Below are positions 1 to 64,000 of a DNA stretch of 64,000 nucleotides, one piece after another. The position numbers and the translations under genes are program-made. Position 1 is the first letter of the stretch, and each line of letters begins with the position of its first letter. Below the pieces are notes generated by a model. That model worked only from the letters and a program-made list of their open reading frames with translations, was not told the DNA's origin and did not search any database. This DNA comes from a bacterium. GTDB taxonomy: Bacteria > Zhuqueibacterota > QNDG01 > JAFGCO01. Location: contig JAFGCO010000055.1 of the NCBI GenBank assembly GCA_016932575.1, forward strand, positions 1 to 64,000, given 5' to 3'.

Positions 1-1311
1 GACATAAAAATTCCCATCATAATTTCTTACGGCGGCTATTTCATCCACGCCATCATCATTAAAATCGCCCGCCGTAATTCCTGCCCAGTCCGAGTTCGGC
101 CCATTACCCCTATAGACGGCTATTGGATCAAAATATTCTTTATATAAGACCAAGTTTGCAAGACCCAGAAAGTCACTGCCGCCTAACCACTTTCCTTGCT
201 CATAAATCGCATTCTGTGAAAACATGTCAGCGACAATTTGATAAATATCTTTATGATACCGGGAATAATGCAACCACCTTCCTATTCTTAAATCTAAGCT
301 GTTATCTCCACTGCCATCAATACGATAATGTATATATAAAGGCTGTTGATAGAGGCTTTCGGTAACAATCGATGCAAATCTAGTTGTATCATCCTGGCTG
401 AAATTTATGGAACTCATAATTTCATCACCATGTATATAGCATAAACGCGAAAAATCAGCACAAATTGAACCATGCGATATATCTTCGCATTTATCAGGTT
501 CGTACTTTTTCCAATATTTCCACAGATATTGATCACCTGATATCTTTAAATCCGTATGATATTTAAATCGATAAATTAAGCATTTCACTTTTTGTAAATA
601 GGAGGGATTCCCATTAGCCAGATACATCATCAGTAAGGTCCGTCCCATCACCAGTTGCATATTTATAGGCAGTATCCGACCGCCAACACCACCCTTAGGC
701 CAATTCGCAAGATGTAACCATGAAACATTCCTGAATTTATATCCAAAGTCTGATACAGACCATTGATCGTCATGTGCAGCAATTACTTTATCAACAATCG
801 TAATGAAAGTATCCGCAATTGCGTTATATGTTTCTCCAGTGGCAGGATAAATGCTATCTTGAAGACATAGATTATTTTTTACCAGTTGTGCAAAATCCGC
901 AATCGGGTAACAAATCATGCCACTTCCGACAACCTTTGCATAATCATGATATACCCCAAGAGAATCATTAGTTAATAGATGAGTATTCCAGGCTGGCCCC
1001 ATTGTCACATCAATTCCCCTTGAAGGATCAACAATATAAATACTGTCATCAATATTCCCAATCACATTCTTTGCATGAAAAATCAATTTATTTAAATAGT
1101 CCGCATCATTGGTTGCCCTGAACATGGATAAAAATGCCATCATGGCATAACTTTCATTCCAGGCAAGAAGACCAGTTATATTAGTAGAATCTGAATAGCC
1201 TACACTATTGTGATGCGTATTCGCGTCAAAGGCATCTTTGAATGTCGATGAATAACTCGATGAAGATATTAAAAAGATTACAGCTGATATCCTGAGTATT
1301 CTGTAAAACAT
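1..1311 (-). CDS. Secreted protein with probable alpha/alpha-barrel domain and FG-GAP repeat (3' end outside window)
   Basis: An open frame of 437 codons begins at ATG 1311 and runs off the left edge without a stop. A GGAG Shine-Dalgarno lies about 7 bases upstream of the ATG. The first 20 or so residues (MFYRILRISAVIFLISSS) form a signal peptide. Residues 40-330 are helix-rich and look like an alpha/alpha toroid, as in glycan-processing enzymes, for example the stretch WNESYAMMAFLSMFR and the motif FRNVSWLHLANWP. Near the cut end, DWAGITAGDFNDDGVDEIA is a typical FG-GAP/VCBS calcium-binding blade, so a beta-propeller or further repeats probably follow. I cannot name the enzyme. It is exported, and its neighbours are also surface proteins. 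The frame is open and uninterrupted, so I see no sign of decay. Confidence 0.8.
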   Translation of the reverse strand, partial: MFYRILRISAVIFLISSSSYSSTFKDAFDANTHHNSVGYSDSTNITGLLAWNESYAMMAFLSMFRATNDADYLNKLIFHAKNVIGNIDDSIYIVDPSRGIDVTMGPAWNTHLLTNDSLGVYHDYAKVVGSGMICYPIADFAQLVKNNLCLQDSIYPATGETYNAIADTFITIVDKVIAAHDDQWSVSDFGYKFRNVSWLHLANWPKGGVGGRILPINMQLVMGRTLLMMYLANGNPSYLQKVKCLIYRFKYHTDLKISGDQYLWKYWKKYEPDKCEDISHGSICADFSRLCYIHGDEIMSSINFSQDDTTRFASIVTESLYQQPLYIHYRIDGSGDNSLDLRIGRWLHYSRYHKDIYQIVADMFSQNAIYEQGKWLGGSDFLGLANLVLYKEYFDPIAVYRGNGPNSDWAGITAGDFNDDGVDEIAAVRNYDGNFYV

Positions 1312-1348
1312 TTTATGCTCCTCATTGAATGGATTGCCTGTTGATACA

Positions 1349-1381
1349 AAACCTACGAGGTCTTGAAGACCTCGTAGGTTT
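1349..1381. repeat. 33-nt REP-like palindrome, copy 1
   Basis: Perfect inverted repeat with arms AAACCTACGAGGTCTT and its complement around a single central base. It lies in the gap between two minus-strand genes, and its last bases overlap the TAA stop of the upstream gene. Three more copies lie within 3 kb. The arms can form a 16-bp hairpin in RNA or single-stranded DNA, the form REP-type transposases recognise. Confidence 0.95.
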
Positions 1382-2159
1382 AATCCGATCTCTCTTGCCC
1401 TTCTACCTTAGCCAATCTTTCTTCAAGTTCATTATTCTTTTCAATTTGAGCTTGAAGTTGTTTGTTAAGCTCAATAATGTATAGTATCTGCTCCTCAAGC
1501 TTCTGTAGCAGCTTCTTCTGCATCTCACCCATACTCACACCATTTTCCTCAACCTCTTCGGCAGAGGGTATATCCGGCAAATGCTTGTGCGTTTTAATAT
1601 GGTCTTCAACCTCGGCGAGTGTTGGCAGGGCATAGCCAGGTTCAAATACAAAGTCGGGCGCTGGACTGAAAGTGGCAACCACAATTTCCTTGGCCCATAT
1701 TGTTCCGTTCACATCCAGTCTGTGATTAGGCGAGTCCGTACCAATACCGACATTTCCATTCCTTTCTACTAACATTGTCCCTGATCCGATTTTAACATCT
1801 GCATCATTTTCTATTATGAATGGATAATTACCACCTGTATAATTCCCTTCAATCTTGAATGGATAATACCAAACTCCTCCATTATTGACTTGGATTATAT
1901 ATTCCCCTGTACTCGATAATCTATGATTCCAAGTTGCATTTAAATCAACATCATAAACTTCAAATGCATTATACGGATTAGAACCATAAGTTCTAATTGT
2001 ACCATTTACATCCAGTTTTTCACTTGGACTTGTTGTCCCAATCCCCACATTACCGTCATCATAATAAATATCATCATCATTTTGCTCCCAATCTCCGCTA
2101 AACAAAATACCACTCAACAACAAATTCAGAACCATCACCCATAAAATGCGCATATGCAT
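1380..2159 (-). CDS. Tail-fibre-like surface protein, short paralogue
   Basis: A 259-residue exported protein with an N-terminal signal peptide (residues 1-22). It has 'VGIGT.SP..KLDVNGT' modules near residues 33-52 and again near 135-152. These are typical of tail-fibre/S74-like surface proteins common in Bacteroidota and relatives. The last 90 residues (HLPDIPSAEEVEENG, then GEMQKKLLQKLEEQ) form the conserved neck and a C-terminal coiled coil, probably trimerising. Start ATG 2159 has a GGAG box 7 bases upstream. The stop codon lies at the edge of palindrome copy 1. A 56-nt block at the 3' end (1396-1451) is identical to the end of the paralogue at 2892-3923. The exact role is unknown; adhesion or surface display is inferred. 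Confidence 0.8.
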   Translation of the reverse strand: MHMRILWVMVLNLLLSGILFSGDWEQNDDDIYYDDGNVGIGTTSPSEKLDVNGTIRTYGSNPYNAFEVYDVDLNATWNHRLSSTGEYIIQVNNGGVWYYPFKIEGNYTGGNYPFIIENDADVKIGSGTMLVERNGNVGIGTDSPNHRLDVNGTIWAKEIVVATFSPAPDFVFEPGYALPTLAEVEDHIKTHKHLPDIPSAEEVEENGVSMGEMQKKLLQKLEEQILYIIELNKQLQAQIEKNNELEERLAKVEGQERSD

Positions 2160-2181
2160 ATCTCTGCTCCTTTCTTTAATA

Positions 2182-2214
2182 AAACCTACGAGGTCTTCAA
2201 GACCTCGTAGGTTT
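2182..2214. repeat. 33-nt REP-like palindrome, copy 2
   Basis: Perfect 16-bp inverted repeat around one central C. It lies in the 65-nt gap between the transposase gene (ending at 2225) and the start of the tail-fibre-like gene at 2159. It differs from copy 1 only at the central base. With copy 3 it brackets the transposase gene. Confidence 0.95.
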
Positions 2215-2224
2215 GTATTTTCTC

Positions 2225-2815
2225 TTATTCAAAACCCTTCTCCATAATTTCCTGGATCATGTCCTTATTCAGCTTCATATTATGCAGCTCATAATAGCTT
2301 TCTTTACCACCAAACCAATCCAGAACTTCATCTCTCTGAAGATTTGTTGGCTTTTCTTGTAAAATTGAATGATAAGACGAATAAGGCCATTTTCTATAAT
2401 CTCCAATGAGTTGATGCCTTTCTGGATTTTGGTGTATATAAATGATCAATTGGACAAAATATTTCTCTTTTGTAATGACTTTTCGTTTAAATCTGTTCTG
2501 AAATAAACTGCCTGTTCTGTTAAACTGCTTATTGATTGACTTTGCGTACGCATTAAAAAAATGACCAAATCGCTGAACTGCATTTGATTCATTATTCCTG
2601 CAACATTCATTGCTGCTTTTTACCCTTAATGATATATGAAAATGATTTTTTAATAAACAATATGCAAAGGTATCCACCACCGGAGTTACATATTTCTTGA
2701 ATAATTTCAGAAAATATTGATAGTTCTGATCTTCGATAAAAATATTTTCTCCATTGTTCCCCCGGTTATAGATATGGTAATAATTCCCGGGTTCCAGTGG
2801 AATTGTGGCAGACAT
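2225..2815 (-). CDS. REP-associated tyrosine transposase (RAYT, IS200/IS605-like Y1 family)
   Basis: A 196-residue single-domain Y1-transposase homologue. It has the family opening NYYHIYNRGNNGENIF, the metal-binding HxH in KNHFHISLR (about residues 56-64), and the probable nucleophilic tyrosine in FFNAYAKSINK. These are followed by GSLFQNRFKRK and YIHQNPERH, all hallmark RAYT motifs. The family cleaves single-stranded DNA at hairpins through a 5'-phosphotyrosine. Start ATG 2815 has an AAGGA box. The gene is flanked at once by palindromes at 2182-2214 and 2861-2893, the expected RAYT/REP arrangement. No IS605-type TnpB or classical IS ends are present, so it is probably a domesticated or REP-mobilising transposase rather than an autonomous insertion sequence. 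The frame is intact, and I see all the expected catalytic residues. Confidence 0.9.
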   Translation of the reverse strand: MSATIPLEPGNYYHIYNRGNNGENIFIEDQNYQYFLKLFKKYVTPVVDTFAYCLLKNHFHISLRVKSSNECCRNNESNAVQRFGHFFNAYAKSINKQFNRTGSLFQNRFKRKVITKEKYFVQLIIYIHQNPERHQLIGDYRKWPYSSYHSILQEKPTNLQRDEVLDWFGGKESYYELHNMKLNKDMIQEIMEKGFE

Positions 2816-2860
2816 TGCTTTCCTTTATCATATAGGTTTGTTTTAATATGTTAAGGTATT

Positions 2861-2893
2861 AAACCTACGAAGTCTTCAAGACCTCGTAGGTTT
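2861..2893. repeat. 33-nt REP-like palindrome, copy 3 (one mismatch)
   Basis: Same palindrome as copies 1 and 2 but with a G-to-A change in the left arm (CCTACGAAGTCTT), leaving one mismatch in the stem. Its end overlaps the TAA stop of the upstream tail-fibre-like gene, exactly as copy 1 does for the other paralogue. Confidence 0.95.
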
Positions 2894-3923
2894 AATTCGA
2901 TCTCACCTGCCCTTCTACCTTAGCCAATCTTTCTTCAAGTTCATTATTCTTTTCAATTTGAGCCTCGAGTTTTTTATTCAGCTCAATGACATAAAGTGTC
3001 AGCTCTTCGATTTTCTGTAAATGCCTCGCTTGCATCTCCCCCAGATTCACCCCGTTTGCTTCCACCTCTTCGGCAGAGGGAATGTCCGGCAGATGTTTGT
3101 ATGTTTTGATATGGTCTTCTACTTCGTTGAGTGCGGTAAGGTCATATCCGTCTAAGAAAACAAAGTCAGCTCCGGCAGTAGCAGTCACCTTGATTTCACG
3201 GCAATGAATATTGCCCTTTACCGTGAGCATTTCGTCGGGTGTGGTGGTGCCGATGCCGACGTTGTCATGAATATAAAGACCCGTACCAAATTCCCAGCGT
3301 TCGTCAATAAAGTCATAAGAAAATTCTTTCGACCAGTCTGCAGTACCATTGGGGAATGGAACCCAGTATAGTCGATTCCCATCATTTGTCCAAACCAAAC
3401 GAAACAGATGATTTCCAAATTGAGGTTTAATTTGAAATATTTTTTGACTGGAACTAACAATATCTAAAGCACTTTCCTGGTTTGAAGTTCCAATGCCCAC
3501 TTCACCAGTATTATTGATACTTAATCCTGTTACCCAGTTTACTGTTTGACCACCCTGACCATCACTTACAAAAAAATTCATTTTACCATCATTGAATTGA
3601 ATGCGTGACGCACCTCTAGATCCTGAATAATTATAGACATTTTGCACATCATCCGCAACGGCTCCTACAACAATGTTCGCCAATCCCTGTCCACCTGCAA
3701 TATCAACTGACAAATCATTACCGTTATGATTTCCAAGATGTAAAACATGATCCCCAGTTTTTTTCAAATCAAGATAATACATTGATGATTGTGTCCCAAT
3801 CCCCACCTTATTATTCGTCCAGGTAATCCCCGAATCCTCAACCCAACCATCTGCTGCCAGGCATATCCCCAAAAAACCTAATACAATTACCAAAGCCATT
3901 GAATGCAAAACTCGTTCTCTCAT
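2892..3923 (-). CDS. Tail-fibre-like surface protein, long paralogue
   Basis: A 343-residue exported protein with a signal peptide (residues 1-23). It has at least three 'VGIGT' modules: NKVGIGTQSS near residue 40, GEVGIGTSNQ near 140 and DNVGIGTTTPDEMLTVKGN near 222. It ends in the same conserved neck (HLPDIPSAEEVEANG) and coiled coil (LEAQIEKNNELEERLAKVE) as the protein at 1380-2159. Start ATG 3923 is preceded by AAAGGAGCAGA; the other paralogue has a very similar leader, so the duplication probably included the 5' leader. The two genes differ in their middle modules but share a 56-nt identical 3' block, suggesting gene conversion or recent duplication of the end. Function is inferred as surface attachment or assembly, not shown. 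Confidence 0.8.
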   Translation of the reverse strand: MRERVLHSMALVIVLGFLGICLAADGWVEDSGITWTNNKVGIGTQSSMYYLDLKKTGDHVLHLGNHNGNDLSVDIAGGQGLANIVVGAVADDVQNVYNYSGSRGASRIQFNDGKMNFFVSDGQGGQTVNWVTGLSINNTGEVGIGTSNQESALDIVSSSQKIFQIKPQFGNHLFRLVWTNDGNRLYWVPFPNGTADWSKEFSYDFIDERWEFGTGLYIHDNVGIGTTTPDEMLTVKGNIHCREIKVTATAGADFVFLDGYDLTALNEVEDHIKTYKHLPDIPSAEEVEANGVNLGEMQARHLQKIEELTLYVIELNKKLEAQIEKNNELEERLAKVEGQVRSN

Positions 3924-4510
3924 AGTTCTGCTCCTTTAATAAATTTTTTATTTCTCTTTTAAATCTGTATTGCTATCAGTATTGCCTTTTACACACCAAT
4001 CACCGATAATAATGATAATGGCGGTTTGTGTAACAAGGGCCCCATACTTTTAATAACATTTATCCCCTCAAACATACGGAATAAAGGATTGGAATAAAAA
4101 AGAGAATGTTCACAACTTAAATTAATGGAAAATGAGATTTTTCACATGACTGTTGATTAAAATTAACGTAATTATTAAAAAATGCAAGCTAAAAATCAAA
4201 ATTTAAATGGTTAGCTGTGCTTGCGGAGGATTCATAATAAAACCTACGAGGTCTCAAAGACCTCGTAGGTTTTCATTTTCACTTTCAACATATATCCTGT
4301 CTTAGCTAGAAAGGGGTCTGCTTTCTCTTTGAATTATTATTAAAAAGGAATACCGTTACGGAAGACATCTATCGGGATAATAATCCACTTACCCGACTGC
4401 CATCTGATAATGATTTTATTAAACCAATCCATGCGATACACCACTTGCTTTATTCACTCAATTATTGTAATTTATTTTTCAGGAATAATGCAAATACCCA
4501 AGGAGCGGCA
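3924..4510. other. AT-rich intergenic region between divergent genes
   Basis: About 590 nt separate the minus-strand tail-fibre-like gene from the plus-strand DUF6544-like gene. It contains palindrome copy 4. No convincing gene, tRNA or strong -35/-10 pair was found. It must hold the divergent promoters, but I cannot place them. Confidence 0.6.
4240..4272. repeat. 33-nt REP-like palindrome, copy 4
   Basis: Arms AAACCTACGAGGTCT and AGACCTCGTAGGTTT pair over 15 bp around a CAA loop, so the centre differs from copies 1-3. It lies alone in the divergent intergenic region about 1.4 kb from the transposase gene, consistent with dispersal of the element. Confidence 0.95.
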
Positions 4511-5380
4511 TTGAAAAAAAAAGTGATAAAAAAAGCGGGATGGTCCGGTTTCCTTTTGATTTTTTGCGGTACGGCTTTATGGATCGTGCTCGGCAATCGT
4601 GCTATGAAGCAGTCCTCTGATACAATTAAAAATCAGTTAATTCAAACCATAGACACCACAAAGACATTTCTTGATGAGGTTGATTTGTCCAGCTGCCCCG
4701 AACCGGTTCAACATTATCTTCGCTATGCTATTCCTGAAAATCAAAAACGGGATATCCTGGTGCAGCTGAAACACGCTGGCTATATTCAAATCAATCTCGA
4801 CACTAATTTCTACGAAGATCCAACCTGGAAATATCTGATTGCGGAACACATCATTCGACTGGATCAACCCGCTTTTTTCTGGCAGGGCATGATTCATCTG
4901 GGCTGGGAATTCTGGCTGAAAGGCTGGTATCTATACACCCGTGACAATCAACAAATGCTCTGGACCTGGATGGGTTCATTCCCTTTAATAAAAAGAAATG
5001 AACTGCAAATAAGGATCAACGGTCTGTGTCAATTCTTACTGCAATTGCCCTGGTATCCAACGGCTATGGGACCTTCTGACTATCTTCAATGGGAAGCCAT
5101 TGATGACACCTCGGCCAGAGCTATTATTATATCAGACGGGATAAAAATAAGCGGCGTATTTGATTTTAACAGGGAAGGTAAAATCATTCGTTTAATCACA
5201 GACAATATGTCAAGAACAACCAATTCGGGCTTCATCCATGAACAGCGTATGGTCAAGTACGTTCAATACCGGAAGAAAGACAATTATTATTTACCCAGGC
5301 GTATGTACTTTTTCTGGAAAACTCCCGAAGGATGGGTCAGTGATGCGGATTTCCGATTGGAAGAAATCGTGTATTACTAA
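4511..5380 (+). CDS. DUF6544-like membrane-anchored protein
   Basis: The protein has 289 residues from a TTG start at 4511, chosen because AAGGAG ends 5 bases before it and the product then opens with a Lys-rich signal anchor (KKKVIKKAGWSGFLLIF). An upstream ATG at 4445 would add 22 residues with no signal and no ribosome site. The body resembles the DUF6544 family: CPEPVQHYLRYAIPE, then PAFFWQGMIHLG, LPWYPTAMGPSDYLQWEAID and a C-terminal YLPRRMYFFWKTPEGW. The family has no established biochemical role; members are cell-envelope proteins with a beta-rich, possibly lipid-binding domain. It is followed 74 bases later by a bactofilin-like gene on the same strand, so the two may be co-transcribed. 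Confidence 0.7.
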   Translation: MKKKVIKKAGWSGFLLIFCGTALWIVLGNRAMKQSSDTIKNQLIQTIDTTKTFLDEVDLSSCPEPVQHYLRYAIPENQKRDILVQLKHAGYIQINLDTNFYEDPTWKYLIAEHIIRLDQPAFFWQGMIHLGWEFWLKGWYLYTRDNQQMLWTWMGSFPLIKRNELQIRINGLCQFLLQLPWYPTAMGPSDYLQWEAIDDTSARAIIISDGIKISGVFDFNREGKIIRLITDNMSRTTNSGFIHEQRMVKYVQYRKKDNYYLPRRMYFFWKTPEGWVSDADFRLEEIVYY

Positions 5381-5454
5381 ATGCGAAACAAGTTTTCTTA
5401 AGATTCGTACACCTTGTTGCTGCGACGTTTCATTGTTCAGGGGAGACCGTTTTC

Positions 5455-6069
5455 ATGCTGAAAAAACAACAGATATTGCTCGGGATTGTTATCTTATTCC
5501 TTGCCTGCAATGTGGGACTGAATCGCTCCATTACCATCGAACCCGAAGAGGTGGTCCGGAAAGGTCCGAAAGCGATTAATGGAAATATTGTCATTGGCGA
5601 AAGGGCCAGGGTATCCGGGATTTGTACAAGTGTCAACGGTTCGGTGCATATTAAAACCGGTGCCGCAATTCGCGGAGCGGTTTCAGTGAATGGAAGTATC
5701 CTGCTGGTAGACAGTGTTCAGGTATATGGCAATATATCTTCGGTAAACGGTGGCCTGATTACAGGAATTGGAACGTACATTCAAAAAAAAGTCAGGGTGG
5801 TGAATGGATCTGCAGAACTGAGGGGCACATGCATTGACCGCAATATTGAAATATCAAACGGCCACCTCACCATTTCTGATTCCAGTCTCATCAAAGGCAG
5901 TATTTTTATCAGAAAAGCTCAGCACCCACTAACCATCACGATTGAAAAGGGCTCATTAATCAAAGGGAATGTACATGCGAAAACCGGAGAGGCCCCGGTC
6001 AGGTTGATCATTCGTGATAACAGCAGGGTGATGGGAAAAACAACGCACGTGACCATGGTGCAGGAATAA
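5455..6069 (+). CDS. Bactofilin-like beta-solenoid repeat protein, probable lipoprotein
   Basis: A 204-residue protein with a hydrophobic leader ending in a lipobox-like FLAC (Cys18), so probably lipid-anchored. The body is built from roughly 18-20-residue repeats, each carrying an 'NG' turn followed by alternating hydrophobics: AINGNIVIG, SVNGSVHIK, SVNGSILLV, SVNGGLITG, VVNGSAELR and ISNGHLTIS. This is the pattern of bactofilins and other polymer-forming parallel beta-helices, where each turn adds one rung. A GGGGAGA box precedes ATG 5455. No other domain is present. Function is inferred as an envelope-associated scaffold or structural protein; catalysis is unlikely. Confidence 0.65.
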   Translation: MLKKQQILLGIVILFLACNVGLNRSITIEPEEVVRKGPKAINGNIVIGERARVSGICTSVNGSVHIKTGAAIRGAVSVNGSILLVDSVQVYGNISSVNGGLITGIGTYIQKKVRVVNGSAELRGTCIDRNIEISNGHLTISDSSLIKGSIFIRKAQHPLTITIEKGSLIKGNVHAKTGEAPVRLIIRDNSRVMGKTTHVTMVQE

Positions 6070-6260
6070 AGACACAAGTATTTTTTTATTTTCAATTCAG
6101 ATACTATGAGGAGAGCCCTCTAAAATAAACGATTGTATTTCATGACTCCGGTACAATATAAGACGGGTCCATACTGGTCTTGTATTAGGATGATAAAATA
6201 AAAACATCTCAAAGTAACCAGATACAAAATGAATCGGATTTGATAAAAAGAGGATAATTG

Positions 6261-7076
6261 ATGAAATCAATCGGTCTTGCTCTGGGCGGCGGCGGCGCAC
6301 GGGGATTTTGCCATATTGCCTTTTTAAAAATATTGGACGAGCTGGGATTGAAACCAAAAATTATCTCCGGTACCAGCATCGGAGCAATTATCGGCAGTTT
6401 TTATGCTGCAGGAATGTCTGCAGAAGCAATGGAAGATATGCTGGAAAGTATCGGATTCATAGAAATAACAAAAATGATGGATTGGAACATTTTAAAAGAT
6501 TCGGCACTTTTTAAGGGAAAAGGTATAGAAGAATTTATTGAAGAAAATCTGCCGGTCAATTCGTTCGAGGCATGCCAAATTCCGATTAAAATCGTGGCCA
6601 CCGATTTCTGGCATCGGAAGCAGATCGTATTCGAGTCCGGTGACCTGATTGAAGCCATCCGTGCAAGCATTTCATTACCTTTGATTTTTGAGCCCGTAAA
6701 ACATGGAAATCAAATCTTAATTGACGGAGGGGCAGTCAATCCTGTTCCATATGACGTGATTCAAAATCAATGCGAACTCTGTATTGCCATTGATGTTTCC
6801 GGAAAACGGGAGCCAAAGAATAAAAACCTTATGCCAAACATGTTTGATAACGTCCTGTCTACTTTTGAAATTATGCAGGATTCAATCCTTGAAAATAAAA
6901 ATCAAATAAACCGTCCGAACATTTATATTAAACCCGATCTGGTAAATGTGGGCGTTCTGGACTTTTTCAAGTTCAAACAGATCATGCAAAGTGTCAGTCA
7001 GGATGCTGCTGATTTTAAAACGGCCATTGAAAAGGCCTGTTTTCCAAGAAAAAAGAAATTTTTCATTTTTCACTAA
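6261..7076 (+). CDS. Patatin-like phospholipase
   Basis: A 271-residue hydrolase of the patatin/RssA family, acting on acyl esters of phospholipids. Key motifs are the oxyanion-hole glycine loop GGGGARG (residues 9-15), the nucleophile elbow GTSIG with Ser39, and the catalytic aspartate in DGGAVNPVP (Asp155). There is no signal peptide, so it is probably cytoplasmic or peripheral to the inner membrane. ATG 6261 is preferred over a TTG one codon earlier because AGAGGA then sits 6 bases upstream. Length matches the single-domain RssA-like subgroup rather than the outer-membrane patatin-barrel fusions. It has no obvious operon partner; the TonB receptor begins about 130 bases downstream. Confidence 0.92.
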   Translation: MKSIGLALGGGGARGFCHIAFLKILDELGLKPKIISGTSIGAIIGSFYAAGMSAEAMEDMLESIGFIEITKMMDWNILKDSALFKGKGIEEFIEENLPVNSFEACQIPIKIVATDFWHRKQIVFESGDLIEAIRASISLPLIFEPVKHGNQILIDGGAVNPVPYDVIQNQCELCIAIDVSGKREPKNKNLMPNMFDNVLSTFEIMQDSILENKNQINRPNIYIKPDLVNVGVLDFFKFKQIMQSVSQDAADFKTAIEKACFPRKKKFFIFH

Positions 7077-7207
7077 AACAACTGTTAACCTGAATAAGAC
7101 ACCGGGTTAGAAAACATTCACAAATTTTGATCATTATAACAATTATGGAAAATACAAGGGTTTGTTTTCTGGCCCATATTGATTCCGAAAACGATGGAGC
7201 GTTCTAA

Positions 7208-9607
7208 ATGATTCTCAGATCTATTTATCATTCTCTTTATATCTCTCTCTTTTTTTGTTGTCTATTCAGTATTCGGGCCGAAACGACCCATGAGCAACCG
7301 GTTACAGGTCGTGTCCGCGGAAAAGTCATTGACGAAAACACAAAAAAACCACTGCCAGCTGCAAACATCATGATCGATGATACAGAGCTGGGTACAGCTT
7401 CCGACGAACAGGGAGAATATGAAATCAAACATGTACCCTCAGGAATTCATCAGCTTCGTTTTATGATGATGGGATACAAAAACCGCGTGGTCAGCAATGT
7501 GGTTGTTAATCCCAATAAAACCACATGGCAAACCATTGAATTAACACCCACCGTTCTTGAGACCGAGGGAGTGACGGTAACGGCTGGCTTTTTTCATTCT
7601 GCAAAAGATGCGGTTGTCAGCAGTCGCAGTGTTGATTTTGAAGAAATCCGTATGGACCCGGGATCGGCCATGGACATCCAGAGAGTCATCCAGGCACTTC
7701 CGGCCGTTGTTTCCGGATCAGATCGGACGAATGAAATTATCGTACGGGGCGGCATGCCGGGTGAAAACTTGTTTGTCATGGATCATATTGACATTCCGAA
7801 TCCCAATCATTTCGGTGACCAGGGGACTGGCGGCGGACCGATCAACATGATTAATGCCCACATGGTACGGCGTGTGGATTTTTACGCGGGTGCATTTCCG
7901 GCCCGATATGGAGACAAGGCCTCTTCGGTGATGGATATTTCTTTAAGAGAGGGAGACCGTGAAAAAGTGACGGGTCATGCATTCATGGGCATGTCAGGAG
8001 CAGGCGGTATTGTGGAGGGTCCGTTTTCCGGAGGTAAAGGAACCTTCATCCTGAGCGGGCAGAAGAGTTTTTTGGATCTCATTATATCCTCGGTCGGCCT
8101 GACTGCGGTTCCACAGTATTACAGTCTCCAGGGAAAGGTGAGTTATTATATTAACGCCAACGATCGGATTCGTTTGAATGGAATCTACGGGGACGATCGA
8201 ATCCATATTGAAGATTCGGAGGATGATGCCTACAGTCAGGGTGCAGAGAATGTACGCGCATCCAGCCACCAATCCGCAGTGGGCATCACATGGCGGCATC
8301 TGTTTGGCGGAAAGGGATTTTCCAGAGTCACGATCTCGCAGACAGCAAATCATTGGAACACGGACGTATACAGGGACAATGGAACCCGGTATTATCGGAA
8401 TTTGTCTGATGAAACAGAGCGTACCCTGAAAGCAGATATCACCTGGCAATCGAGCAAAACGCTTGAATGGTCAACGGGCGGCTACTTGAAACAGGTTCCG
8501 TTTAATATTTTTCAATGGTCCGAATCAGACACCCTTTCTGTATACGATTGGCCGGATCATCCGAACCAATTCCTGAAGGACACGCTCTATTATGAATTCC
8601 TGCAGCGCGCCGATCAGACAACATACAAAGCGGCCGCATTTATTCAAGCCAAATACCAGCTTCTGTCCCGATTATCGACAACCTTCGGCCTTCGTTTGGA
8701 TTATTTTGATTATACGCAGAAATATGCTCTGGACCCACGGCTGGGATTCTCGTTCGATTTATCAACGGTCACATCCATCAACCTGGCACTCGGCCGGCAT
8801 TCCCAGTCACCGTCATATATTGAAATCTCCGGGTATCCTTCCAACAGGAATCTTGATTTTAAAAAAACGCAGCAAATCATCGTCGGTGTCGAGCATTTAT
8901 TCCGGGAAGACATCCGTGGTACGCTTGAAGTTTTTTACAAGGATTATTCGGACGTTCCTCTGGGAATCAGCGGTCTTACATCGGATCCCTATGACCACTC
9001 TAAGGGACGTCTGGTGAATAAAGGACAGGGATTTGCCAGAGGCATCGAGTTCTTTCTCCAGAAAAAATATTCCCGGCACCTGTTTTATACTTTGAGTTAC
9101 TCCTATTCACAATCCAAGGGATACGATCCGAGAACGAACGTCACCTATAATTGGGATTATGACTACCGCCATGTGTTCACCCTGGTCAGCGGATTCTTAT
9201 ATGATTTCAGAAAACATGACTGGTATCAAAAACTTAAAAAAAATTTGTTCTATAATTTAATTGACTGGGCGCTTCCGATTGCTGATCAGGTGGAAATCGG
9301 TGTTCGGTGGCGCTATCTCGGAGGTCGTCCCTATACAAAGCTGACTTATATGGATCGCTATCATGTATGGACAACATTACCTGAAACACCCTTCAACACC
9401 CTGCGTTATCCGGCATATCACCGGCTGGATCTGCGAATTGATCAGCGTTATATGTTCAAAAAATGGAATATGGTCACCTACTTTGATATCATGAACATTT
9501 ATGGCAGGGATAATATCTGGGCATACAGATATTGCAGCGATGGTAAGAAAAAAACGATTTTACAATGGCAGATCTTCCCTGTCGGAGGAATCACCGTTGA
9601 GTTTTAA
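7208..9607 (+). CDS. TonB-dependent outer membrane receptor with carboxypeptidase-regulatory-like N-terminal domain
   Basis: A 799-residue receptor. A signal peptide is followed by a CarboxypepD_reg-like beta-sandwich (residues 35-115, GRVRGKVIDENTKKPLPAAN and SGIHQLRFMMMGYK). Next comes a plug domain (about 130-245, with IQALPAVVSGSDRTNEIIVRGG and PARYGDKASSVMDI), then a beta-barrel to the end. The C-terminus GGITVEF ends in Phe, as expected for Bam-dependent insertion. It would transport a large substrate across the outer membrane using TonB energy. No SusD-like partner is present on either side, so it is not a standard Sus pair. The next gene is a GH30 glycosidase 130 bases downstream on the same strand, which makes a glycan or glycolipid-derived ligand possible but unproven. 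A GGAG box precedes ATG 7208. Confidence 0.93.
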   Translation: MILRSIYHSLYISLFFCCLFSIRAETTHEQPVTGRVRGKVIDENTKKPLPAANIMIDDTELGTASDEQGEYEIKHVPSGIHQLRFMMMGYKNRVVSNVVVNPNKTTWQTIELTPTVLETEGVTVTAGFFHSAKDAVVSSRSVDFEEIRMDPGSAMDIQRVIQALPAVVSGSDRTNEIIVRGGMPGENLFVMDHIDIPNPNHFGDQGTGGGPINMINAHMVRRVDFYAGAFPARYGDKASSVMDISLREGDREKVTGHAFMGMSGAGGIVEGPFSGGKGTFILSGQKSFLDLIISSVGLTAVPQYYSLQGKVSYYINANDRIRLNGIYGDDRIHIEDSEDDAYSQGAENVRASSHQSAVGITWRHLFGGKGFSRVTISQTANHWNTDVYRDNGTRYYRNLSDETERTLKADITWQSSKTLEWSTGGYLKQVPFNIFQWSESDTLSVYDWPDHPNQFLKDTLYYEFLQRADQTTYKAAAFIQAKYQLLSRLSTTFGLRLDYFDYTQKYALDPRLGFSFDLSTVTSINLALGRHSQSPSYIEISGYPSNRNLDFKKTQQIIVGVEHLFREDIRGTLEVFYKDYSDVPLGISGLTSDPYDHSKGRLVNKGQGFARGIEFFLQKKYSRHLFYTLSYSYSQSKGYDPRTNVTYNWDYDYRHVFTLVSGFLYDFRKHDWYQKLKKNLFYNLIDWALPIADQVEIGVRWRYLGGRPYTKLTYMDRYHVWTTLPETPFNTLRYPAYHRLDLRIDQRYMFKKWNMVTYFDIMNIYGRDNIWAYRYCSDGKKKTILQWQIFPVGGITVEF

Positions 9608-9737
9608 TGAAATTGGTAGAATAGTTAATCACGGTTCTTTAGTAAAATGAATATAGTGACTTAAAGATGCATCATTTATGAATGCGTTTCTGAAAGTAAA
9701 ACTGATCGCACCCGATCCATCTTAAGGGAGGCTTGTT

Positions 9738-11204
9738 ATGAAAACAATGATAAAACATAATAACAACATGTTCTGCTTATGGCTCCTTTGCAGTATACTC
9801 ATCGGAGCAGTTTTCCATTGTCAAAAACAGAAGATCCCGGCAAATCTTTATATACGTGAAAAAGCTGAAGTCTATGTCACTGCAAAAGAAACCGGTCAGC
9901 GGTTATCAAAAGAAAAGCCTATAAAATTTACAGAGCATCTCCAGCCGGTAGAAAATGAAGCAACGCTTATAATCGATGCGTCAAAAACTTTTCAGACAAT
10001 GATAGGATTCGGTGGCGCATTGACTGATGCGGCTGCTGAAACCTACTATCAACTGCCCGGTGATAAACAAAAACAAGTGCTTCAGGATTATTTTGATCCA
10101 GAAGAAGGCCTTGGTTACACCTTTTGCAGGATTCCGATTCACACATGTGACTTCTCAAGCGAGAGCGGGTCGTATGCAGAAGTGGCAAATGATACGCTTC
10201 TTGAGCATTTCTCCATTGATCGTGACCGACCCTACCGTCTGCCATTTATCAAAGCAGCAATAAAAGCAGCCGGTGACACGCTGACCTTATTTGCATCTCC
10301 CTGGAGCCCTCCAGCCTGGATGAAAACCAACAACAGCATGTTGCAGGGCGGCAAGCTGAAAAAGGAATACCGGCAATCCTGGGCGGATTATTATGTCCGG
10401 TTTATTCGGGCGTATAAAATGGAAAACATTCCCATCTGGGGATTGACTGTTCAAAATGAGCCCATGGCAGTACAAACATGGGAATCCTGCATTTACACAG
10501 CACAGGAGGAGAGAGATTTCGTGCGGGATTATCTGGGACCCACTCTGGTGAAAAACGGACTGTCTCATGTTAAGCTCATGATCTGGGATCATAACAGGGG
10601 AATTTTATATCAACGAGCTAAAGTCGTTCTGGATGATCCTGAAGCATCAAAATACGTCTGGGGCGTGGGATTTCACTGGTACGTGGGCAATCATTTTGAA
10701 AATGTCCGGCTTGTCCACGATGCATTTCCGGACAAGCAGCTCGTTTTCACCGAAGGATGTGTGTACTCTTACGAGGGGGAACGGCTGAATGAATGGCATT
10801 GGGGAGAACGTTATGGAGAATCAGTACTGATGGATTTAAACAACGGATCTGTTGGCTGGGTTGACTGGAACATATTGTTGGATGAAAATGGCGGTCCCAA
10901 TCATGTCAGTAACTACTGTTTCGCGCCGATCCACGGGAATACACAGACAGGAGGTCTTCATTATATGAATTCCTATCATTATCTGGGTCACTTCTCTAAA
11001 TTCATCCGTCCAGGCTCCAGGCGAATAATCGCTTCTTCCAATGACGACCAGCTGCTTACTACAGCTTTTATCAATCCGGATGGCAGGATCTCAGTGATTG
11101 TTCTGAACATGACAGATGAAGCTATCCCCTTTCATTTATGGATGGAAAGCCGTTCTGCATCTGCCAACAGCCCGGCTCATTCGATTATAACTCTTGTCAT
11201 GTAA
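9738..11204 (+). CDS. Glycoside hydrolase family 30 (glucosylceramidase-type)
   Basis: A 488-residue exported GH30 enzyme, probably a beta-glucosidase acting on glucosylceramide-like or other beta-glucosides. The N-terminus carries a hydrophobic signal segment with a Cys at 28 (AVFHC). The lipobox fit is poor, so either a secreted protein or a lipoprotein is possible. Family signatures are IGFGGALTDAAAE (near 90), FASPWSPPAWMK (185-196), acid/base Glu241 in TVQNEPMAV, and the nucleophile Glu339 in FTEGC. The C-terminal all-beta domain (residues 430-488) is the usual GH30 beta-sandwich. A GGGAGG box sits upstream of ATG 9738. Length and motifs fit subfamily 1. The gene stands at the end of the plus-strand run and converges with the large minus-strand peptidase gene. 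Confidence 0.93.
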   Translation: MKTMIKHNNNMFCLWLLCSILIGAVFHCQKQKIPANLYIREKAEVYVTAKETGQRLSKEKPIKFTEHLQPVENEATLIIDASKTFQTMIGFGGALTDAAAETYYQLPGDKQKQVLQDYFDPEEGLGYTFCRIPIHTCDFSSESGSYAEVANDTLLEHFSIDRDRPYRLPFIKAAIKAAGDTLTLFASPWSPPAWMKTNNSMLQGGKLKKEYRQSWADYYVRFIRAYKMENIPIWGLTVQNEPMAVQTWESCIYTAQEERDFVRDYLGPTLVKNGLSHVKLMIWDHNRGILYQRAKVVLDDPEASKYVWGVGFHWYVGNHFENVRLVHDAFPDKQLVFTEGCVYSYEGERLNEWHWGERYGESVLMDLNNGSVGWVDWNILLDENGGPNHVSNYCFAPIHGNTQTGGLHYMNSYHYLGHFSKFIRPGSRRIIASSNDDQLLTTAFINPDGRISVIVLNMTDEAIPFHLWMESRSASANSPAHSIITLVM

Positions 11205-11369
11205 AGAGAGCGGGCCAGATCATTCGATGCATCAGGACATATCTTTTGCAATGGTCATTTTATCATTTCGAAGAAACGATTGAGAAAACATTTCGGACTT
11301 TTTATCATTTCTCTTACCAGAACGACCATGGGTGTTAATATTACAATGAGATGAATTTGAAATAATTCT

Positions 11370-14300
11370 TCATTTAATCCGCAGCATTTTCATTACGTGT
11401 AGATCATCCCCTGCCTTCATCGTACAAAAATAGAGACCGGTTGATACGTGCCTTGACCGGTCATCAGCACCCTCCCACGAAAGTAAATACCGACCCGGTT
11501 CCTGCAACTTGTCCACCAGGGTGTTAATCTGCCTGCCAAGAACATTATAGATCTGAATACGTACATGGCATACTCGCGGAATCTCATAAAAAATGACTGT
11601 GGTGCCGTTAAATGGATTGGGATAATTTTGCCTCAGACGAAAGACTTTCGGCATTGTTGCTTCAGCGACAATGCCGGGCGGAGGCGGCGGCAAATTTCCG
11701 TGCTTTGTAAAAAAACCGGAGGCAATCCTGCCCTCAGATTTGGGAAGATAAAAATAATCTTCCCTTTCGGAATCAAAAATAATATAACAGTCTCTTGCAA
11801 TAGCAAACCAGTATCCCCGTCCCGGTTCGATAGATTCAGCAGGCTCATACGTTTGCAGTTCGGCATCCCAGGCATAAACAGCCACCATGCTGTAACCAGG
11901 GATCGTTTGAATGGATGTGACCGGAAGAACTCTGGATATGCCGGATACAAGGTGCCAGCCTGGTGTGAGATGCATGGAATCCGCATAGATGGGTGCGCCC
12001 TGAACATCATCCTCGAAAGGGATTTCGGTCTTCAACCAAAATCCCTGCCTCCGTTGAAGGGTATCTGCCTCTCTGTAATGACACATGTCCGCATCCCAGA
12101 CATACGCCCGGGTGCCCTGTGAAAAATTATCTTTCCAATTAAAAGCACTCTGATTGACTGAAATGCCGACCAATTGCCAGCCCGGATAAAAAAACAGATA
12201 TTTGGATTCTGAAATCACACCCCCACCAAAGGCCCCCATATCATTTCTTAGCGTGCCTGCGGCCGGATAAAGTGCAAAACCTGCTCTTTCAGGATCCTCG
12301 ACGTCCCGGTAGTCTGAATCAGGATGTCCTGCGTCAATACAGGGTGAATGTGACTGCAGCGTAAAAAAACCACGATCAGGATCTGTAAATGCGGGATCTT
12401 CGGTTAGGTTGCCTTCACCAATCTGAATCGTGGGTGTAATTTCACCATACGAATAATCCTGAGGATACAACACACACCAATTGTCTGAAAGTGTATCCAC
12501 GGTGGTGTATTGAATTGTTATCATATTGTTACTGCCATCCAGACTGATCTCATTTCCCCGGCTTGCCTCATTCTGCCACAGAATGCTGTTTTGCATGATT
12601 AACGTATTCATCCCTGCGAGACAGATGCCTCCGCCATGATCCGCTGCTGAATTTCGGCAGATTAAGGCATTGGTAATTCCACAAATCTGGCCTGACATGT
12701 TCAGATACATGCCTCCCCCACAGTCATAGGCATGGTTATTAAAAAGAAGAACATTTCTTATTGACAGCTTCGACTCCTCACCGGGAGACAGAGTAACGTA
12801 AATCGCGCCGCCCCGGTTTGCACTGTTTGATTCGAACCGGCAATCCCGAATGGTGACATCCGAATTTCTGCTGTAAATGGCTCCACCGGATCTGCCCCGG
12901 TTGTCTGCAAATCTGGAATGACGAACCGAGGCGACGCTTTCGTCCATGAAGAGGGCGCCGTCTCCGTTCAGAGACGAATGATAGGCATTGGTGGGATATT
13001 CGTATAATGGACGCTCACAATGCTTGAAAACACAATAAGAAAATGCATTGCTTGTCTTGCTATGGATCATATTAATCCCGCACCAGATTCTTGAGGGATC
13101 GAAACTGCAAAAATAAATCGAATCTGCCACGCTGCCTTCTGCTTTCAGACATCCGTCCGATTCCACGGTCAGGCTGAAATCATCCATGAAATAACAGATG
13201 ACACCGGGTTCAATAACCGTTGTTTTTCCGGATGGAACAGTGACATTACTATAAATGTGATAGGGGCTGTTTTTCTTTTCAAGCAGCGCCTTTAACTCAC
13301 CAGATTCGATATCTGTGCCAATACGGGCACTGCCCTGTACGATTGCAAAAACATTATCCGGCAATGAGGAAGCAATAAACAGGGTGTCCTGATAACTCAG
13401 AGAATACCGATCATCCGGATCGAACACGATCTGAACACTGTCCATTTGACCCGGCAGCACGTTAATGGGGAACCGTACGGGCATGTTTTGATTTGCTGCA
13501 TTAATAAACTGAAAATAATAGGCATCCGCAAGACGGATCCGAGTAATCTGAACTGACTCTGTTCCACCATTCAATAAATACAGCTTTTCATTGACCATTT
13601 CCGGTTGATCTCTCTCACCAAAATCGAGCCTGAACGGATCAACCGACAGAGCAGGTCCGGATGTTGTCTGCGCATTTTCCGTGCCTCCGTATACACCAAG
13701 ATTCACACGAAATCCATGAGGAAAAGGTTCATTGGCTACCGGACACATCGGATCACCTGCATCAATGCAGGGAGACAGGGAAGACAATTGGAAAGGAAGT
13801 GTTGCATTCTCATTCCAATTCGGATCTGAAAAAATATTGAATTTTCCGAGATTTAAAATTATCTGGTCATTATTCTGCCAGAGTTTCCAATCCACGGCCA
13901 TGGTATCAAAATTTGAATAATCAAGGTCAAACATGTTCAGACCGTAATTATCACCGTTTTCCATTCCATTGGTCTGATTTTGCCAGATAATGGTATTACG
14001 AATCTTAATATGACTGTCTGAATTTAAATGAAAAAGTCTGTTGGACCGATTTTCTGTAAGGGTTCCATGATATATCGAAAGTGTGGATTTATACAGTGAA
14101 ATGAGCCCGTATCCTTCAACTTGATTATCTATTATGAGCGAATGATCCATTCGTAAATTGGAATCAAACGCTTGAATCACACCGTCGTATACCTTGTTCC
14201 GTGTAAAAACACAGGATTCCAAATATGCTGATGAGCCTGAAAAATCCAGAACACCCTGCCATTGGGATTGATTATAATCAAACCGGCAATGGCTGAAAAA

Positions 14301-16238
14301 GGGTGAACATTGACGAATTCTTAAGACACCGTCCGAAATATTATCTTCAAAAATATGCTGAATCTGGCAGAAAAACAGGGAATCATCTGTACCACTGTCC
14401 GTAAAAAGCAAACCTTGCCAGTGCCGGGTTGAATCCATTGCATGAATAAAAACTGGGTCGCTTGATACGCCCTGGCATAAAAGCTGGGCTTCTTCACCAA
14501 TGATCCACATATAGTTGCCGGTAAATATAATCTCAACACCCGCCTCGATTACCAGGCTGTGACTTTTTGGAATTTCAATAGAACTGAAAATAAAATATGG
14601 TGATTCATCTTTGGTCCAGATTCCAGAGACATACTTTTCCTGAACAGCTGTGCTGTTTTCCTGAATTCCGTAACCGGTTAATACGCAGGGTAAAAACCGG
14701 GATCCATTGTCGTAATTGATTACCAGATCGCGGGCATATTCTCCTGTTTTATCAGGTTGAAATTGTAAATAAATTGACCGGGTTTGTCTGGGAGCAATCT
14801 CCATAACTGTGACCGGGGCAGCAAAATCGGGAGTCGCACTTGCTATAAAGGGATGTGATACTTGTATATTGTTTACACTAATCTGCAGATGACTTGTATT
14901 CATCACTGTCAATGATAATGTTCCCGAGGACTGCCCGACTTGAACAATACCCAGATCAAGAGAATCTGTACCGAATACCAGTTCCGATTGTCCTAGGTCC
15001 GGTTGAATATTCACTACGCCACCTGTAATTTCATTGTAAATCGATCCCAGTGATTCAGGTATATGAAACCAGGCCTCTCCAATCGGTATCGGATTTTTGG
15101 AGCCCGAGCCATAATTCAAATGATAAAATCCATCCGTATTATAACCGTCACAAACCACTGCATGTCCGCTCAAATCAGATCGGATGCTCAAAATGGCCGG
15201 CAATCCGTTCATCATGTTGTTTTTCAACTGACGATAAAATTCGGCTGCGCTGTTATCGGTATCAAAATAAATATATTGGGCATTGACATATTGAAATTTA
15301 TCCCTGAATGCCTCTGCAGACTGGTCCGTACCTGCACTTGATGTTGCACTGGAAAAATCCATTTCCACTGACACACCGCAGGCAAAGCTCAACGCAGCAA
15401 AATCATAATCATCAAAGCCGGTCTGATTTTGATATTTTTCCCGAAGGATTTCCAGATATTGATTTAACCGGAAAAAGGATGGAAAATCTGCAGATGTCGA
15501 ATCTTCATCGATACAAATGGCACGGGTTAATGTAAAGTAACGGTCAACTGGACTGAAATTAAAATAATTCATGCGCCGATGATGATGAATGATCTGGGCC
15601 ATGGCCGTTGCCACACATCCCACGGCGCTTCTTTTGCCGTTAAATGGATCAATGGGACAAAAATCATTGAACGGCGACAATTGGCTGAAAAGTGTTTCTA
15701 TCCATCCCCCTGTGACAGTGGTTCCCGGTTCCGGCCACTGTTGCAACGGTTCGGATTCGGCTAAATCCGGCGTGAGTTGAAGCAGCTCCTGCCAGTCCGC
15801 TTCATGATTCAATGGGTTTGCATCGTCATTTCCGGATCGATCCGTGAAAGATCGCTGAAGAGATCGATGGATTAAATGACCGATGGGATTGTTCAGGGTG
15901 GTATCCGCCTGCCAGTAAGAAGAAAACGAGTAGGCGATGACCGGCGGCGAATCTGTTTTATATGAAAATACGATGAATCCTTCCGGGGATAATCTGACAA
16001 CATAAGCGGCCTCTTCTTCCTGCCGGTTTCTGATAAAATACGGCTCAATGCTTCGAACCTGCGGTACTGATGATTTCTGCAGGTCGGAATATGTTAATGA
16101 GACATAATCGTTGATAAAACGATTCGCTGCCAGCCTGATCTCATCAGGCTGGACATGCCGGGCAAATAAACCATAATTCAGCAGTATATAAAAAACAAAA
16201 AAATGACCAGGAAGCTTGTTGCGTTCATAAACAAACAT
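11370..16238 (-). CDS. Giant secreted C10-family cysteine peptidase with beta-helix repeats and C-terminal sorting domain
   Basis: From ATG 16238 the product is about 1622 residues. The frame stays open back to a TTG at 16361, but that extension lacks a signal peptide and abuts a strong hairpin, while 16238 gives a hydrophobic export signal (HFFVFYILLNYGLFA). The next 170 residues resemble a streptopain propeptide. The C10 catalytic Cys is in AVGCVATAMAQ (residue 208 from this start) and His in SGHAVVCDGYN (359). A choice-of-anchor D-like beta domain follows (about 415-520). Two right-handed beta-helix regions flank another anchor-like segment. The last 80 residues, opening RLRQNYPNPFNGTTVIFYE, are a FlgD-like type IX sorting domain. 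No ribosome site clearly decides the start. It is expected to be an exported, surface-attached or released protease. Confidence 0.88.
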   Translation of the reverse strand: MFVYERNKLPGHFFVFYILLNYGLFARHVQPDEIRLAANRFINDYVSLTYSDLQKSSVPQVRSIEPYFIRNRQEEEAAYVVRLSPEGFIVFSYKTDSPPVIAYSFSSYWQADTTLNNPIGHLIHRSLQRSFTDRSGNDDANPLNHEADWQELLQLTPDLAESEPLQQWPEPGTTVTGGWIETLFSQLSPFNDFCPIDPFNGKRSAVGCVATAMAQIIHHHRRMNYFNFSPVDRYFTLTRAICIDEDSTSADFPSFFRLNQYLEILREKYQNQTGFDDYDFAALSFACGVSVEMDFSSATSSAGTDQSAEAFRDKFQYVNAQYIYFDTDNSAAEFYRQLKNNMMNGLPAILSIRSDLSGHAVVCDGYNTDGFYHLNYGSGSKNPIPIGEAWFHIPESLGSIYNEITGGVVNIQPDLGQSELVFGTDSLDLGIVQVGQSSGTLSLTVMNTSHLQISVNNIQVSHPFIASATPDFAAPVTVMEIAPRQTRSIYLQFQPDKTGEYARDLVINYDNGSRFLPCVLTGYGIQENSTAVQEKYVSGIWTKDESPYFIFSSIEIPKSHSLVIEAGVEIIFTGNYMWIIGEEAQLLCQGVSSDPVFIHAMDSTRHWQGLLFTDSGTDDSLFFCQIQHIFEDNISDGVLRIRQCSPFFSHCRFDYNQSQWQGVLDFSGSSAYLESCVFTRNKVYDGVIQAFDSNLRMDHSLIIDNQVEGYGLISLYKSTLSIYHGTLTENRSNRLFHLNSDSHIKIRNTIIWQNQTNGMENGDNYGLNMFDLDYSNFDTMAVDWKLWQNNDQIILNLGKFNIFSDPNWNENATLPFQLSSLSPCIDAGDPMCPVANEPFPHGFRVNLGVYGGTENAQTTSGPALSVDPFRLDFGERDQPEMVNEKLYLLNGGTESVQITRIRLADAYYFQFINAANQNMPVRFPINVLPGQMDSVQIVFDPDDRYSLSYQDTLFIASSLPDNVFAIVQGSARIGTDIESGELKALLEKKNSPYHIYSNVTVPSGKTTVIEPGVICYFMDDFSLTVESDGCLKAEGSVADSIYFCSFDPSRIWCGINMIHSKTSNAFSYCVFKHCERPLYEYPTNAYHSSLNGDGALFMDESVASVRHSRFADNRGRSGGAIYSRNSDVTIRDCRFESNSANRGGAIYVTLSPGEESKLSIRNVLLFNNHAYDCGGGMYLNMSGQICGITNALICRNSAADHGGGICLAGMNTLIMQNSILWQNEASRGNEISLDGSNNMITIQYTTVDTLSDNWCVLYPQDYSYGEITPTIQIGEGNLTEDPAFTDPDRGFFTLQSHSPCIDAGHPDSDYRDVEDPERAGFALYPAAGTLRNDMGAFGGGVISESKYLFFYPGWQLVGISVNQSAFNWKDNFSQGTRAYVWDADMCHYREADTLQRRQGFWLKTEIPFEDDVQGAPIYADSMHLTPGWHLVSGISRVLPVTSIQTIPGYSMVAVYAWDAELQTYEPAESIEPGRGYWFAIARDCYIIFDSEREDYFYLPKSEGRIASGFFTKHGNLPPPPPGIVAEATMPKVFRLRQNYPNPFNGTTVIFYEIPRVCHVRIQIYNVLGRQINTLVDKLQEPGRYLLSWEGADDRSRHVSTGLYFCTMKAGDDLHVMKMLRIK

Positions 16239-16364
16239 GGCAGTGAATTCCACAAATCTTTTCAGCCGCCAAACAATGGCGGATCTTGGGTACTTGAATA
16301 TAACAAATTTATTGGAAAAGGAAATGGATAATTTGAATGGACTGTGATGCCATCCTGTCAAACC

Positions 16365-16391
16365 AGCTGTCCCGGCCAGGCCGGGACAGCT
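16365..16391. repeat. Perfect GC-rich 27-nt palindrome (hairpin)
   Basis: AGCTGTCCCGGCC pairs with its complement around a single A, giving a 13-bp GC-rich stem. It lies between the porin-like gene ending at 16453 and the C10 peptidase gene, both on the minus strand. No T-run follows on either strand, so it does not look like a simple intrinsic terminator. It may be an mRNA stabilising or processing element. Confidence 0.85.
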
Positions 16392-16452
16392 CAGAACGCC
16401 AAAACATGAAGGGAAGAAAAATATAATCTTGAAAAATGTCTGGACCTTATTG

Positions 16453-17829
16453 TTAATTCAGCCGGAGGGTTAATCCGGCAAGCACTCTTTCTGCTTTTAT
16501 AGTTTCATGTGTACCCCCCGGCGTATACCCGTCCACCGTATCCCGATTCCATACACCCCGGACATAGGTTATATGGAGGGACGACATTGCATCCACACAA
16601 ATCCCGATCCCGCCGCTGAAATAACGCTTATTCAAAGAGGGATCCGCATCATATAAGGGAGAAGGGACAACCCGGTATCCCCCCCGCAGTTTCACACTGC
16701 TGCCCGGCACACGAAGCTCCGCTCCAACGCCCCAGGCCAGTACAGGCCGGAATTGTTCAGAAAACAACGGATTCTGAGATAGCAGATCGGAGTAATCGGC
16801 GTCCATGTCATAACCGCCGGGTTTCTCGAATTTTACCTGCGTCCAGTCCCGATAATTGCATGAAACAGCCAGCAGCAATTGCTTGAAAGTCAGGGCAGCG
16901 CCTCCCGATATCTGAAGTGGATAATGGATGATATATTCCCAATCATTGGTTCCCAGATCCATTTCCGAAATATAGTCATCATCAAAAATAAGTGCGTCGC
17001 TTTCGGACCAGGTTTCATGAATTCTTAAATCTGTGGGTAAATCCACAGACGCACCCAGACGAAATTCATCATTCACATGGAATAATCCCCCCAGTTTTAA
17101 TCCGACTCCGGAAAATTCGGTACTGATATCTTGGTGAAGTTCATAGGCATAAAAATCAGCTGGGTAATTGAAATATTCATCGTATATATCGTCCTGATAA
17201 AAGTCAAACAGATACTGATACTTTCCTGTGATAAATTGAATGGTGGCACCCAAATTGAAACTGGGAGACATAGCCAAACCGGCACCCAATGCAAACGCGC
17301 TCAGATTCCCGTTCTCGGATATGTCTTCAGACTGAAGCACATTGCGATCAAAATAATACGTCTGTGCATTGCCCCAGTCATCTTCTAGTTCAAAGGCCAG
17401 TCCGCTGTTCTGGGAGTTGAATCCGCTGAAATGCAAAAAACTGTCGTAATTTTTAAATCGGTGATATCCCAGCCCGAACACAAAACTTCCCCTGGTTGTA
17501 GGAAATTTATATGCCAGTCCCAGGGTCCTTAGTTTGGTGTATATCTGTCTGTCAATTTGTGTGGTTCCGGAAAAACTGGCCTCATTGTTTAAGTTGAGAT
17601 GATATAGGTCCCCGGTTATTTCAGATCTGGAAAGCAGGGCAAGTCCTGCCGGATTCCAGTAAATAGCGCTATAATCATCAGCCACAGCAGTAAATGCGTT
17701 TCCCAGGGCCGTTGCTTTCACACCAATCCCTTCTTCATTTTCCATAAAATTAATGGCTTCATCCGGTGTTTGAGCATTTAAAAATGCAGTCAAAAAAATT
17801 GCTGAAATCATTAATGTTATTTTAAACAT
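16453..17829 (-). CDS. OmpP1/FadL-family outer membrane transport protein
   Basis: A 458-residue outer-membrane barrel. The start is placed at ATG 17829 because AAGGAGG lies 6 bases upstream and the product then opens with a clean signal peptide (MFKITLMISAIFLTAFLNAQ). The mature N-terminus has the family signature: GVKATALGNAFTAVADD followed by SAIYWNPAGLALL. Alternating strands follow, with typical segments such as GGAALTFKQLLLAV and a terminal AGLTLRLN. FadL/TodX relatives bring hydrophobic molecules across the outer membrane, and close relatives in FCB bacteria (PorV) act in type IX secretion; I cannot choose between them. The upstream neighbour is a Trp/Tyr-rich lipoprotein only 43 bases away, so co-transcription is likely. 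Confidence 0.85.
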   Translation of the reverse strand: MFKITLMISAIFLTAFLNAQTPDEAINFMENEEGIGVKATALGNAFTAVADDYSAIYWNPAGLALLSRSEITGDLYHLNLNNEASFSGTTQIDRQIYTKLRTLGLAYKFPTTRGSFVFGLGYHRFKNYDSFLHFSGFNSQNSGLAFELEDDWGNAQTYYFDRNVLQSEDISENGNLSAFALGAGLAMSPSFNLGATIQFITGKYQYLFDFYQDDIYDEYFNYPADFYAYELHQDISTEFSGVGLKLGGLFHVNDEFRLGASVDLPTDLRIHETWSESDALIFDDDYISEMDLGTNDWEYIIHYPLQISGGAALTFKQLLLAVSCNYRDWTQVKFEKPGGYDMDADYSDLLSQNPLFSEQFRPVLAWGVGAELRVPGSSVKLRGGYRVVPSPLYDADPSLNKRYFSGGIGICVDAMSSLHITYVRGVWNRDTVDGYTPGGTHETIKAERVLAGLTLRLN

Positions 17830-17872
17830 GATGCACCTCCTTGTTATCATAATCCTTGAGGATTGTTGACTG

Positions 17873-19153
17873 TCATCTTCGTCTGTTCGAACTGCTGCTT
17901 TTTTCTGACTTTTTCTTTGTCAAGGATGATCGTTTCGTGGACCGGGAAACGGATCGGCTTTTCTGGTTGCCGGCTCCGGAGGTCTTTGAATTCCCGGAAG
18001 AGGATCCGGCAGAAGACGTATTCGGCTTTTGTTCCGAAGATGATGGGGATGACTTTTTGGACAACTTATTTTTATTGGACACAGGGCTCGACTGAGATGA
18101 ACTGCGCTTTTGTAGCGTGCTGGAAGATGTCTTTTTCGATACAGACACAGAAGACCGCTGAAGCACTTTTTTTCTCACAGACCTTGTTTCCTGTATTGCA
18201 TTTGATTTGGATGTTGGTTGTTGGCTGGATTGGGACGATTGAACTTTACGGACGCTTTGCATGGATGAAGAAGACCGCTTGTTGGATGTTTTCAATACGC
18301 GGGATGTCGGTGTGGAACGACGATTCGAATTGCGTGAAGGTTCTGCAGTTCCGTTTGGAACAGATGGTGAAGCAGAAGCTGCCAATCGAGAAGTGCCCTG
18401 CCTCTGGTTTGTATTTGAATCGCTTCTTGAAGTATTTTGATTCATCGCGACACGGCTGCTTCTGTTTGGGCGTTTCTGTGTACTGTAAGATTCGTTTCGA
18501 TCCATATGAACAGTTCGGCCAGCCGTACCGGATTTATTCAAACGGGATCCGGAGGAAACACGGCTCTGGTTTCGAACCACCGATTCTCTTGAGGTTGAAG
18601 AACGAGAAGCCATCCCCGTTTTTTCTAAATGCGGAGCTTGCCGGATACGATGCTCACGATAACCGAACGTTCTCTTTGTAAATCCTGCGGGAGTATGATA
18701 CATTCGATGATCCTGATGCCAGGTGCGAGGTGAATTCCAGGCATACCTGTAGGGAGAATAAAATACAGCCGGATGCCAGGATGGATAAGGATAAGCGGCC
18801 CACCCGTAGTGATACCATGAAACACTCCAGTAAGTCGGGTGATACGACACATTCCACCAGGGATCATAGTACGCATACCAGTACCAATCAGGCCACCTGA
18901 CACAAACATTCACCATGGGATCATCGCAATAGATATATTGCACCCAGGGGGGACGGTGTATGGGTACATAATCGTACCAGCTGTTGTAAACAACAACCTC
19001 AAAATCCTCATCCTCATCGAATTCTTCTATAACATATCCTGTGGATATACTCGAAGGAGCATGAAACACAGAAAACGAGGTGTAACAACCGCTGAACAGA
19101 AGGGTAGAAACACCTGGAATGCATATTATTAAAAATTTTATTTTTGATAACAT
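17873..19153 (-). CDS. Trp/Tyr-rich lipoprotein with long Ser/Arg-rich low-complexity tail
   Basis: A 426-residue probable lipoprotein with lipobox LFSGC at Cys23, preceded by a strong GGAGGG ribosome site. Residues 50-150 are unusually rich in Trp, Tyr, Pro and His (WPDWYWYAYYDPWW, then WSVSWYHYGWAAYPYP). Residues 190-426 are a disordered Ser/Arg/Lys/Thr tail with many SSS and RSS runs and no hydrophobic core. This resembles other uncharacterised envelope lipoproteins of FCB bacteria, but I do not recognise a named domain. The strongly basic tail could bind nucleic acid, polyanionic polysaccharide or peptidoglycan. Low-complexity coding here creates a long antisense frame that I regard as spurious. 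Confidence 0.8.
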   Translation of the reverse strand: MLSKIKFLIICIPGVSTLLFSGCYTSFSVFHAPSSISTGYVIEEFDEDEDFEVVVYNSWYDYVPIHRPPWVQYIYCDDPMVNVCVRWPDWYWYAYYDPWWNVSYHPTYWSVSWYHYGWAAYPYPSWHPAVFYSPYRYAWNSPRTWHQDHRMYHTPAGFTKRTFGYREHRIRQAPHLEKTGMASRSSTSRESVVRNQSRVSSGSRLNKSGTAGRTVHMDRNESYSTQKRPNRSSRVAMNQNTSRSDSNTNQRQGTSRLAASASPSVPNGTAEPSRNSNRRSTPTSRVLKTSNKRSSSSMQSVRKVQSSQSSQQPTSKSNAIQETRSVRKKVLQRSSVSVSKKTSSSTLQKRSSSQSSPVSNKNKLSKKSSPSSSEQKPNTSSAGSSSGNSKTSGAGNQKSRSVSRSTKRSSLTKKKSEKSSSSNRRR

Positions 19154-19334
19154 GACCGCCCTCCTTTCAAAAAGTATGAAAGTTCAATGAATAGAACAGT
19201 CAAATGCTATGCCAAAACAGAGTAATTGGAATTAAGTATTTATATTATAATTAATTAGGTAAAGTATGAAATGAAGCAGGAAACGTAATAATGTAAACTA
19301 TATTTACATAATAAAGAAATAGTGTTAACATAAG

Positions 19335-20759
19335 TTACAATTCATCTGGATCAATCTGATACCGTTTTAATTTTTTATACAGCCCGACACGACTGATTTC
19401 CAGCCTTTCCGCAGCTTTAAGCACATTGCCTTTAGTATTATTAAGAGCATCCGTTATCATTTGTTTTTCCAATGCCTCGACATGGTCTTTCAGTCCATGG
19501 AATGACTCGGATTTAAAACTCGTTTTGGAATGATGAAATCGTGGTGAAAGCAGTTCAGAGGAAATGGGGTTTCTATCTTCTGCCAGAGTCACGGCACGCT
19601 CTATTTCATTTTCCAGTTCCCGTATATTGCCAGGAAAATCAGCCTGCTTTAGCAACATCAGAGCGTCTTCCGTCAATCCGGAAATTGGCTTATTAATTCT
19701 TTCAGCGTATTTCCTGATAAAGAAATCCGCCAGCTCGGGAATGTCTTCCCGCCTTTCACGTAACGCAGGAAGTCGGACCGGAAACACACATAACCGATAA
19801 TACAAGTCTTCCCTGAAACGGCCAGCTTTAACCTCTGCCTCCAGATCCTTATTTGTAGCTGCGATAACTCGCACATCGGTATTTATGCTTCTTGGACTTC
19901 CAACAGGTTTGATTTCTCCCTCCTGTAACACCCGCAAGAGTCTCAGCTGCATGGCCGGAGAAGTATCCCCGATTTCGTCTAAAAAAACCGTGCCTTCATG
20001 CGCCAATTCAAAAATACCCTGCTTTCGGGCAATTGCGCCGGTAAAAGCACCTTTAACATGACCGAACAGTTCGCTCTCCAAAAGCGAATCCGGCAGGGCG
20101 CCACAATTTTGTGCGACAAACATTTTTGTTTTCCGCTGACTGTTAAAGTGGATTGCCTTTGCCAGCATCTCTTTCCCCGTGCCGGTTTCACCGAGAAGAA
20201 GTACCGTAGTGGGAGTATCTATGACTTTGGAGATGAGTTTAAATACATTCAACATCTGCGGACTGTGACCGATCAAATGATGAAAATCGTATTTTTTTTC
20301 CAGATGCTGATGAAGCTGTACGTTTTCCTGTATAAGCATTTGGTTGGCAGCCTGTAATTCGGCCGTAAGCTTTCGATTTACCTGAATTAGACGGTATCGT
20401 TCCACTGCCCTTTGAACCAAAAGCAACAATTCATCCGGTTCCCATGGTTTGGAAACATAATAAAAAATATGCCCGCGATTGACGGCTTCGATAGAAGCCT
20501 GAAGATCTGCATAGGCAGTAATAAGAATACGTATTGTATCCGGCTGTAACTCCAATGATTGAGATAAAAATTCCACACCGGTCATTTTAGGCATACGCTG
20601 ATCAGCAAGAATCACTGATACCTTATGCTTCCTTAGCTCGTTCAGTGCTTCCTGGCCATTCCCTGCGCGGTACACCCTGTATGTCTCCTTAAACAGACAC
20701 TCCAGGGAATTAAGTATTTCCGGCTGGTCATCAACAATAAGCAAGGCATCTTTTTTCAT
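19335..20759 (-). CDS. Sigma-54-dependent response regulator (NtrC family)
   Basis: A 474-residue regulator with three domains. The receiver (residues 1-120) has the acidic pair DDQ near the N-terminus, the phospho-acceptor Asp in VILADQRMPKMTG and the conserved Lys in VSKPWEP. The AAA+ sigma-54 activation domain (about 160-390) has Walker A GETGTGKE, the sigma-54 contact loop GAFTGA, Walker B VFLDEIGD and the R-finger region REDLYYRL. The C-terminal Fis-type helix-turn-helix is NVLKAAERLEISRVGLYKKLKR. It should activate sigma-54 promoters when phosphorylated. A likely partner kinase, with a propeller sensor, lies two genes upstream. I see no clear Shine-Dalgarno before ATG 20759. Confidence 0.95.
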   Translation of the reverse strand: MKKDALLIVDDQPEILNSLECLFKETYRVYRAGNGQEALNELRKHKVSVILADQRMPKMTGVEFLSQSLELQPDTIRILITAYADLQASIEAVNRGHIFYYVSKPWEPDELLLLVQRAVERYRLIQVNRKLTAELQAANQMLIQENVQLHQHLEKKYDFHHLIGHSPQMLNVFKLISKVIDTPTTVLLLGETGTGKEMLAKAIHFNSQRKTKMFVAQNCGALPDSLLESELFGHVKGAFTGAIARKQGIFELAHEGTVFLDEIGDTSPAMQLRLLRVLQEGEIKPVGSPRSINTDVRVIAATNKDLEAEVKAGRFREDLYYRLCVFPVRLPALRERREDIPELADFFIRKYAERINKPISGLTEDALMLLKQADFPGNIRELENEIERAVTLAEDRNPISSELLSPRFHHSKTSFKSESFHGLKDHVEALEKQMITDALNNTKGNVLKAAERLEISRVGLYKKLKRYQIDPDEL

Positions 20760-20864
20760 GAAAAATCGACATTTTAATTGTAAATAATTATTATATTCAG
20801 GCTGAATTTGCTTCGATTGTTACATTAATAAATTAACTTTCGATTTTTATATATTTGAGCTCAT

Positions 20865-22208
20865 TCATTCCTCTTGAGTCTCTGCTCTCAATTTCCCCGC
20901 CAGTCCTTTTTTCATAAATGTAATGGTTTCTTCGCGACTCCTGGCCACCCATGTATATATTCCCTCATACATTTCATAACTGTTTTTGGTAATGGTTTGC
21001 TGAAATCTTACTAAATAGAGGATTCTGTTATCCAGACCGAAGAAAGAAGTTAACGTCCCATAAATATCAAAATAATCCCCTTCATAGTTATTTTCTCCAC
21101 TGGATAATTGAATTTCGTGGACAAACTTAGCGCAGACCTGCCCGTCCACAAGTACATAATCGGACAAAGTCACCTCTCCGGTCCCCTGTAATTGTTGACC
21201 TTGATAACTTATTTGAATTTCATAACCTTCCTTTTCACTGATTTTCTGTATGGATTCGGGCATGCGAAACAAAAGGTGCAAATATGCACAGTCAGAACTT
21301 AAAACCGATTGAATCCGACCATTTTCCTGCAGATGCCGGACATGAATATCTGAAATCTCGACCGCATTATCGGGAGCAAACATATTAAAAATACCCATGT
21401 CATATTCTTCTGATCGCTTACAGTCGGTGAAGGAAATATCCGCATTTCCGTCTCCGAGGCTTTTTATTGTCATTTTACCGGCAACACGGCCGCTGCTTGC
21501 AAAAGGATCTCTGGTTTGATTATGGATTTGATCCATATCTGGATCATAGGCATTCAGGCTGGCTGCCTCCTTATAAACTCGTTCAAAATCGTATTGAATG
21601 TTCTTTTTATTTTTAAAATTCAACTGATAAACATGAAATCCATCGGATACTGAAGCTTGACGGAAATATGTAAACATTTTATTATGCAGTGCGGGAATTT
21701 CTTTGGCACCTTTTGGAATAAACATTGGAAGAATCAATCCAAAAACGACCACACAGATACCGGCAATAATCACCCATACGGGCACACCGCGTTCCCGAAG
21801 TGAATCATAGACTAGGGTCAGCAGGTTATGATTGGTATGAATTGAAGGTTGTAACGCATACCCGCATTCTTCACAGGTTTCCTGCAACAGCTGTTTTTTA
21901 CGGCACTTTGGACAGATGATAATCCTTGAAGCTGTTTCAGAAGGAAGTTTCATCTGGTTTTTAATATACTCCGGATCCATCCACTCGATGGTGCAAATCG
22001 CGCCGGCTTTAAGAAAAGCCTCCCGATATTTCATTGCTTCTTGCCGTTTGACGTTTTTCTTTATGGTAACGGGCTTACCAGAAAACAATTGCTCAACAGC
22101 CAAATCGCTCAGCTTAAACCTTTCAGCCAGGCTTTTTTTAACAACCTCCATATCATAACCAAGAAGCACCTTTCCCTTGAAAACGACTTTTACCAACTGT
22201 CCTTGCAT
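20865..22208 (-). CDS. Zinc-ribbon, single-pass membrane protein with N-terminal 'FSGKP' domain
   Basis: A 447-residue protein of unknown function. Residues 1-75 form a small alpha/beta domain with the signature VEQLFSGKPVTIKKNV and AFLKAGAICTIE. The same domain occurs at the N-terminus of RDD/DUF805-type membrane proteins in Proteobacteria. A zinc ribbon follows (CPKCRKKQLLQETCEECG, about 98-115), then one transmembrane helix (about 143-163, VWVIIAGICVVVFGLILP). The remaining 280 residues are a soluble, beta-rich domain predicted outside the inner membrane. It lies between the NtrC-type regulator and the propeller histidine kinase on the same strand, so a link to that signalling pair is possible. 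ATG 22208 has a GAGG box 7 bases upstream. Confidence 0.75.
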   Translation of the reverse strand: MQGQLVKVVFKGKVLLGYDMEVVKKSLAERFKLSDLAVEQLFSGKPVTIKKNVKRQEAMKYREAFLKAGAICTIEWMDPEYIKNQMKLPSETASRIIICPKCRKKQLLQETCEECGYALQPSIHTNHNLLTLVYDSLRERGVPVWVIIAGICVVVFGLILPMFIPKGAKEIPALHNKMFTYFRQASVSDGFHVYQLNFKNKKNIQYDFERVYKEAASLNAYDPDMDQIHNQTRDPFASSGRVAGKMTIKSLGDGNADISFTDCKRSEEYDMGIFNMFAPDNAVEISDIHVRHLQENGRIQSVLSSDCAYLHLLFRMPESIQKISEKEGYEIQISYQGQQLQGTGEVTLSDYVLVDGQVCAKFVHEIQLSSGENNYEGDYFDIYGTLTSFFGLDNRILYLVRFQQTITKNSYEMYEGIYTWVARSREETITFMKKGLAGKLRAETQEE

Positions 22209-22574
22209 AAATCTGCCTCACTTCTTTACAATCTTCTGTTTGGTTGAAATAAGTGTGATTAAAACGACCGCTCTCTTTTTGAAAATACCGCCTTACATTA
22301 TGCAACAAATATAATTAAACAAGCGAATGAATGCATGAAATTTAGACCTCTCGGAATCAAAGACTTTACCGCACTGTATCAGCGAATACATAATTACCTC
22401 AAGCACCAAAAAAATAAAATGTTATAAAAGGCTTTTTATTACTTTTATCTCAAATACAATACAGCTTTTTTTCTCAGGTTTGATTGTTTAAAACCTAATA
22501 TGCCTTTAAAATTTTAGGTTATATAATTGTATCACATATGTTTATTTTGCAAAAACATTGCCATGTCTCCAAAA
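22209..22574. other. AT-rich intergenic region
   Basis: About 365 nt between the kinase gene and the zinc-ribbon gene, both on the minus strand. It holds a weak AT-rich hairpin (see 22492-22520). I see no gene or RNA motif. Confidence 0.6.
22492..22520 (-). terminator. Weak candidate terminator downstream of the propeller histidine kinase
   Basis: Seven-base arms AACCTAA/TTAGGTT form a hairpin followed on the minus strand by TTTT. It lies about 55 nt past the kinase stop. The stem is AT-rich and short, so this is tentative. Confidence 0.3.
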
Positions 22575-25500
22575 TTACCGTGGTAGAGTCATAATGACCT
22601 CGGTGCCTTCTTCAGGATTGCTGTCAATCCTGATTTCTCCGCCATGTTGCTTAATGATTGCATATGAAATACTCAGCCCCAGACCAGTACCTTCACCAAC
22701 ATCTTTTGTGGTATAAAAAGGTTCGAAAATATGCGGCAATATATTCGAATCAATTCCACACCCATTATCCCGGATTCGAATTTCGCACTGCTGACCGGTA
22801 TCCAGTGTCTCAATCCAGATGTCACCCTGTTTATAAATGGCTTGTGCTGAATTTGAAAGCACGTTGAGAAACACTTGATTCAGTTGGCCGATATTGCACT
22901 CCAGTATTCCTGAGGATTGAAAAGAACGGTGCACCTGAATTCGGTTTGATAACCGCGGGTGAAGTATCATTAGACAGGTTTCAAGGCCCTCATGAATGTT
23001 TGAACGCTTACGTTCCGCCTGATCAATATGTGAAAAACGCCTTAAATGCTCTACCAGTGTATTGACCATACGGCTCCCTTTCAAAGCGTCTTCAATTAAA
23101 GATTCCATATCGTTATGAAATTTTATCGCTTTAGCACCTTGTCCACTAAAATGCCGTTCTATTTTTTTTAAAGAGGCTTTTAACTGTTTTAAATTGGCAT
23201 AGATAAAACCCACCGGATTATTCAATTCATGTGAAATGCCCGCTACCAGTTGACCCAGGGAAGCCATTTTTTCAGAGTGAATAAGCTGAGATTCAGTTTG
23301 TTTGAGTTCATCATAAAGCTGTTGAAGCGCCTGATTTTTCTGATCCAGGTTTCGATTTACTATTTCCAGTTCGCGTAAATAGGATTCACGGACCTCTGCC
23401 GCTGTCAGCTGTTTTATCATATCGTTCGATCGACGCACATAGGCATTGTTCTCTAAGGCGACGGCTAATTGATTGGCCAAAGCCCTGAACAGCGCTTTCT
23501 CTTCTGAACTGGCAGTTTTCATGGGCCGGTTTGTCCCCAGTGTGAGCAGTCCAAAAAATTGATCACGCTGAATTGCGAGAATAATATCAGCCTGGCAAAT
23601 TTTAAACATCATACTGTCTGGATATTCCTCGAACAGCAGTATCTGTTGCTTTTGTATATGCTTGATTTCGGTCTGCCAGGAGGACTGCTGAATTACAGAA
23701 AAATCAATCTCGCATCCCTGACAATGATGATGATAAAACCGCTTTTTTGAATCATCATAGAGCAGCATACAGCTCCGGCTGTATTCCGTTGTCTGCGTTA
23801 ATCGATCTGATACAAGAGCTAGAAGCTCTTCATCTTTGTGAATAGTGGTCACACGATTGCTCAATTCGATAAGCACATTCCGATATTTTTCACGATCCCG
23901 GCGAAATTGACGAAGACGTTCACCATAAAGAAGCAACATGACCCAGAAAACGAACACCATGCCATTGATAATAAACAGTTTTGTGGTCAGTGGATAGGGA
24001 TTCAGAACAGTCATCACAACCATGGCAAATCCCAAAAAACCGGTCACAACGACACTGACAGTACCTCTATGCCACTGATAACGCTTTCTACCAATCCATA
24101 TAATCATTACCAACATTCCGAAAAACATCACTGAAAATAACAATTCGATCCAGAACCTTTCACGCAAAGTCAGCCTATAAATCCGCTGCCGAGTTTCAAT
24201 CCACCAGCGTAAAAACGCTCTTTTTTCACAAATCATTATTGACCGACCTGCGGGTACATTTTTACGAATCACAGTCTGTCCGCAGGGAAACTGCACATAA
24301 AAATCCACTAAACGAACAGTATCCAATCCAAAATGAAGGATCAAATCGTTCATAGACAGATACCCCCCTCCACCCTCAACCTCACGAAAACCAAGCAGGT
24401 ATTCTCTTTCCCCCAGATGTCCTGCTGAAAAAACAGCGGCTTTGGCACCAATAGCATCCCTGTTTGATCCCACACCCTGAAGACGAATTTCAAGAAAGGA
24501 AGAATCGTTTTGTGGATTCAGAAAAAGCAGACTGAACGTATCTTTGTTGGCAACAAACAGGTCCATATCTCCATCGTCATCTACATCTGCAACTGCTGTA
24601 CCTGTGCTGTAAGCCTGTTGGGAAGGCAGTCGCATATTGTCTGAATAATTCATTTCAAAAGTTCCGTCTTGACGATTTCTGTAAAATCGATTGGGACCAA
24701 TATTTGTAATAAAAACATCGGGCCATCGATCATGATCAAAATCCGCAATCACACATCCGTATGACATGCCAGAATCGTCCAGCCCGGAAATCCGGCTGAT
24801 ATCATGAAAAATCCAGTTTTCAGAACCTGAGGATGTCTCATTCCGGTAAATAAAATTCTGCCCCTCCTGGTTAGTAATAATCAGATCGGAATCTCCATCG
24901 ATATCAAGATCTCCAAAGCAGGGGGCATTGGTACTGAACGATTGAACCAGGGACGGCAGTTTTAATAACATTAATGTAAATCCCCGGTCTCCGTCATTAC
25001 GATAAAACCGATCAGGTCCATACCAGTTACATACATACAAATCGGGATCGCCATCCAGGTCCACATCACAAAATGCCGCCCCTTGACTGACGTCCTGTTC
25101 CTTAATTCCCCACGCTTCGGAAGACTCGATAAATTGATTTTTCCCTGTATGAATAAGCAGATAATTGGGGAAATGTTCATCCGTAATAAACAGATCCAAC
25201 CAACCGTCACAATTCACATCCGCAGTAATAACGGCATTTGCATCCACCGGAGGAAAAAGCGGCAGTTGTTGATCGACTGTCGTAAACCGAAGTTGTCCAT
25301 CATTCCGAAACAGCTGAATGGTTTCTCCCCATCCAGTCAGCATCACATCACCGTCACCGTCATTATCAAAATCTGCCAGCACGGTGCCCAATTCCAAGTT
25401 CAGGGAATCCATGGGCATTAAATTCCCTCCCAGACCTGATTCTACAGTGGCATCCTGGAATGGAAATCCCGGTCCCTGGTTAATTAAAAGCCGGTTCACG

Positions 25501-25715
25501 CCGCGAAAACTGACAAGATATAAATCAGGTCTGTGATCCTGATTCAAATCTCGAAATCCAACACCATATACATCTTGCACATCAGGAATCAGGCGAGCCT
25601 GCTGGGGTGCCGAAAACATGGGAAAAATGCGTTCATGATGCGTTTGGGAATAAATGAACGGGGAAATGACTGAAATAATAATGATTATTTTAATAAAATT
25701 AAACTGAAATTTCAT
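22575..25715 (-). CDS. Hybrid sensor histidine kinase with periplasmic FG-GAP/ASPIC-UnbV propeller
   Basis: A 1046-residue kinase. A signal peptide (1-23) precedes FG-GAP/VCBS blades from residue 45 to 400, for example ADFDNDGDGDV, CDVDLDGDPDLYV, GDLDIDGDSDLII and ADVDDDGDMDLFV. An ASPIC/UnbV domain follows (about 405-495, GAKAAVFSAGH and HFGLDTVRLVDF). Three transmembrane helices (about 523-541, 553-571, 580-598) give a periplasmic sensor and cytoplasmic output. A GAF-like domain (610-755) leads to a coiled coil and HisKA with His829 in GISHELNNP. The ATPase has NVLSNSAQAI, DNGCGI and GTGLGLS. FG-GAP/ASPIC domains are usually in secreted or adhesive proteins, so this sensor is unusual. It may phosphorylate the NtrC-type regulator encoded two genes downstream. 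Confidence 0.9.
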   Translation of the reverse strand: MKFQFNFIKIIIIISVISPFIYSQTHHERIFPMFSAPQQARLIPDVQDVYGVGFRDLNQDHRPDLYLVSFRGVNRLLINQGPGFPFQDATVESGLGGNLMPMDSLNLELGTVLADFDNDGDGDVMLTGWGETIQLFRNDGQLRFTTVDQQLPLFPPVDANAVITADVNCDGWLDLFITDEHFPNYLLIHTGKNQFIESSEAWGIKEQDVSQGAAFCDVDLDGDPDLYVCNWYGPDRFYRNDGDRGFTLMLLKLPSLVQSFSTNAPCFGDLDIDGDSDLIITNQEGQNFIYRNETSSGSENWIFHDISRISGLDDSGMSYGCVIADFDHDRWPDVFITNIGPNRFYRNRQDGTFEMNYSDNMRLPSQQAYSTGTAVADVDDDGDMDLFVANKDTFSLLFLNPQNDSSFLEIRLQGVGSNRDAIGAKAAVFSAGHLGEREYLLGFREVEGGGGYLSMNDLILHFGLDTVRLVDFYVQFPCGQTVIRKNVPAGRSIMICEKRAFLRWWIETRQRIYRLTLRERFWIELLFSVMFFGMLVMIIWIGRKRYQWHRGTVSVVVTGFLGFAMVVMTVLNPYPLTTKLFIINGMVFVFWVMLLLYGERLRQFRRDREKYRNVLIELSNRVTTIHKDEELLALVSDRLTQTTEYSRSCMLLYDDSKKRFYHHHCQGCEIDFSVIQQSSWQTEIKHIQKQQILLFEEYPDSMMFKICQADIILAIQRDQFFGLLTLGTNRPMKTASSEEKALFRALANQLAVALENNAYVRRSNDMIKQLTAAEVRESYLRELEIVNRNLDQKNQALQQLYDELKQTESQLIHSEKMASLGQLVAGISHELNNPVGFIYANLKQLKASLKKIERHFSGQGAKAIKFHNDMESLIEDALKGSRMVNTLVEHLRRFSHIDQAERKRSNIHEGLETCLMILHPRLSNRIQVHRSFQSSGILECNIGQLNQVFLNVLSNSAQAIYKQGDIWIETLDTGQQCEIRIRDNGCGIDSNILPHIFEPFYTTKDVGEGTGLGLSISYAIIKQHGGEIRIDSNPEEGTEVIMTLPR

Positions 25716-25760
25716 TTTATATCGCCAACGGATATCCAGTTATCTTCTATGCTGTCATTA

Positions 25761-27893
25761 TTATTTCAGTAAAAGCATTTTTTTACTCTGACTCTCCGCT
25801 CCGGCCGTCAGCCTAAACAGGTACAGGCCGTTACCGACCGGGAGATTTCGAGCGTCAGTGCCATCCCATAAAATCTGCTTTTCTCCCGGGGTTTGGTTTC
25901 CATGGAGCAGGACCTTCACTTGTCTTCCTTGAATATCATACACACATAGCTCCACTTTAGATTTCTTATATAACCGGTAATGAATAACAGTGACAGGATT
26001 GAAAGGATTGGGATGATTTTGTTTCAATTCAAATCGAGTCAGGAGCCCTTCCTTTATCTCAGGATCGATTTGGGTCGGAATGAGGTTCAGGTAACGTGAG
26101 CACTGAATAGGATCCGTTCTTCCATTCTGGGCCCCCTCATACGCAAAACTGCCGTTCTGTAAAAAATGAAAAGCGTAGTAACTGATCTCAAAAGGATCAA
26201 TCGTGTTCAGTAAGGGATTATGAATACGAATGACACCCATGACAATTTCTTTTCCGCATACTGCGCAAAGATGAACGCCATCCATATCCAAAAATTCCGC
26301 GTAAGGTCCAGTCGGATTTGGCTCAGTGGGCAGGGATTTTAGGGTGTTCGCAAAGCTTATGGCCAAAGCCATACCTTCACAAAGCCCATCCTGATCCGTA
26401 TCTGCCTGACCGGGATTAAAGCCAAAATATTTCTCTTCATCGTCTGTTAGCCCGTCTTGATCCGAATCTTCCTGAATAAACAGCATATGAGTTTTCATCG
26501 TCCGGTATAATGAAACAGCGTCTATACGCTGGTTTTGATGGGTTGTACCGTTGAATGCGAAACTGCCATGTGCCAGAGCGTGCAATCCTATAAACGGAAT
26601 CTGGCAGACACGCTGATTTTCCGGATTGGTGATTGTGATGGTGCCCATATTACATGTTGATCCGCATATTTGACATTCTTCCAACCCCCAGACAGGCTGA
26701 AATTCAATATGACTATGAATTCCATCCGGCTTTTCCTTAAGGCTGGGAAACATCCGGATCAGTTCCTCTGCGATCTGTGCTCCGTCTGGAACACCGTCAC
26801 CATCCATGTCTTGATTTTCATTGGCAGCTGCAATCCACAGACTGTCTTCTTCCGCTTCGGTTAATCCATCCCCGTCCGAATCTTCGTTTACAGGCAGCAT
26901 ATGCTTTGGGTCATACGGAAATAATATTTTCTTTAATGTATCTATATTGACTCGTTGACCGACAGCATTGGGACCCCAGGAAAAATATCCCGTTTCCATA
27001 AAATGAAGCCCCAAATACGAAATATTATACTCAAGGTGTCGCAGGGGATTGACGAGAGTCATATACCCCATATTGATGGACTTGCCGCATTTTTCACATT
27101 CTACAACACCCCGCATCATGTGTTCAACTTTATATGTCCTATTATCCTGAACTGTATTTGGCAGCGAATCAATCATCGCTCTAAATAACTGTGCATAAAT
27201 GCAGCATGCCGGATCTAAATGATTATTGTAAGTGCCAAGACAGATTTCCTCTGCATAGGTGAGTCCGTTATTATTGATATCTTCCGGTAATGGAATAAAG
27301 TGCGTAGTGTCGGCAATACATTGTGCGGATAAGTCCCCTGTTGAAAGCACAACAGCAGCGGCCGCTTGCCATATTCTTCTAAGCCGGACAATCTCCGGTT
27401 TCCTTTTTCCCCAACGGTGCTCGTTGCGGTTCTGAACCCGGTTTTTAATGGTTCTGTAGTGGCCTATCAGTTCAGGTGTGATCCGGCATCCGTCACAGGC
27501 CCAATGAAACAATAATGACTGATCTTCCTTCCGGAGACGATTGGGAGAATAAGGATGCAGGATAAATTGTTGAACACAGCATGATGGGTACCCAAAGAGA
27601 AATCCTTCGAATTTCTGTGTAACCGGATCCCGACGAATCGGCGTATTTTTAAAACTTTTATAATAATAATCGACATAACGGGAAGACATACTGAATACGG
27701 TTTCATATACACAATGTTTTAAAATGGTTTTGCGGGGTACAATCTCAACAAAAAAACCCTGACGTCTGAGCCATCGTAATGTTCTTTCATCCATCAGTTT
27801 TTCCCAGCGGCTCAACGGCTTGAGGCGCTCCCTGGTGAGCTCAACAAGATAATAAAATTCAAAATTGTTGTTATTGAGTCGGAGAAAAGACAT
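25761..27893 (-). CDS. Protein with DUF483-like N-terminus, triplicated CxxCG domain, TSP3 repeats and sorting domain
   Basis: A 710-residue protein. The N-terminal 170 residues look cytoplasmic and include FGYPSCCVQQF (100-110), the signature of DUF483-like proteins, plus CDGC at 133-136. A signal-like segment follows at 171-191 (RLRRIWQAAAAVVLSTGDLSA), so the rest may be exported, or translation may also start later. Three homologous units of about 70 residues each open with CxxCG and carry an NP motif and an [IF]-x-[GA]-[LF]-H motif followed by G-[SY]-F (first cysteines at 266, 407 and 543). They alternate with Asp-rich thrombospondin-3-like calcium repeats (DSDGDGLTEAEED). The C-terminus, from QNHPNPFNPVTVIHY, is a FlgD-like sorting domain. 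The function is unknown. The cysteine pairs suggest a zinc ribbon or a metal/redox site. Confidence 0.8.
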   Translation of the reverse strand: MSFLRLNNNNFEFYYLVELTRERLKPLSRWEKLMDERTLRWLRRQGFFVEIVPRKTILKHCVYETVFSMSSRYVDYYYKSFKNTPIRRDPVTQKFEGFLFGYPSCCVQQFILHPYSPNRLRKEDQSLLFHWACDGCRITPELIGHYRTIKNRVQNRNEHRWGKRKPEIVRLRRIWQAAAAVVLSTGDLSAQCIADTTHFIPLPEDINNNGLTYAEEICLGTYNNHLDPACCIYAQLFRAMIDSLPNTVQDNRTYKVEHMMRGVVECEKCGKSINMGYMTLVNPLRHLEYNISYLGLHFMETGYFSWGPNAVGQRVNIDTLKKILFPYDPKHMLPVNEDSDGDGLTEAEEDSLWIAAANENQDMDGDGVPDGAQIAEELIRMFPSLKEKPDGIHSHIEFQPVWGLEECQICGSTCNMGTITITNPENQRVCQIPFIGLHALAHGSFAFNGTTHQNQRIDAVSLYRTMKTHMLFIQEDSDQDGLTDDEEKYFGFNPGQADTDQDGLCEGMALAISFANTLKSLPTEPNPTGPYAEFLDMDGVHLCAVCGKEIVMGVIRIHNPLLNTIDPFEISYYAFHFLQNGSFAYEGAQNGRTDPIQCSRYLNLIPTQIDPEIKEGLLTRFELKQNHPNPFNPVTVIHYRLYKKSKVELCVYDIQGRQVKVLLHGNQTPGEKQILWDGTDARNLPVGNGLYLFRLTAGAESQSKKMLLLK

Positions 27894-28017
27894 AACAAAA
27901 TGCCTATAGACTATTTTTCATTCCACCACTAAGGAGGTGTCGGAAACATATACCTTAATGTTGTAACAACAAAGACACCTGAATAATGAGCAATATCAAC
28001 TAATTGCTATATATAAA

Positions 28018-28045
28018 ACCCACCTGACATCCTTCTGAATGTCAG
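28018..28045 (-). terminator. Intrinsic terminator of the alanine dehydrogenase gene
   Basis: Seven-base arms CTGACAT/ATGTCAG enclose an 8-nt loop immediately after the ald stop codon. On the minus strand the stem is followed by GTGGGTTTT. A run of five T also follows it on the plus strand. It insulates ald from the next gene at 27893. Confidence 0.65.
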
Positions 28046-28048
28046 TTT

Positions 28049-29158
28049 TTAAATCTGCCGGATCGGAGTATATGGCAATGTAAATGTGTCTGCGACATGT
28101 GCATGAGTGACATGACCATGAAAAATATTTACACCCGTTTGTATTTCACGTGATTCCGCCAGGCATTGTTCAAATCCTTGGTTTGCAATTTTTTGAATAT
28201 AAGGAAGGGTAACATTGGTCAACGCTATGGTTGACGTAAACGGTACTGCACCCGGCATGTTGCTCACTCCGTAATGAACCACATCATCCACAAGATAAGT
28301 GGGATTTTCATGGGTTGTCGGATGGATGGTTTCCACACATCCTCCCTGGTCCACGGCCACATCCACAATGACTGAACGCTTTCTCATGAGTTTCAACATA
28401 TCCCGTGTAACCAAGTTTGGTGCCTTGGCCCCGACAATCAATACGGCACCGATCAGCAGATCTGTGAGGGGCAGCAGTTCTTCAATATGATAACGATTAG
28501 AGCATACGGTCAGAACATTCTCAGGCATAATATCTTCCAGATAACGTAGACGGTTCACATTGATATCGAGTATATGAACCGTTGCACCCATACCTGCAGC
28601 AATCTTTGCTGCATTGGTTCCCACAATACCTCCCCCAAGAATGGTCACAACAGCCGGAGGCACACCGGGCACGCCCCCCAGAAGAATCCCTCTTCCGCCA
28701 TTAAAATGCTCTAAAAACCTGGCACCTTCCTGTGTCGCCATGCGTCCTGCCACCTCACTCATGGGAATGAGCAGAGGCAGGCTCCCGTCATTCAATTCAA
28801 CGGTTTCATAGGCAATGGCAATGGCCTTGGTATTTAAAAACGAACGGGTTAATTCTTCACTGGCAGCGAAATGAAAATACGTAAAAACAATTTGTCCGGG
28901 GCGAATCATGGTCAATTCAACAGGCTGGGGCTCTTTTACCTTGACAATCATGTCCGCGGTTTCAAAAATTGCATTAGGTGTTGGTGCCAGAAGCGCACCG
29001 CTGGCTTTATACAAACTGTCCTCAAATCCACTGTTCACGCCAGCGCCTTTTTGGACAATCACCTCATGCCCGTTTTGGATCATTGAGGCCACACCGTGTG
29101 GTGTCATGGCAACACGATTTTCAGCAGGCTTGATTTCTTTTGGAACGCCGATTTTCAT
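28049..29158 (-). CDS. ald: Alanine dehydrogenase
   Basis: A 369-residue NAD-dependent alanine dehydrogenase converting L-alanine to pyruvate and ammonia, in the cytoplasm. It aligns from end to end with the family. It opens MKIGVPKEIKPAENRVAM with the substrate Arg in ENRV. Catalytic Lys is in IVKVKEP, His in YFHFAA, and Asp in VDVAVDQGG. The dinucleotide loop is ILGGGIVGTNAAKIAAGMGA, with the adenine-ribose Asp in HILDIN. Length is normal for the family. A GGAG box lies 8 bases upstream of ATG 29158, and a good sigma-70-type promoter lies just beyond it (29188-29216). A hairpin terminator follows the stop, so the gene appears to be monocistronic. Confidence 0.97.
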   Translation of the reverse strand: MKIGVPKEIKPAENRVAMTPHGVASMIQNGHEVIVQKGAGVNSGFEDSLYKASGALLAPTPNAIFETADMIVKVKEPQPVELTMIRPGQIVFTYFHFAASEELTRSFLNTKAIAIAYETVELNDGSLPLLIPMSEVAGRMATQEGARFLEHFNGGRGILLGGVPGVPPAVVTILGGGIVGTNAAKIAAGMGATVHILDINVNRLRYLEDIMPENVLTVCSNRYHIEELLPLTDLLIGAVLIVGAKAPNLVTRDMLKLMRKRSVIVDVAVDQGGCVETIHPTTHENPTYLVDDVVHYGVSNMPGAVPFTSTIALTNVTLPYIQKIANQGFEQCLAESREIQTGVNIFHGHVTHAHVADTFTLPYTPIRQI

Positions 29159-29495
29159 ACTGTTTTCTCCAATCTGATTTCTAAATCAACATACGGACTT
29201 TGAAAATTTGTGTCAAGGGATTATTTAATTCATTTCAATCACTGCCTCTCTGTTCAAAATTCCCAATAGAGATCGATATTTATCCGGAAATTCTTATTTT
29301 AATAATCAGAACGAATGAAACAGCAGACGATGAATAAACATAAAACGGATAAAATCGGCATATATGAAAAAAGTATGGGTTAAGTTGTATTGTTAAAATT
29401 GTCAATCGACTGTTAAAAACAGTAACAATTAAAGGGTACACATCCGGATTTGCCTGTTATGTCTGAATTGCCGAATAATTTCTGATTCTATAATT
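29159..29495. other. Intergenic region upstream of ald
   Basis: About 337 nt, AT-rich. It contains the predicted ald promoter at 29188-29216. Apart from that I see no gene, RNA or repeat in it. Confidence 0.6.
29188..29216 (-). promoter_or_regulatory. Predicted sigma-70-type promoter of ald
   Basis: On the minus strand a consensus -35 TTGACA (29211-29216) is separated by 17 nt from a -10 TATGTT (29188-29193). Transcription would start near 29181, about 23 nt before the ATG at 29158, leaving room for the GGAG ribosome site. Confidence 0.55.
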
Positions 29496-31286
29496 CTAAG
29501 AATGATCGATATCTCGGTTGATCTTCTTTAATTGCTGTAAAATCATATCTTTGGTAATCACTTCGGGCAACACAACAGGATCAGGCTGATTGGGCAGATA
29601 AAACACGTACAACGGCACACCAGCCCGATCAAATTTTTCAAGCCATTCCTGAAGCATTGGATTTTTTCGTGTGTAATCTCCACGCAGTAGCTGAACATCC
29701 TTCTCTGAAAATGCCTTCTGTATATCTTGTGTAAACAGTACTGCTGCCTCATTGGTTTTACATGTCAAACACCATTCGGCTGCAAAATCAATAAACACTG
29801 GTTTCTTTTCAGCCCTGAATTCTTCCAGAAGCGCCGGTTGAAATACATACCAGTTCGGATGATGCGGATCCCGGACAATCCGGCTTTCCTTCACCTGTGT
29901 TTTCGTGAAAACAGGCGGTTTCTCAAAGCGTAAAAAATATATACCGGCAGTTACCGCAATAATCAAGGCAACAATAATTGCACCCAACCGAATTTTTCTG
30001 GGTCTGTACGGAACCGCATACATACCCAAAATCCAGCAGGCAAATGCTGTAAACAGTAAAAACCAGAGGATTTGAATCACCTTTCCATCCACCAGAAAAT
30101 AGACAACTCGAAGCAAATAAACGACGGTGGCCATCAGAAGAAACGCCATCACCACTTTAAATGTATTCATCCATGGACCAGGTCTGGGAATCACTTTCGA
30201 AAAAACCGGGAACAGACCGATAAGAATAAATGGAGATGCAAGTCCGAATCCAATGAACAGAAAGCTCAATATAATCATCCAGGGTGTTTGTGTGAACGTC
30301 CAGCCCAGTGCAGCGCCCAGCAAGGGTGCAGTGCATGGTGTGGCTAGAAGTACGGCAAAAATACCGGTCACAAATGATCCCCAATGGCCGCCTTTTCTGC
30401 TGGCCCGTGTGACCGCATGAGATCCTGGCAACTGGATAATGAACACATCAAACAAAGACAAACCGAATACCCAGACTAAGGTCAGCAATAACACAACGAA
30501 CCTGATATTTTGAAACTGAAATCCCCACCCCACACTCTGTCCAGCGATTTTCATGCCTGCAACCACGGCACCCAAAATCAAAAATGACAGCACAACACCC
30601 CCTGTATAAGCCATAGCCCCCTGAAATATCTCTTCGCGATTATCGTGTGCCGATTTGACAATACCAATCAATTTAATGGAAAGAACCGGCAGTACGCATG
30701 GCATCACATTTAAAATCAATCCGCCCAAAAAGGCCAGAAACAAATTGAAAAAAATGACGGACGCTGAAATGGGCAGGCCGTTCTTTTCCGCTGCCTGATT
30801 AAAATTTTTCAGAGCATCTTTAAAAACAATTTTGAATTGAATGGATTCTGGGGCAAGACAGGCTCCTGCTTCCGTGCAAAACTGGTAACCGGCCTCTATG
30901 AGAATTGAATCGGGCAAACTGGCTGAAGTATCTGAAAATGAAATGTCTTTCTTTAGGATGACGATCCCATGATAAATGGTATTTCCTTCATCATCTCTTT
31001 CTCCAGGAGGATACCGGGTTTCACCAAACACGATGCCAGGAACAGACTCCGCATCCACTGTCATGAAATGAAAATCTTCAAGGATCACCTGATGTTGGCG
31101 AGGGGGAATATTGTAAATAATCCAAAGTTCATTACTTTCAATTCGGCCGGATACCCGAGGCAGTGAAGACGCATCTAAACCTGAAGGCAAATCATATGCA
31201 CAAATCAATTCTGTGAAAAAAGTGACTACAAGAACACACAAAATCACGAACCAAGGATTATATTTTGGATAGGACCATATATTCAT
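29496..31286 (-). CDS. dsbD: Thiol:disulfide interchange protein DsbD
   Basis: About 596 residues from ATG 31286, chosen over an ATG nine codons earlier because GGA lies 6 bases upstream. A signal segment (FVILCVLVVTFF) leads to a periplasmic N-terminal domain with the reactive pair in FCTEAGACLAPES. Next comes an eight-helix CcdA-like membrane domain with redox cysteines in MPCVLPVLSIK and TPCTAPLLGAALG. A C-terminal periplasmic thioredoxin domain has CxxC in EWCLTCKTNE. DsbD carries electrons from cytoplasmic thioredoxin to periplasmic partners for disulfide isomerisation or cytochrome c assembly. All six expected cysteines are present. It has no clear operon partner: gaps of 157 nt and 337 nt separate it from its neighbours. 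Confidence 0.93.
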   Translation of the reverse strand: MNIWSYPKYNPWFVILCVLVVTFFTELICAYDLPSGLDASSLPRVSGRIESNELWIIYNIPPRQHQVILEDFHFMTVDAESVPGIVFGETRYPPGERDDEGNTIYHGIVILKKDISFSDTSASLPDSILIEAGYQFCTEAGACLAPESIQFKIVFKDALKNFNQAAEKNGLPISASVIFFNLFLAFLGGLILNVMPCVLPVLSIKLIGIVKSAHDNREEIFQGAMAYTGGVVLSFLILGAVVAGMKIAGQSVGWGFQFQNIRFVVLLLTLVWVFGLSLFDVFIIQLPGSHAVTRASRKGGHWGSFVTGIFAVLLATPCTAPLLGAALGWTFTQTPWMIILSFLFIGFGLASPFILIGLFPVFSKVIPRPGPWMNTFKVVMAFLLMATVVYLLRVVYFLVDGKVIQILWFLLFTAFACWILGMYAVPYRPRKIRLGAIIVALIIAVTAGIYFLRFEKPPVFTKTQVKESRIVRDPHHPNWYVFQPALLEEFRAEKKPVFIDFAAEWCLTCKTNEAAVLFTQDIQKAFSEKDVQLLRGDYTRKNPMLQEWLEKFDRAGVPLYVFYLPNQPDPVVLPEVITKDMILQQLKKINRDIDHS

Positions 31287-31470
31287 ATAAATTCCAATAT
31301 TTATTTTAATCATTATTGGTCATTCTTGCTTTATTTGCATCGGATTAACATGATCTTTTGTCCTTATTCCTTCGTAAGCTTAGATATCACATCCGGCTCA
31401 GTATCACGTCACGCCTGATTCAAAAAAACACCTTCAAGAATGATCTGACTAAACCATCTGCCGTAAATTT

Positions 31471-34400
31471 TTAAAACTCCGCTCCCAGAGTAAAATAATG
31501 CATGGGTTTATTGGAAGTATTATCAATATTTGTGTTCCACGCCGCATCATACCGAATCAGTAAAAATCCCATATTCAACCGGAATCCAAAACCAAAACCG
31601 GCTTTTAAGTCGTTAAGTTTCAAATCACCCATATAGGTCCTTGAAACCGGTTTCCAGGCTTTGTTCACATCCCATGCAGAGCCCAAATCTGTAAACAGGA
31701 CTCCCCGAACGTTTTGAAAACCCAAAGGCAGCGGCCAACCCAGAATGAGATATCGGATAAGAGGAAAGCGAAACTCAACGTTGGCTAACATAAACCGGGT
31801 TCCAATCATCTCATAATAACGAAATCCTCGAAGTGGCGTTTCAAAACTTGAAAAGAAAAACAGTTCTTCCATGCTTAGTTCGGCCACAGAACTGCGATTA
31901 TATTGATAATTAATCCAGTTTGACATTCCGCCAAGGAAAAAGTGCTGCTGATTTTTTCCTCCGGACATGCCGCCCGCCAGACGCAATGCAAATGTGTAGT
32001 CCCGTCCCAGGCGCAAATACCGACGCACATCACCCCGAACAGTCCAGAAATCCAGTCCTGTGGACTCACGAATCAATGGACTGTATGTGAATTGAATGTT
32101 GGACCGTCCTCCATTGATAGGCCCCACCGTCCCCCATAATACTGTATCTGTCGTATATCCCAAATTCATCAAAACCACACGGCGCCTTGAAATCACACCC
32201 AGTTCTTTTTCATATTTCCCGGTCTGCCAGTAAAGAGCCAGTGGATCAATGGCTACACGCTCTTGATCTATACCCAAAAAAGTCACATTCGCGTCCATTC
32301 GTCTGTAACGGTCGAAAGGTCGTGAAGAGGCCAGACTCAATCCATAATTCCGTGTACGTATATATTCATACCTGAGTTCATAACCTCTTTCTGTCAATTC
32401 ATAATAAGAATAATAATAGGGATAGGAAAAATGGAAAACTGCTCCACCAATATCCACCCGTCTCGGCAGATAAAAATAGCCAACCTGAAAATTTGAATTT
32501 TTGAAATTATAAAAAAGATCTGTATAGAGACTGATTTGATGATTTCCAAGCAGATCAGAAAAAACAATCATGGATGAACCCTGTAATCCCCAAAACTGAC
32601 TGTACCCAGCCCCTCCGGTGATTACATCCGGGGTAAATCGTATTTTGTAGTCCTTTGTGATATATTCTCCGTTTTCTTTAAATTCGCTGCTGTCTAAAAA
32701 GGCAGTTTCCGTTTCTGCCTTAGGGTTCACTTCTCCCTTGCGAAACCGGTCGTCAAACACAAAATGTTGAAAACCTAAGCCAGGCGGAGCCATGGATTCT
32801 TCTTTTGGAGTTGCATCCACAGTCGTCTTCTTAATCTCTTCATGTTTCTCCTTTACAAATGCGGTGGCCATAGGCATCACGCTACCGGGCTCAATATCCA
32901 GAGGATGGGTCATCATATAAATATCATATCCACCTTCATAAAAACCTGTAAAGGCCATACGCGATCCGTCCCGCGACCAGGAGAGTTGTGAAATTCCTGT
33001 AACAAGATTAGTAATGGCGTAGGATTCATCCGTGTTTCGATCGAATATATAAATATTATCAATACCACTGCGATCTGATACATAGGCAATTTTATCACCT
33101 TCTGGTGAAAAAACCGGGCTTTTCACATTAACCTGTTCCCGGGTTAATTGATGTATATCTTTATTTTCAATATCGACCACATATAGATCATATTGCCGAT
33201 AATCATGATTTTGTATTTCAAGGTCATCCGGAAGATGATTTAAATAATCTCCCCGGTCACTGACAAATACCAGCTCTCTTCCCGAAGGCGACCAGGTCGG
33301 ATCCATATCACTAAACAAATCATCGGTTAAGCGTTCCAGCCGTTCATCCGATAAACGAAATAGATAAATATCCGATTGTCCACCCTCAAGTCCCATAAAA
33401 GCAAGTATTTCTCCATCATGAGACCAGGAGGGTGAATACATACCGTCCAAGTCAAACTCATACTGTTGAAGAATCTCACGCGTCTTCACATCCAAAATAT
33501 AAAGCACATCCCGTCCTCCACCCTTTGCCGCAAAAACAATACGATCTCCATCCGGAGACCAGTCCATACCGGGCCGCAGCCAATGAAGCTGTTCAAACAG
33601 ATCAGACCTCTGGCCCTTGATTAATTTTCCCATATCTTCATTATCCACAGTCCTCATCAAATGAATATCAATGTAGTCTGATTGGTCTGACAGATAAACC
33701 AGCTTGTCTCCTTTAGGAGAAAGTGAGGGTGATCCATTAAGAAAATGTCTTTTTTTTACATGATCTGTCAATTGCTTTGCAATATCTTCCGGCTCATCCC
33801 GTCCCTGGATATCCGGCCAGTACCTTTTACGCAGATACTTGTGCCATCGCTTTGACAACTCCTCCGTGTCCATGCCCAGAGTTTGTTTTAATCCACGATT
33901 AATGCTTCTTGCCACACGAATTTTTCCTATCATCTCCCCGATCTTGGGACTTCCGTATTTTTCCGCAATATAATTCATCAGGGATTGTCCACCCTTATAT
34001 ACCATGAATCCACTCATATAATCAATGGGTGGCACATATCCATGCAATGTAGCGTCACGCATAAACATATCACTCTTCGTGTCCCATCCCAGGCTTTCAT
34101 ATTCCGCCAATCCTTCCGCCAGCCACAACGGTACTTGAAAACGTGCCATGCCTGTGACCACAGAACCCACACCTCCGCCATAAAATATTTGAAACATCAC
34201 TGCATGGGTTAATTCATGATGAATCACATGACGAAAATCTTCATAACTGCCCTGAAAGGGAATCACTATTCTGTCCTTGAAAACTTCCGTAAATCCCCCA
34301 ACGGATTCTTCAATATGAGAATATGTCACGTTCGTTTGCTGAAACTCATTGTGTGTGTTGTAGATTAATATAGGAATTCGATCTTGGATGTCATGCTTGA

Positions 34401-34638
34401 AATCCCTTTTGAGCGCTACATAGCTGGATTCAGCCACGTCCGCACAAAATGTAGCCAGATGACGGGTTCCTCCGTAATAATATACATCAAAATGTTTGGA
34501 TTGTACATATTTCCAGTCAAATTCCCGATATTGCACTTTGTTTTTACCAAATCCTAAAAGCATAACCGGCAACAGGATCAATTCTATGATGCGCCGCAAT
34601 AGCATTTTTTCGAACTTTGAATGTTCGTTGCCAGACAT
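31471..34638 (-). CDS. Peptidase MA-like / TolB-like propeller / D15 outer-membrane barrel fusion
   Basis: A protein of about 1055 residues, starting at ATG 34638, which has GAGGAG 8 bases upstream. The frame is open nine codons further but without a ribosome site. A hydrophobic leader (IIELILLPVMLLGFG) precedes a gluzincin domain (about 35-280) with HHELTHAV zinc ligands and downstream WLAEGLAEY. A TolB/PD40 propeller (about 290-590) has repeated 'SPSLSPKGDKLVYLSDQSD', 'DWSPDGDRIVFAAKG' and 'SWSRDGSRMAFTG' blades. The last 380 residues form a D15/BamA-like barrel (NVEFRFPLIRYLILGWPLP, ending YFTLGAEF with Phe). It is predicted to be an outer-membrane protein with a periplasmic peptidase-propeller arm. 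The substrate is unknown; roles in envelope biogenesis or protein quality control are inferred. Confidence 0.85.
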   Translation of the reverse strand: MSGNEHSKFEKMLLRRIIELILLPVMLLGFGKNKVQYREFDWKYVQSKHFDVYYYGGTRHLATFCADVAESSYVALKRDFKHDIQDRIPILIYNTHNEFQQTNVTYSHIEESVGGFTEVFKDRIVIPFQGSYEDFRHVIHHELTHAVMFQIFYGGGVGSVVTGMARFQVPLWLAEGLAEYESLGWDTKSDMFMRDATLHGYVPPIDYMSGFMVYKGGQSLMNYIAEKYGSPKIGEMIGKIRVARSINRGLKQTLGMDTEELSKRWHKYLRKRYWPDIQGRDEPEDIAKQLTDHVKKRHFLNGSPSLSPKGDKLVYLSDQSDYIDIHLMRTVDNEDMGKLIKGQRSDLFEQLHWLRPGMDWSPDGDRIVFAAKGGGRDVLYILDVKTREILQQYEFDLDGMYSPSWSHDGEILAFMGLEGGQSDIYLFRLSDERLERLTDDLFSDMDPTWSPSGRELVFVSDRGDYLNHLPDDLEIQNHDYRQYDLYVVDIENKDIHQLTREQVNVKSPVFSPEGDKIAYVSDRSGIDNIYIFDRNTDESYAITNLVTGISQLSWSRDGSRMAFTGFYEGGYDIYMMTHPLDIEPGSVMPMATAFVKEKHEEIKKTTVDATPKEESMAPPGLGFQHFVFDDRFRKGEVNPKAETETAFLDSSEFKENGEYITKDYKIRFTPDVITGGAGYSQFWGLQGSSMIVFSDLLGNHQISLYTDLFYNFKNSNFQVGYFYLPRRVDIGGAVFHFSYPYYYSYYELTERGYELRYEYIRTRNYGLSLASSRPFDRYRRMDANVTFLGIDQERVAIDPLALYWQTGKYEKELGVISRRRVVLMNLGYTTDTVLWGTVGPINGGRSNIQFTYSPLIRESTGLDFWTVRGDVRRYLRLGRDYTFALRLAGGMSGGKNQQHFFLGGMSNWINYQYNRSSVAELSMEELFFFSSFETPLRGFRYYEMIGTRFMLANVEFRFPLIRYLILGWPLPLGFQNVRGVLFTDLGSAWDVNKAWKPVSRTYMGDLKLNDLKAGFGFGFRLNMGFLLIRYDAAWNTNIDNTSNKPMHYFTLGAEF

Positions 34639-34737
34639 GATTTTCGCTCCTCTATTTAAATACATTCAAATCACCCAGTATATCAGATCTTGGAAATAAT
34701 AAAATATTTCCATAGATGCCTTCATATACCTTTTAAA

Positions 34738-35256
34738 TCATAATTCAGATTCATCTTTCCACCGTTTTATCCTCCACCGATCATCCCAACACTTTCTTAA
34801 TGTAAATTCTGCTCTTCCTGTCACATGATAATCCGTTTCCGCTGATACCAAGGTCAAATCGAACTGTTTGCTAATTCTGCTTGTATCTTCACCACTAAGC
34901 TCATAAATTGTTGAATGCCAAATCAAATCAATCATCTGAAAATACCGAAAAAGCCTCCCCGTGGTTCTTAACTCTGTGTCCCGCGTCCATGTGATATTTT
35001 GACCGGATGTTCCCATTTCAGGATCGTAATATTCAAAAACAAACGCCGTATCTAAAAGTCCGCTATACAGAAGGGAGTCCTTAAATATATAGGAGACTTT
35101 GAAATTCTGCAGTACTTCCTCTGGGCTCTTCTGCTCTGTTACAATCAAGCCGGCAGATTCAAGAGACCGTGTTAACTCAGGAGCAAATGGATTCCAGCAG
35201 GCAAGATATACTAATCCTACAATGAATATACCCGTATGGAAAATTCTTGCTTTCAT
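34738..35256 (-). CDS. Small lipoprotein, possibly NTF2-like
   Basis: A 172-residue predicted lipoprotein with lipobox YLAC (Cys20), followed by WNPFAPELT. The body begins SPEEVLQNFKVSYIFKDSLLY and ends with FTLRKCWDDRWRIKRWKDE. This helix-then-curved-sheet pattern and the 'W.I..W.D' ending are like SnoaL/NTF2-fold or lumazine-binding-like lipoproteins. No catalytic residue can be assigned. It lies upstream of the peptidase-propeller-barrel gene with a 99-nt gap, so they may be co-transcribed. Confidence 0.7.
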   Translation of the reverse strand: MKARIFHTGIFIVGLVYLACWNPFAPELTRSLESAGLIVTEQKSPEEVLQNFKVSYIFKDSLLYSGLLDTAFVFEYYDPEMGTSGQNITWTRDTELRTTGRLFRYFQMIDLIWHSTIYELSGEDTSRISKQFDLTLVSAETDYHVTGRAEFTLRKCWDDRWRIKRWKDESEL

Positions 35257-35440
35257 TTTGACTTACAGGTTTAACGTCATTTCATATTAAAAGTTTCTTC
35301 TATAACAACACGGTTTGAATGATATCAACGTGATCTGTAAAGGGACTTCCTGGTTGGTTTAAAATAAAAAATCAATATTAAAAACAGGCTTAATATTCCG
35401 GATGATACGAATATGATTAGTATAATTCTAAGACGCCTTT

Positions 35441-36793
35441 TTAGCCCATGTTGTTGACAATAGCCTTTCCAAATTCGGAACACTTCAACAGGGTTGCCCC
35501 GTTCATCTGCCGTTCCAAATCATAGGTAACCTTTTTTTCTTGAATGGTCTTCTCGATCGCACGAATTACCATATACGCAGCCTCATTCCATCCCAAATAT
35601 TCCAGCATCAATGCTCCTGAAATGATTACTGAACTCGGATTCACTTTATCCTGATCTGTATATTTCGGGGCTGTACCATGTGTGGCCTCAAATAGTGCAA
35701 TTTCATCACCCATATTGGCGCCGGGAGCCAATCCCAGTCCGCCCACCTGTGCTGCGCATGCATCCGACAGATAATCACCATTTAAATTAGGTAATGCGAT
35801 TACATCATATTCATCCGGGCGAAGCAGGGCCTGCTGAAACATCTGATCCGCAATGCGATCCTTAATCAGAATTTTTCCTGTCGGCATATGACCATTATAC
35901 TCATCCCACAGTTCTTTTTCAGTAACAATTCGATCCCGAAATTCATCCTTGGCCAAATCATATCCCCAGTCTCTAAAAGCGCCTTCAGTGAATTTCATAA
36001 TATTACCTTTATGTACCAGCGTTACTGACTGCTTCTGATGCATGAGTGCATATTGAATTGCCTTTCGAACCAGCCGTTTGGTCCCGGTAACACTGATGGG
36101 CTTAATTCCTATTCCAGAATCGGGACGAATCGATTTGTCCATTTCCTGACTTAAAAAATGGATCACTTTTTCAGCTGCCGGTGTTCCCTGTTGAAACTCG
36201 ATGCCAGAATATACATCCTCCGTGTTTTCCCGAAAAATCACTACGTCCAGTTTCTCCGGATTCTTTACCGGACAAGGCACACCCTGAAACCAGCGCACCG
36301 GACGAACACAGGCATACAGATCCAGTTTTTGACGAAGACCAACATTCAGGCTTCTGAAACGGGGCGTCACCCATTTTGAACCACATTTTTTACAGGTTTC
36401 CGGTTTCCGGCCATTCGATCCGTTTTGCTCTGCAGAACAGGTCAGACAAACATAATCGAATCCGCCAACAGGTGTAGTCAAGGGTCCTTTTAGGGCCACA
36501 AAATATTCCCGAATTGCTTTCAAGGTATCCTCCGGAAGCACCTCTTCATTACCGTACAACTGAAGCGCGGAGAGCCCTGCATGAATCTCAAACCAGATGA
36601 TTTTTTTTCTGCCGCTGTAAGACATTTTAACTGCATTATCTAAAACTGGCTGGGCAGCCCGCCAGATATCCGGGCCGATCCCATCTCCCCGAATAAAGGG
36701 AATGATAGGCCGGTCCGGAACCCGTATTTCCCCTGCTTTAAATGTGATTTTATCTCCGTCTTCTGGAGGCGTGAGCTTATTGAAAAGGTTCAT
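35441..36793 (-). CDS. icd: Isocitrate dehydrogenase (NADP-type) with zinc-ribbon insertion
   Basis: The start is placed at ATG 36793 because GGAG lies 6 bases upstream; an ATG four codons earlier overlaps that site. The 450-residue enzyme oxidises isocitrate to 2-oxoglutarate in the TCA cycle. Family motifs are [77 protein letters not shown] and [17 protein letters not shown]. Between TPVGG and RSLN sits an insertion of about 30 residues with two CxxC pairs (CLTC and CKKC), a probable zinc ribbon not found in the E. coli enzyme. NADP preference is inferred from overall similarity to the bacterial homodimeric type. The aconitase gene lies just upstream on the same strand (147-nt gap). Confidence 0.95.
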
Positions 36794-36940
36794 AAAAATC
36801 TCCATCTCAATGAGGAAAAATCAAACAGTGAATCAATCGAATTCGATGGATATATATAGCCACCGGCTAAAAAAATCGAAAGATATTATAAGTATAACAC
36901 ATATATAATATTTATTTAATGCTCAATAAATCGGATTTGG

Positions 36941-38869
36941 TTAAGATCCGTTCAAAATCTTTTTTGTGTAAGATAGAGAGCCCCCTGCCCGAATCAATTG
37001 CAAATCCCGCTTCGACATCGAATGCATAGCCTTTATTTCCACTCCCTTGGTTTTATTCACTATCAGGATGGGTGTTTGCTCAAGATGGGAAACGTCGATT
37101 TCCAGTTCATCTTCCTGATCGATATTGTGATAGTCCTCTGTATTTTCAAAAACAAGCGGAACAATTCCAAAATTGATGAGATTGGCCAAATGAATTCTTG
37201 AGAAGGATTGGACTATAACGGCCCTGATCCCCAGATACATCGGAGCCAATGCCGCATGCTCCCGACTCGATCCCTGTCCGTAATTCAATCCCCCCACCAA
37301 AAACCCGCTTCCCGCTTTTTTCGCTCGTTTTGGAAATTCAGGATCGATCACTGAAAACACATACTCGGAAATCGCGGGAATATTGCTGCGCAAAGGCAAT
37401 ATTTTCGCTCCGGCCGGCATAATATGATCCGTGGTAATATCATCTTTAACTTTAAGTAAAACCCGTCCGGTTAATTTGGCAGGCAGAGCAGATTGCATGG
37501 GCAGAGGCTGAATATTCGGTCCGCGCTTTATTTCAATCTGATCCGGATAATCTGCAGGTTTTAAAATCATGGAATCATCAATAAAAAATAGTTCGGGCAT
37601 CTGATGGGGGCAGGCTGTTAATCCAAGTTCCCTCGGATCTGTGATCTTTCCTGTCAATGCTGCGGCTATTGCAGTTTCCGGACTGCAAAGATAGACTTTG
37701 GCGGATTTTGTGCCACTGCGTCCTAAAAAGTTCCGATTAAATGTTCGTAATGTAACCGCTTCACTATTAGGAGCGAATCCCATTCCAATGCAGGGACCGC
37801 AGACATTTTCTAACACACGTATACCAGATTCAAGTAGTAATTCCCAGGTTCGATTTTTAACCAAATTTAAAAGTACCTGACGGGAACCCGGTGCAATCGC
37901 CACAGTCACATCTGGATGAATTTTTCTACCTTTCAGCATGTGTGCTACTGTCATTAGGTCCTGATAACTGGAATTTGTACAGCTCCCGATAGCTACCTGG
38001 TCAACAGTCATTCCTTCTATTTCTCGGACTTTGCACACATTATCTGGCATATGCGGTTTGGCAATCATGGGTTCAAGCAAAGAAAGATCGATATCCAGTT
38101 TTTCATCGTAACTGGCATTGAAATCCGCCTCAATCGCAATCCACGAACCTTCCCGGCCTTGCGATCTGAGAAATTCATGTGTCTGCTCATCACTTGGAAA
38201 AACCGATGATGTCGCGCCCAATTCAGCTCCCATATTCGCAATAGTTGCCCGTTCTGGTACAGACAATGTCTTAACACCCTCTCCCGTATACTCCATCACC
38301 TTGCCGACCCCCCCTTTTACCGTAAGGCGTCTCAGGATCTCAAGAATAACATCTTTGGCAGAAACAAAAGGATTGAGTTTACCTGTCAGATGAATCTGAA
38401 CCACACTCGGCATTTTCATATGAAACGGCTGACCAGCCATGGCCAATGCCACATCTAATCCCCCTGCACCAATGGCCAGCATTCCCAGTCCACCGCAGGT
38501 AGGAGTATGGCTGTCTGAACCCAGAAGTGTCTTTCCCGGAACACCAAACCGTTCTAAATGAACCTGATGGCACACACCGTTTCCCGGTCTGGAAAAATAT
38601 ATACCAAATTTGGACGCTACAGATTGTAAAAACCGATGATCGTCCGCGTTTTCGAAACCGGACTGCAGGGTATTGTGATCTACATAGCTTACAGACAATT
38701 CGGTTTTTACCCGTTTCAGCCCTAGAGCTTCAAACTGAAGATACGCCATCGTACCGGTTGCATCCTGGGTCAGTGTCTGATCAATAAGTATGGAAATTGG
38801 CGATCCTGCAACCATTTCGCCTTCAATAATATGTTTTTGAATAATTTTTTGTATCAAGTTTTTTGACAT
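36941..38869 (-). CDS. Aconitate hydratase (Aquifex-type)
   Basis: A 642-residue monomeric 4Fe-4S hydratase interconverting citrate and isocitrate. It is shorter than AcnA/AcnB and matches the Aquifex-type/mitochondrial-like group. Substrate and cluster motifs are present: DSHTPTCGGLGMLAIGAGG, the first cluster Cys in IGSCTNSSYQD, the other two in CGPCIGMG, and the swivel-domain LNYGQGSSREHAALAP. DDITTDHIMPAGAKILP marks the start of the swivel domain. The neighbouring gene is isocitrate dehydrogenase, so the two consecutive TCA steps are encoded together. The start ATG has a modest GAG box. A strong hairpin terminator upstream separates it from the STAS gene. Confidence 0.95.
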   Translation of the reverse strand: MSKNLIQKIIQKHIIEGEMVAGSPISILIDQTLTQDATGTMAYLQFEALGLKRVKTELSVSYVDHNTLQSGFENADDHRFLQSVASKFGIYFSRPGNGVCHQVHLERFGVPGKTLLGSDSHTPTCGGLGMLAIGAGGLDVALAMAGQPFHMKMPSVVQIHLTGKLNPFVSAKDVILEILRRLTVKGGVGKVMEYTGEGVKTLSVPERATIANMGAELGATSSVFPSDEQTHEFLRSQGREGSWIAIEADFNASYDEKLDIDLSLLEPMIAKPHMPDNVCKVREIEGMTVDQVAIGSCTNSSYQDLMTVAHMLKGRKIHPDVTVAIAPGSRQVLLNLVKNRTWELLLESGIRVLENVCGPCIGMGFAPNSEAVTLRTFNRNFLGRSGTKSAKVYLCSPETAIAAALTGKITDPRELGLTACPHQMPELFFIDDSMILKPADYPDQIEIKRGPNIQPLPMQSALPAKLTGRVLLKVKDDITTDHIMPAGAKILPLRSNIPAISEYVFSVIDPEFPKRAKKAGSGFLVGGLNYGQGSSREHAALAPMYLGIRAVIVQSFSRIHLANLINFGIVPLVFENTEDYHNIDQEDELEIDVSHLEQTPILIVNKTKGVEIKAMHSMSKRDLQLIRAGGSLSYTKKILNGS

Positions 38870-38954
38870 AAGGATTTCTCAATGATGATTCTTCATATTA
38901 AATTATTTATCCAGGTATCGTTTATTCAGTTTTTAATTTTTAAAAACCAACAAC

Positions 38955-38988
38955 AAAAGCCGTCTTACAAAATTTAAAAGACGGCTTT
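38955..38988 (-). terminator. Strong intrinsic terminator closing the STAS/phosphatase gene run
   Basis: Eleven-base arms AAAGCCGTCTT/AAGACGGCTTT around an 11-nt loop, followed on the minus strand by TTGTTG; with the T residues in the arm this makes a U-rich tract. It lies about 90 nt past the STAS gene stop and ahead of the aconitase start, so it probably ends the 51.6-39 kb transcript. Confidence 0.8.
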
Positions 38989-39077
38989 ATAAAACATTCA
39001 ATATTTCAAATATCCTTTTTTACTCTGCGCCCTCTTTATGATTTGCTTGGTTTCGCCTTTCCCAAGTATTTAAAAAG

Positions 39078-39725
39078 TTACATGGACTGGGAAATCCGCT
39101 CCCGGTCTTTTTTACTGGTCAAATTCATCTTCCGGAGTATTCTCCAAACAGTTAACTTCCCCACTTTAATACTTCCATGTTCCTCAGAATTCAACTCTTT
39201 TGCAATCTGTGCCGCATTCCAATCCAGATTACTCAAAGCCATCTCTCTTACTTTATCCTCAAGAGCACTCCCGGTGGTTTCTTCTGGAAGTTCAGGGATC
39301 ATGGGCTCATCTTCCAGAATAGACTCCTGCTCATCTTCCGGCTCTTCGACATAAGTACTGACGCCACCCTCACTATCAAAATCACGAATCGCTTGTTCCA
39401 CTGTATCATAGGCTTTTAGAATATAATGAAATTCCAGCAACTCGAATACTTCGTATACATCCGGAATCATTTTCGCCAGTTTAAGATCACCCCCGCGCTC
39501 CCGAATGCCTTTAATCTCACTGATAAAAATTCCCCATCCTGCACTTGAAATATAATCGACATTACCTAAATCAATGATAATTCGAAAAACACCGGCTTTA
39601 AGAAGGGAATCCAGGGCACGTTCAAGCTCCGAGGAAGTAGTTGTATCAATATAGCCACCTACTTTTATTATCGAAATATCACCTTGAAATCCTGACTTCT
39701 CCACGGAAACCTGTATGCCTTCCAT
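39078..39725 (-). CDS. STAS-domain anti-anti-sigma-like protein with C-terminal helix-turn-helix
   Basis: A 215-residue protein. Residues 1-115 are a STAS domain of the SpoIIAA/RsbV type: IIKVGGYIDTTTSSELERAL, then IIDLGNVDYISSAGWGIFISE with the phosphorylatable serine (Ser60 or Ser61). Residues 120-150 are an acidic linker. Residues 156-210 form a helix-turn-helix like those in IS481/IS3-type transposases (DWNAAQIAKELNSEEHG and LTVWRILRKMNLTS). The neighbouring 1156-residue protein carries a matching module, including the words EDK, 'I..ELN[TS]E' and '[YH]G'. STAS proteins normally bind a kinase/anti-sigma factor and are controlled by serine phosphorylation. A fused HTH is not standard. A GGGAG box precedes ATG 39725, and the gene follows its presumed partner by 98 nt. 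Confidence 0.85.
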   Translation of the reverse strand: MEGIQVSVEKSGFQGDISIIKVGGYIDTTTSSELERALDSLLKAGVFRIIIDLGNVDYISSAGWGIFISEIKGIRERGGDLKLAKMIPDVYEVFELLEFHYILKAYDTVEQAIRDFDSEGGVSTYVEEPEDEQESILEDEPMIPELPEETTGSALEDKVREMALSNLDWNAAQIAKELNSEEHGSIKVGKLTVWRILRKMNLTSKKDRERISQSM

Positions 39726-39823
39726 ATGCTTTCTCCCATTATCTCATCTTTACAAGATATTCTATCATAATTTAATAGAATTCTGTGGTTAAGTCAACTT
39801 TTTTTATTTAATCTCAAACCATA

Positions 39824-42800
39824 TTAAACAGAGCGTTGCCGAATCACTTTCTGCATACGTTTAATTCGTTCGATAATATCACGTCGATATGGATGACGCT
39901 TGAGTACTTCCCCCCATCTCCAGACAGCTTTTTTATAATCTCCGCAATTCGCATGAATAACGCCCAGATTTTCCAGAACATCGGTGTTATCCGGATCCAT
40001 TTGCCGTACCTTCTCATAAGTGTCTTTTGCCTTTTCTAATTGACCCAGTCGGAAATAAGCATCTCCAAGACACTGGTAAGCTTCGACAAATTTACCGTTC
40101 ATTTCAATGGCCTTGCTGAATTCCTCTATGGCTTTTGCATATAACTCCTGCCGATAAAACCATTGACCTGATTCAAGATACCTTTGACAATGCAAGTCCT
40201 GAGCAGCTGAGGATGCTTTTTGGGTACGCGCGGCTTCTTCAGCCATTACTGGCACTTGTTCGAAATTCAACAGATTAAATAAATCCTCGAAAGATTTTTC
40301 TTTATCCTGATCGCCACGTCTTTTGCCGGGAACTGATGTGCTTTTCGATCGAATTTCCTCTTCAAAAAGTTCATCCGCCACAGATCCACGAACGCCGGTA
40401 CGATCATCCTCTAAAGACACGGCTTCTGCTTCTGATTCTGTATCTTCAATAATTGAAGAAACATCCGTTTCTTGATAATCTTGTGATTCTGAAATCCCAT
40501 TTACATCCAATAACTGATCAACAAGCTCATTAAACGGACGAACCTCCTCTTCTTCGGACTCTTCATCAAGTTCGGCATTCTGATTGTGTAGGGCCTTATG
40601 AAAATCTATTTTTTTCTTCAAATCATCTTCCGTGAACAGGTCCCGTGACATGTCCTGTTCAGCATCCCTATTCTCCTCATGAATATCCAAAAGATTGATC
40701 GCTTCTTCCATCTCAGACGAAATTGTATCTGATGGTTTAGCATGTTCGAACTTTTCCGGAATATATGATTCATAACTTCGGATTGATTCCATTTTTTTAG
40801 GTTCTTCCTGTTCAACCTCTCCAAAAGATTCAACAGATTCTGTGCCTTCTCCCAACGGGCTGTAGTATTTCGGGCGTTTCACACCTGTGTCCATAATGAC
40901 CTGACCATCCAAACTTAAGAAAGGCGTGCCTGGCGGTTTCATCCGTTTGCCCCTTCCCCCGCGCTCAATAAACGCCAGGCGAAGTTCCTTGGTATTCAGC
41001 CGGCTACGAACCAGCTCATCATAAATACGTTTTTCATCAATCTGAACCTTTCCATATTTTTCCGTGTTCAACTCTTCACTAATTCTTTTAGGCCCGAATT
41101 CCGGATTTTGTTTGATCACATCCAAAATTTTCGCCTTATCTTCGATACTGATATGTCGCTCCTCAATCTCGGAACGCTGTATTTTTTCCTTTAATCCTTC
41201 TGAACCCTGGTCCAGATAAAGTTTGCGATACTTGTAATAGGTCGATGTGGAAACCCCGACCTCACGACAGGTATCTTTCACGCTTCTTCCTTCATCATCC
41301 ACCATCCGCATCAAACGAACACGCATATTATAAAGAACATCTTCTGCACGTAGTCTCTCACGAATAGCGACAAGTGTAATATCATCGTTCTGAGCATACT
41401 CTTCTGTGAAAGTAATAATTTCTTCACGAATATTTTCGACAAGGGGTTTCACCTTTTTATTGCCAAACTTACGGATTGTCGTTAAAAATCGTTCATCACC
41501 AAAACGCTCCCGATTTGGATTCATGGCTTCAGTGATTCCGTCTGTATAGATAATCAGCACATCATCTTCCCTTAATTGCAGTGTGTCGGACTGTATGGAC
41601 CTGCGAAATAATGTACGATCCGGAAGGTTTATGCCGATAGGAAATCCACGAGGATTAAGATAATAGCTTTTCTTGGTTTTACTGCGATAAAGAATCATTG
41701 GATTATGGCCGGCACTTGCATAATTGATGGTTCTATTTTGGGAATCCAGAATAATATAAAAAACCGTGACAAACATACCCCGCTTCATATCATTCATTAC
41801 AAAATCGTTAACACGTGCCAGCACATCCGCCGCGTTTTTATTGCCTCTTGCTTCAGTCCGCAAAGCCGTCCTGATCATTGTCATGACCAACGATCCCGGT
41901 ACACCTTTGCCCGAAACATCGGCCACAACAATACCCAAAGTATCATTGTCCACTTCCACAAAATCAAAGTAGTCACCGCCTACTTCCTTGGCTGCGTCAT
42001 AATAGCTGGCAATTTCGTATCCTTCGATTTCAGGGAACTTGTCCGGCAACAAGGTGTGCTGAATCTCTTGGGCGACCTGCATCTCTTTCTGTAATCGCTC
42101 CTGTTCTGCCAGATTTTCCTGAGACTTCCGAAGCTTATCCGTAATTTCGTTGAAGGCGTGAGCGATTTCACCGATTTCATCTGTAGCATTGAACTCAATG
42201 GCATCCTGAACCTCGCCACGTCCCAAGGCGCGCATCCATAATGTCAACCTTCTGAATGGATTCATTATCAAATAGACAAATCCGAAAACTGCCAGGCAAC
42301 CAATCAACAAAAAGGCGCCATGGGTAATAATAACCAGTGATTTTGCTTTCAATACTTCTTTGTCAATCATTGGCTTATTGAGCAACAGATGTGTGGTCCC
42401 AATCCGGCGATTGACACCCTGAAGCATAACTTCAGCATTCAAATCATAAACCGAAGGGTATTCATTCCATGAGTATACAAACAAATTCTCTTCGATTTTC
42501 TCGATTCCCTCCGGTTGATCATAGTGCTCAAATAAAATCATTTCATCAAGGGCTGCCTGAATCGTACTGGTCGTATCTACAATCAATATATCCAAAACAA
42601 GCGGTTGATGGCTCTGATATACTTCCCTGATCAGCGTGTATAATTCCCAGGTATTTTCTTCACGAAGCAATTCAGGTGATTGAGTAGCCACCATTTCAGT
42701 TAATGCTCTTCCGATTTCCAGATTTTCTTTCCGTATTTTAGATTCCTGACCCCGGTAATCAAAAACAAACAAAGTAACGATAACCAGAAAATAAAGAAGA

Positions 42801-43294
42801 GAGGCCGCTAATGAATAGCGCAACCGCATACTCATACCCATTTCAGGAATCACAAATGGTTGCCGCTTCTTGATGTCACGATATTTGGTCAACCTAAGGA
42901 CATTGCCTTCTTCGGTTTTAAAATAATCAATCTTATCAATCACGCGCCGTATGATAAAAATACCCAAACCACCCTTTTTACCAATGTCCACATAACGTTG
43001 CAGATCCGGATCTTTTACCTTTGTTGGATCGAATGTGTGCCCTTGATCAATTAAAAGGATAGTGACGCTTTTATCACGGATAATCATCCGAACAGTAATA
43101 AATCCTTCCCAGTCCCGATATGCATGCCGGATAATATTGGTTCCAGCCTCGTCGATAGCCAGCTTGAAAGCATTAATCACGCGTTCCGACACACCGTATT
43201 GGCGGCCGACCTCTGTAATAAAATCCCGCAGTTCGCCCAGATACTGAATTTGAGCCGGAACCTTTTTATCAAATTGTTTGGATCGTTTAAACAT
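39824..43294 (-). CDS. Fused partner-switching regulator: RsbW-like kinase, sensor/HAMP, PP2C phosphatase, transposase-type HTH, TPR
   Basis: A 1156-residue protein with at least six parts. Residues 1-140 are an RsbW/SpoIIAB-like HATPase (N-box AIDEAGTNIIRHAY; GKKGGLGIFIIRR). A transmembrane helix (160-178), an extracytoplasmic segment (180-316), a second helix (320-343) and a HAMP (340-395) follow. A PP2C/SpoIIE-RsbU phosphatase spans 400-648, with metal residues in GGDYFDF, ADVSGKGVPGSL, ASAGHNP and NDDITLV. Residues 650-775 are a tandem HTH of IS481/IS3 style (SVKDTCREVGVSTSTYYKYRK, then GPKRISEELNTEKYGK). An acidic low-complexity linker and TPRs (about 1010-1140) close the protein. It probably phosphorylates and dephosphorylates the STAS partner. 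No sigma factor gene is nearby. The start follows the upstream gene by only 17 nt. Confidence 0.88.
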   Translation of the reverse strand: MFKRSKQFDKKVPAQIQYLGELRDFITEVGRQYGVSERVINAFKLAIDEAGTNIIRHAYRDWEGFITVRMIIRDKSVTILLIDQGHTFDPTKVKDPDLQRYVDIGKKGGLGIFIIRRVIDKIDYFKTEEGNVLRLTKYRDIKKRQPFVIPEMGMSMRLRYSLAASLLYFLVIVTLFVFDYRGQESKIRKENLEIGRALTEMVATQSPELLREENTWELYTLIREVYQSHQPLVLDILIVDTTSTIQAALDEMILFEHYDQPEGIEKIEENLFVYSWNEYPSVYDLNAEVMLQGVNRRIGTTHLLLNKPMIDKEVLKAKSLVIITHGAFLLIGCLAVFGFVYLIMNPFRRLTLWMRALGRGEVQDAIEFNATDEIGEIAHAFNEITDKLRKSQENLAEQERLQKEMQVAQEIQHTLLPDKFPEIEGYEIASYYDAAKEVGGDYFDFVEVDNDTLGIVVADVSGKGVPGSLVMTMIRTALRTEARGNKNAADVLARVNDFVMNDMKRGMFVTVFYIILDSQNRTINYASAGHNPMILYRSKTKKSYYLNPRGFPIGINLPDRTLFRRSIQSDTLQLREDDVLIIYTDGITEAMNPNRERFGDERFLTTIRKFGNKKVKPLVENIREEIITFTEEYAQNDDITLVAIRERLRAEDVLYNMRVRLMRMVDDEGRSVKDTCREVGVSTSTYYKYRKLYLDQGSEGLKEKIQRSEIEERHISIEDKAKILDVIKQNPEFGPKRISEELNTEKYGKVQIDEKRIYDELVRSRLNTKELRLAFIERGGRGKRMKPPGTPFLSLDGQVIMDTGVKRPKYYSPLGEGTESVESFGEVEQEEPKKMESIRSYESYIPEKFEHAKPSDTISSEMEEAINLLDIHEENRDAEQDMSRDLFTEDDLKKKIDFHKALHNQNAELDEESEEEEVRPFNELVDQLLDVNGISESQDYQETDVSSIIEDTESEAEAVSLEDDRTGVRGSVADELFEEEIRSKSTSVPGKRRGDQDKEKSFEDLFNLLNFEQVPVMAEEAARTQKASSAAQDLHCQRYLESGQWFYRQELYAKAIEEFSKAIEMNGKFVEAYQCLGDAYFRLGQLEKAKDTYEKVRQMDPDNTDVLENLGVIHANCGDYKKAVWRWGEVLKRHPYRRDIIERIKRMQKVIRQRSV

Positions 43295-43311
43295 AGATCA
43301 TCGTTCCGTTT

Positions 43312-45234
43312 TTACTCTTGCTCTGATTGTTGAATTTTTCTTTTTACTACATCAATTGATTCAATAATTTTTATATTTTTCGGATCCATTTCCAATGCTT
43401 TCTCCCAGGCAGCCAGGGCTTGATGATATTTTGCTTCACTATACAGTCGCAAGCCCTCAGCAAATTGCTTTTTTACATCACTGCTCATTTCCTTTTTAAC
43501 TCCGATGGAACGCGCGCGAGCACTTCGATATAACTCACGGACTTGTTCATTATTCGGTTGTAATTGCAGGGCCTTTTCCATGAAGTTGGCAGCAGATTTA
43601 TAATTACCTTTTTCATAGTTTTCCCGGCCAAGCTGATAATTATTGATAAAGTTAACCGTATTGTCCAGACGTCGTATTTCAACCATGACTTTATTATGCA
43701 GTCTCTGATTGTTTTCTGTCTGCGTTCTGGCCCGGTCCAATACTCGACGCGCCTGAGCAATATTCTCCTGACGTATGAGGGAATTGGCCTGAGCAATGAG
43801 TCTGTTCACTTCCTTTTCAAGTTCGACCTTGGCTTTCTCAATATAACTTTTAATCTGCTCATTATCCGGATCCCGGCTTAATGCTTCCTCCCATCGCTGA
43901 ATGGCTCTTTGGAAATCAGCTTGATCCAACGCTTGCAGACCTTCTTCATATTTTTCCCGAACAAAGGCCTTATCCCGCCTCTGTGATTCTTCTTCAGCAC
44001 TCTGTTTGCGTAACTCCTGTTCCCGTTCCTGCTGCTGTACCCTTTCTTTGTCTTTTGTCATAGTAAGGTATTTCTGCGCTTCTGTATTATCAGCATCTTC
44101 AGATAGAACACGGCTGAAAGTAAGTCGTGCATTGAAGTAATCATTGTTTTCAAAATATTGCTTCCCCAGTTGAATCCCTTCTTGGATTCGTTTCCTGCGT
44201 TCTGCTTGTTCTCTTTCCTGAACTTGCTGTCTAATCTTTTGTTCTTCCGCTTCCTGAATGGCTCGTTTCTGATCCGGAATACTCTTTCCCAGAAATAGAG
44301 AAAGAGAAAATCGGTGGCTTCGCGGAAAGATCCCGGGGTCACTGGTTGGAGACGAACCGTAATCGATTTGAAATCCTTTCCATCGAAGCCCGCCGCCAAA
44401 AGTAAATTCGCGATGATCCATCCCCATCCTCAGAAAAGCCAATCCCCTCCAATTGAATTCTGTTCCGATGTGATGGGTGGCATCTTTATAAGGATGTTTT
44501 TCAAAATCCCAAAGAATTGCCCAGGCATTGCTGTTTCCAAAGACAAACCTTTTTGCAAAACCTGTTCGATAATACGTTGGCAGGCTTTCTGTTGAAGCTC
44601 CCAATTTCATCCTCGGCCTAATCAAATTTTTAACGTTAAGCCCCCAGTAAAGGTGACGAAAAATCCCCCCTTGAACCGGCGCATGAAAATGAAGTCCAGC
44701 GTCTAAACCAAATCCATTGGTATTATAGGGGCCCAGTTCCTGACGGTTGGCTTCAAAATTCAATCCAATAGAGAGACCGTAAAAAAGATGATGGGCATAA
44801 GCGAGAGAGATTTTTCCTTTCCAGTAATCAAATTCACCCATGTAAACAGGCACATTGTTAATATATTCGTAATTTTGTATATCCGTTAAACCTATACGTG
44901 CAATACCGAAACCAAATGTACCGGCAGTTAATGTTGGATGAATATAACTGATAAAATGATATTGGGTTCCTTCAAAAATTGTGGTTTGTGAAAGCCCGAT
45001 GCATTTTTGATCGATAACCACCATTCCCCCGGGATTCCACAAAAATGCACCCATATTATCTGGATACGCCACAGCAGTACGTCCCATGCTCATATCTTTG
45101 GCGCTAACACCTATGGCATCGAAAAGACTTTCAACACCGGCATCCCCTTCCCGGGTTTCCGCGTACAGCGTTCCGCCAATTAGCAATAACAATAACCAAT
45201 TGAATATTGAACTTTTCATGGCATTCAGCATCAT
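43312..45234 (-). CDS. PorV/PorQ-like outer membrane protein with TPR domain
   Basis: A 640-residue protein. A signal peptide (about residues 1-25) is followed by a PorV/PorQ-like beta-barrel (30-320), opening SLFDAIGVSAKDMSMGRTAVAYPDNMGAFLWNPGG. The barrel ends near SHRFSLSLFLGKSI. A charged coiled-coil stretch (325-415) and TPRs follow (about 420-640, with the characteristic AIQRWEEALSRDPDNEQIKSY and AAWEKALEMDPKNIKI). PorV-type proteins in Bacteroidota carry cargo at the type IX secretion exit. Fusion to a TPR is unusual, and the TPR would lie in the periplasm. The ATG abuts the stop of the giant surface-protein gene (TAAATG), so translation is probably coupled. Confidence 0.85.
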   Translation of the reverse strand: MMLNAMKSSIFNWLLLLLIGGTLYAETREGDAGVESLFDAIGVSAKDMSMGRTAVAYPDNMGAFLWNPGGMVVIDQKCIGLSQTTIFEGTQYHFISYIHPTLTAGTFGFGIARIGLTDIQNYEYINNVPVYMGEFDYWKGKISLAYAHHLFYGLSIGLNFEANRQELGPYNTNGFGLDAGLHFHAPVQGGIFRHLYWGLNVKNLIRPRMKLGASTESLPTYYRTGFAKRFVFGNSNAWAILWDFEKHPYKDATHHIGTEFNWRGLAFLRMGMDHREFTFGGGLRWKGFQIDYGSSPTSDPGIFPRSHRFSLSLFLGKSIPDQKRAIQEAEEQKIRQQVQEREQAERRKRIQEGIQLGKQYFENNDYFNARLTFSRVLSEDADNTEAQKYLTMTKDKERVQQQEREQELRKQSAEEESQRRDKAFVREKYEEGLQALDQADFQRAIQRWEEALSRDPDNEQIKSYIEKAKVELEKEVNRLIAQANSLIRQENIAQARRVLDRARTQTENNQRLHNKVMVEIRRLDNTVNFINNYQLGRENYEKGNYKSAANFMEKALQLQPNNEQVRELYRSARARSIGVKKEMSSDVKKQFAEGLRLYSEAKYHQALAAWEKALEMDPKNIKIIESIDVVKRKIQQSEQE

Positions 45235-48200
45235 TTATTTAACCACGGCAATTTTAAACTTACCTTCAACGCCTGCATCCGTCTGCATAAACAGCCAGTA
45301 AACACCATTCATTACTCTGCGGCCTTTATCATTACACCCATCCCATGTCAGAGTTTGTGGCCCCGACGCAACATCCTTGAGGCTGTATGACCAAACTAGA
45401 TCTCCGACAAGTGTGAAGATCTTAAAATTCACATCACCACTTTCAGATAAATGATAATAAATGGTCGTTTGCTCACTAAAAGGATTGGGACAACTCCATA
45501 AATTTGATTCAGTTTCCGGGTTATAGATATATTTAGCGTCCGACCGCATACTTGCCCATTCTTCTTCGTTCTCCCCAATAACAGGTACTGGATAGGCCGA
45601 CTCGGAATCTTTAGCTGAAATATAGCCGCTGTTTTTCAGATTCAGCCGGAAATATCGCACATTGACTCCTTCTTTAATATCTACAAATATTGACACCTTA
45701 GGATCTCCGTCCACAGATACAAGCAGAAGCCTCGAAAAAAGGACCACGACCGGATTTTCTGACGAAATATCTTCAGCAATGCCAAAAAATTCTTCTGGAT
45801 CTTCCTCATTCACAACACAGGCACGTGAAATAACTGACTGTGGATTGGTAATGGGATTACCGAACCTGTCCTCAATATCAAAACGTAAAGCATCCACTGT
45901 GACCTTATTGCCACCACGAAGACTCTTGTTATCGAATTTTAATGTCATCATTTTCACATTATTCTGACCTGGAACAACAGATGAAGCAGCACCACTTAAT
46001 GAATCCTGAACCACCTTCAGCAGATAACTTTCTGTGTTCACGGCAATGGAATAACTGCCCTGATTCTGTAAAACATGGGCGGGATTATTGGTGTTCTCAT
46101 CCAGGGGCAATTGAAAAAATCGACCCTCGATTTTACTTGCTGAAATACTTGAAATAGAAGGTGCTATAATCTCCCAGGAGACGATACCGTCCTGAACCGG
46201 TTTTTCCAGGACGCCGTCTGGTGTAGAATACCCTCTGGGTAAAGGTCGAATAGACACCATTGCACTTCCCAGTGTATCGGCTTCTCCAGTATTTGTTACA
46301 GTCGCCTGGATTGTAAATACGGATCCCGGCGATAAGCTGCCATCTGCAGCATCAATTGGATCAGTGATTTCCATATAGAGTTTCAGGGCTGCTTTAGAAA
46401 CAGTTGTCACTTCAATAGGCATCACCGGAAAACCGGCGACCGGTACCGATGTTTGAATTGCATCAACACCATACGTGTTGACTTGAATAAGGGCCAAATC
46501 TGATGTAACATTCGGCGCTTGAACCAGCCATGAAACAGTATCCCGCTGGGTTGAAGATTCAAAATTCACAGGTTGACGTAACTGACTGTGCTCGATATAT
46601 CCCTCAGGCAATTGAAGCGTAGCATGAATATCCCGGGCATTTCCCCAGCTGATCATCGCCTGAACCGTAAAAAATTGATCGGTCGAAAGCGTGTCATCCC
46701 TGGCTCCTTCCGGTGAGGCAATTTCAAGACTCGTTGAAATGTAACTGTTGACTGTTGTAATAAAAAACGGTTCTGTGGGATCACTGGAAATTAAAGCCTC
46801 TGAATTGGTGTTCACATCCCTTGGTTTATAATACCAGCTAATCGTAAAAGCCTGGGGAGAAAGTGCATTTGAGGGTGCCCTGATTTGCCAGGTAACACGA
46901 TCATTGGATTTTAAATGCAGTGTATCCGATGAAACCAATGAATACTGCGCAGGGGGATAAACCTTTAAAATACCTGAATTATCGATATCAGCGTCTCCCA
47001 AATTTTGAACCTCAGCCGTAAATGAAAAAATCTGTCCTGTAGAATAGGTATCCAGAGGCGAAGACAATTGTATCTTCAATTCCGCAGGAGATTGAATTAT
47101 CACATTGGCTGTTGAATCAATAGGGGGTCCGGGATTAACAGAATTTCCGGAAAGCCGATAGGCAGCGGATTTAATCATGGAGACAAACTTTTCACCGGAT
47201 AACAGAGGATTTGGAGATGCTGTTAATTGAAATTGTACTGTTGCAGATTTTGATGGGCTCAAAGAAGGAATCCATCGATACACAGAATCCTCAATGGTTG
47301 ACTGTCCATTTTGCGAGAGTCGAACACGCACATTCTCAACTGACTGTCCCAGTCCGTTTTCAACTTTTACAATAATATTAAATGTTTGATTTGTATTCAC
47401 ATAAGCAACATCGGAAACCATGTGGACAGCTTCCACTTTAGTAGATATAATACGCAGTTTCTTTTCCGCAGTTACCGAAATATTTGCTGTTCCTGAAGCA
47501 TTCAACTGCCGAGAGGATTTATTCTCATCGATCCCGGATAATTCTGCCCGGACTATAACATCCCCTCCCTGACGGCCTGTCGCTGTAATTCGATAGGTTA
47601 ACGTGTCTGTCATTCCGCCTCGTAATATCAATCCGCCGCCCGACAGTTGAACAGGCGCAATAACCGTATAATCTTCCTGCAACTGATCATCGATGAAAAA
47701 CCGAATATCTGTTGAATTCGGAGATTGTAATATCAAATTTCCCTGTCCCTGACCAGGATTCGTATTCGGATTCCGTACGACTACCTTCACTTTCCATTCA
47801 TCGACCCGGCCGCCGAGCAATTGTGTCTCAGTCGGCCTGACAGAAACCACTTCAAATTTCGCCGGATTCTGAATCACTACCAGACATGAGTCATCCATCG
47901 GATCAACACTTGCCAGCGGAAATCGTGTATTGTCTGCGATACCGGCACCACTAATCACAATAATTTCAGATTGAGTAGGAACTGATCCTGCAATAATTTC
48001 GGTATTCGCCTCTTTCTGCTGTCCTCCGGAAATATTGCCCAACATCAGCAGGGGAGGTAAAATCGATCCGCCAGCAGACTGAAAGTTCAAACTGGCATCA
48101 ATAATCGCATCTCCACCTGAATTTTCAACCTGGATAGCAATGGGAACTGTTTCTCCTTTATTGACTCTTGGAGAATTTTCTGACATATTATGCACACTGA

Positions 48201-51200
48201 TGATTCGAAATGACGGAGGTTCTTCGATAAGCACGGTTTTCCCTGCCGCAACATTTAAGTTTAAAGTTCGACCCGTATTTAATTCTTCTCCTTCTAAAAA
48301 AGCCTGAATCGGACAATTACCCAGTTCGCCAGTTCCGGTTTGTGCAATAGAATAAAGTAAACTGTCAATCTCTTTACCACCCAAATACCAATCCCCTCCT
48401 GCCATATTTTCTGGCCACCCGATCATCCAATTATTTCCAATGCCAAATGAAATACCCGTTCTGGCAATATCCGAATCCACCAGTATTTCGCTTTCGCCGG
48501 AATTATATACGATTAAAGTAACAAACCAAGGTACCTGTTGTCCCCGTGTCACTTCGTTCCGTGATAACCTGATTTCAGGAATCGACAATACTGCTGGTTT
48601 CTGCACAGTCAGACTGGTCGTTACATCGTTGGGAGATAACGGATTGCCCGTATCCGTATCAACCAGGTAGATGGATCCTTCCAGTGTCATCGGTCCTGAT
48701 GTTTTACCAGTGACATCAACTTTTATTAAAAGCGAATCAATACTTCCTCCGGTCAGTAACGTTGCACCGCCTTCCCAGAATGTTGTCGGATATTGAATTG
48801 TATAATCACTCTGTACAATACCATTCACCTTCAATTCCAACCTGACACTGTCCAGACGCAGTGTAACACTGCCATTATTTTCCACGCCCATCTTGACATA
48901 CCAATCTCGTTCCTGATTGGTAGTAATGGTAGTCAAAATTCTTGTTGTGTCAGCTTGAAGCGTCTGAAATTGGATGATCCGGCTTCCAGGCCCTTCGACA
49001 ACATCGAACAAATTCGATTGTCCGCTCTCGCCTGTGGTTGCCTGCACAGTTAAGCGGTTATTCTGGAAAACCTGTTTCACTGTAATATTACCGATCCAAA
49101 CGCCGCTCTCAAACGGTCCCGGCTGTGTTGGCTGTACTGTTCCCGTCAGATCCGTCAAATGGACACTGCCTGTAAAACTGCTGACCACATTATTACTGGC
49201 ATCCCGGGCAGTCACCCGAATCTGACCCGGTTCGTTTTGAATTTGTGTAGGCACAAAATCAAATGAAAAATGATCAAGATTGCCTGATGCAACTGTCAGG
49301 GTTCCCGTATTGTCAGAAACCGACGCGTTGCTTACAGCTGTCGCAGAAATATCCCCATATCCCGGCGCAGTAGGAACAAAAGAAACATTGGATACATTGG
49401 ATACATTGATTTGGGGCGTCAGCGTTCCTGAACTGCTCCAATCACAGAACTCATCCTGCCTGAAATTTCCATAAAAATCATACCCGGCAGAATAAAACGT
49501 GATACTTTGGCCTGCTATCATCGAGAGTGTCGTTACTTCATTTCCCACACCGCCCCCCGAATCTCGAATTTTCAGCCTGGCCAAATCACCATAAGTCACT
49601 GTGATATTGCCCTTGGTTCGGATTACAGATTCCGCCTGTGCCTGAAGTGACACACCGCTCTCGGCCAGCACCAATATTTGATTGGCCTGGCCTGTTCCAT
49701 AACTCACATATATATCATTGAACACAGGCTGAGCCCCGTTGGATGAGTTGCCTGCTCCTTGGCTTGCAGTAATCGAAACCATACCAGACCAGGCATTATT
49801 GTAGCTGTCATGAGCATTGGTGATATATAGAGGAAATGATTGACCAGCGATTTGTGTATTGGCGCAGGACAGAGTAAAATCTTCAATCTCAGCAGTATTT
49901 ACTAAAATTGCCGCACTTGATTCACTGACATCCGGATTCGGGCCCTCATCGACAACCGTTATAAAAAAGGAACCGGCTGTCCTCAGCTCAAAATTGGAAC
50001 CGGCCAGGGTCACGCTGCCGCTGCTGTAAGGACCAGTATACGGATTTGCGGAATCATAAAATAACTGGGCGTGAGGATCTGAGCTTTCAAAAAAAACGGA
50101 CCCATTATAATTTGTTTTTATATTTCCAAACGCATCATAGGCGATCAGGACAATTCCTGATGAAAAAGCCTCCCCGGCTGTTACAGATGAAGGCTCACCT
50201 GAAAGGTTAAACGCGTATAATGCTCCAGGATTGACCAGCAGGGAAATAGTCTTTCTGATAATACCGCCTGATTGACCTCTCAAAATCGTATTTTCAGTGT
50301 CGGTTAAAATTTGCTGTGAATTACCTGCGCCTTGCGTTACCGAAATGTCATTTAATGACGGCGGCGTTCCATCGGGTGCATTTCCACCGCCTTGACTGGC
50401 ATCCACACTGATTGTTCCTGACCATGGATTATCATAACTGTCCACAGCATTTGTGACATTTAAAGTGAAACTTAGCCCTGCTGTGACTGGTGAACTGGCC
50501 GACAGAGTAAAATCGACCAGGCTCGCATGATAGACAGTAATGGGAGACGTATACCGAACTGTGCCACTGGAAGTGCCCCTAAATTGAGTTGTTACTGCAT
50601 TGGTTAATATAATCCCTGATTCAGATCCCGATCCGTCATTGACTGATATTTGTGCCGGAATTGTAGGTGGATCACCTCCCGGGGAATTTCCACCGCCGCT
50701 GAATACGTCAATGTTTACATTGCCCGTAAAACTGTTACCCCATTCATCCACCGCGTTAGCAACATTTAACGAAAACGCCATGCCCACTGTTTGCGGTGTT
50801 GAACAACTGAGTATGAAGTCTGTTGCAGGACCGGATTCCACATCGATATTTGCAGTCGTATTTGAAATGGAACCATCTTCAACCCGTAAAGTTTGTGTGC
50901 CTTTTGTATAAAAAATAAAGTCTGCAGCACTAAACGTCTTTTGTCCGTATGTCCAACCCGTCCCATCATCTGTAGGGACAGTCGCACTGGGATTTGTATC
51001 TGATGTGTACCAGTCTATACTGCTTGAATAATTAGATTTTCGATTGTTATATTGGTCCCTGGCTGTTACAACAATATCACTCGGGATGGCACTGCCGGCA
51101 TTTGCAGTTGCAGGAACTCCGTAAAAACTGAAATGGTGCAAGGGCCCAGCATAAATAAAATCGGGAACCGATCCATACTCAATCTGCGAGCCACCACTGT

Positions 51201-51621
51201 CTTCAGTCCGTAATGTATAATAATATGAATCGGATTTTGTGGGATTGCAAACAGAAGAAATTTGAATGTTTTCTGGACCCGGAGAAGTCGCTGTACCTCC
51301 TGTCCGTGTCAAAATTACAGTCGACCCGCTCAGAGATATTGTGAAGCTTCCATCCATGGTTGAAGAAGATGCGGAAGTTACACCTGTGAGAATAAAATCC
51401 GGATGATAGACAATGGCTATTCGGCCATCGGCTGGAATGGAAGCAGTGGTTGTAAACTCAAATATATGATAGCCTGCCTGTGCCACAACACGAATCTGCG
51501 GTGTGATCGATAAATCTACCAAATAACCGAATAAAGTGTACGGCAATAAAAATATGATTAAAAAAAACAGTTGCCGCCACAAAGGACAGATCCATTCGAA
51601 TTTTTTTCTGGATGTGCTCAT
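45235..51621 (-). CDS. Giant Ig-like repeat surface protein with FlgD-like sorting domain
   Basis: A 2128-residue exported protein. The signal anchor is LFFLIIFLLPYTLFGY. The body is a chain of Ig-like/invasin-type beta domains. At least three near-copies of a unit with 'TLNVTNAVDSYDNPWSGTI' (also 'SLNVANAVDEWGNSFTGNV' and 'PLYITNAHDSYNNAWSGMV') lie within residues 265-620. Later segments carry long 'alternative beta-sandwich' domains with CARDB-like motifs (NLGDADIDNSGILKV). The C-terminus, with SCPNPFSEQTTIYYHLSESG and ending in KIAVVK, is a FlgD-like type IX sorting domain. It is expected to be a surface adhesin or sheath protein. It precedes the PorV-like gene at the front of the minus-strand run, and an AGGA box lies 7 bases before ATG 51621. 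Confidence 0.85.
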   Translation of the reverse strand: MSTSRKKFEWICPLWRQLFFLIIFLLPYTLFGYLVDLSITPQIRVVAQAGYHIFEFTTTASIPADGRIAIVYHPDFILTGVTSASSSTMDGSFTISLSGSTVILTRTGGTATSPGPENIQISSVCNPTKSDSYYYTLRTEDSGGSQIEYGSVPDFIYAGPLHHFSFYGVPATANAGSAIPSDIVVTARDQYNNRKSNYSSSIDWYTSDTNPSATVPTDDGTGWTYGQKTFSAADFIFYTKGTQTLRVEDGSISNTTANIDVESGPATDFILSCSTPQTVGMAFSLNVANAVDEWGNSFTGNVNIDVFSGGGNSPGGDPPTIPAQISVNDGSGSESGIILTNAVTTQFRGTSSGTVRYTSPITVYHASLVDFTLSASSPVTAGLSFTLNVTNAVDSYDNPWSGTISVDASQGGGNAPDGTPPSLNDISVTQGAGNSQQILTDTENTILRGQSGGIIRKTISLLVNPGALYAFNLSGEPSSVTAGEAFSSGIVLIAYDAFGNIKTNYNGSVFFESSDPHAQLFYDSANPYTGPYSSGSVTLAGSNFELRTAGSFFITVVDEGPNPDVSESSAAILVNTAEIEDFTLSCANTQIAGQSFPLYITNAHDSYNNAWSGMVSITASQGAGNSSNGAQPVFNDIYVSYGTGQANQILVLAESGVSLQAQAESVIRTKGNITVTYGDLARLKIRDSGGGVGNEVTTLSMIAGQSITFYSAGYDFYGNFRQDEFCDWSSSGTLTPQINVSNVSNVSFVPTAPGYGDISATAVSNASVSDNTGTLTVASGNLDHFSFDFVPTQIQNEPGQIRVTARDASNNVVSSFTGSVHLTDLTGTVQPTQPGPFESGVWIGNITVKQVFQNNRLTVQATTGESGQSNLFDVVEGPGSRIIQFQTLQADTTRILTTITTNQERDWYVKMGVENNGSVTLRLDSVRLELKVNGIVQSDYTIQYPTTFWEGGATLLTGGSIDSLLIKVDVTGKTSGPMTLEGSIYLVDTDTGNPLSPNDVTTSLTVQKPAVLSIPEIRLSRNEVTRGQQVPWFVTLIVYNSGESEILVDSDIARTGISFGIGNNWMIGWPENMAGGDWYLGGKEIDSLLYSIAQTGTGELGNCPIQAFLEGEELNTGRTLNLNVAAGKTVLIEEPPSFRIISVHNMSENSPRVNKGETVPIAIQVENSGGDAIIDASLNFQSAGGSILPPLLMLGNISGGQQKEANTEIIAGSVPTQSEIIVISGAGIADNTRFPLASVDPMDDSCLVVIQNPAKFEVVSVRPTETQLLGGRVDEWKVKVVVRNPNTNPGQGQGNLILQSPNSTDIRFFIDDQLQEDYTVIAPVQLSGGGLILRGGMTDTLTYRITATGRQGGDVIVRAELSGIDENKSSRQLNASGTANISVTAEKKLRIISTKVEAVHMVSDVAYVNTNQTFNIIVKVENGLGQSVENVRVRLSQNGQSTIEDSVYRWIPSLSPSKSATVQFQLTASPNPLLSGEKFVSMIKSAAYRLSGNSVNPGPPIDSTANVIIQSPAELKIQLSSPLDTYSTGQIFSFTAEVQNLGDADIDNSGILKVYPPAQYSLVSSDTLHLKSNDRVTWQIRAPSNALSPQAFTISWYYKPRDVNTNSEALISSDPTEPFFITTVNSYISTSLEIASPEGARDDTLSTDQFFTVQAMISWGNARDIHATLQLPEGYIEHSQLRQPVNFESSTQRDTVSWLVQAPNVTSDLALIQVNTYGVDAIQTSVPVAGFPVMPIEVTTVSKAALKLYMEITDPIDAADGSLSPGSVFTIQATVTNTGEADTLGSAMVSIRPLPRGYSTPDGVLEKPVQDGIVSWEIIAPSISSISASKIEGRFFQLPLDENTNNPAHVLQNQGSYSIAVNTESYLLKVVQDSLSGAASSVVPGQNNVKMMTLKFDNKSLRGGNKVTVDALRFDIEDRFGNPITNPQSVISRACVVNEEDPEEFFGIAEDISSENPVVVLFSRLLLVSVDGDPKVSIFVDIKEGVNVRYFRLNLKNSGYISAKDSESAYPVPVIGENEEEWASMRSDAKYIYNPETESNLWSCPNPFSEQTTIYYHLSESGDVNFKIFTLVGDLVWSYSLKDVASGPQTLTWDGCNDKGRRVMNGVYWLFMQTDAGVEGKFKIAVVK

Positions 51622-51753
51622 GTAAATGTCCTGATCATAACCTTTTAGAGATATTCAAATTATATCAGCAAAATGCATACCACAAACCAATTTTCGGAAA
51701 TACTGCATAAATTTTGTTATTTTATCAGCTCGATGACCGATAATTGACCATCC

Positions 51754-52881
51754 TTATTGAAAAAGAAACTTGATAAATCGAAAGAAATCATCTGCTAAAC
51801 GCTCGGCTTCATGTATCTGATCTGCATATAATGCTTGCTTTTTTCCCCGATTGGAGGCTTTATAAAATTCCTGAAGTGCCTTCTGATACAACGCTCTGCA
51901 TTGAACCACGTATCCCATACCCAAATACATCCTGAACGGCATATGATTCGGATACTTTTGTGCAAGACATTCCATTTTACGAACATAATAGTCAACCACA
52001 TCCGGATTTCTTCCCTCATTTCCATAAATAAACTTCAAATAAAAAATCTGATGAATCCCGAAATCCATCGGTTCTTTGAGATGATGGATCGTGTTTAAAA
52101 TCCACTGAATGGCAGGCTTGAACTCACCATCTCTTAACTGTCGAAGCACCGGCTCCATATCCTTGCGGGATAATTGTTTCGAATATTTCAGGGCGTCTGC
52201 CAAATGATTGGCACAGAACCGAATCACCGATTCACGGGAGGAAATCTCATCATGGGTAAGACGATGATTCACCAGCTCCAAACTGCTCAATGCCAGATAT
52301 AAATGGGTTTCTGATGAATCATGAGACAATTTTAAAGCTTTATTGAAATCATTAAACGCCTTGGTATATTGTTTTAGAATTAGACGGGCTTTTCCCCGCT
52401 TAAGCCAAAGGTGGCTCTTTTCCTTTGATGTCAACAAAACAGGATCCAATATATCAAGGGCTTTCCCGGGCTTACCGTTTCGTATATAAGCCTCACTTAA
52501 ATGCTTCACAATTTCCTGTGAATCAGAATTGATCTGATACGCCAATTCAAACACTTGAACAGCCTCAGTGAAAAGACCCCACCGTAAATAAAGACACCCC
52601 AAATGCTTCAGACTTCTAACATGTTTGAGTGATCTTACTTTTTGATCAATTTTAAAAAGAAATTTTAGTGTCTCTAAAGATTCCTGATGCTGTTGAAAAA
52701 TCCATTGTTGCAATACCTTATCGTTAATATCTGCGGGCATGGATAATCTCTCTTTGGCTAAAACTTGCCCCTGCTCAAAAAGAGTAATCACAGCAAGCCT
52801 GTCTTTGAAACCGCCGTGGGTTTGTAAATGCAATGTCCGGTCTCCGAGCCTGAGATTGTCACTAAAATTAATCTGTGCCAT
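51754..52881 (-). CDS. Tetratricopeptide-repeat protein
   Basis: A 375-residue protein without signal peptide. The first 60 residues form a small beta-rich domain, with several basic residues (RLGDRTLHLQTHGGFKDRLA). TPR motifs follow, clear around residues 100-215 (LGCLYLRWGLFTEAVQVFELAYQI, then IRNGKPGKALDILDPVLL and KAFNDFNKALKLSHDS). The C-terminal part carries further, more degenerate helices. TPR proteins scaffold protein complexes; the partner here is unknown. The gene lies between pta and the giant surface-protein gene on the same strand, with gaps of 192 and 132 nt. I see no obvious terminator on either side. Confidence 0.8.
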   Translation of the reverse strand: MAQINFSDNLRLGDRTLHLQTHGGFKDRLAVITLFEQGQVLAKERLSMPADINDKVLQQWIFQQHQESLETLKFLFKIDQKVRSLKHVRSLKHLGCLYLRWGLFTEAVQVFELAYQINSDSQEIVKHLSEAYIRNGKPGKALDILDPVLLTSKEKSHLWLKRGKARLILKQYTKAFNDFNKALKLSHDSSETHLYLALSSLELVNHRLTHDEISSRESVIRFCANHLADALKYSKQLSRKDMEPVLRQLRDGEFKPAIQWILNTIHHLKEPMDFGIHQIFYLKFIYGNEGRNPDVVDYYVRKMECLAQKYPNHMPFRMYLGMGYVVQCRALYQKALQEFYKASNRGKKQALYADQIHEAERLADDFFRFIKFLFQ

Positions 52882-53073
52882 AAAACAGATACATCCAAAT
52901 CATACAAGAATTCGTAGACAATGGGGGAGACAAATAAAGATAAGCGATCAAATGGCGAGACTGCCATTTCAAGAATACCATAAAAATATGATTTAACTCC
53001 CCCTAAGCGATTCCGATGTTAGCAATGCCGTAACAATTGTGCCTTCAGTTTTTAAAAACACGCGGTCGACAGC

Positions 53074-54060
53074 TCACACCGACGCCAGCATCAAACATAT
53101 TGAAGAAACATCGACAATATCTTGTACGTTGCACCCTCTCGATAGATCCATGGCCGGCTTCTTCAATCCCTGAATCAACGGCCCCAGGGCTGTTGCCTTT
53201 GCCAGTCGTTGAGTTAATTTATAGGCGATATTGCCTGAATCAAGATCTGGAAAAATCAAGACATTGGCCCGACCGGCAACGGGACTTCCCGACGCCTTTT
53301 TTTCTCCGATGGCTTTCACTAAAGCAGCATCGGCCTGCATCTCGCCATCTAATATGACTTCCGGTGCCATTTTTCTCGCAATCGCGACAGCCTCTTTGAC
53401 CTTATCCACACGCTTATGAGAAGAACTGCCATACGTGGAAAAGGAAAGAAAAGCGACAACCGGCTCATTTCCTGTAAGCAGACGGTGTGTCCCTGCAGAT
53501 GTAACAGCAATACTTGCAAGCTGTTCCGGATTCGGATCCGGTACGACGCCCGCATCCGCATAAGTCAGCATTTGAGGCCAACCTGGTACAATCATTAAAA
53601 ATATACTCGACACCACTGAAATACCTGTTTTTAATCCGATACAATGAATAGCGGCTCGAAGCACATCGCCAGTTGTATTGGCTGCGCCTGCCACACTTCC
53701 ATCTGCATCTCCGCAATGAACCATCATCGCACCATAATAAAGCGGACTTCTCATCATTTCTTCCGCTTGGGAACGGGTTAATTGTTTATGTTTGCGAATA
53801 ATCAGCAACTCTTTGATATACTCATCGAAACGATCAGAGCTGTTCGGATCCTCAATTCGAATCCCTTCAAGAGAGATATCCGAATGATTCGCGTTTTTAT
53901 TTAACTCGTCATAATTCCCAAGAAGCGTAACTTCGCAAAGCCGCTCTTTCACCATTTGAGCGCCTGCCCGGAGCATACGTTCATCATTGCCCTCTGGGAG
54001 CACGACATGCCTTTTCAGTGATTTTGCTTTACGATGAATTTCCTGTACAAAGGATGACAT
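53074..54060 (-). CDS. pta: Phosphate acetyltransferase
   Basis: A 328-residue phosphotransacetylase (short, single-domain type, without the N-terminal BioD-like region of E. coli Pta). It interconverts acetyl-CoA and acetyl-phosphate. Typical motifs are VVLPEGNDERMLRAG near the N-terminus, GAMMVHCGDADGSVAGAANTTGDVLRA, and ANVLIFPDLDSGNIAYKL followed by GPLIQGLKKPAMDLSRG near the end. No acetate kinase gene is within the window. It lies 18 nt downstream of coaD on the same strand, so both are probably co-transcribed. Start ATG 54060 has only a weak ribosome site. Confidence 0.96.
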   Translation of the reverse strand: MSSFVQEIHRKAKSLKRHVVLPEGNDERMLRAGAQMVKERLCEVTLLGNYDELNKNANHSDISLEGIRIEDPNSSDRFDEYIKELLIIRKHKQLTRSQAEEMMRSPLYYGAMMVHCGDADGSVAGAANTTGDVLRAAIHCIGLKTGISVVSSIFLMIVPGWPQMLTYADAGVVPDPNPEQLASIAVTSAGTHRLLTGNEPVVAFLSFSTYGSSSHKRVDKVKEAVAIARKMAPEVILDGEMQADAALVKAIGEKKASGSPVAGRANVLIFPDLDSGNIAYKLTQRLAKATALGPLIQGLKKPAMDLSRGCNVQDIVDVSSICLMLASV

Positions 54061-54078
54061 ATATAAACATCCCTGAGA

Positions 54079-54582
54079 TTATGGCTTTTTTTCCGTAAAT
54101 TTTTCTGAAAGCATGGCAACAACCAATGATGGTAAAAAACAGTCCAATCTGCCACCTAACCTTGCGATCTCTTTTACTAGCGTCGAATTGAGGTAAGTAT
54201 ATTCTTCACTTGGCATTAAATATACGGTCTCTAACTTCGGGTCCAATTTACGATTCATCAATGCCATTTGAAATTCATATTCAAAATCAGATACGGCTCG
54301 GATACCTCGAATTATGGCTGAGGCTTGCATTTCATGGGCAAATTGCACCAGCAAACCCTCAAACGTCATCACCTCAACATACTTAATGGCCTGTATTGCA
54401 TCCTCTGCCATTTTTTTTCTTTCCTGTAGATTAAACAATGGCTTTTTCCTGAGATTGTCAGAAACCGCCACCACAATATGGTCAAAAAGGCATACTGCTC
54501 TTTTTACAATATCGAGATGCCCATTGGTAATGGGATCAAAAGTCCCTGGATATATAGCAATACGTTTTTTCAACTGATTCAT
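54079..54582 (-). CDS. coaD: Phosphopantetheine adenylyltransferase
   Basis: A 167-residue cytoplasmic enzyme of coenzyme A synthesis that transfers an adenylyl group from ATP to 4'-phosphopantetheine. Motifs are YPGTFDPITNGHLDIV with the (T/H)xGH signature and the substrate-contacting RGIRAVSDFEYEFQMA. EEYTYLNSTLVKEIARLGG holds the C-terminal ISSTxVR-like motif. Length is normal for the family. It follows rsmD, a widespread bacterial gene pair, and precedes pta. No strong Shine-Dalgarno is visible at ATG 54582; a GAGGA lies some 14 bases upstream. Confidence 0.97.
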   Translation of the reverse strand: MNQLKKRIAIYPGTFDPITNGHLDIVKRAVCLFDHIVVAVSDNLRKKPLFNLQERKKMAEDAIQAIKYVEVMTFEGLLVQFAHEMQASAIIRGIRAVSDFEYEFQMALMNRKLDPKLETVYLMPSEEYTYLNSTLVKEIARLGGRLDCFLPSLVVAMLSEKFTEKKP

Positions 54583-54684
54583 ATAACGATTTTATTTCCT
54601 CAAATTTACAAATGGCTGTAAATATCAGGAATATCGCTTGTCCGATGTCGTCTCTTTGCGATCTCTATAAAAATAAATGTTCCC

Positions 54685-55239
54685 TCAGCCTCGTTTTTGA
54701 TAAATTGATACCACACAATGCCCGAACTTTTTTTGGCGGACACATCGAACAGATGCATTTTCATTATCTGGATCGTTATCCTGATGTTCAATAATAAGCT
54801 GTCCGTTATTTCCCACCAAATCATGGGCGTATACTGACATGACAATCCTGCTTCTGAACGACATCTTGAAAGGCGGATCTGCCAAAACATATTTGAAATC
54901 CACCTGCCTTCCGCCAAAAGAACCGAGCACCTTAAAAACATCTCCTCGTATAATCGACGAGCAATCTCTAAATCCACATAGTTCAAGATTCTGTTCAATC
55001 ATATGAATATTAGACGCAGACTGCTCAACGAATGTCACCCATTTCGCTCCACGGCTCAAGGCTTCGATCCCCAAAGCCCCAGAACCAGAAAAAAGATCCA
55101 AAACCCCTGCGCCCTCAATATTTGGTCCGATCACGGAAAATATAAATTCTTTAACCCGGCTTGTTGTTGGACGGAAAACCAGCCCTTTTGGACTTTTTAG
55201 CTTTCTGCCTCTGGCGACCCCGCCTGTTACCCTCAGCAT
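54685..55239 (-). CDS. rsmD: 16S rRNA (guanine966-N2)-methyltransferase
   Basis: A 184-residue SAM-dependent methyltransferase modifying G966 of 16S rRNA. Hallmarks are LRVTGGVARGRKLKSP at the N-terminus, RPTTSRVKEFIFSVIG and the SAM-binding LDLFSGSGALGIEALSRGA. The catalytic motif is LADPPFKM (the family DPPF). The frame ends with VVSIYQKRG. It lies 38 nt after the acidic membrane protein gene and about 100 nt before coaD, in the usual rsmD-coaD pair. A second frame overlaps it but has no family match. Confidence 0.96.
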   Translation of the reverse strand: MLRVTGGVARGRKLKSPKGLVFRPTTSRVKEFIFSVIGPNIEGAGVLDLFSGSGALGIEALSRGAKWVTFVEQSASNIHMIEQNLELCGFRDCSSIIRGDVFKVLGSFGGRQVDFKYVLADPPFKMSFRSRIVMSVYAHDLVGNNGQLIIEHQDNDPDNENASVRCVRQKKFGHCVVSIYQKRG

Positions 55240-55277
55240 GAATCCATGTTATTTTAAAAAAACATTCATCAGAATCT

Positions 55278-56501
55278 TCACATCACCGGCTTTGATGCAG
55301 GCGTTTGTGTTTTTCCAATTGTTGCCATTAAATCCAGTACCAATTTTGCCTTTTGCGCCTTGAAATCATTGAGTACTGCAGGAGAAATTCGAATTTTAAC
55401 CGGTTCCCAATTTCCCTGAAGGGTATTCAATGACTGAAGAAAGGACAATACTTTAGTCCGGTCTCCTTCCAGTATCCATTCATAGTTCACCTGCTGTTGC
55501 ATGCCTAGCGGCTGGCTCGATCGCTTTTTCTGGCCGATTTCTTTCAATCCCTGCTGTTGTATCTTGGTCTTTATTGCATTAATAAACGCACTTTCAGTAG
55601 CAAAGGAACTGCCTGTTGCTCTGCCTGGCTTTTCGGAGGGAATTTTACCGGAAATCACACCAAAATAAACTGGCTGCCCGTTGATTGTATGCATGTCTTC
55701 CGGGCTCGCAATATACGAGTCGGCTCCAGCAAGATTTTTCAGACGCTGTCCAAATGTCTCGGATACTCCCTTGGAATTCGATGCATATTCAACTGTAAAC
55801 CGGTCTTTGTCAACCATCAGCATAGCAAATTGACCCTGTGCAGTCAAATCATTGAAAATCTTCGTAGATGCCAAAAGACATAGAGACACAGGAGCCGATG
55901 ATATTGATCCTGGTTGAGCGCCAGACGCTGCTGCCGAATCAGTAACTGCAACACCTGGTTGTCCTGCCTGAGTTGGCCTGCTCTGCGATCCTGCTCGTTC
56001 ACCCCTGGGTTGTGTTGCTTTTCCGGAGGTTTTGGTGACCGATTTTTTTGTTAAACTCCCGGGAAGTGAAAACAATTCAGGACGAAATATATAAATAGCG
56101 GCGGCCACAACAACTATTAGCATGAACAGCCAAAGCAAGGGAGAAACTTTCCTGCGTTGCCCTCCACCTAAAACATAATCATCATCATCGAAACCGGCTT
56201 CACCCTCATCTAAGTCGCTTAAATCTTCACCCATTAGTGACTCATCGTCTAAATCATCTCCTGGTAAATCTTCATCGAATCCCAGGGCATCATCCAATGA
56301 TTCGGCACTCAAATCCTCTCCTCCGAATCCGCCTTCAAAGTCTTCTCCTGATTCGAGATCGCTGCCTCCCAAATCTTCTCCAAGATCCAATCCGCCACCG
56401 TCATCAATATTATCGAAGGATTGATCTTCTTGTTCTTCCGTCGGCCCTTCATCTTTATCATTATCTTCCATTTCATCATCATATAAATTAATATCAACCA
56501 T
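55278..56501 (-). CDS. Acidic single-pass membrane protein, possible pilus/secretion-module component
   Basis: A 407-residue protein. ATG 56501 is chosen because GGAGGA lies 7 bases upstream; a TTG five codons earlier would itself contain the ribosome site. Residues 1-115 are an acidic Asp/Glu/Gly-rich low-complexity region (GGGLDLGEDLGGSDLESGED). One transmembrane helix follows (about 123-143, PLLWLFMLIVVVAAAIYIF). The remaining 260 residues, predicted periplasmic, open with a Ser/Gly/Pro linker and contain a folded C-terminal domain around VNYEWILEGDRTKVLSFLQSL. That segment resembles the pilus-alignment domains of PilO/GspM-type proteins. The match is by shape only. It is the last gene of a four-gene set after a PilM-like gene, and the gap is only 38 nt. 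The cytoplasmic acidic tail could bind partner proteins. Confidence 0.7.
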   Translation of the reverse strand: MVDINLYDDEMEDNDKDEGPTEEQEDQSFDNIDDGGGLDLGEDLGGSDLESGEDFEGGFGGEDLSAESLDDALGFDEDLPGDDLDDESLMGEDLSDLDEGEAGFDDDDYVLGGGQRRKVSPLLWLFMLIVVVAAAIYIFRPELFSLPGSLTKKSVTKTSGKATQPRGERAGSQSRPTQAGQPGVAVTDSAAASGAQPGSISSAPVSLCLLASTKIFNDLTAQGQFAMLMVDKDRFTVEYASNSKGVSETFGQRLKNLAGADSYIASPEDMHTINGQPVYFGVISGKIPSEKPGRATGSSFATESAFINAIKTKIQQQGLKEIGQKKRSSQPLGMQQQVNYEWILEGDRTKVLSFLQSLNTLQGNWEPVKIRISPAVLNDFKAQKAKLVLDLMATIGKTQTPASKPVM

Positions 56502-56539
56502 GGACCCATCCTCCAATTAGTATTGATTGTATCAAGGTA

Positions 56540-57502
56540 TTATTTCTGAATCAGTTGTGGGTGATTTTTTAAAAGCATTCCAATGGTCGCCGCAAACCGT
56601 TCCGGAAATTGTAGTATCTCTTTGGATTGAGCCAACTCCGGTGGTAAAGCAACTTTTTTTAATGGATTCAGTTTTTCTATCGGAATCGGAAGTGCCTTTT
56701 CCAGATTCTGAATAAGTGCATCTGTTAATGCATTTCCAAGAACAAACAATTTTTTCAAATCACCCAAATCCTGACCCAATCGATGCCCAAATATTAAACG
56801 CCGTAATTCTTTTTTAACAAGATCCACCAAATCTGAAGATCCCAATGATTCCATCTTGGGAAAATGAATACGGTGAGATAAATAATAATCCTCTTGTAAA
56901 ATAAATGTGAACAACAGACCGGATCCCTGGACACTTAGTAAAGCCACAATATCTTCCCTGTTGAATGTATAGTTCATTTGCAAAGCACGTAGATGGGAAA
57001 ATATATCAATCTCTAATTCATGGAAAGAACAACCCGCGCTTTCTATGAGTGTTCGTAATGCCTTGAGTATAGATTTGCGAATCAGCACCAGTAAATAATA
57101 TGGATTTCCAGAAGATGTCTTGGCTGGTAATCGCTGATAGACCATGTGAAATGCACTCTGCGGAGAAAGCAACAATTGTCCGGCTTCCCACTTCATTTGA
57201 GCGTCCAATGCCGAGTCGTCAAAACCCAAAGCCACTGGAATCCGTTTGACTTGAACCATATCTTCGCCAATAATAACACTTGCTTCCCGACCTGAGGCTC
57301 CATTTTTCTGAATGAGATTTTCCAGCGCATCCCGATGAACTTCAAGGTCACGAGCATCTTCCTGAAAATTGATCAACCCAAACGGATGTACCAGTTCATG
57401 TGTGCCCATAGTAGTAATATTGCCATCCGCCAGAGACATTATAATAAAACGTTCTCTCTCTAAAGAAACAGCTACTTCAGAATTTGCTGACTTTTCAGTC
57501 AA
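56540..57502 (-). CDS. PilM-like actin-fold protein
   Basis: A 320-residue soluble protein. It resembles the type IV pilus ATPase-like PilM/GspL cytoplasmic domain: an opening beta strand in SEVAVSLERERFIIMSLADG and KWEAGQLLLSPQSAFHMVYQRL, the position of the usual 'EAEQYIPFP' motif. A C-terminal FAATIGMLLKN matches the conserved PilM end. ATP-binding glycines are not well conserved, so it may have lost nucleotide binding. The start is a TTG at 57502 because no earlier ATG gives the first beta strand; a short AGTCA/TGACT hairpin surrounds it. It lies 38 nt before the acidic membrane protein gene and about 100 nt after the Trp-octad gene. Confidence 0.6.
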   Translation of the reverse strand: MTEKSANSEVAVSLERERFIIMSLADGNITTMGTHELVHPFGLINFQEDARDLEVHRDALENLIQKNGASGREASVIIGEDMVQVKRIPVALGFDDSALDAQMKWEAGQLLLSPQSAFHMVYQRLPAKTSSGNPYYLLVLIRKSILKALRTLIESAGCSFHELEIDIFSHLRALQMNYTFNREDIVALLSVQGSGLLFTFILQEDYYLSHRIHFPKMESLGSSDLVDLVKKELRRLIFGHRLGQDLGDLKKLFVLGNALTDALIQNLEKALPIPIEKLNPLKKVALPPELAQSKEILQFPERFAATIGMLLKNHPQLIQK

Positions 57503-57607
57503 TAAACTGACTCTTTTTTATGTAATGAATGTCCTCACAGATAAATTTTCCCTGCTATCATGCACATAAAAAGCATCATAGATGAAAAACTAACTATGGA
57601 TATTCAA

Positions 57608-59455
57608 TTAAGTACCTGGTTTTGCCCAACTCCTTTTTGCATCCTTATTGATCAAACCATGTGATTCAATTTTTTTTGCACCAAATACTCTTTCAAAAAA
57701 ACCGGGTTTCAGAAATATCTCTTCGATTTCACCTGTCTCCGGATTAACCTGCTTTATATATGCCTTTTTAGCACTAACCATTTTTACCAATGGAAAACGC
57801 AGTACAATTCTTTCTAATTTTTCACCTTTATATAACAACGCAATAGGTGCACGAATACCAAAAATGTGTTTTTCATATTCTTTATCTTTAATAGGACAGG
57901 AAATACTAAATCGCTGAATTCTCTCTGTAGTATCAATATCAATTATATAATTTAAATGGACTTCAGGGCATTTTGAAACACTGTCCAGCAATGTACTGCG
58001 GAAAAGAGGTGTAACACCCAATGCAATCAGGGCCGATCCCTTTTTCGGATCATACTGATCAATCTTTTCCCACAAAGCATGATTATCCGGCAGATCAAGG
58101 CTCTGAACCAGCGTTTGTATATCGCAATCGATCACATTTTTCCATAAAACCGCTTTGTCCAATTTATTCATGGCACTTATTTTTTGTTTTAACTTCCTTT
58201 CTTCTTCTGTCCAAAACTCATAACGCAAGTCATTCCAGACGCCCTCTTTCAGCTCACTCCAAAATTTATCAAAATCTCTCCGTTTTCCATCCAGCCAATT
58301 TTGTTTGGCGTCAAGCTCCCATTCGCCCTTTCGTTCAAGCTCCCATATCTCATCAATTTTATTGTTCACAAATTTTTTATTTCTTTTCTGCCAATCTGAA
58401 AACTTAGCGTCCTTCAAGGAATCAACCTGGGTGCGCCAAAGCGAATCTTTAACTGCTTCAAAGGCTTTAATAACAGAATCGGGCTTCCCTTCTCTATGCT
58501 CAGCTATCCATTCTTTTTTGGTTTCCATTTTCCATTCGTTTTCGATCGTACGCATCCAAACATCTCTGTTTTCCTCTTTCCATCTCTCTCCTTCTCTCTT
58601 CCATATTTTCTTTTTATCCTCTTTCCAGATCAACTTTGACTCTTTATCCCAGAATTCTTCTTGAAAGTCAATCCACATAGAATCCTTTTCTGCATCGGAC
58701 ATGGCATCCATTTCTTTTTCCCAGGCTTCTTTGGCTCGTTCCTCCCACGCATCCTTTTCCTCCGGACGCCACACATCTTTCTTCTCAGCCACTTCAATTA
58801 CATTTTCCAATTCAACGAACAGTGTGTCCCGTAAATACTGCCATGCTTCTGTTTCCTGAATCGGAGTACCGCGACGCAAAGCTTTTCTTGCACTGATTTT
58901 AGAGCTTCTGGGAATGGTTGTATTTTCAAAGAGGGTCCAAAAACCGCTCTCCCCCATAAGTACTCGCCAATCGACACTATTGTCAAGCAGCTCGGATATA
59001 TCGGTTTTTACCAGATCCTTCTTTAAATCGGCAATCATCCGATAAGACAATGAATCCCACTTGGTTAAATTACCCAAGGGCAGACCTTTGTCAATTCTTG
59101 ATCTGATCAGGTGGCGTAAATCCTGTGGCAGAGATGTTTCCATCACCATCTGTTTAAGCACGGGTTTGGTGACAATACCGTCCCATTGGACCAGGGTGTC
59201 TAATGCCATCAATAGGCTGGTATCCTGCTTGATCACGCTCAATAAGTGCTTCAATGTATCTTCATATGTATTGACGACATTTAAATACTGATATTCCATC
59301 TGCTGTAACGCTTCCATTCGGGACCGGCATACATTTTGAAATTGTTCTTGTTCATTCCAAATTTTCTTTGGATAGAGAATTGTAAATAGGAGTGCAATCG
59401 TAAGAACGACGATTCCAAGCTCTAGCCATAAATTACCTTTTGGCCTATCTGCCAT
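57608..59455 (-). CDS. Single-pass membrane protein with a tryptophan octad repeat
   Basis: A 615-residue protein I do not recognise. An N-terminal transmembrane helix (about residues 10-28, WLELGIVVLTIALLFTILYP) puts the rest outside the cytoplasm. Residues 35-200 are helical. Residues 205-415 hold a striking repeat: Trp recurs every eight residues (229, 237, 245, 261, 269, 277, 285, 292, 300, 308, 316 and so on to 415) in a background of Glu, Lys, Arg and Asp. The register slips only by single residues, apart from one four-residue step. Residues 440-600 form a globular C-terminal domain (SALIALGVTPLFRSTLL, then IYKLK-type strands). The start follows the ComEA-like gene stop by 2 nt. The topology (short cytoplasmic N-terminus, one helix, helical stalk) matches PilN/PilO-type pilus proteins. 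Confidence 0.8.
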   Translation of the reverse strand: MADRPKGNLWLELGIVVLTIALLFTILYPKKIWNEQEQFQNVCRSRMEALQQMEYQYLNVVNTYEDTLKHLLSVIKQDTSLLMALDTLVQWDGIVTKPVLKQMVMETSLPQDLRHLIRSRIDKGLPLGNLTKWDSLSYRMIADLKKDLVKTDISELLDNSVDWRVLMGESGFWTLFENTTIPRSSKISARKALRRGTPIQETEAWQYLRDTLFVELENVIEVAEKKDVWRPEEKDAWEERAKEAWEKEMDAMSDAEKDSMWIDFQEEFWDKESKLIWKEDKKKIWKREGERWKEENRDVWMRTIENEWKMETKKEWIAEHREGKPDSVIKAFEAVKDSLWRTQVDSLKDAKFSDWQKRNKKFVNNKIDEIWELERKGEWELDAKQNWLDGKRRDFDKFWSELKEGVWNDLRYEFWTEEERKLKQKISAMNKLDKAVLWKNVIDCDIQTLVQSLDLPDNHALWEKIDQYDPKKGSALIALGVTPLFRSTLLDSVSKCPEVHLNYIIDIDTTERIQRFSISCPIKDKEYEKHIFGIRAPIALLYKGEKLERIVLRFPLVKMVSAKKAYIKQVNPETGEIEEIFLKPGFFERVFGAKKIESHGLINKDAKRSWAKPGT

Positions 59456-59457
59456 TA

Positions 59458-59892
59458 TTATTCCTCCTTGATTGGATCAATGATGATATTATTTTCTATG
59501 CTTTTTAATGTCTTCGGACCAATACCTCTGACTTTTAACAATGCCTCCTTATTTTGAAATGCCCCTTTCTGATTTCGATAATCCAGAATTCGCTGTGCCA
59601 TGACGCTCCCAATACCCGACAGTTGCATTAATTCTTCTAACGAAGCGCGATTAATATCTATTTTAACAGTATTTCTGGCTGATAATGCATCCGCATAATG
59701 CGGCTGTCTTTTTTTTATCAAATTATCAGATTGCATCGAATTTCCGGATATGGGAACACGCTGAGGACGTTCGCTCGCAATATCCGGAAGTGGCTGAACA
59801 TGTTCTCTGTAAATCCACACGCACACGCCTGAAAAAAATCCGATACTTAAAAATATTAATACGCGTTGCTCATTTTTTGTAAAGCACAGCAT
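59458..59892 (-). CDS. ComEA-like helix-hairpin-helix protein
   Basis: A 144-residue protein. One N-terminal transmembrane helix (about residues 12-28, [15 protein letters not shown]) is followed by a flexible linker. A C-terminal helix-hairpin-helix pair follows (about 77-135): [21 protein letters not shown] and [16 protein letters not shown]. This is the ComEA arrangement, used for DNA binding in competence. HhH domains also occur in secretion-system proteins such as GspK relatives. It is the first gene of the four-gene set and follows dnaJ by 41 nt on the same strand. Confidence 0.85.
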
Positions 59893-59933
59893 ACTTATTC
59901 AAATACACTTCAATATCAAATGTTTCAAGGTTT

Positions 59934-61034
<1,101 letters not shown>

Positions 61035-61044
61035 TCAATATTAA

Positions 61045-61608
61045 TTATTTACTCACCAACACCTTCGCATGACGAATAACACGGCCATGGAATATATATC
61101 CCTTTTCATGCTCTTCAATCACAATGCCAGGCTCCACACCTTCCTTTTCCATCTGTAACAATGCATCATGCATGTCCACATCAAATGGCTTACCCACAGA
61201 TTCCATGGGAGACAATCCTTTTTCCTTCAGCGTTTTCGTCAACTTCTGAAGTATCATTTCGATGCCCTGACGAAAGTCGTCCCCTTTACACGAAATTTTC
61301 AAAGAACGTTCAAGATCATCCACAACAGGAAGAATCGCCTGCAATAAGGCCGCGTTCGCCGCTTCCTGCCATTGAACACGCTCCTTTTCCATGCGTTTTT
61401 TTATATTATCCATCTCTGCCAGCATCCGGAGCAAGCGATCCTGAAGCGTTTCTTTCTCCTGCTTTAATGTCTTTATTTCTCTGAGTAAATCAGCCTGTTT
61501 GTCTGACTTTTTTACGCTTTTTCTTTTCGATTTTGTTTTTTCAGATACCCTGTCAACTTTTTTCGATTTATTCTTTGCCGTTGATTTCGATTCTGATACT
61601 TTGGTCAT
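61045..61608 (-). CDS. grpE: Nucleotide exchange factor GrpE
   Basis: A 187-residue GrpE that releases ADP from DnaK. A Lys/Ser-rich disordered N-terminus (1-40) precedes a long coiled coil (RLLRMLAEMDNIKKRMEKE). The C-terminal beta-wing domain has VVDDLERSL, GIEMILQKLTKTL and EHEKGYIFHGRVIRHAKVLVS. Length and order match the family. It lies between hrcA (38 nt) and dnaJ (16 nt) on the minus strand. ATG 61608 has a GAG-type ribosome site. Confidence 0.98.
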   Translation of the reverse strand: MTKVSESKSTAKNKSKKVDRVSEKTKSKRKSVKKSDKQADLLREIKTLKQEKETLQDRLLRMLAEMDNIKKRMEKERVQWQEAANAALLQAILPVVDDLERSLKISCKGDDFRQGIEMILQKLTKTLKEKGLSPMESVGKPFDVDMHDALLQMEKEGVEPGIVIEEHEKGYIFHGRVIRHAKVLVSK

Positions 61609-61646
61609 ATGATAATTACTCTTTATAATGAATTTATATGATAAAA

Positions 61647-62663
61647 TCAGCTCAGATGTCCGCTGATGGTTCCAGCCATTTTTTCCACTAGCGGCATAAT
61701 TTTACTATATCGCATACGTTTGGGACCAATGATACCAATCGTTCCTGTATCCGATCCAATCCGGTAGCGCGCTGAAACCACACTAAAAGGCTCTAAACGT
61801 GAATCCTGATGCTCTTGCCCAATCACCACCTGAAAGGATTTCTTTTGCTGCTTTAAAATGTTGGACAAATTCTTCCGGTCTTCAATCACTTCAAATAATA
61901 ATTCAAGCATTATCTTATCTGAAAATTCAGGCTGTGAAAGAATATTATTGGTGCCAAATATTCTTACATTGAGCGGTTCGTTTATATTAAAAATCTCTTC
62001 TGCAGAATCAATCAGTAACCGAATCAGTTTGACATTAACATTCGAAGCATTCCGGCAACGATCCTGAATACTACTCTTGATTTCATGGAGAGGCAGACCG
62101 GATAATCGTTCATTCAAAACAGACGCCGTATTTTTCAAATCCTGTTCCTTTAATTTCGAATCGATCTGAATGACAATCGTCTTTACAGAACGGCTGCGCA
62201 CATGAATAACAACCAGGACCTTCTGTGAATTCAATGAAATCAATTCCAGTTGATCGAAAATCGCATAGCTGACAGAGGGTGTCAACACAACGGCCAGTTC
62301 ATTTGAAATCTGACCCAATATCTGGGATGCCTGCTCCAGTATTTCGTGGATATCCCATTGCTTTTTAAATACATTGCGAATGCATTCCTGTTCCCCGTGG
62401 GTTAATTTTTCTCTTCGCATTAATGAATCAACGTACAGGCGGAATGTCTTGTCCGTTGGTATTCGTCCTGCGGATGTATGAGGTTGGTTCAGGTATCCCC
62501 TTGCTTCCAAATCGGCCATTTCGTTTCGAATCGTGGCCGTACTGCATGACAGTGCACCCTTCTGTCGTACAACAAAATCAGAGCTTACGGGTACAGCTGT
62601 TTGTATATAACTGTGAACAATACATCGCAATAACTGAGTTTGTCGTCGTGTAATTCCCTGCAT
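61647..62663 (-). CDS. hrcA: Heat-inducible transcription repressor HrcA
   Basis: A 338-residue HrcA, the repressor that binds CIRCE operators ahead of heat-shock operons. The N-terminal winged helix (1-80) has AVPVSSDFVVRQKGALSCSTATIRNEMADLEARGYL and HTSAGRIPTDKTFRLYVDSL. The GAF-like and insert domains follow, ending with TGTIGIIGPKRMRYSKIMPLVEK. The start has a GGTG box just upstream. I looked for the CIRCE inverted repeat in the 270 nt upstream and did not find a recognisable copy, so autoregulation, if any, is not visible here. It heads hrcA-grpE-dnaJ. Confidence 0.97.
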   Translation of the reverse strand: MQGITRRQTQLLRCIVHSYIQTAVPVSSDFVVRQKGALSCSTATIRNEMADLEARGYLNQPHTSAGRIPTDKTFRLYVDSLMRREKLTHGEQECIRNVFKKQWDIHEILEQASQILGQISNELAVVLTPSVSYAIFDQLELISLNSQKVLVVIHVRSRSVKTIVIQIDSKLKEQDLKNTASVLNERLSGLPLHEIKSSIQDRCRNASNVNVKLIRLLIDSAEEIFNINEPLNVRIFGTNNILSQPEFSDKIMLELLFEVIEDRKNLSNILKQQKKSFQVVIGQEHQDSRLEPFSVVSARYRIGSDTGTIGIIGPKRMRYSKIMPLVEKMAGTISGHLS

Positions 62664-62680
62664 TTTTCACCACATAAATC

Positions 62681-62703
62681 ACCCTGCTGCAAAAGAGCAG
62701 GGT
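62681..62703. other. Hairpin in the hrcA 5' leader
   Basis: Eight-base arms ACCCTGCT/AGCAGGGT around a 7-nt loop, about 18 nt upstream of the hrcA ATG. No U-run follows on either strand. Its position, next to the ribosome site, would suit a leader structure affecting translation or stability, or a weak terminator for ftsX. Confidence 0.5.
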
Positions 62704-62788
62704 ATAAAATCGAATACGCTCCAGAATACGCAAAAATCAACACAACTTGGCTCTATTCCATAAAATAATAAAGCCAAAAAACCAAATA

Positions 62789-62817
62789 AAGTTAAACATT
62801 TTTCCATATTGAGTCAA
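62789..62817 (-). promoter_or_regulatory. Candidate promoter of hrcA-grpE-dnaJ
   Basis: On the minus strand TTGACT (62812-62817) is separated by 17 nt from TAACTT (62789-62794). The -35 is near consensus, the -10 is weak. Start of transcription would be about 120 nt ahead of hrcA, placing the hairpin at 62681-62703 within the leader. Confidence 0.35.
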
Positions 62818-62935
62818 GGTAAAAATATTTATTGTATTTAGGATGAAAATATGCACGTACAGATTGATCAATTCCCTGAATCATAGCAGACATCGATATC
62901 ACTATTAACAAGATTATTTGATATCTCCCGTGCCC

Positions 62936-63796
62936 TCAGGTTTTTAAAAACCGTCTTACACTGACAATGCTGCCCAGATATCCAAGAATTGAACCTAAAA
63001 TCGGAGGGAAGAGATAAATCCAAAAAGATACATGTAAAAGTGTCGGAAATCGCATCCGAATACAAGAGACGACCATCCAAATAAGAACTGTGCTGATACT
63101 GCCTCCCATCAAACCCTGAAGCAAGCCTTGAATTAAATACGGCCTCCGAATAAATGATGGGGTTGCACCCACCAGCTCCATAATCGCGATTTTCTCCTTT
63201 TGTGCATAGATGGTTAATCTGAGAGTGTTTGAAACTAAAAATAAGGTGGCGATCCATACAAAGATACAAAGAATCAGCGTACCGATAAACAAGCCTCTTC
63301 GATACTGATGCAACACATGGAAAAGCCGGCCCTGATAAATTACTTCATCCACACCTGCTTTTGATTCGAGACAGCTGACCACACTATTGGCCTTTTGTGG
63401 TGAGTGGTACGTGTCTTTCAGATAGACATGAAATGACGCTGGTAAAGGATTTTCACCTAATATTGAAAGAGGATCCTCACCAAATTCATTCTTGAATTGC
63501 TCCATCGCTTTTTCGGGTGAAATATAGTCTACGGCTTTGACTCCCGGACACTGAAGAAGTTGTTTTTCCAGGAAGGAAATAGACGAGTCGCTCAAGCTGT
63601 TATCAATAAATACATCTAAACGCATCTTTTCGTGAAAAATGCCCACAAACTGCCCTACATTTGTGGTTAACAGTAAAAAAAATCCCAGAAGTGTAAAAGT
63701 AATCGCTACAGTGCTCACAGTTACAAAGGTAGCAACGCGAGTTCGTCGCAGCCCTGAGAATCCCTCTTTGACAATATATTGAAGATTGAGAATCAT
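62936..63796 (-). CDS. ftsX: Cell division protein FtsX
   Basis: A 286-residue membrane partner of FtsE, linking the divisome to peptidoglycan hydrolysis. The N-terminal cytoplasmic tail is followed by TM1 (about 22-45), then the extracytoplasmic loop of about 110 residues, with VFIDNSLSDSSISFLEKQL and PLPASFHVYLKDT typical of the family. Three further helices follow (about 170-195, 225-247, 257-280), with the conserved cytoplasmic region EKIAIMELVGATPSFIRRPYLIQG. The ATG overlaps the ftsE stop (ATGA), showing translational coupling. Length and topology are normal. Confidence 0.95.
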   Translation of the reverse strand: MILNLQYIVKEGFSGLRRTRVATFVTVSTVAITFTLLGFFLLLTTNVGQFVGIFHEKMRLDVFIDNSLSDSSISFLEKQLLQCPGVKAVDYISPEKAMEQFKNEFGEDPLSILGENPLPASFHVYLKDTYHSPQKANSVVSCLESKAGVDEVIYQGRLFHVLHQYRRGLFIGTLILCIFVWIATLFLVSNTLRLTIYAQKEKIAIMELVGATPSFIRRPYLIQGLLQGLMGGSISTVLIWMVVSCIRMRFPTLLHVSFWIYLFPPILGSILGYLGSIVSVRRFLKT

Positions 63797-64000
63797 GGCA
63801 CGACTTTCCCTTCGTTTAACCTGACGATTGTTATCGCATGGCCGCTTTCGGGCAATTCCTTATGGGATGCCATTAAAACTGCTGTCCCCTTTCGGTTAAT
63901 CCGGAATAAAAGCTGCATCACATCCCGTGTGGATTCCGGATCAAGATTCCCCGTAGGCTCATCAGCAAGCAATACAAACGGCTCATTACTTAACGCCCGG
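63793..64000 (-). CDS. ftsE: Cell division ATP-binding protein FtsE (5' part outside window)
   Basis: The last 68 codons of an ABC ATPase. Walker B and D-loop are LLADEPTGNLDP, and the switch His is in LMASHKELPE. The fragment ends VRLNEGKVVP and its TGA overlaps the ftsX ATG. Together with ftsX this is the usual ftsEX pair. The Walker A part lies beyond the right edge. Confidence 0.93.
   Translation of the reverse strand, partial: RALSNEPFVLLADEPTGNLDPESTRDVMQLLFRINRKGTAVLMASHKELPESGHAITIVRLNEGKVVP

Follow-up and report, generated by a model that had tools for sequence, protein, structure and literature searches.

A phosphatase and a kinase are fused in Mycobacterium tuberculosis Rv1364c, as in the protein described below; Rv1364c also holds a STAS domain on the same polypeptide, senses through a cytoplasmic PAS domain, has a sigma-F output and is not known to carry a helix-turn-helix (HTH). 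In the SypE-SypA system of Vibrio fischeri, the STAS protein SypA acts below transcription (PMC10120452), so that a DNA output is not required in such systems. CapK (HTH-STAS-kinase) phosphorylates CapS (STAS-wHTH), a phospho-controlled repressor (EMBO J 2026; PMC13373217). In known systems, PP2C phosphatases and RsbW kinases recognise STAS domains without an extra docking module (PMC11418112).

The window, the whole stretch of 64,000 nucleotides that was analysed, encodes on its minus strand a multidomain membrane protein (henceforth BIG) and, in the next gene, a STAS protein (STAS1), with the following features:

39824..43294, minus strand: BIG, a 1156-aa membrane protein with the order kinase-sensor/HAMP-PP2C-HTH-HTH-TPR (open reading frame; Pfam, NCBIfam; AF2 model of residues 1-806)
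42884..43258, minus strand: BIG RsbW/SpoIIAB-type kinase domain, residues 13-137 (HATPase_c_2 PF13581, E 2e-26; RsbW 6m36, E 8e-15)
42221..42829, minus strand: BIG predicted membrane sensor, residues 156-358, with a TM helix, an extracytoplasmic helix-plus-sheet domain and a second TM helix (AF2)
42128..42274, minus strand: BIG HAMP domain, residues 341-389 (PF00672, E 5e-9)
41360..41947, minus strand: BIG PP2C/SpoIIE phosphatase, core residues 450-645 (PF07228, E 2e-50)
41189..41323, minus strand: BIG first HTH, residues 658-702 (PF13384, E 6e-8; IS481 N-terminal region)
40961..41152, minus strand: BIG second HTH, residues 715-778, the homologue of the HTH in STAS1 (hhalign, E 2.6e-15; profile A3, which includes this sequence itself, E 1.6e-26)
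39893..40141, minus strand: BIG TPRs, about residues 1052-1134 (PF07719 and related Pfam families, whose matches span about 1040-1134)
39078..39725, minus strand: STAS1, a 215-aa STAS-linker-HTH protein (open reading frame; AF2 model)
39390..39686, minus strand: STAS domain of STAS1, residues 14-112 (PF01740, E 3e-18; structural matches SpoIIAA, RsbV and TM1442)
39543..39545, minus strand: codon of Ser61 of STAS1, predicted phospho-acceptor (aligned with SpoIIAA Ser58; invariant in 47 orthologues)
39084..39275, minus strand: C-terminal HTH of STAS1, residues 151-214 (Pfam, hhalign, NCBIfam, AF2)

An earlier note on this DNA had read BIG as a kinase, sensor with HAMP, PP2C, tandem HTH and TPRs in one chain, followed by a STAS gene, and the open reading frames, Pfam and AF2 bear out this architecture. 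Its proposal that kinase and phosphatase are fused stands as well: kinase residues E49, N53, D83, G85, G108, G109 and G111, which represent the catalytic Glu/Asn and ATP-binding boxes of a GHKL serine kinase, and the PP2C metal residues D441, D459, D585 and D638 are invariant among 60 sequences, and both domains look catalytically intact. The best structural match to the PP2C is SiaA-PP2C, and 3ke6 (Rv1364c) is among the top sequence and structure matches. The membrane sensor and HAMP lie between kinase and phosphatase, and Pfam and AF2 place no REC domain in the protein. No Pfam family matched the sensor domain; AF2 predicts helix at residues 156-205, strand at 233-306 and helix at 307-358 (pLDDT about 90 up to residue 340), a topology that suggests a Cache-like fold. 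HAMP is present in all 15 BIG orthologues scanned, and TPR matches occur in 8 of these 15 stretches, several of which are incomplete.

For STAS1, the earlier note had offered Ser60 or Ser61 as the phospho-acceptor. The alignment favours Ser61 and not Ser60, since it is Ser61 that aligns with SpoIIAA Ser58 (a column marked by the S58A entry 1tid). In the AF2 model, this predicted acceptor opens helix 2 (residues 61-76).

The earlier note had also proposed that the C terminus of STAS1 is homologous to the HTHs of BIG. Indeed, profile-profile comparison by hhalign of STAS1 150-214 with BIG 640-806 gave a probability of 98.5% (E 2.6e-15, 60 columns), but the homology is limited to the second HTH (about residues 715-776), and the same query found no match to the first HTH, the kinase or the phosphatase domain of BIG. 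AF2 predicts the same four helices in the same order in both proteins, at residues 151-165, 171-178, 190-199 and 205-214 of STAS1 (pLDDT about 90-96) and 717-729, 735-742, 754-763 and 769-778 of BIG. The suggestion that these HTHs are of transposase type was upheld by profile search: the NCBIfam model of IS481 transposases matches BIG 658-772 (E 6.5e-16) and STAS1 122-210 (E 3.8e-5) through its N-terminal region, with scores far under the full-family cut-off, as expected because the catalytic domain is absent. Only positions 2-109 of the 284 in the model align in BIG, and there is no DDE catalytic domain. Pfam places HTH_23/HTH_28 at BIG 657-704 and, under the curated cut-off, HTH_32 at BIG 685-758 and at STAS1 150-197 (E 3e-4); PDB sequence searches with the HTH returned chance matches only. 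By profile search (E<=1), the module occurs exactly three times in the source genome: in BIG, in STAS1 and in STAS2, a second STAS-HTH protein whose gene, a paralogue, is not linked to BIG-STAS1.

The pair is widespread. Of the candidate division KSB1 genomes, 82/82 gave STAS matches and 76/82 contained BIG, and the BIG-STAS1 pair occurs in Calditrichota too. A search of genome contigs for related loci returned nothing with BIG alone as query but succeeded with the STAS alignment. A survey of gene neighbourhoods, which the earlier note had proposed, reveals a real conserved gene unit: BIG and STAS1 are adjacent on the same strand in 75 of the 80 named loci, and three of the five non-tandem loci begin <=320 bp from a contig edge. 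Neither outcome that the earlier note had named as a refutation (HTHs without a match, or a STAS gene usually without its large partner) occurred, since the HTHs match each other and IS481 and the STAS1 gene accompanies BIG. Because almost every KSB1 and Calditrichota member sampled has the system, it is likely to be a core regulator in these two poorly studied phyla. Recent acquisition or a mobile element was considered and rejected, the pair being phylum-wide and the STAS2 gene order conserved. The module occurs three times in 55/82 KSB1 and 27/40 Calditrichota genomes. The plain descent of the HTHs from the N-terminal part of an IS481-type transposase might make them functionless remnants of a transposase fusion. 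Yet two phyla have retained them in BIG, STAS1 and STAS2, with some positions invariant, and many BIG orthologues combine a divergent linker past about residue 805 with HTHs that have not diverged; we regard this explanation as barely credible.

The conserved unit extends upstream of BIG, with the order giant gene, PorV gene, BIG, STAS1, all on the minus strand:

43312..45234, minus strand: PorV-family outer-membrane barrel with C-terminal TPRs, adjoining BIG (NF033709, E 4e-27, above cut-off)
45235..51621, minus strand: giant predicted surface protein of 2128 aa with CARDB and a FlgD-Ig/T9SS-like C terminus, the first gene of the unit (PF07705, PF13860)

A PorV homologue lies upstream of BIG in 53 of the 55 loci having >1.2 kb upstream of BIG, and 46 of the 51 testable loci have the giant gene upstream of that for PorV. 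STAS2, which holds the third copy of the HTH, belongs to a conserved gene cluster for exopolysaccharide, where it adjoins wza at all 28 loci examined (20/20 KSB1 and 8/8 Calditrichota). The two-polypeptide system of the earlier note was thus drawn too narrowly: STAS2 and the two upstream surface genes belong to it too. The link between BIG and STAS2 is inferred from the shared module, paralogy and co-conservation, and it would tie an unexplained surface-protein/PorV unit to the exopolysaccharide cluster.

The STAS-HTHs are basic (mean charge of STAS1 +6.8), whereas the second HTH of BIG carries little net charge and has an invariant Tyr-x-Glu-Leu in its presumed recognition helix (Glu in 59/60), with Y758, E760 and L761 invariant or nearly so; because of this motif and the low net charge, it resembles a protein interface more than a DNA reader. 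It is possible, though on balance improbable, that the HTHs no longer bind DNA and that homotypic docking brings both STAS substrates to BIG, with a post-transcriptional output in which free STAS2 would act on the neighbouring polysaccharide export/synthesis machinery in the manner of SypA. The restriction of the module to BIG and the two STAS proteins that are its candidate substrates, the highly constrained, near-neutral helix of BIG, the position of STAS2 inside the exopolysaccharide cluster and the precedent of SypA (PMC10120452) all speak for docking. The STAS HTHs, however, are strongly basic and keep the transposase-type fold, STAS recognition by PP2C and RsbW needs no added docking module elsewhere (PMC11418112), and CapS shows that a STAS-wHTH protein can be a transcription factor (PMC13373217).

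A canonical partner switch would require a sigma factor: the kinase, a clear homologue of RsbW/SpoIIAB, would also bind and inhibit it, dephosphorylated STAS1, as clear a homologue of RsbV/SpoIIAA, would free it, and the HTHs would be accessory. We consider this very unlikely, since the genome, which is 94.5% complete, has no SigB/F/G-type sigma factor scoring above the cut-off of its family (the best match, an ORF of sigma70 type with about 297 aa, scores 115 bits where the cut-off is 234) and we noticed no sigma gene within the conserved unit. The output without a sigma factor envisaged in the earlier note is thus plausible. By eye, we saw no common DNA motif for the HTH upstream of the giant, STAS2 and glgA genes. 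During this motif hunt, sigma54-like sites turned up by chance, including one at the head of the unit:

51667..51682, minus strand: sigma54-like promoter TGGTATGCATTTTGCT, its first base 61 nt before the ATG of the giant gene

Such sites number 40 in the genome versus 13 in the control, and rpoN is present. Within the source order, a site precedes the giant gene in 5/5 and wza in 9/9 testable genomes, at a chance expectation of 0.013 per 330 bp; outside it, sites occur at only 2/24 loci.

The sharing of the HTH and the position of STAS2 suggest a conserved, previously undescribed cell-surface switch. To the explanation that we favour we give an even chance: BIG would be a bifunctional partner switch, anchored in the membrane, that controls the cell surface and exopolysaccharide by way of two STAS-HTH regulators and has no target of the sigma-B/F type. 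Here, a presumed signal at the extracytoplasmic sensor and HAMP would set the balance of kinase versus PP2C, and the predicted serine kinase and phosphatase activities would both have as their targets Ser61 in STAS1 and the serine that corresponds to it in STAS2. The STAS-HTH proteins would be the output, with phosphorylation deciding, in a direction that we infer, whether they are kept by BIG or free. The free form would use its basic HTH of transposase origin, most likely to bind DNA, and would serve, like CapS, as a phospho-controlled regulator of cell-surface functions, namely the STAS2-containing exopolysaccharide operon and the surface-protein/PorV/BIG/STAS1 unit, and the homologous HTHs of BIG may share this DNA target or may serve to capture the STAS-HTH proteins as substrates. 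The precedents are the CapK/CapS repressor (PMC13373217) and SypE/SypA in a polysaccharide locus (PMC10120452). More tentatively, and with rather less confidence, the HTH may be the shared element of a two-phylum, three-protein trans-envelope pathway leading from the surface protein/PorV barrel through the membrane kinase-phosphatase to the two STAS-HTHs, which would read the surface and control exopolysaccharide without a sigma factor, via homotypic contacts between HTHs, DNA binding gated by phosphorylation, or both.

The earlier note knew of no description of the pair. We found no description of the exact system in the literature searched, but CapK-CapS is a close mechanistic precedent (PMC13373217) and SypE and Rv1364c are precedents for the fusion. 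CapK-CapS likewise combines an HTH-bearing RsbW-like kinase with a STAS-wHTH target encoded by an adjacent gene and no sigma factor; CapK, however, lacks the phosphatase domain and membrane sensor of BIG, has its own STAS domain (BIG has none by Pfam), senses ssDNA and is linked to immune operons, and the wHTH of CapS is MarR/ArsR-like rather than IS481-like (PMC13373217). A reading as CapK-like anti-phage defence was rejected, as PADLOC gave no meaningful match and there are no immune genes among the neighbours. SypE resembles BIG in joining kinase and PP2C phosphatase in one protein with a STAS substrate and no known sigma target (SypG, the regulator of the locus, depends on sigma54), and its STAS gene lies within a polysaccharide locus, as does that of STAS2, not STAS1; but SypE is a response regulator (REC) where BIG is a membrane sensor, SypA consists of nothing but a STAS domain, and HTHs, TPRs, a second STAS protein and surface-protein genes are lacking (PMC10120452). 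SiaABC(D) of Pseudomonas aeruginosa also uses a membrane HAMP-PP2C and a kinase on a STAS-like protein controlling biofilm, whereas its kinase and phosphatase are separate, SiaC has no HTH and the output is a diguanylate cyclase (PMC7647112). IS481 transposases share the N-terminal tandem HTH region with BIG 658-772 and STAS1 122-210, where, with the DDE domain missing, it appears domesticated into signalling proteins. The BIG-STAS system would thus join SypE-SypA, SiaABC and CapK-CapS, the few partner switches that work without a sigma factor. What is new here is a single transposase-derived module common to the enzyme and to both of its predicted substrates, which makes two questions testable: by what route non-sigma switches produce their output, and how a kinase or phosphatase finds its STAS substrate.

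The earlier note had read from the sequence alone a fused kinase and phosphatase with a STAS partner. We recovered the ORFs of the large protein (BIG) and the STAS-HTH protein (STAS1) at exactly the coordinates it gave, and Pfam, NCBIfam and AF2 bore out every domain it named:

39824-43294, minus strand: BIG, 1156-residue membrane kinase-phosphatase
BIG 13-137: kinase (Pfam/NCBIfam/AF2)
BIG about 156-358: TM-sensor-TM
BIG 341-389: HAMP
BIG about 395-645: PP2C
BIG 658-702: first HTH (HTH1)
BIG 715-778: second HTH (HTH2)
BIG after HTH2: weakly conserved linker, then TPRs
39078-39725, minus strand: STAS1, 215 residues
STAS1 1-118: STAS domain
STAS1 127-150: linker, low confidence (AF2 pLDDT below 50)
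STAS1 151-214: HTH (AF2 pLDDT about 90-96)

The RsbW-type kinase and the PP2C phosphatase do occupy one polypeptide, and their catalytic residues (kinase E49, N53, D83, G85 and the G2 box; PP2C D441, D459, D585 and D638) are invariant among 60 BIG sequences. Both Ser60 and Ser61 of STAS1 are invariant in 47 sequences, and Ser61 aligns in the same column as SpoIIAA Ser58, a column marked by the S58A entry 1tid. The top structural matches are SiaA-PP2C, Rv1364c and RsbW for BIG and SpoIIAA/RsbV/TM1442 for STAS1. This make-up is consistent with a partner switch that is bifunctional and carries a membrane sensor.

In candidate division KSB1, the phylum in which the window appears to lie, every genome (82/82) has STAS-family matches to STAS1, some of the lower ones covering the STAS domain only, and BIG is found in 76/82 (E<1e-60). 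The neighbourhood survey upheld the pairing: in 75 of the 80 named loci (KSB1 and Calditrichota), BIG is the gene directly before STAS1 and shares its strand. Three of the five exceptions begin <320 bp from a contig edge; the other two (L090, L096) belong to one genus and have the genes apart. At L108:4705-7962, BIG is seemingly broken near residue 718 into 725- and 360-aa ORFs (frameshift or assembly error). G072 and G073 each have a second, full-length BIG, while second homologues of about 1640-1990 aa in G022 and G024-G027 align over residues 2-656 only (kinase to PP2C), their HTH region being without a match.

The HTH had been proposed as common to both proteins. Profile-profile comparison matched the STAS1 C-terminus to BIG 640-806 (probability 98.5%, E 2.6e-15) through HTH2 alone, with no match to the HTH1, kinase or PP2C segments. 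In the IS481 transposase model, BIG 658-772 aligned over positions 2-109 (E 6.5e-16), and STAS1 also hit this model (E 3.8e-5); thus BIG has an IS481-like transposase's bipartite DNA-binding end, of which STAS1 has the second half. A module profile built without STAS2, an unlinked second STAS-HTH protein, found three copies in the window's own genome (BIG, STAS1 and STAS2) and no others at E<=1. Three copies are likewise present in 55/82 KSB1 genomes (0-2 or 4-5 in the others) and 27/40 Calditrichota genomes. Weak additional matches in other ORFs (G097:C130:23883-24038, E 5e-4; G104:C14:2145-2312, E 3e-5) are possibly IS481-type transposases. The STAS HTHs are basic (STAS1 mean charge +6.8 over 151-215); HTH2 of BIG is almost neutral (+1.9), with a conserved Y758-x-E760-L761. 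We lean towards DNA binding by the STAS proteins, with BIG possibly docking.

Both STAS genes have conserved surroundings, and sigma54-like sites lie nearby:

Window 43312-51621, minus strand: upstream half of the conserved unit (KSB1 and Calditrichota), PorV-family barrel/TPRs and 2128-aa CARDB/FlgD-Ig protein
Window 51667-51682: sigma54-like promoter, 61 nt before the giant gene
Own genome C46:121648-122319: STAS2 (module profile E 4.6e-15)
Own genome C46:121550-121565: sigma54-like promoter between STAS2 and wza
L008:6640-7320: STAS2-HTH within an exopolysaccharide operon, extreme C-terminal KRYR[FY]YRS kept across two phyla

By Pfam/NCBIfam names, the order (glgA)-STAS2-wza-wzc-epimerase-polyprenyl sugar transferase is fixed in 20/20 KSB1 loci (glgA lacks a match in two, and one contig stops after wzc). 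STAS2 then wza recurs in 8/8 Calditrichota loci, 7 of which have a homologue of a sugar transferase on the upstream side. The conserved motif at the end of STAS2 reads K-x-R-x-R-[FY]-[YH]-R-S, with few departures. The PorV-family barrel with C-terminal TPRs precedes BIG-STAS1 in 53/55 loci having enough sequence, and the giant surface protein gene precedes that of PorV in 46/51. In many loci the BIG start overlaps the upstream gene or falls a few bases from it, consistent with a single transcript. Elsewhere in the window (31474-34665), a 1064-aa fusion carries a peptidase-MA domain and a PD40/WD40-like propeller and has an Omp85 barrel at its C-terminus.

The own genome has rpoN and 40 sites matching TGGYRYN5TTGCW, against 13 for the reversed control. 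The pattern was picked after two sites had been seen, so the test was not blind. Within the window's taxonomic order, every testable genome has such a site ahead of the gene in question, 5/5 for the giant gene and 9/9 for wza; three giant and six wza sites meet the strict pattern, the remainder a looser one. The number expected by chance is 0.013 per 330 bp, and outside the order only 2/24 loci have them. We read this as co-regulation of the giant-gene and wza gene sets in this order only. Several more such sites lie ahead of own-genome genes with signal-peptide-like starts, which suggests a sigma54 surface regulon.

No SigB/F/G sigma factor scored above the family cut-off in the own genome. 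Three more PP2C proteins, a bare STAS protein and a free RsbW-like kinase (L009, G000:C22:130000-139650, with G000:C22:136935-137318) form a separate, conventional partner-switching cluster there. By analogy, the output of the BIG-STAS switch may be bounded by two precedents. CapS is a repressor of STAS-wHTH type that no longer binds DNA once CapK has phosphorylated it (PMC13373217). SypA, from a polysaccharide locus, consists of a bare STAS domain and acts below transcription (PMC10120452). The papers searched, which mostly left subscription papers outside coverage, held no description of the BIG-STAS1-STAS2 system. Partner switching, kinase-phosphatase fusion and a STAS-HTH substrate are already known in kind. 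What appears to be new is their combination, along with the IS481 module that the proteins share, the presence of a second STAS inside an exopolysaccharide cluster and a surface context that holds phylum-wide.
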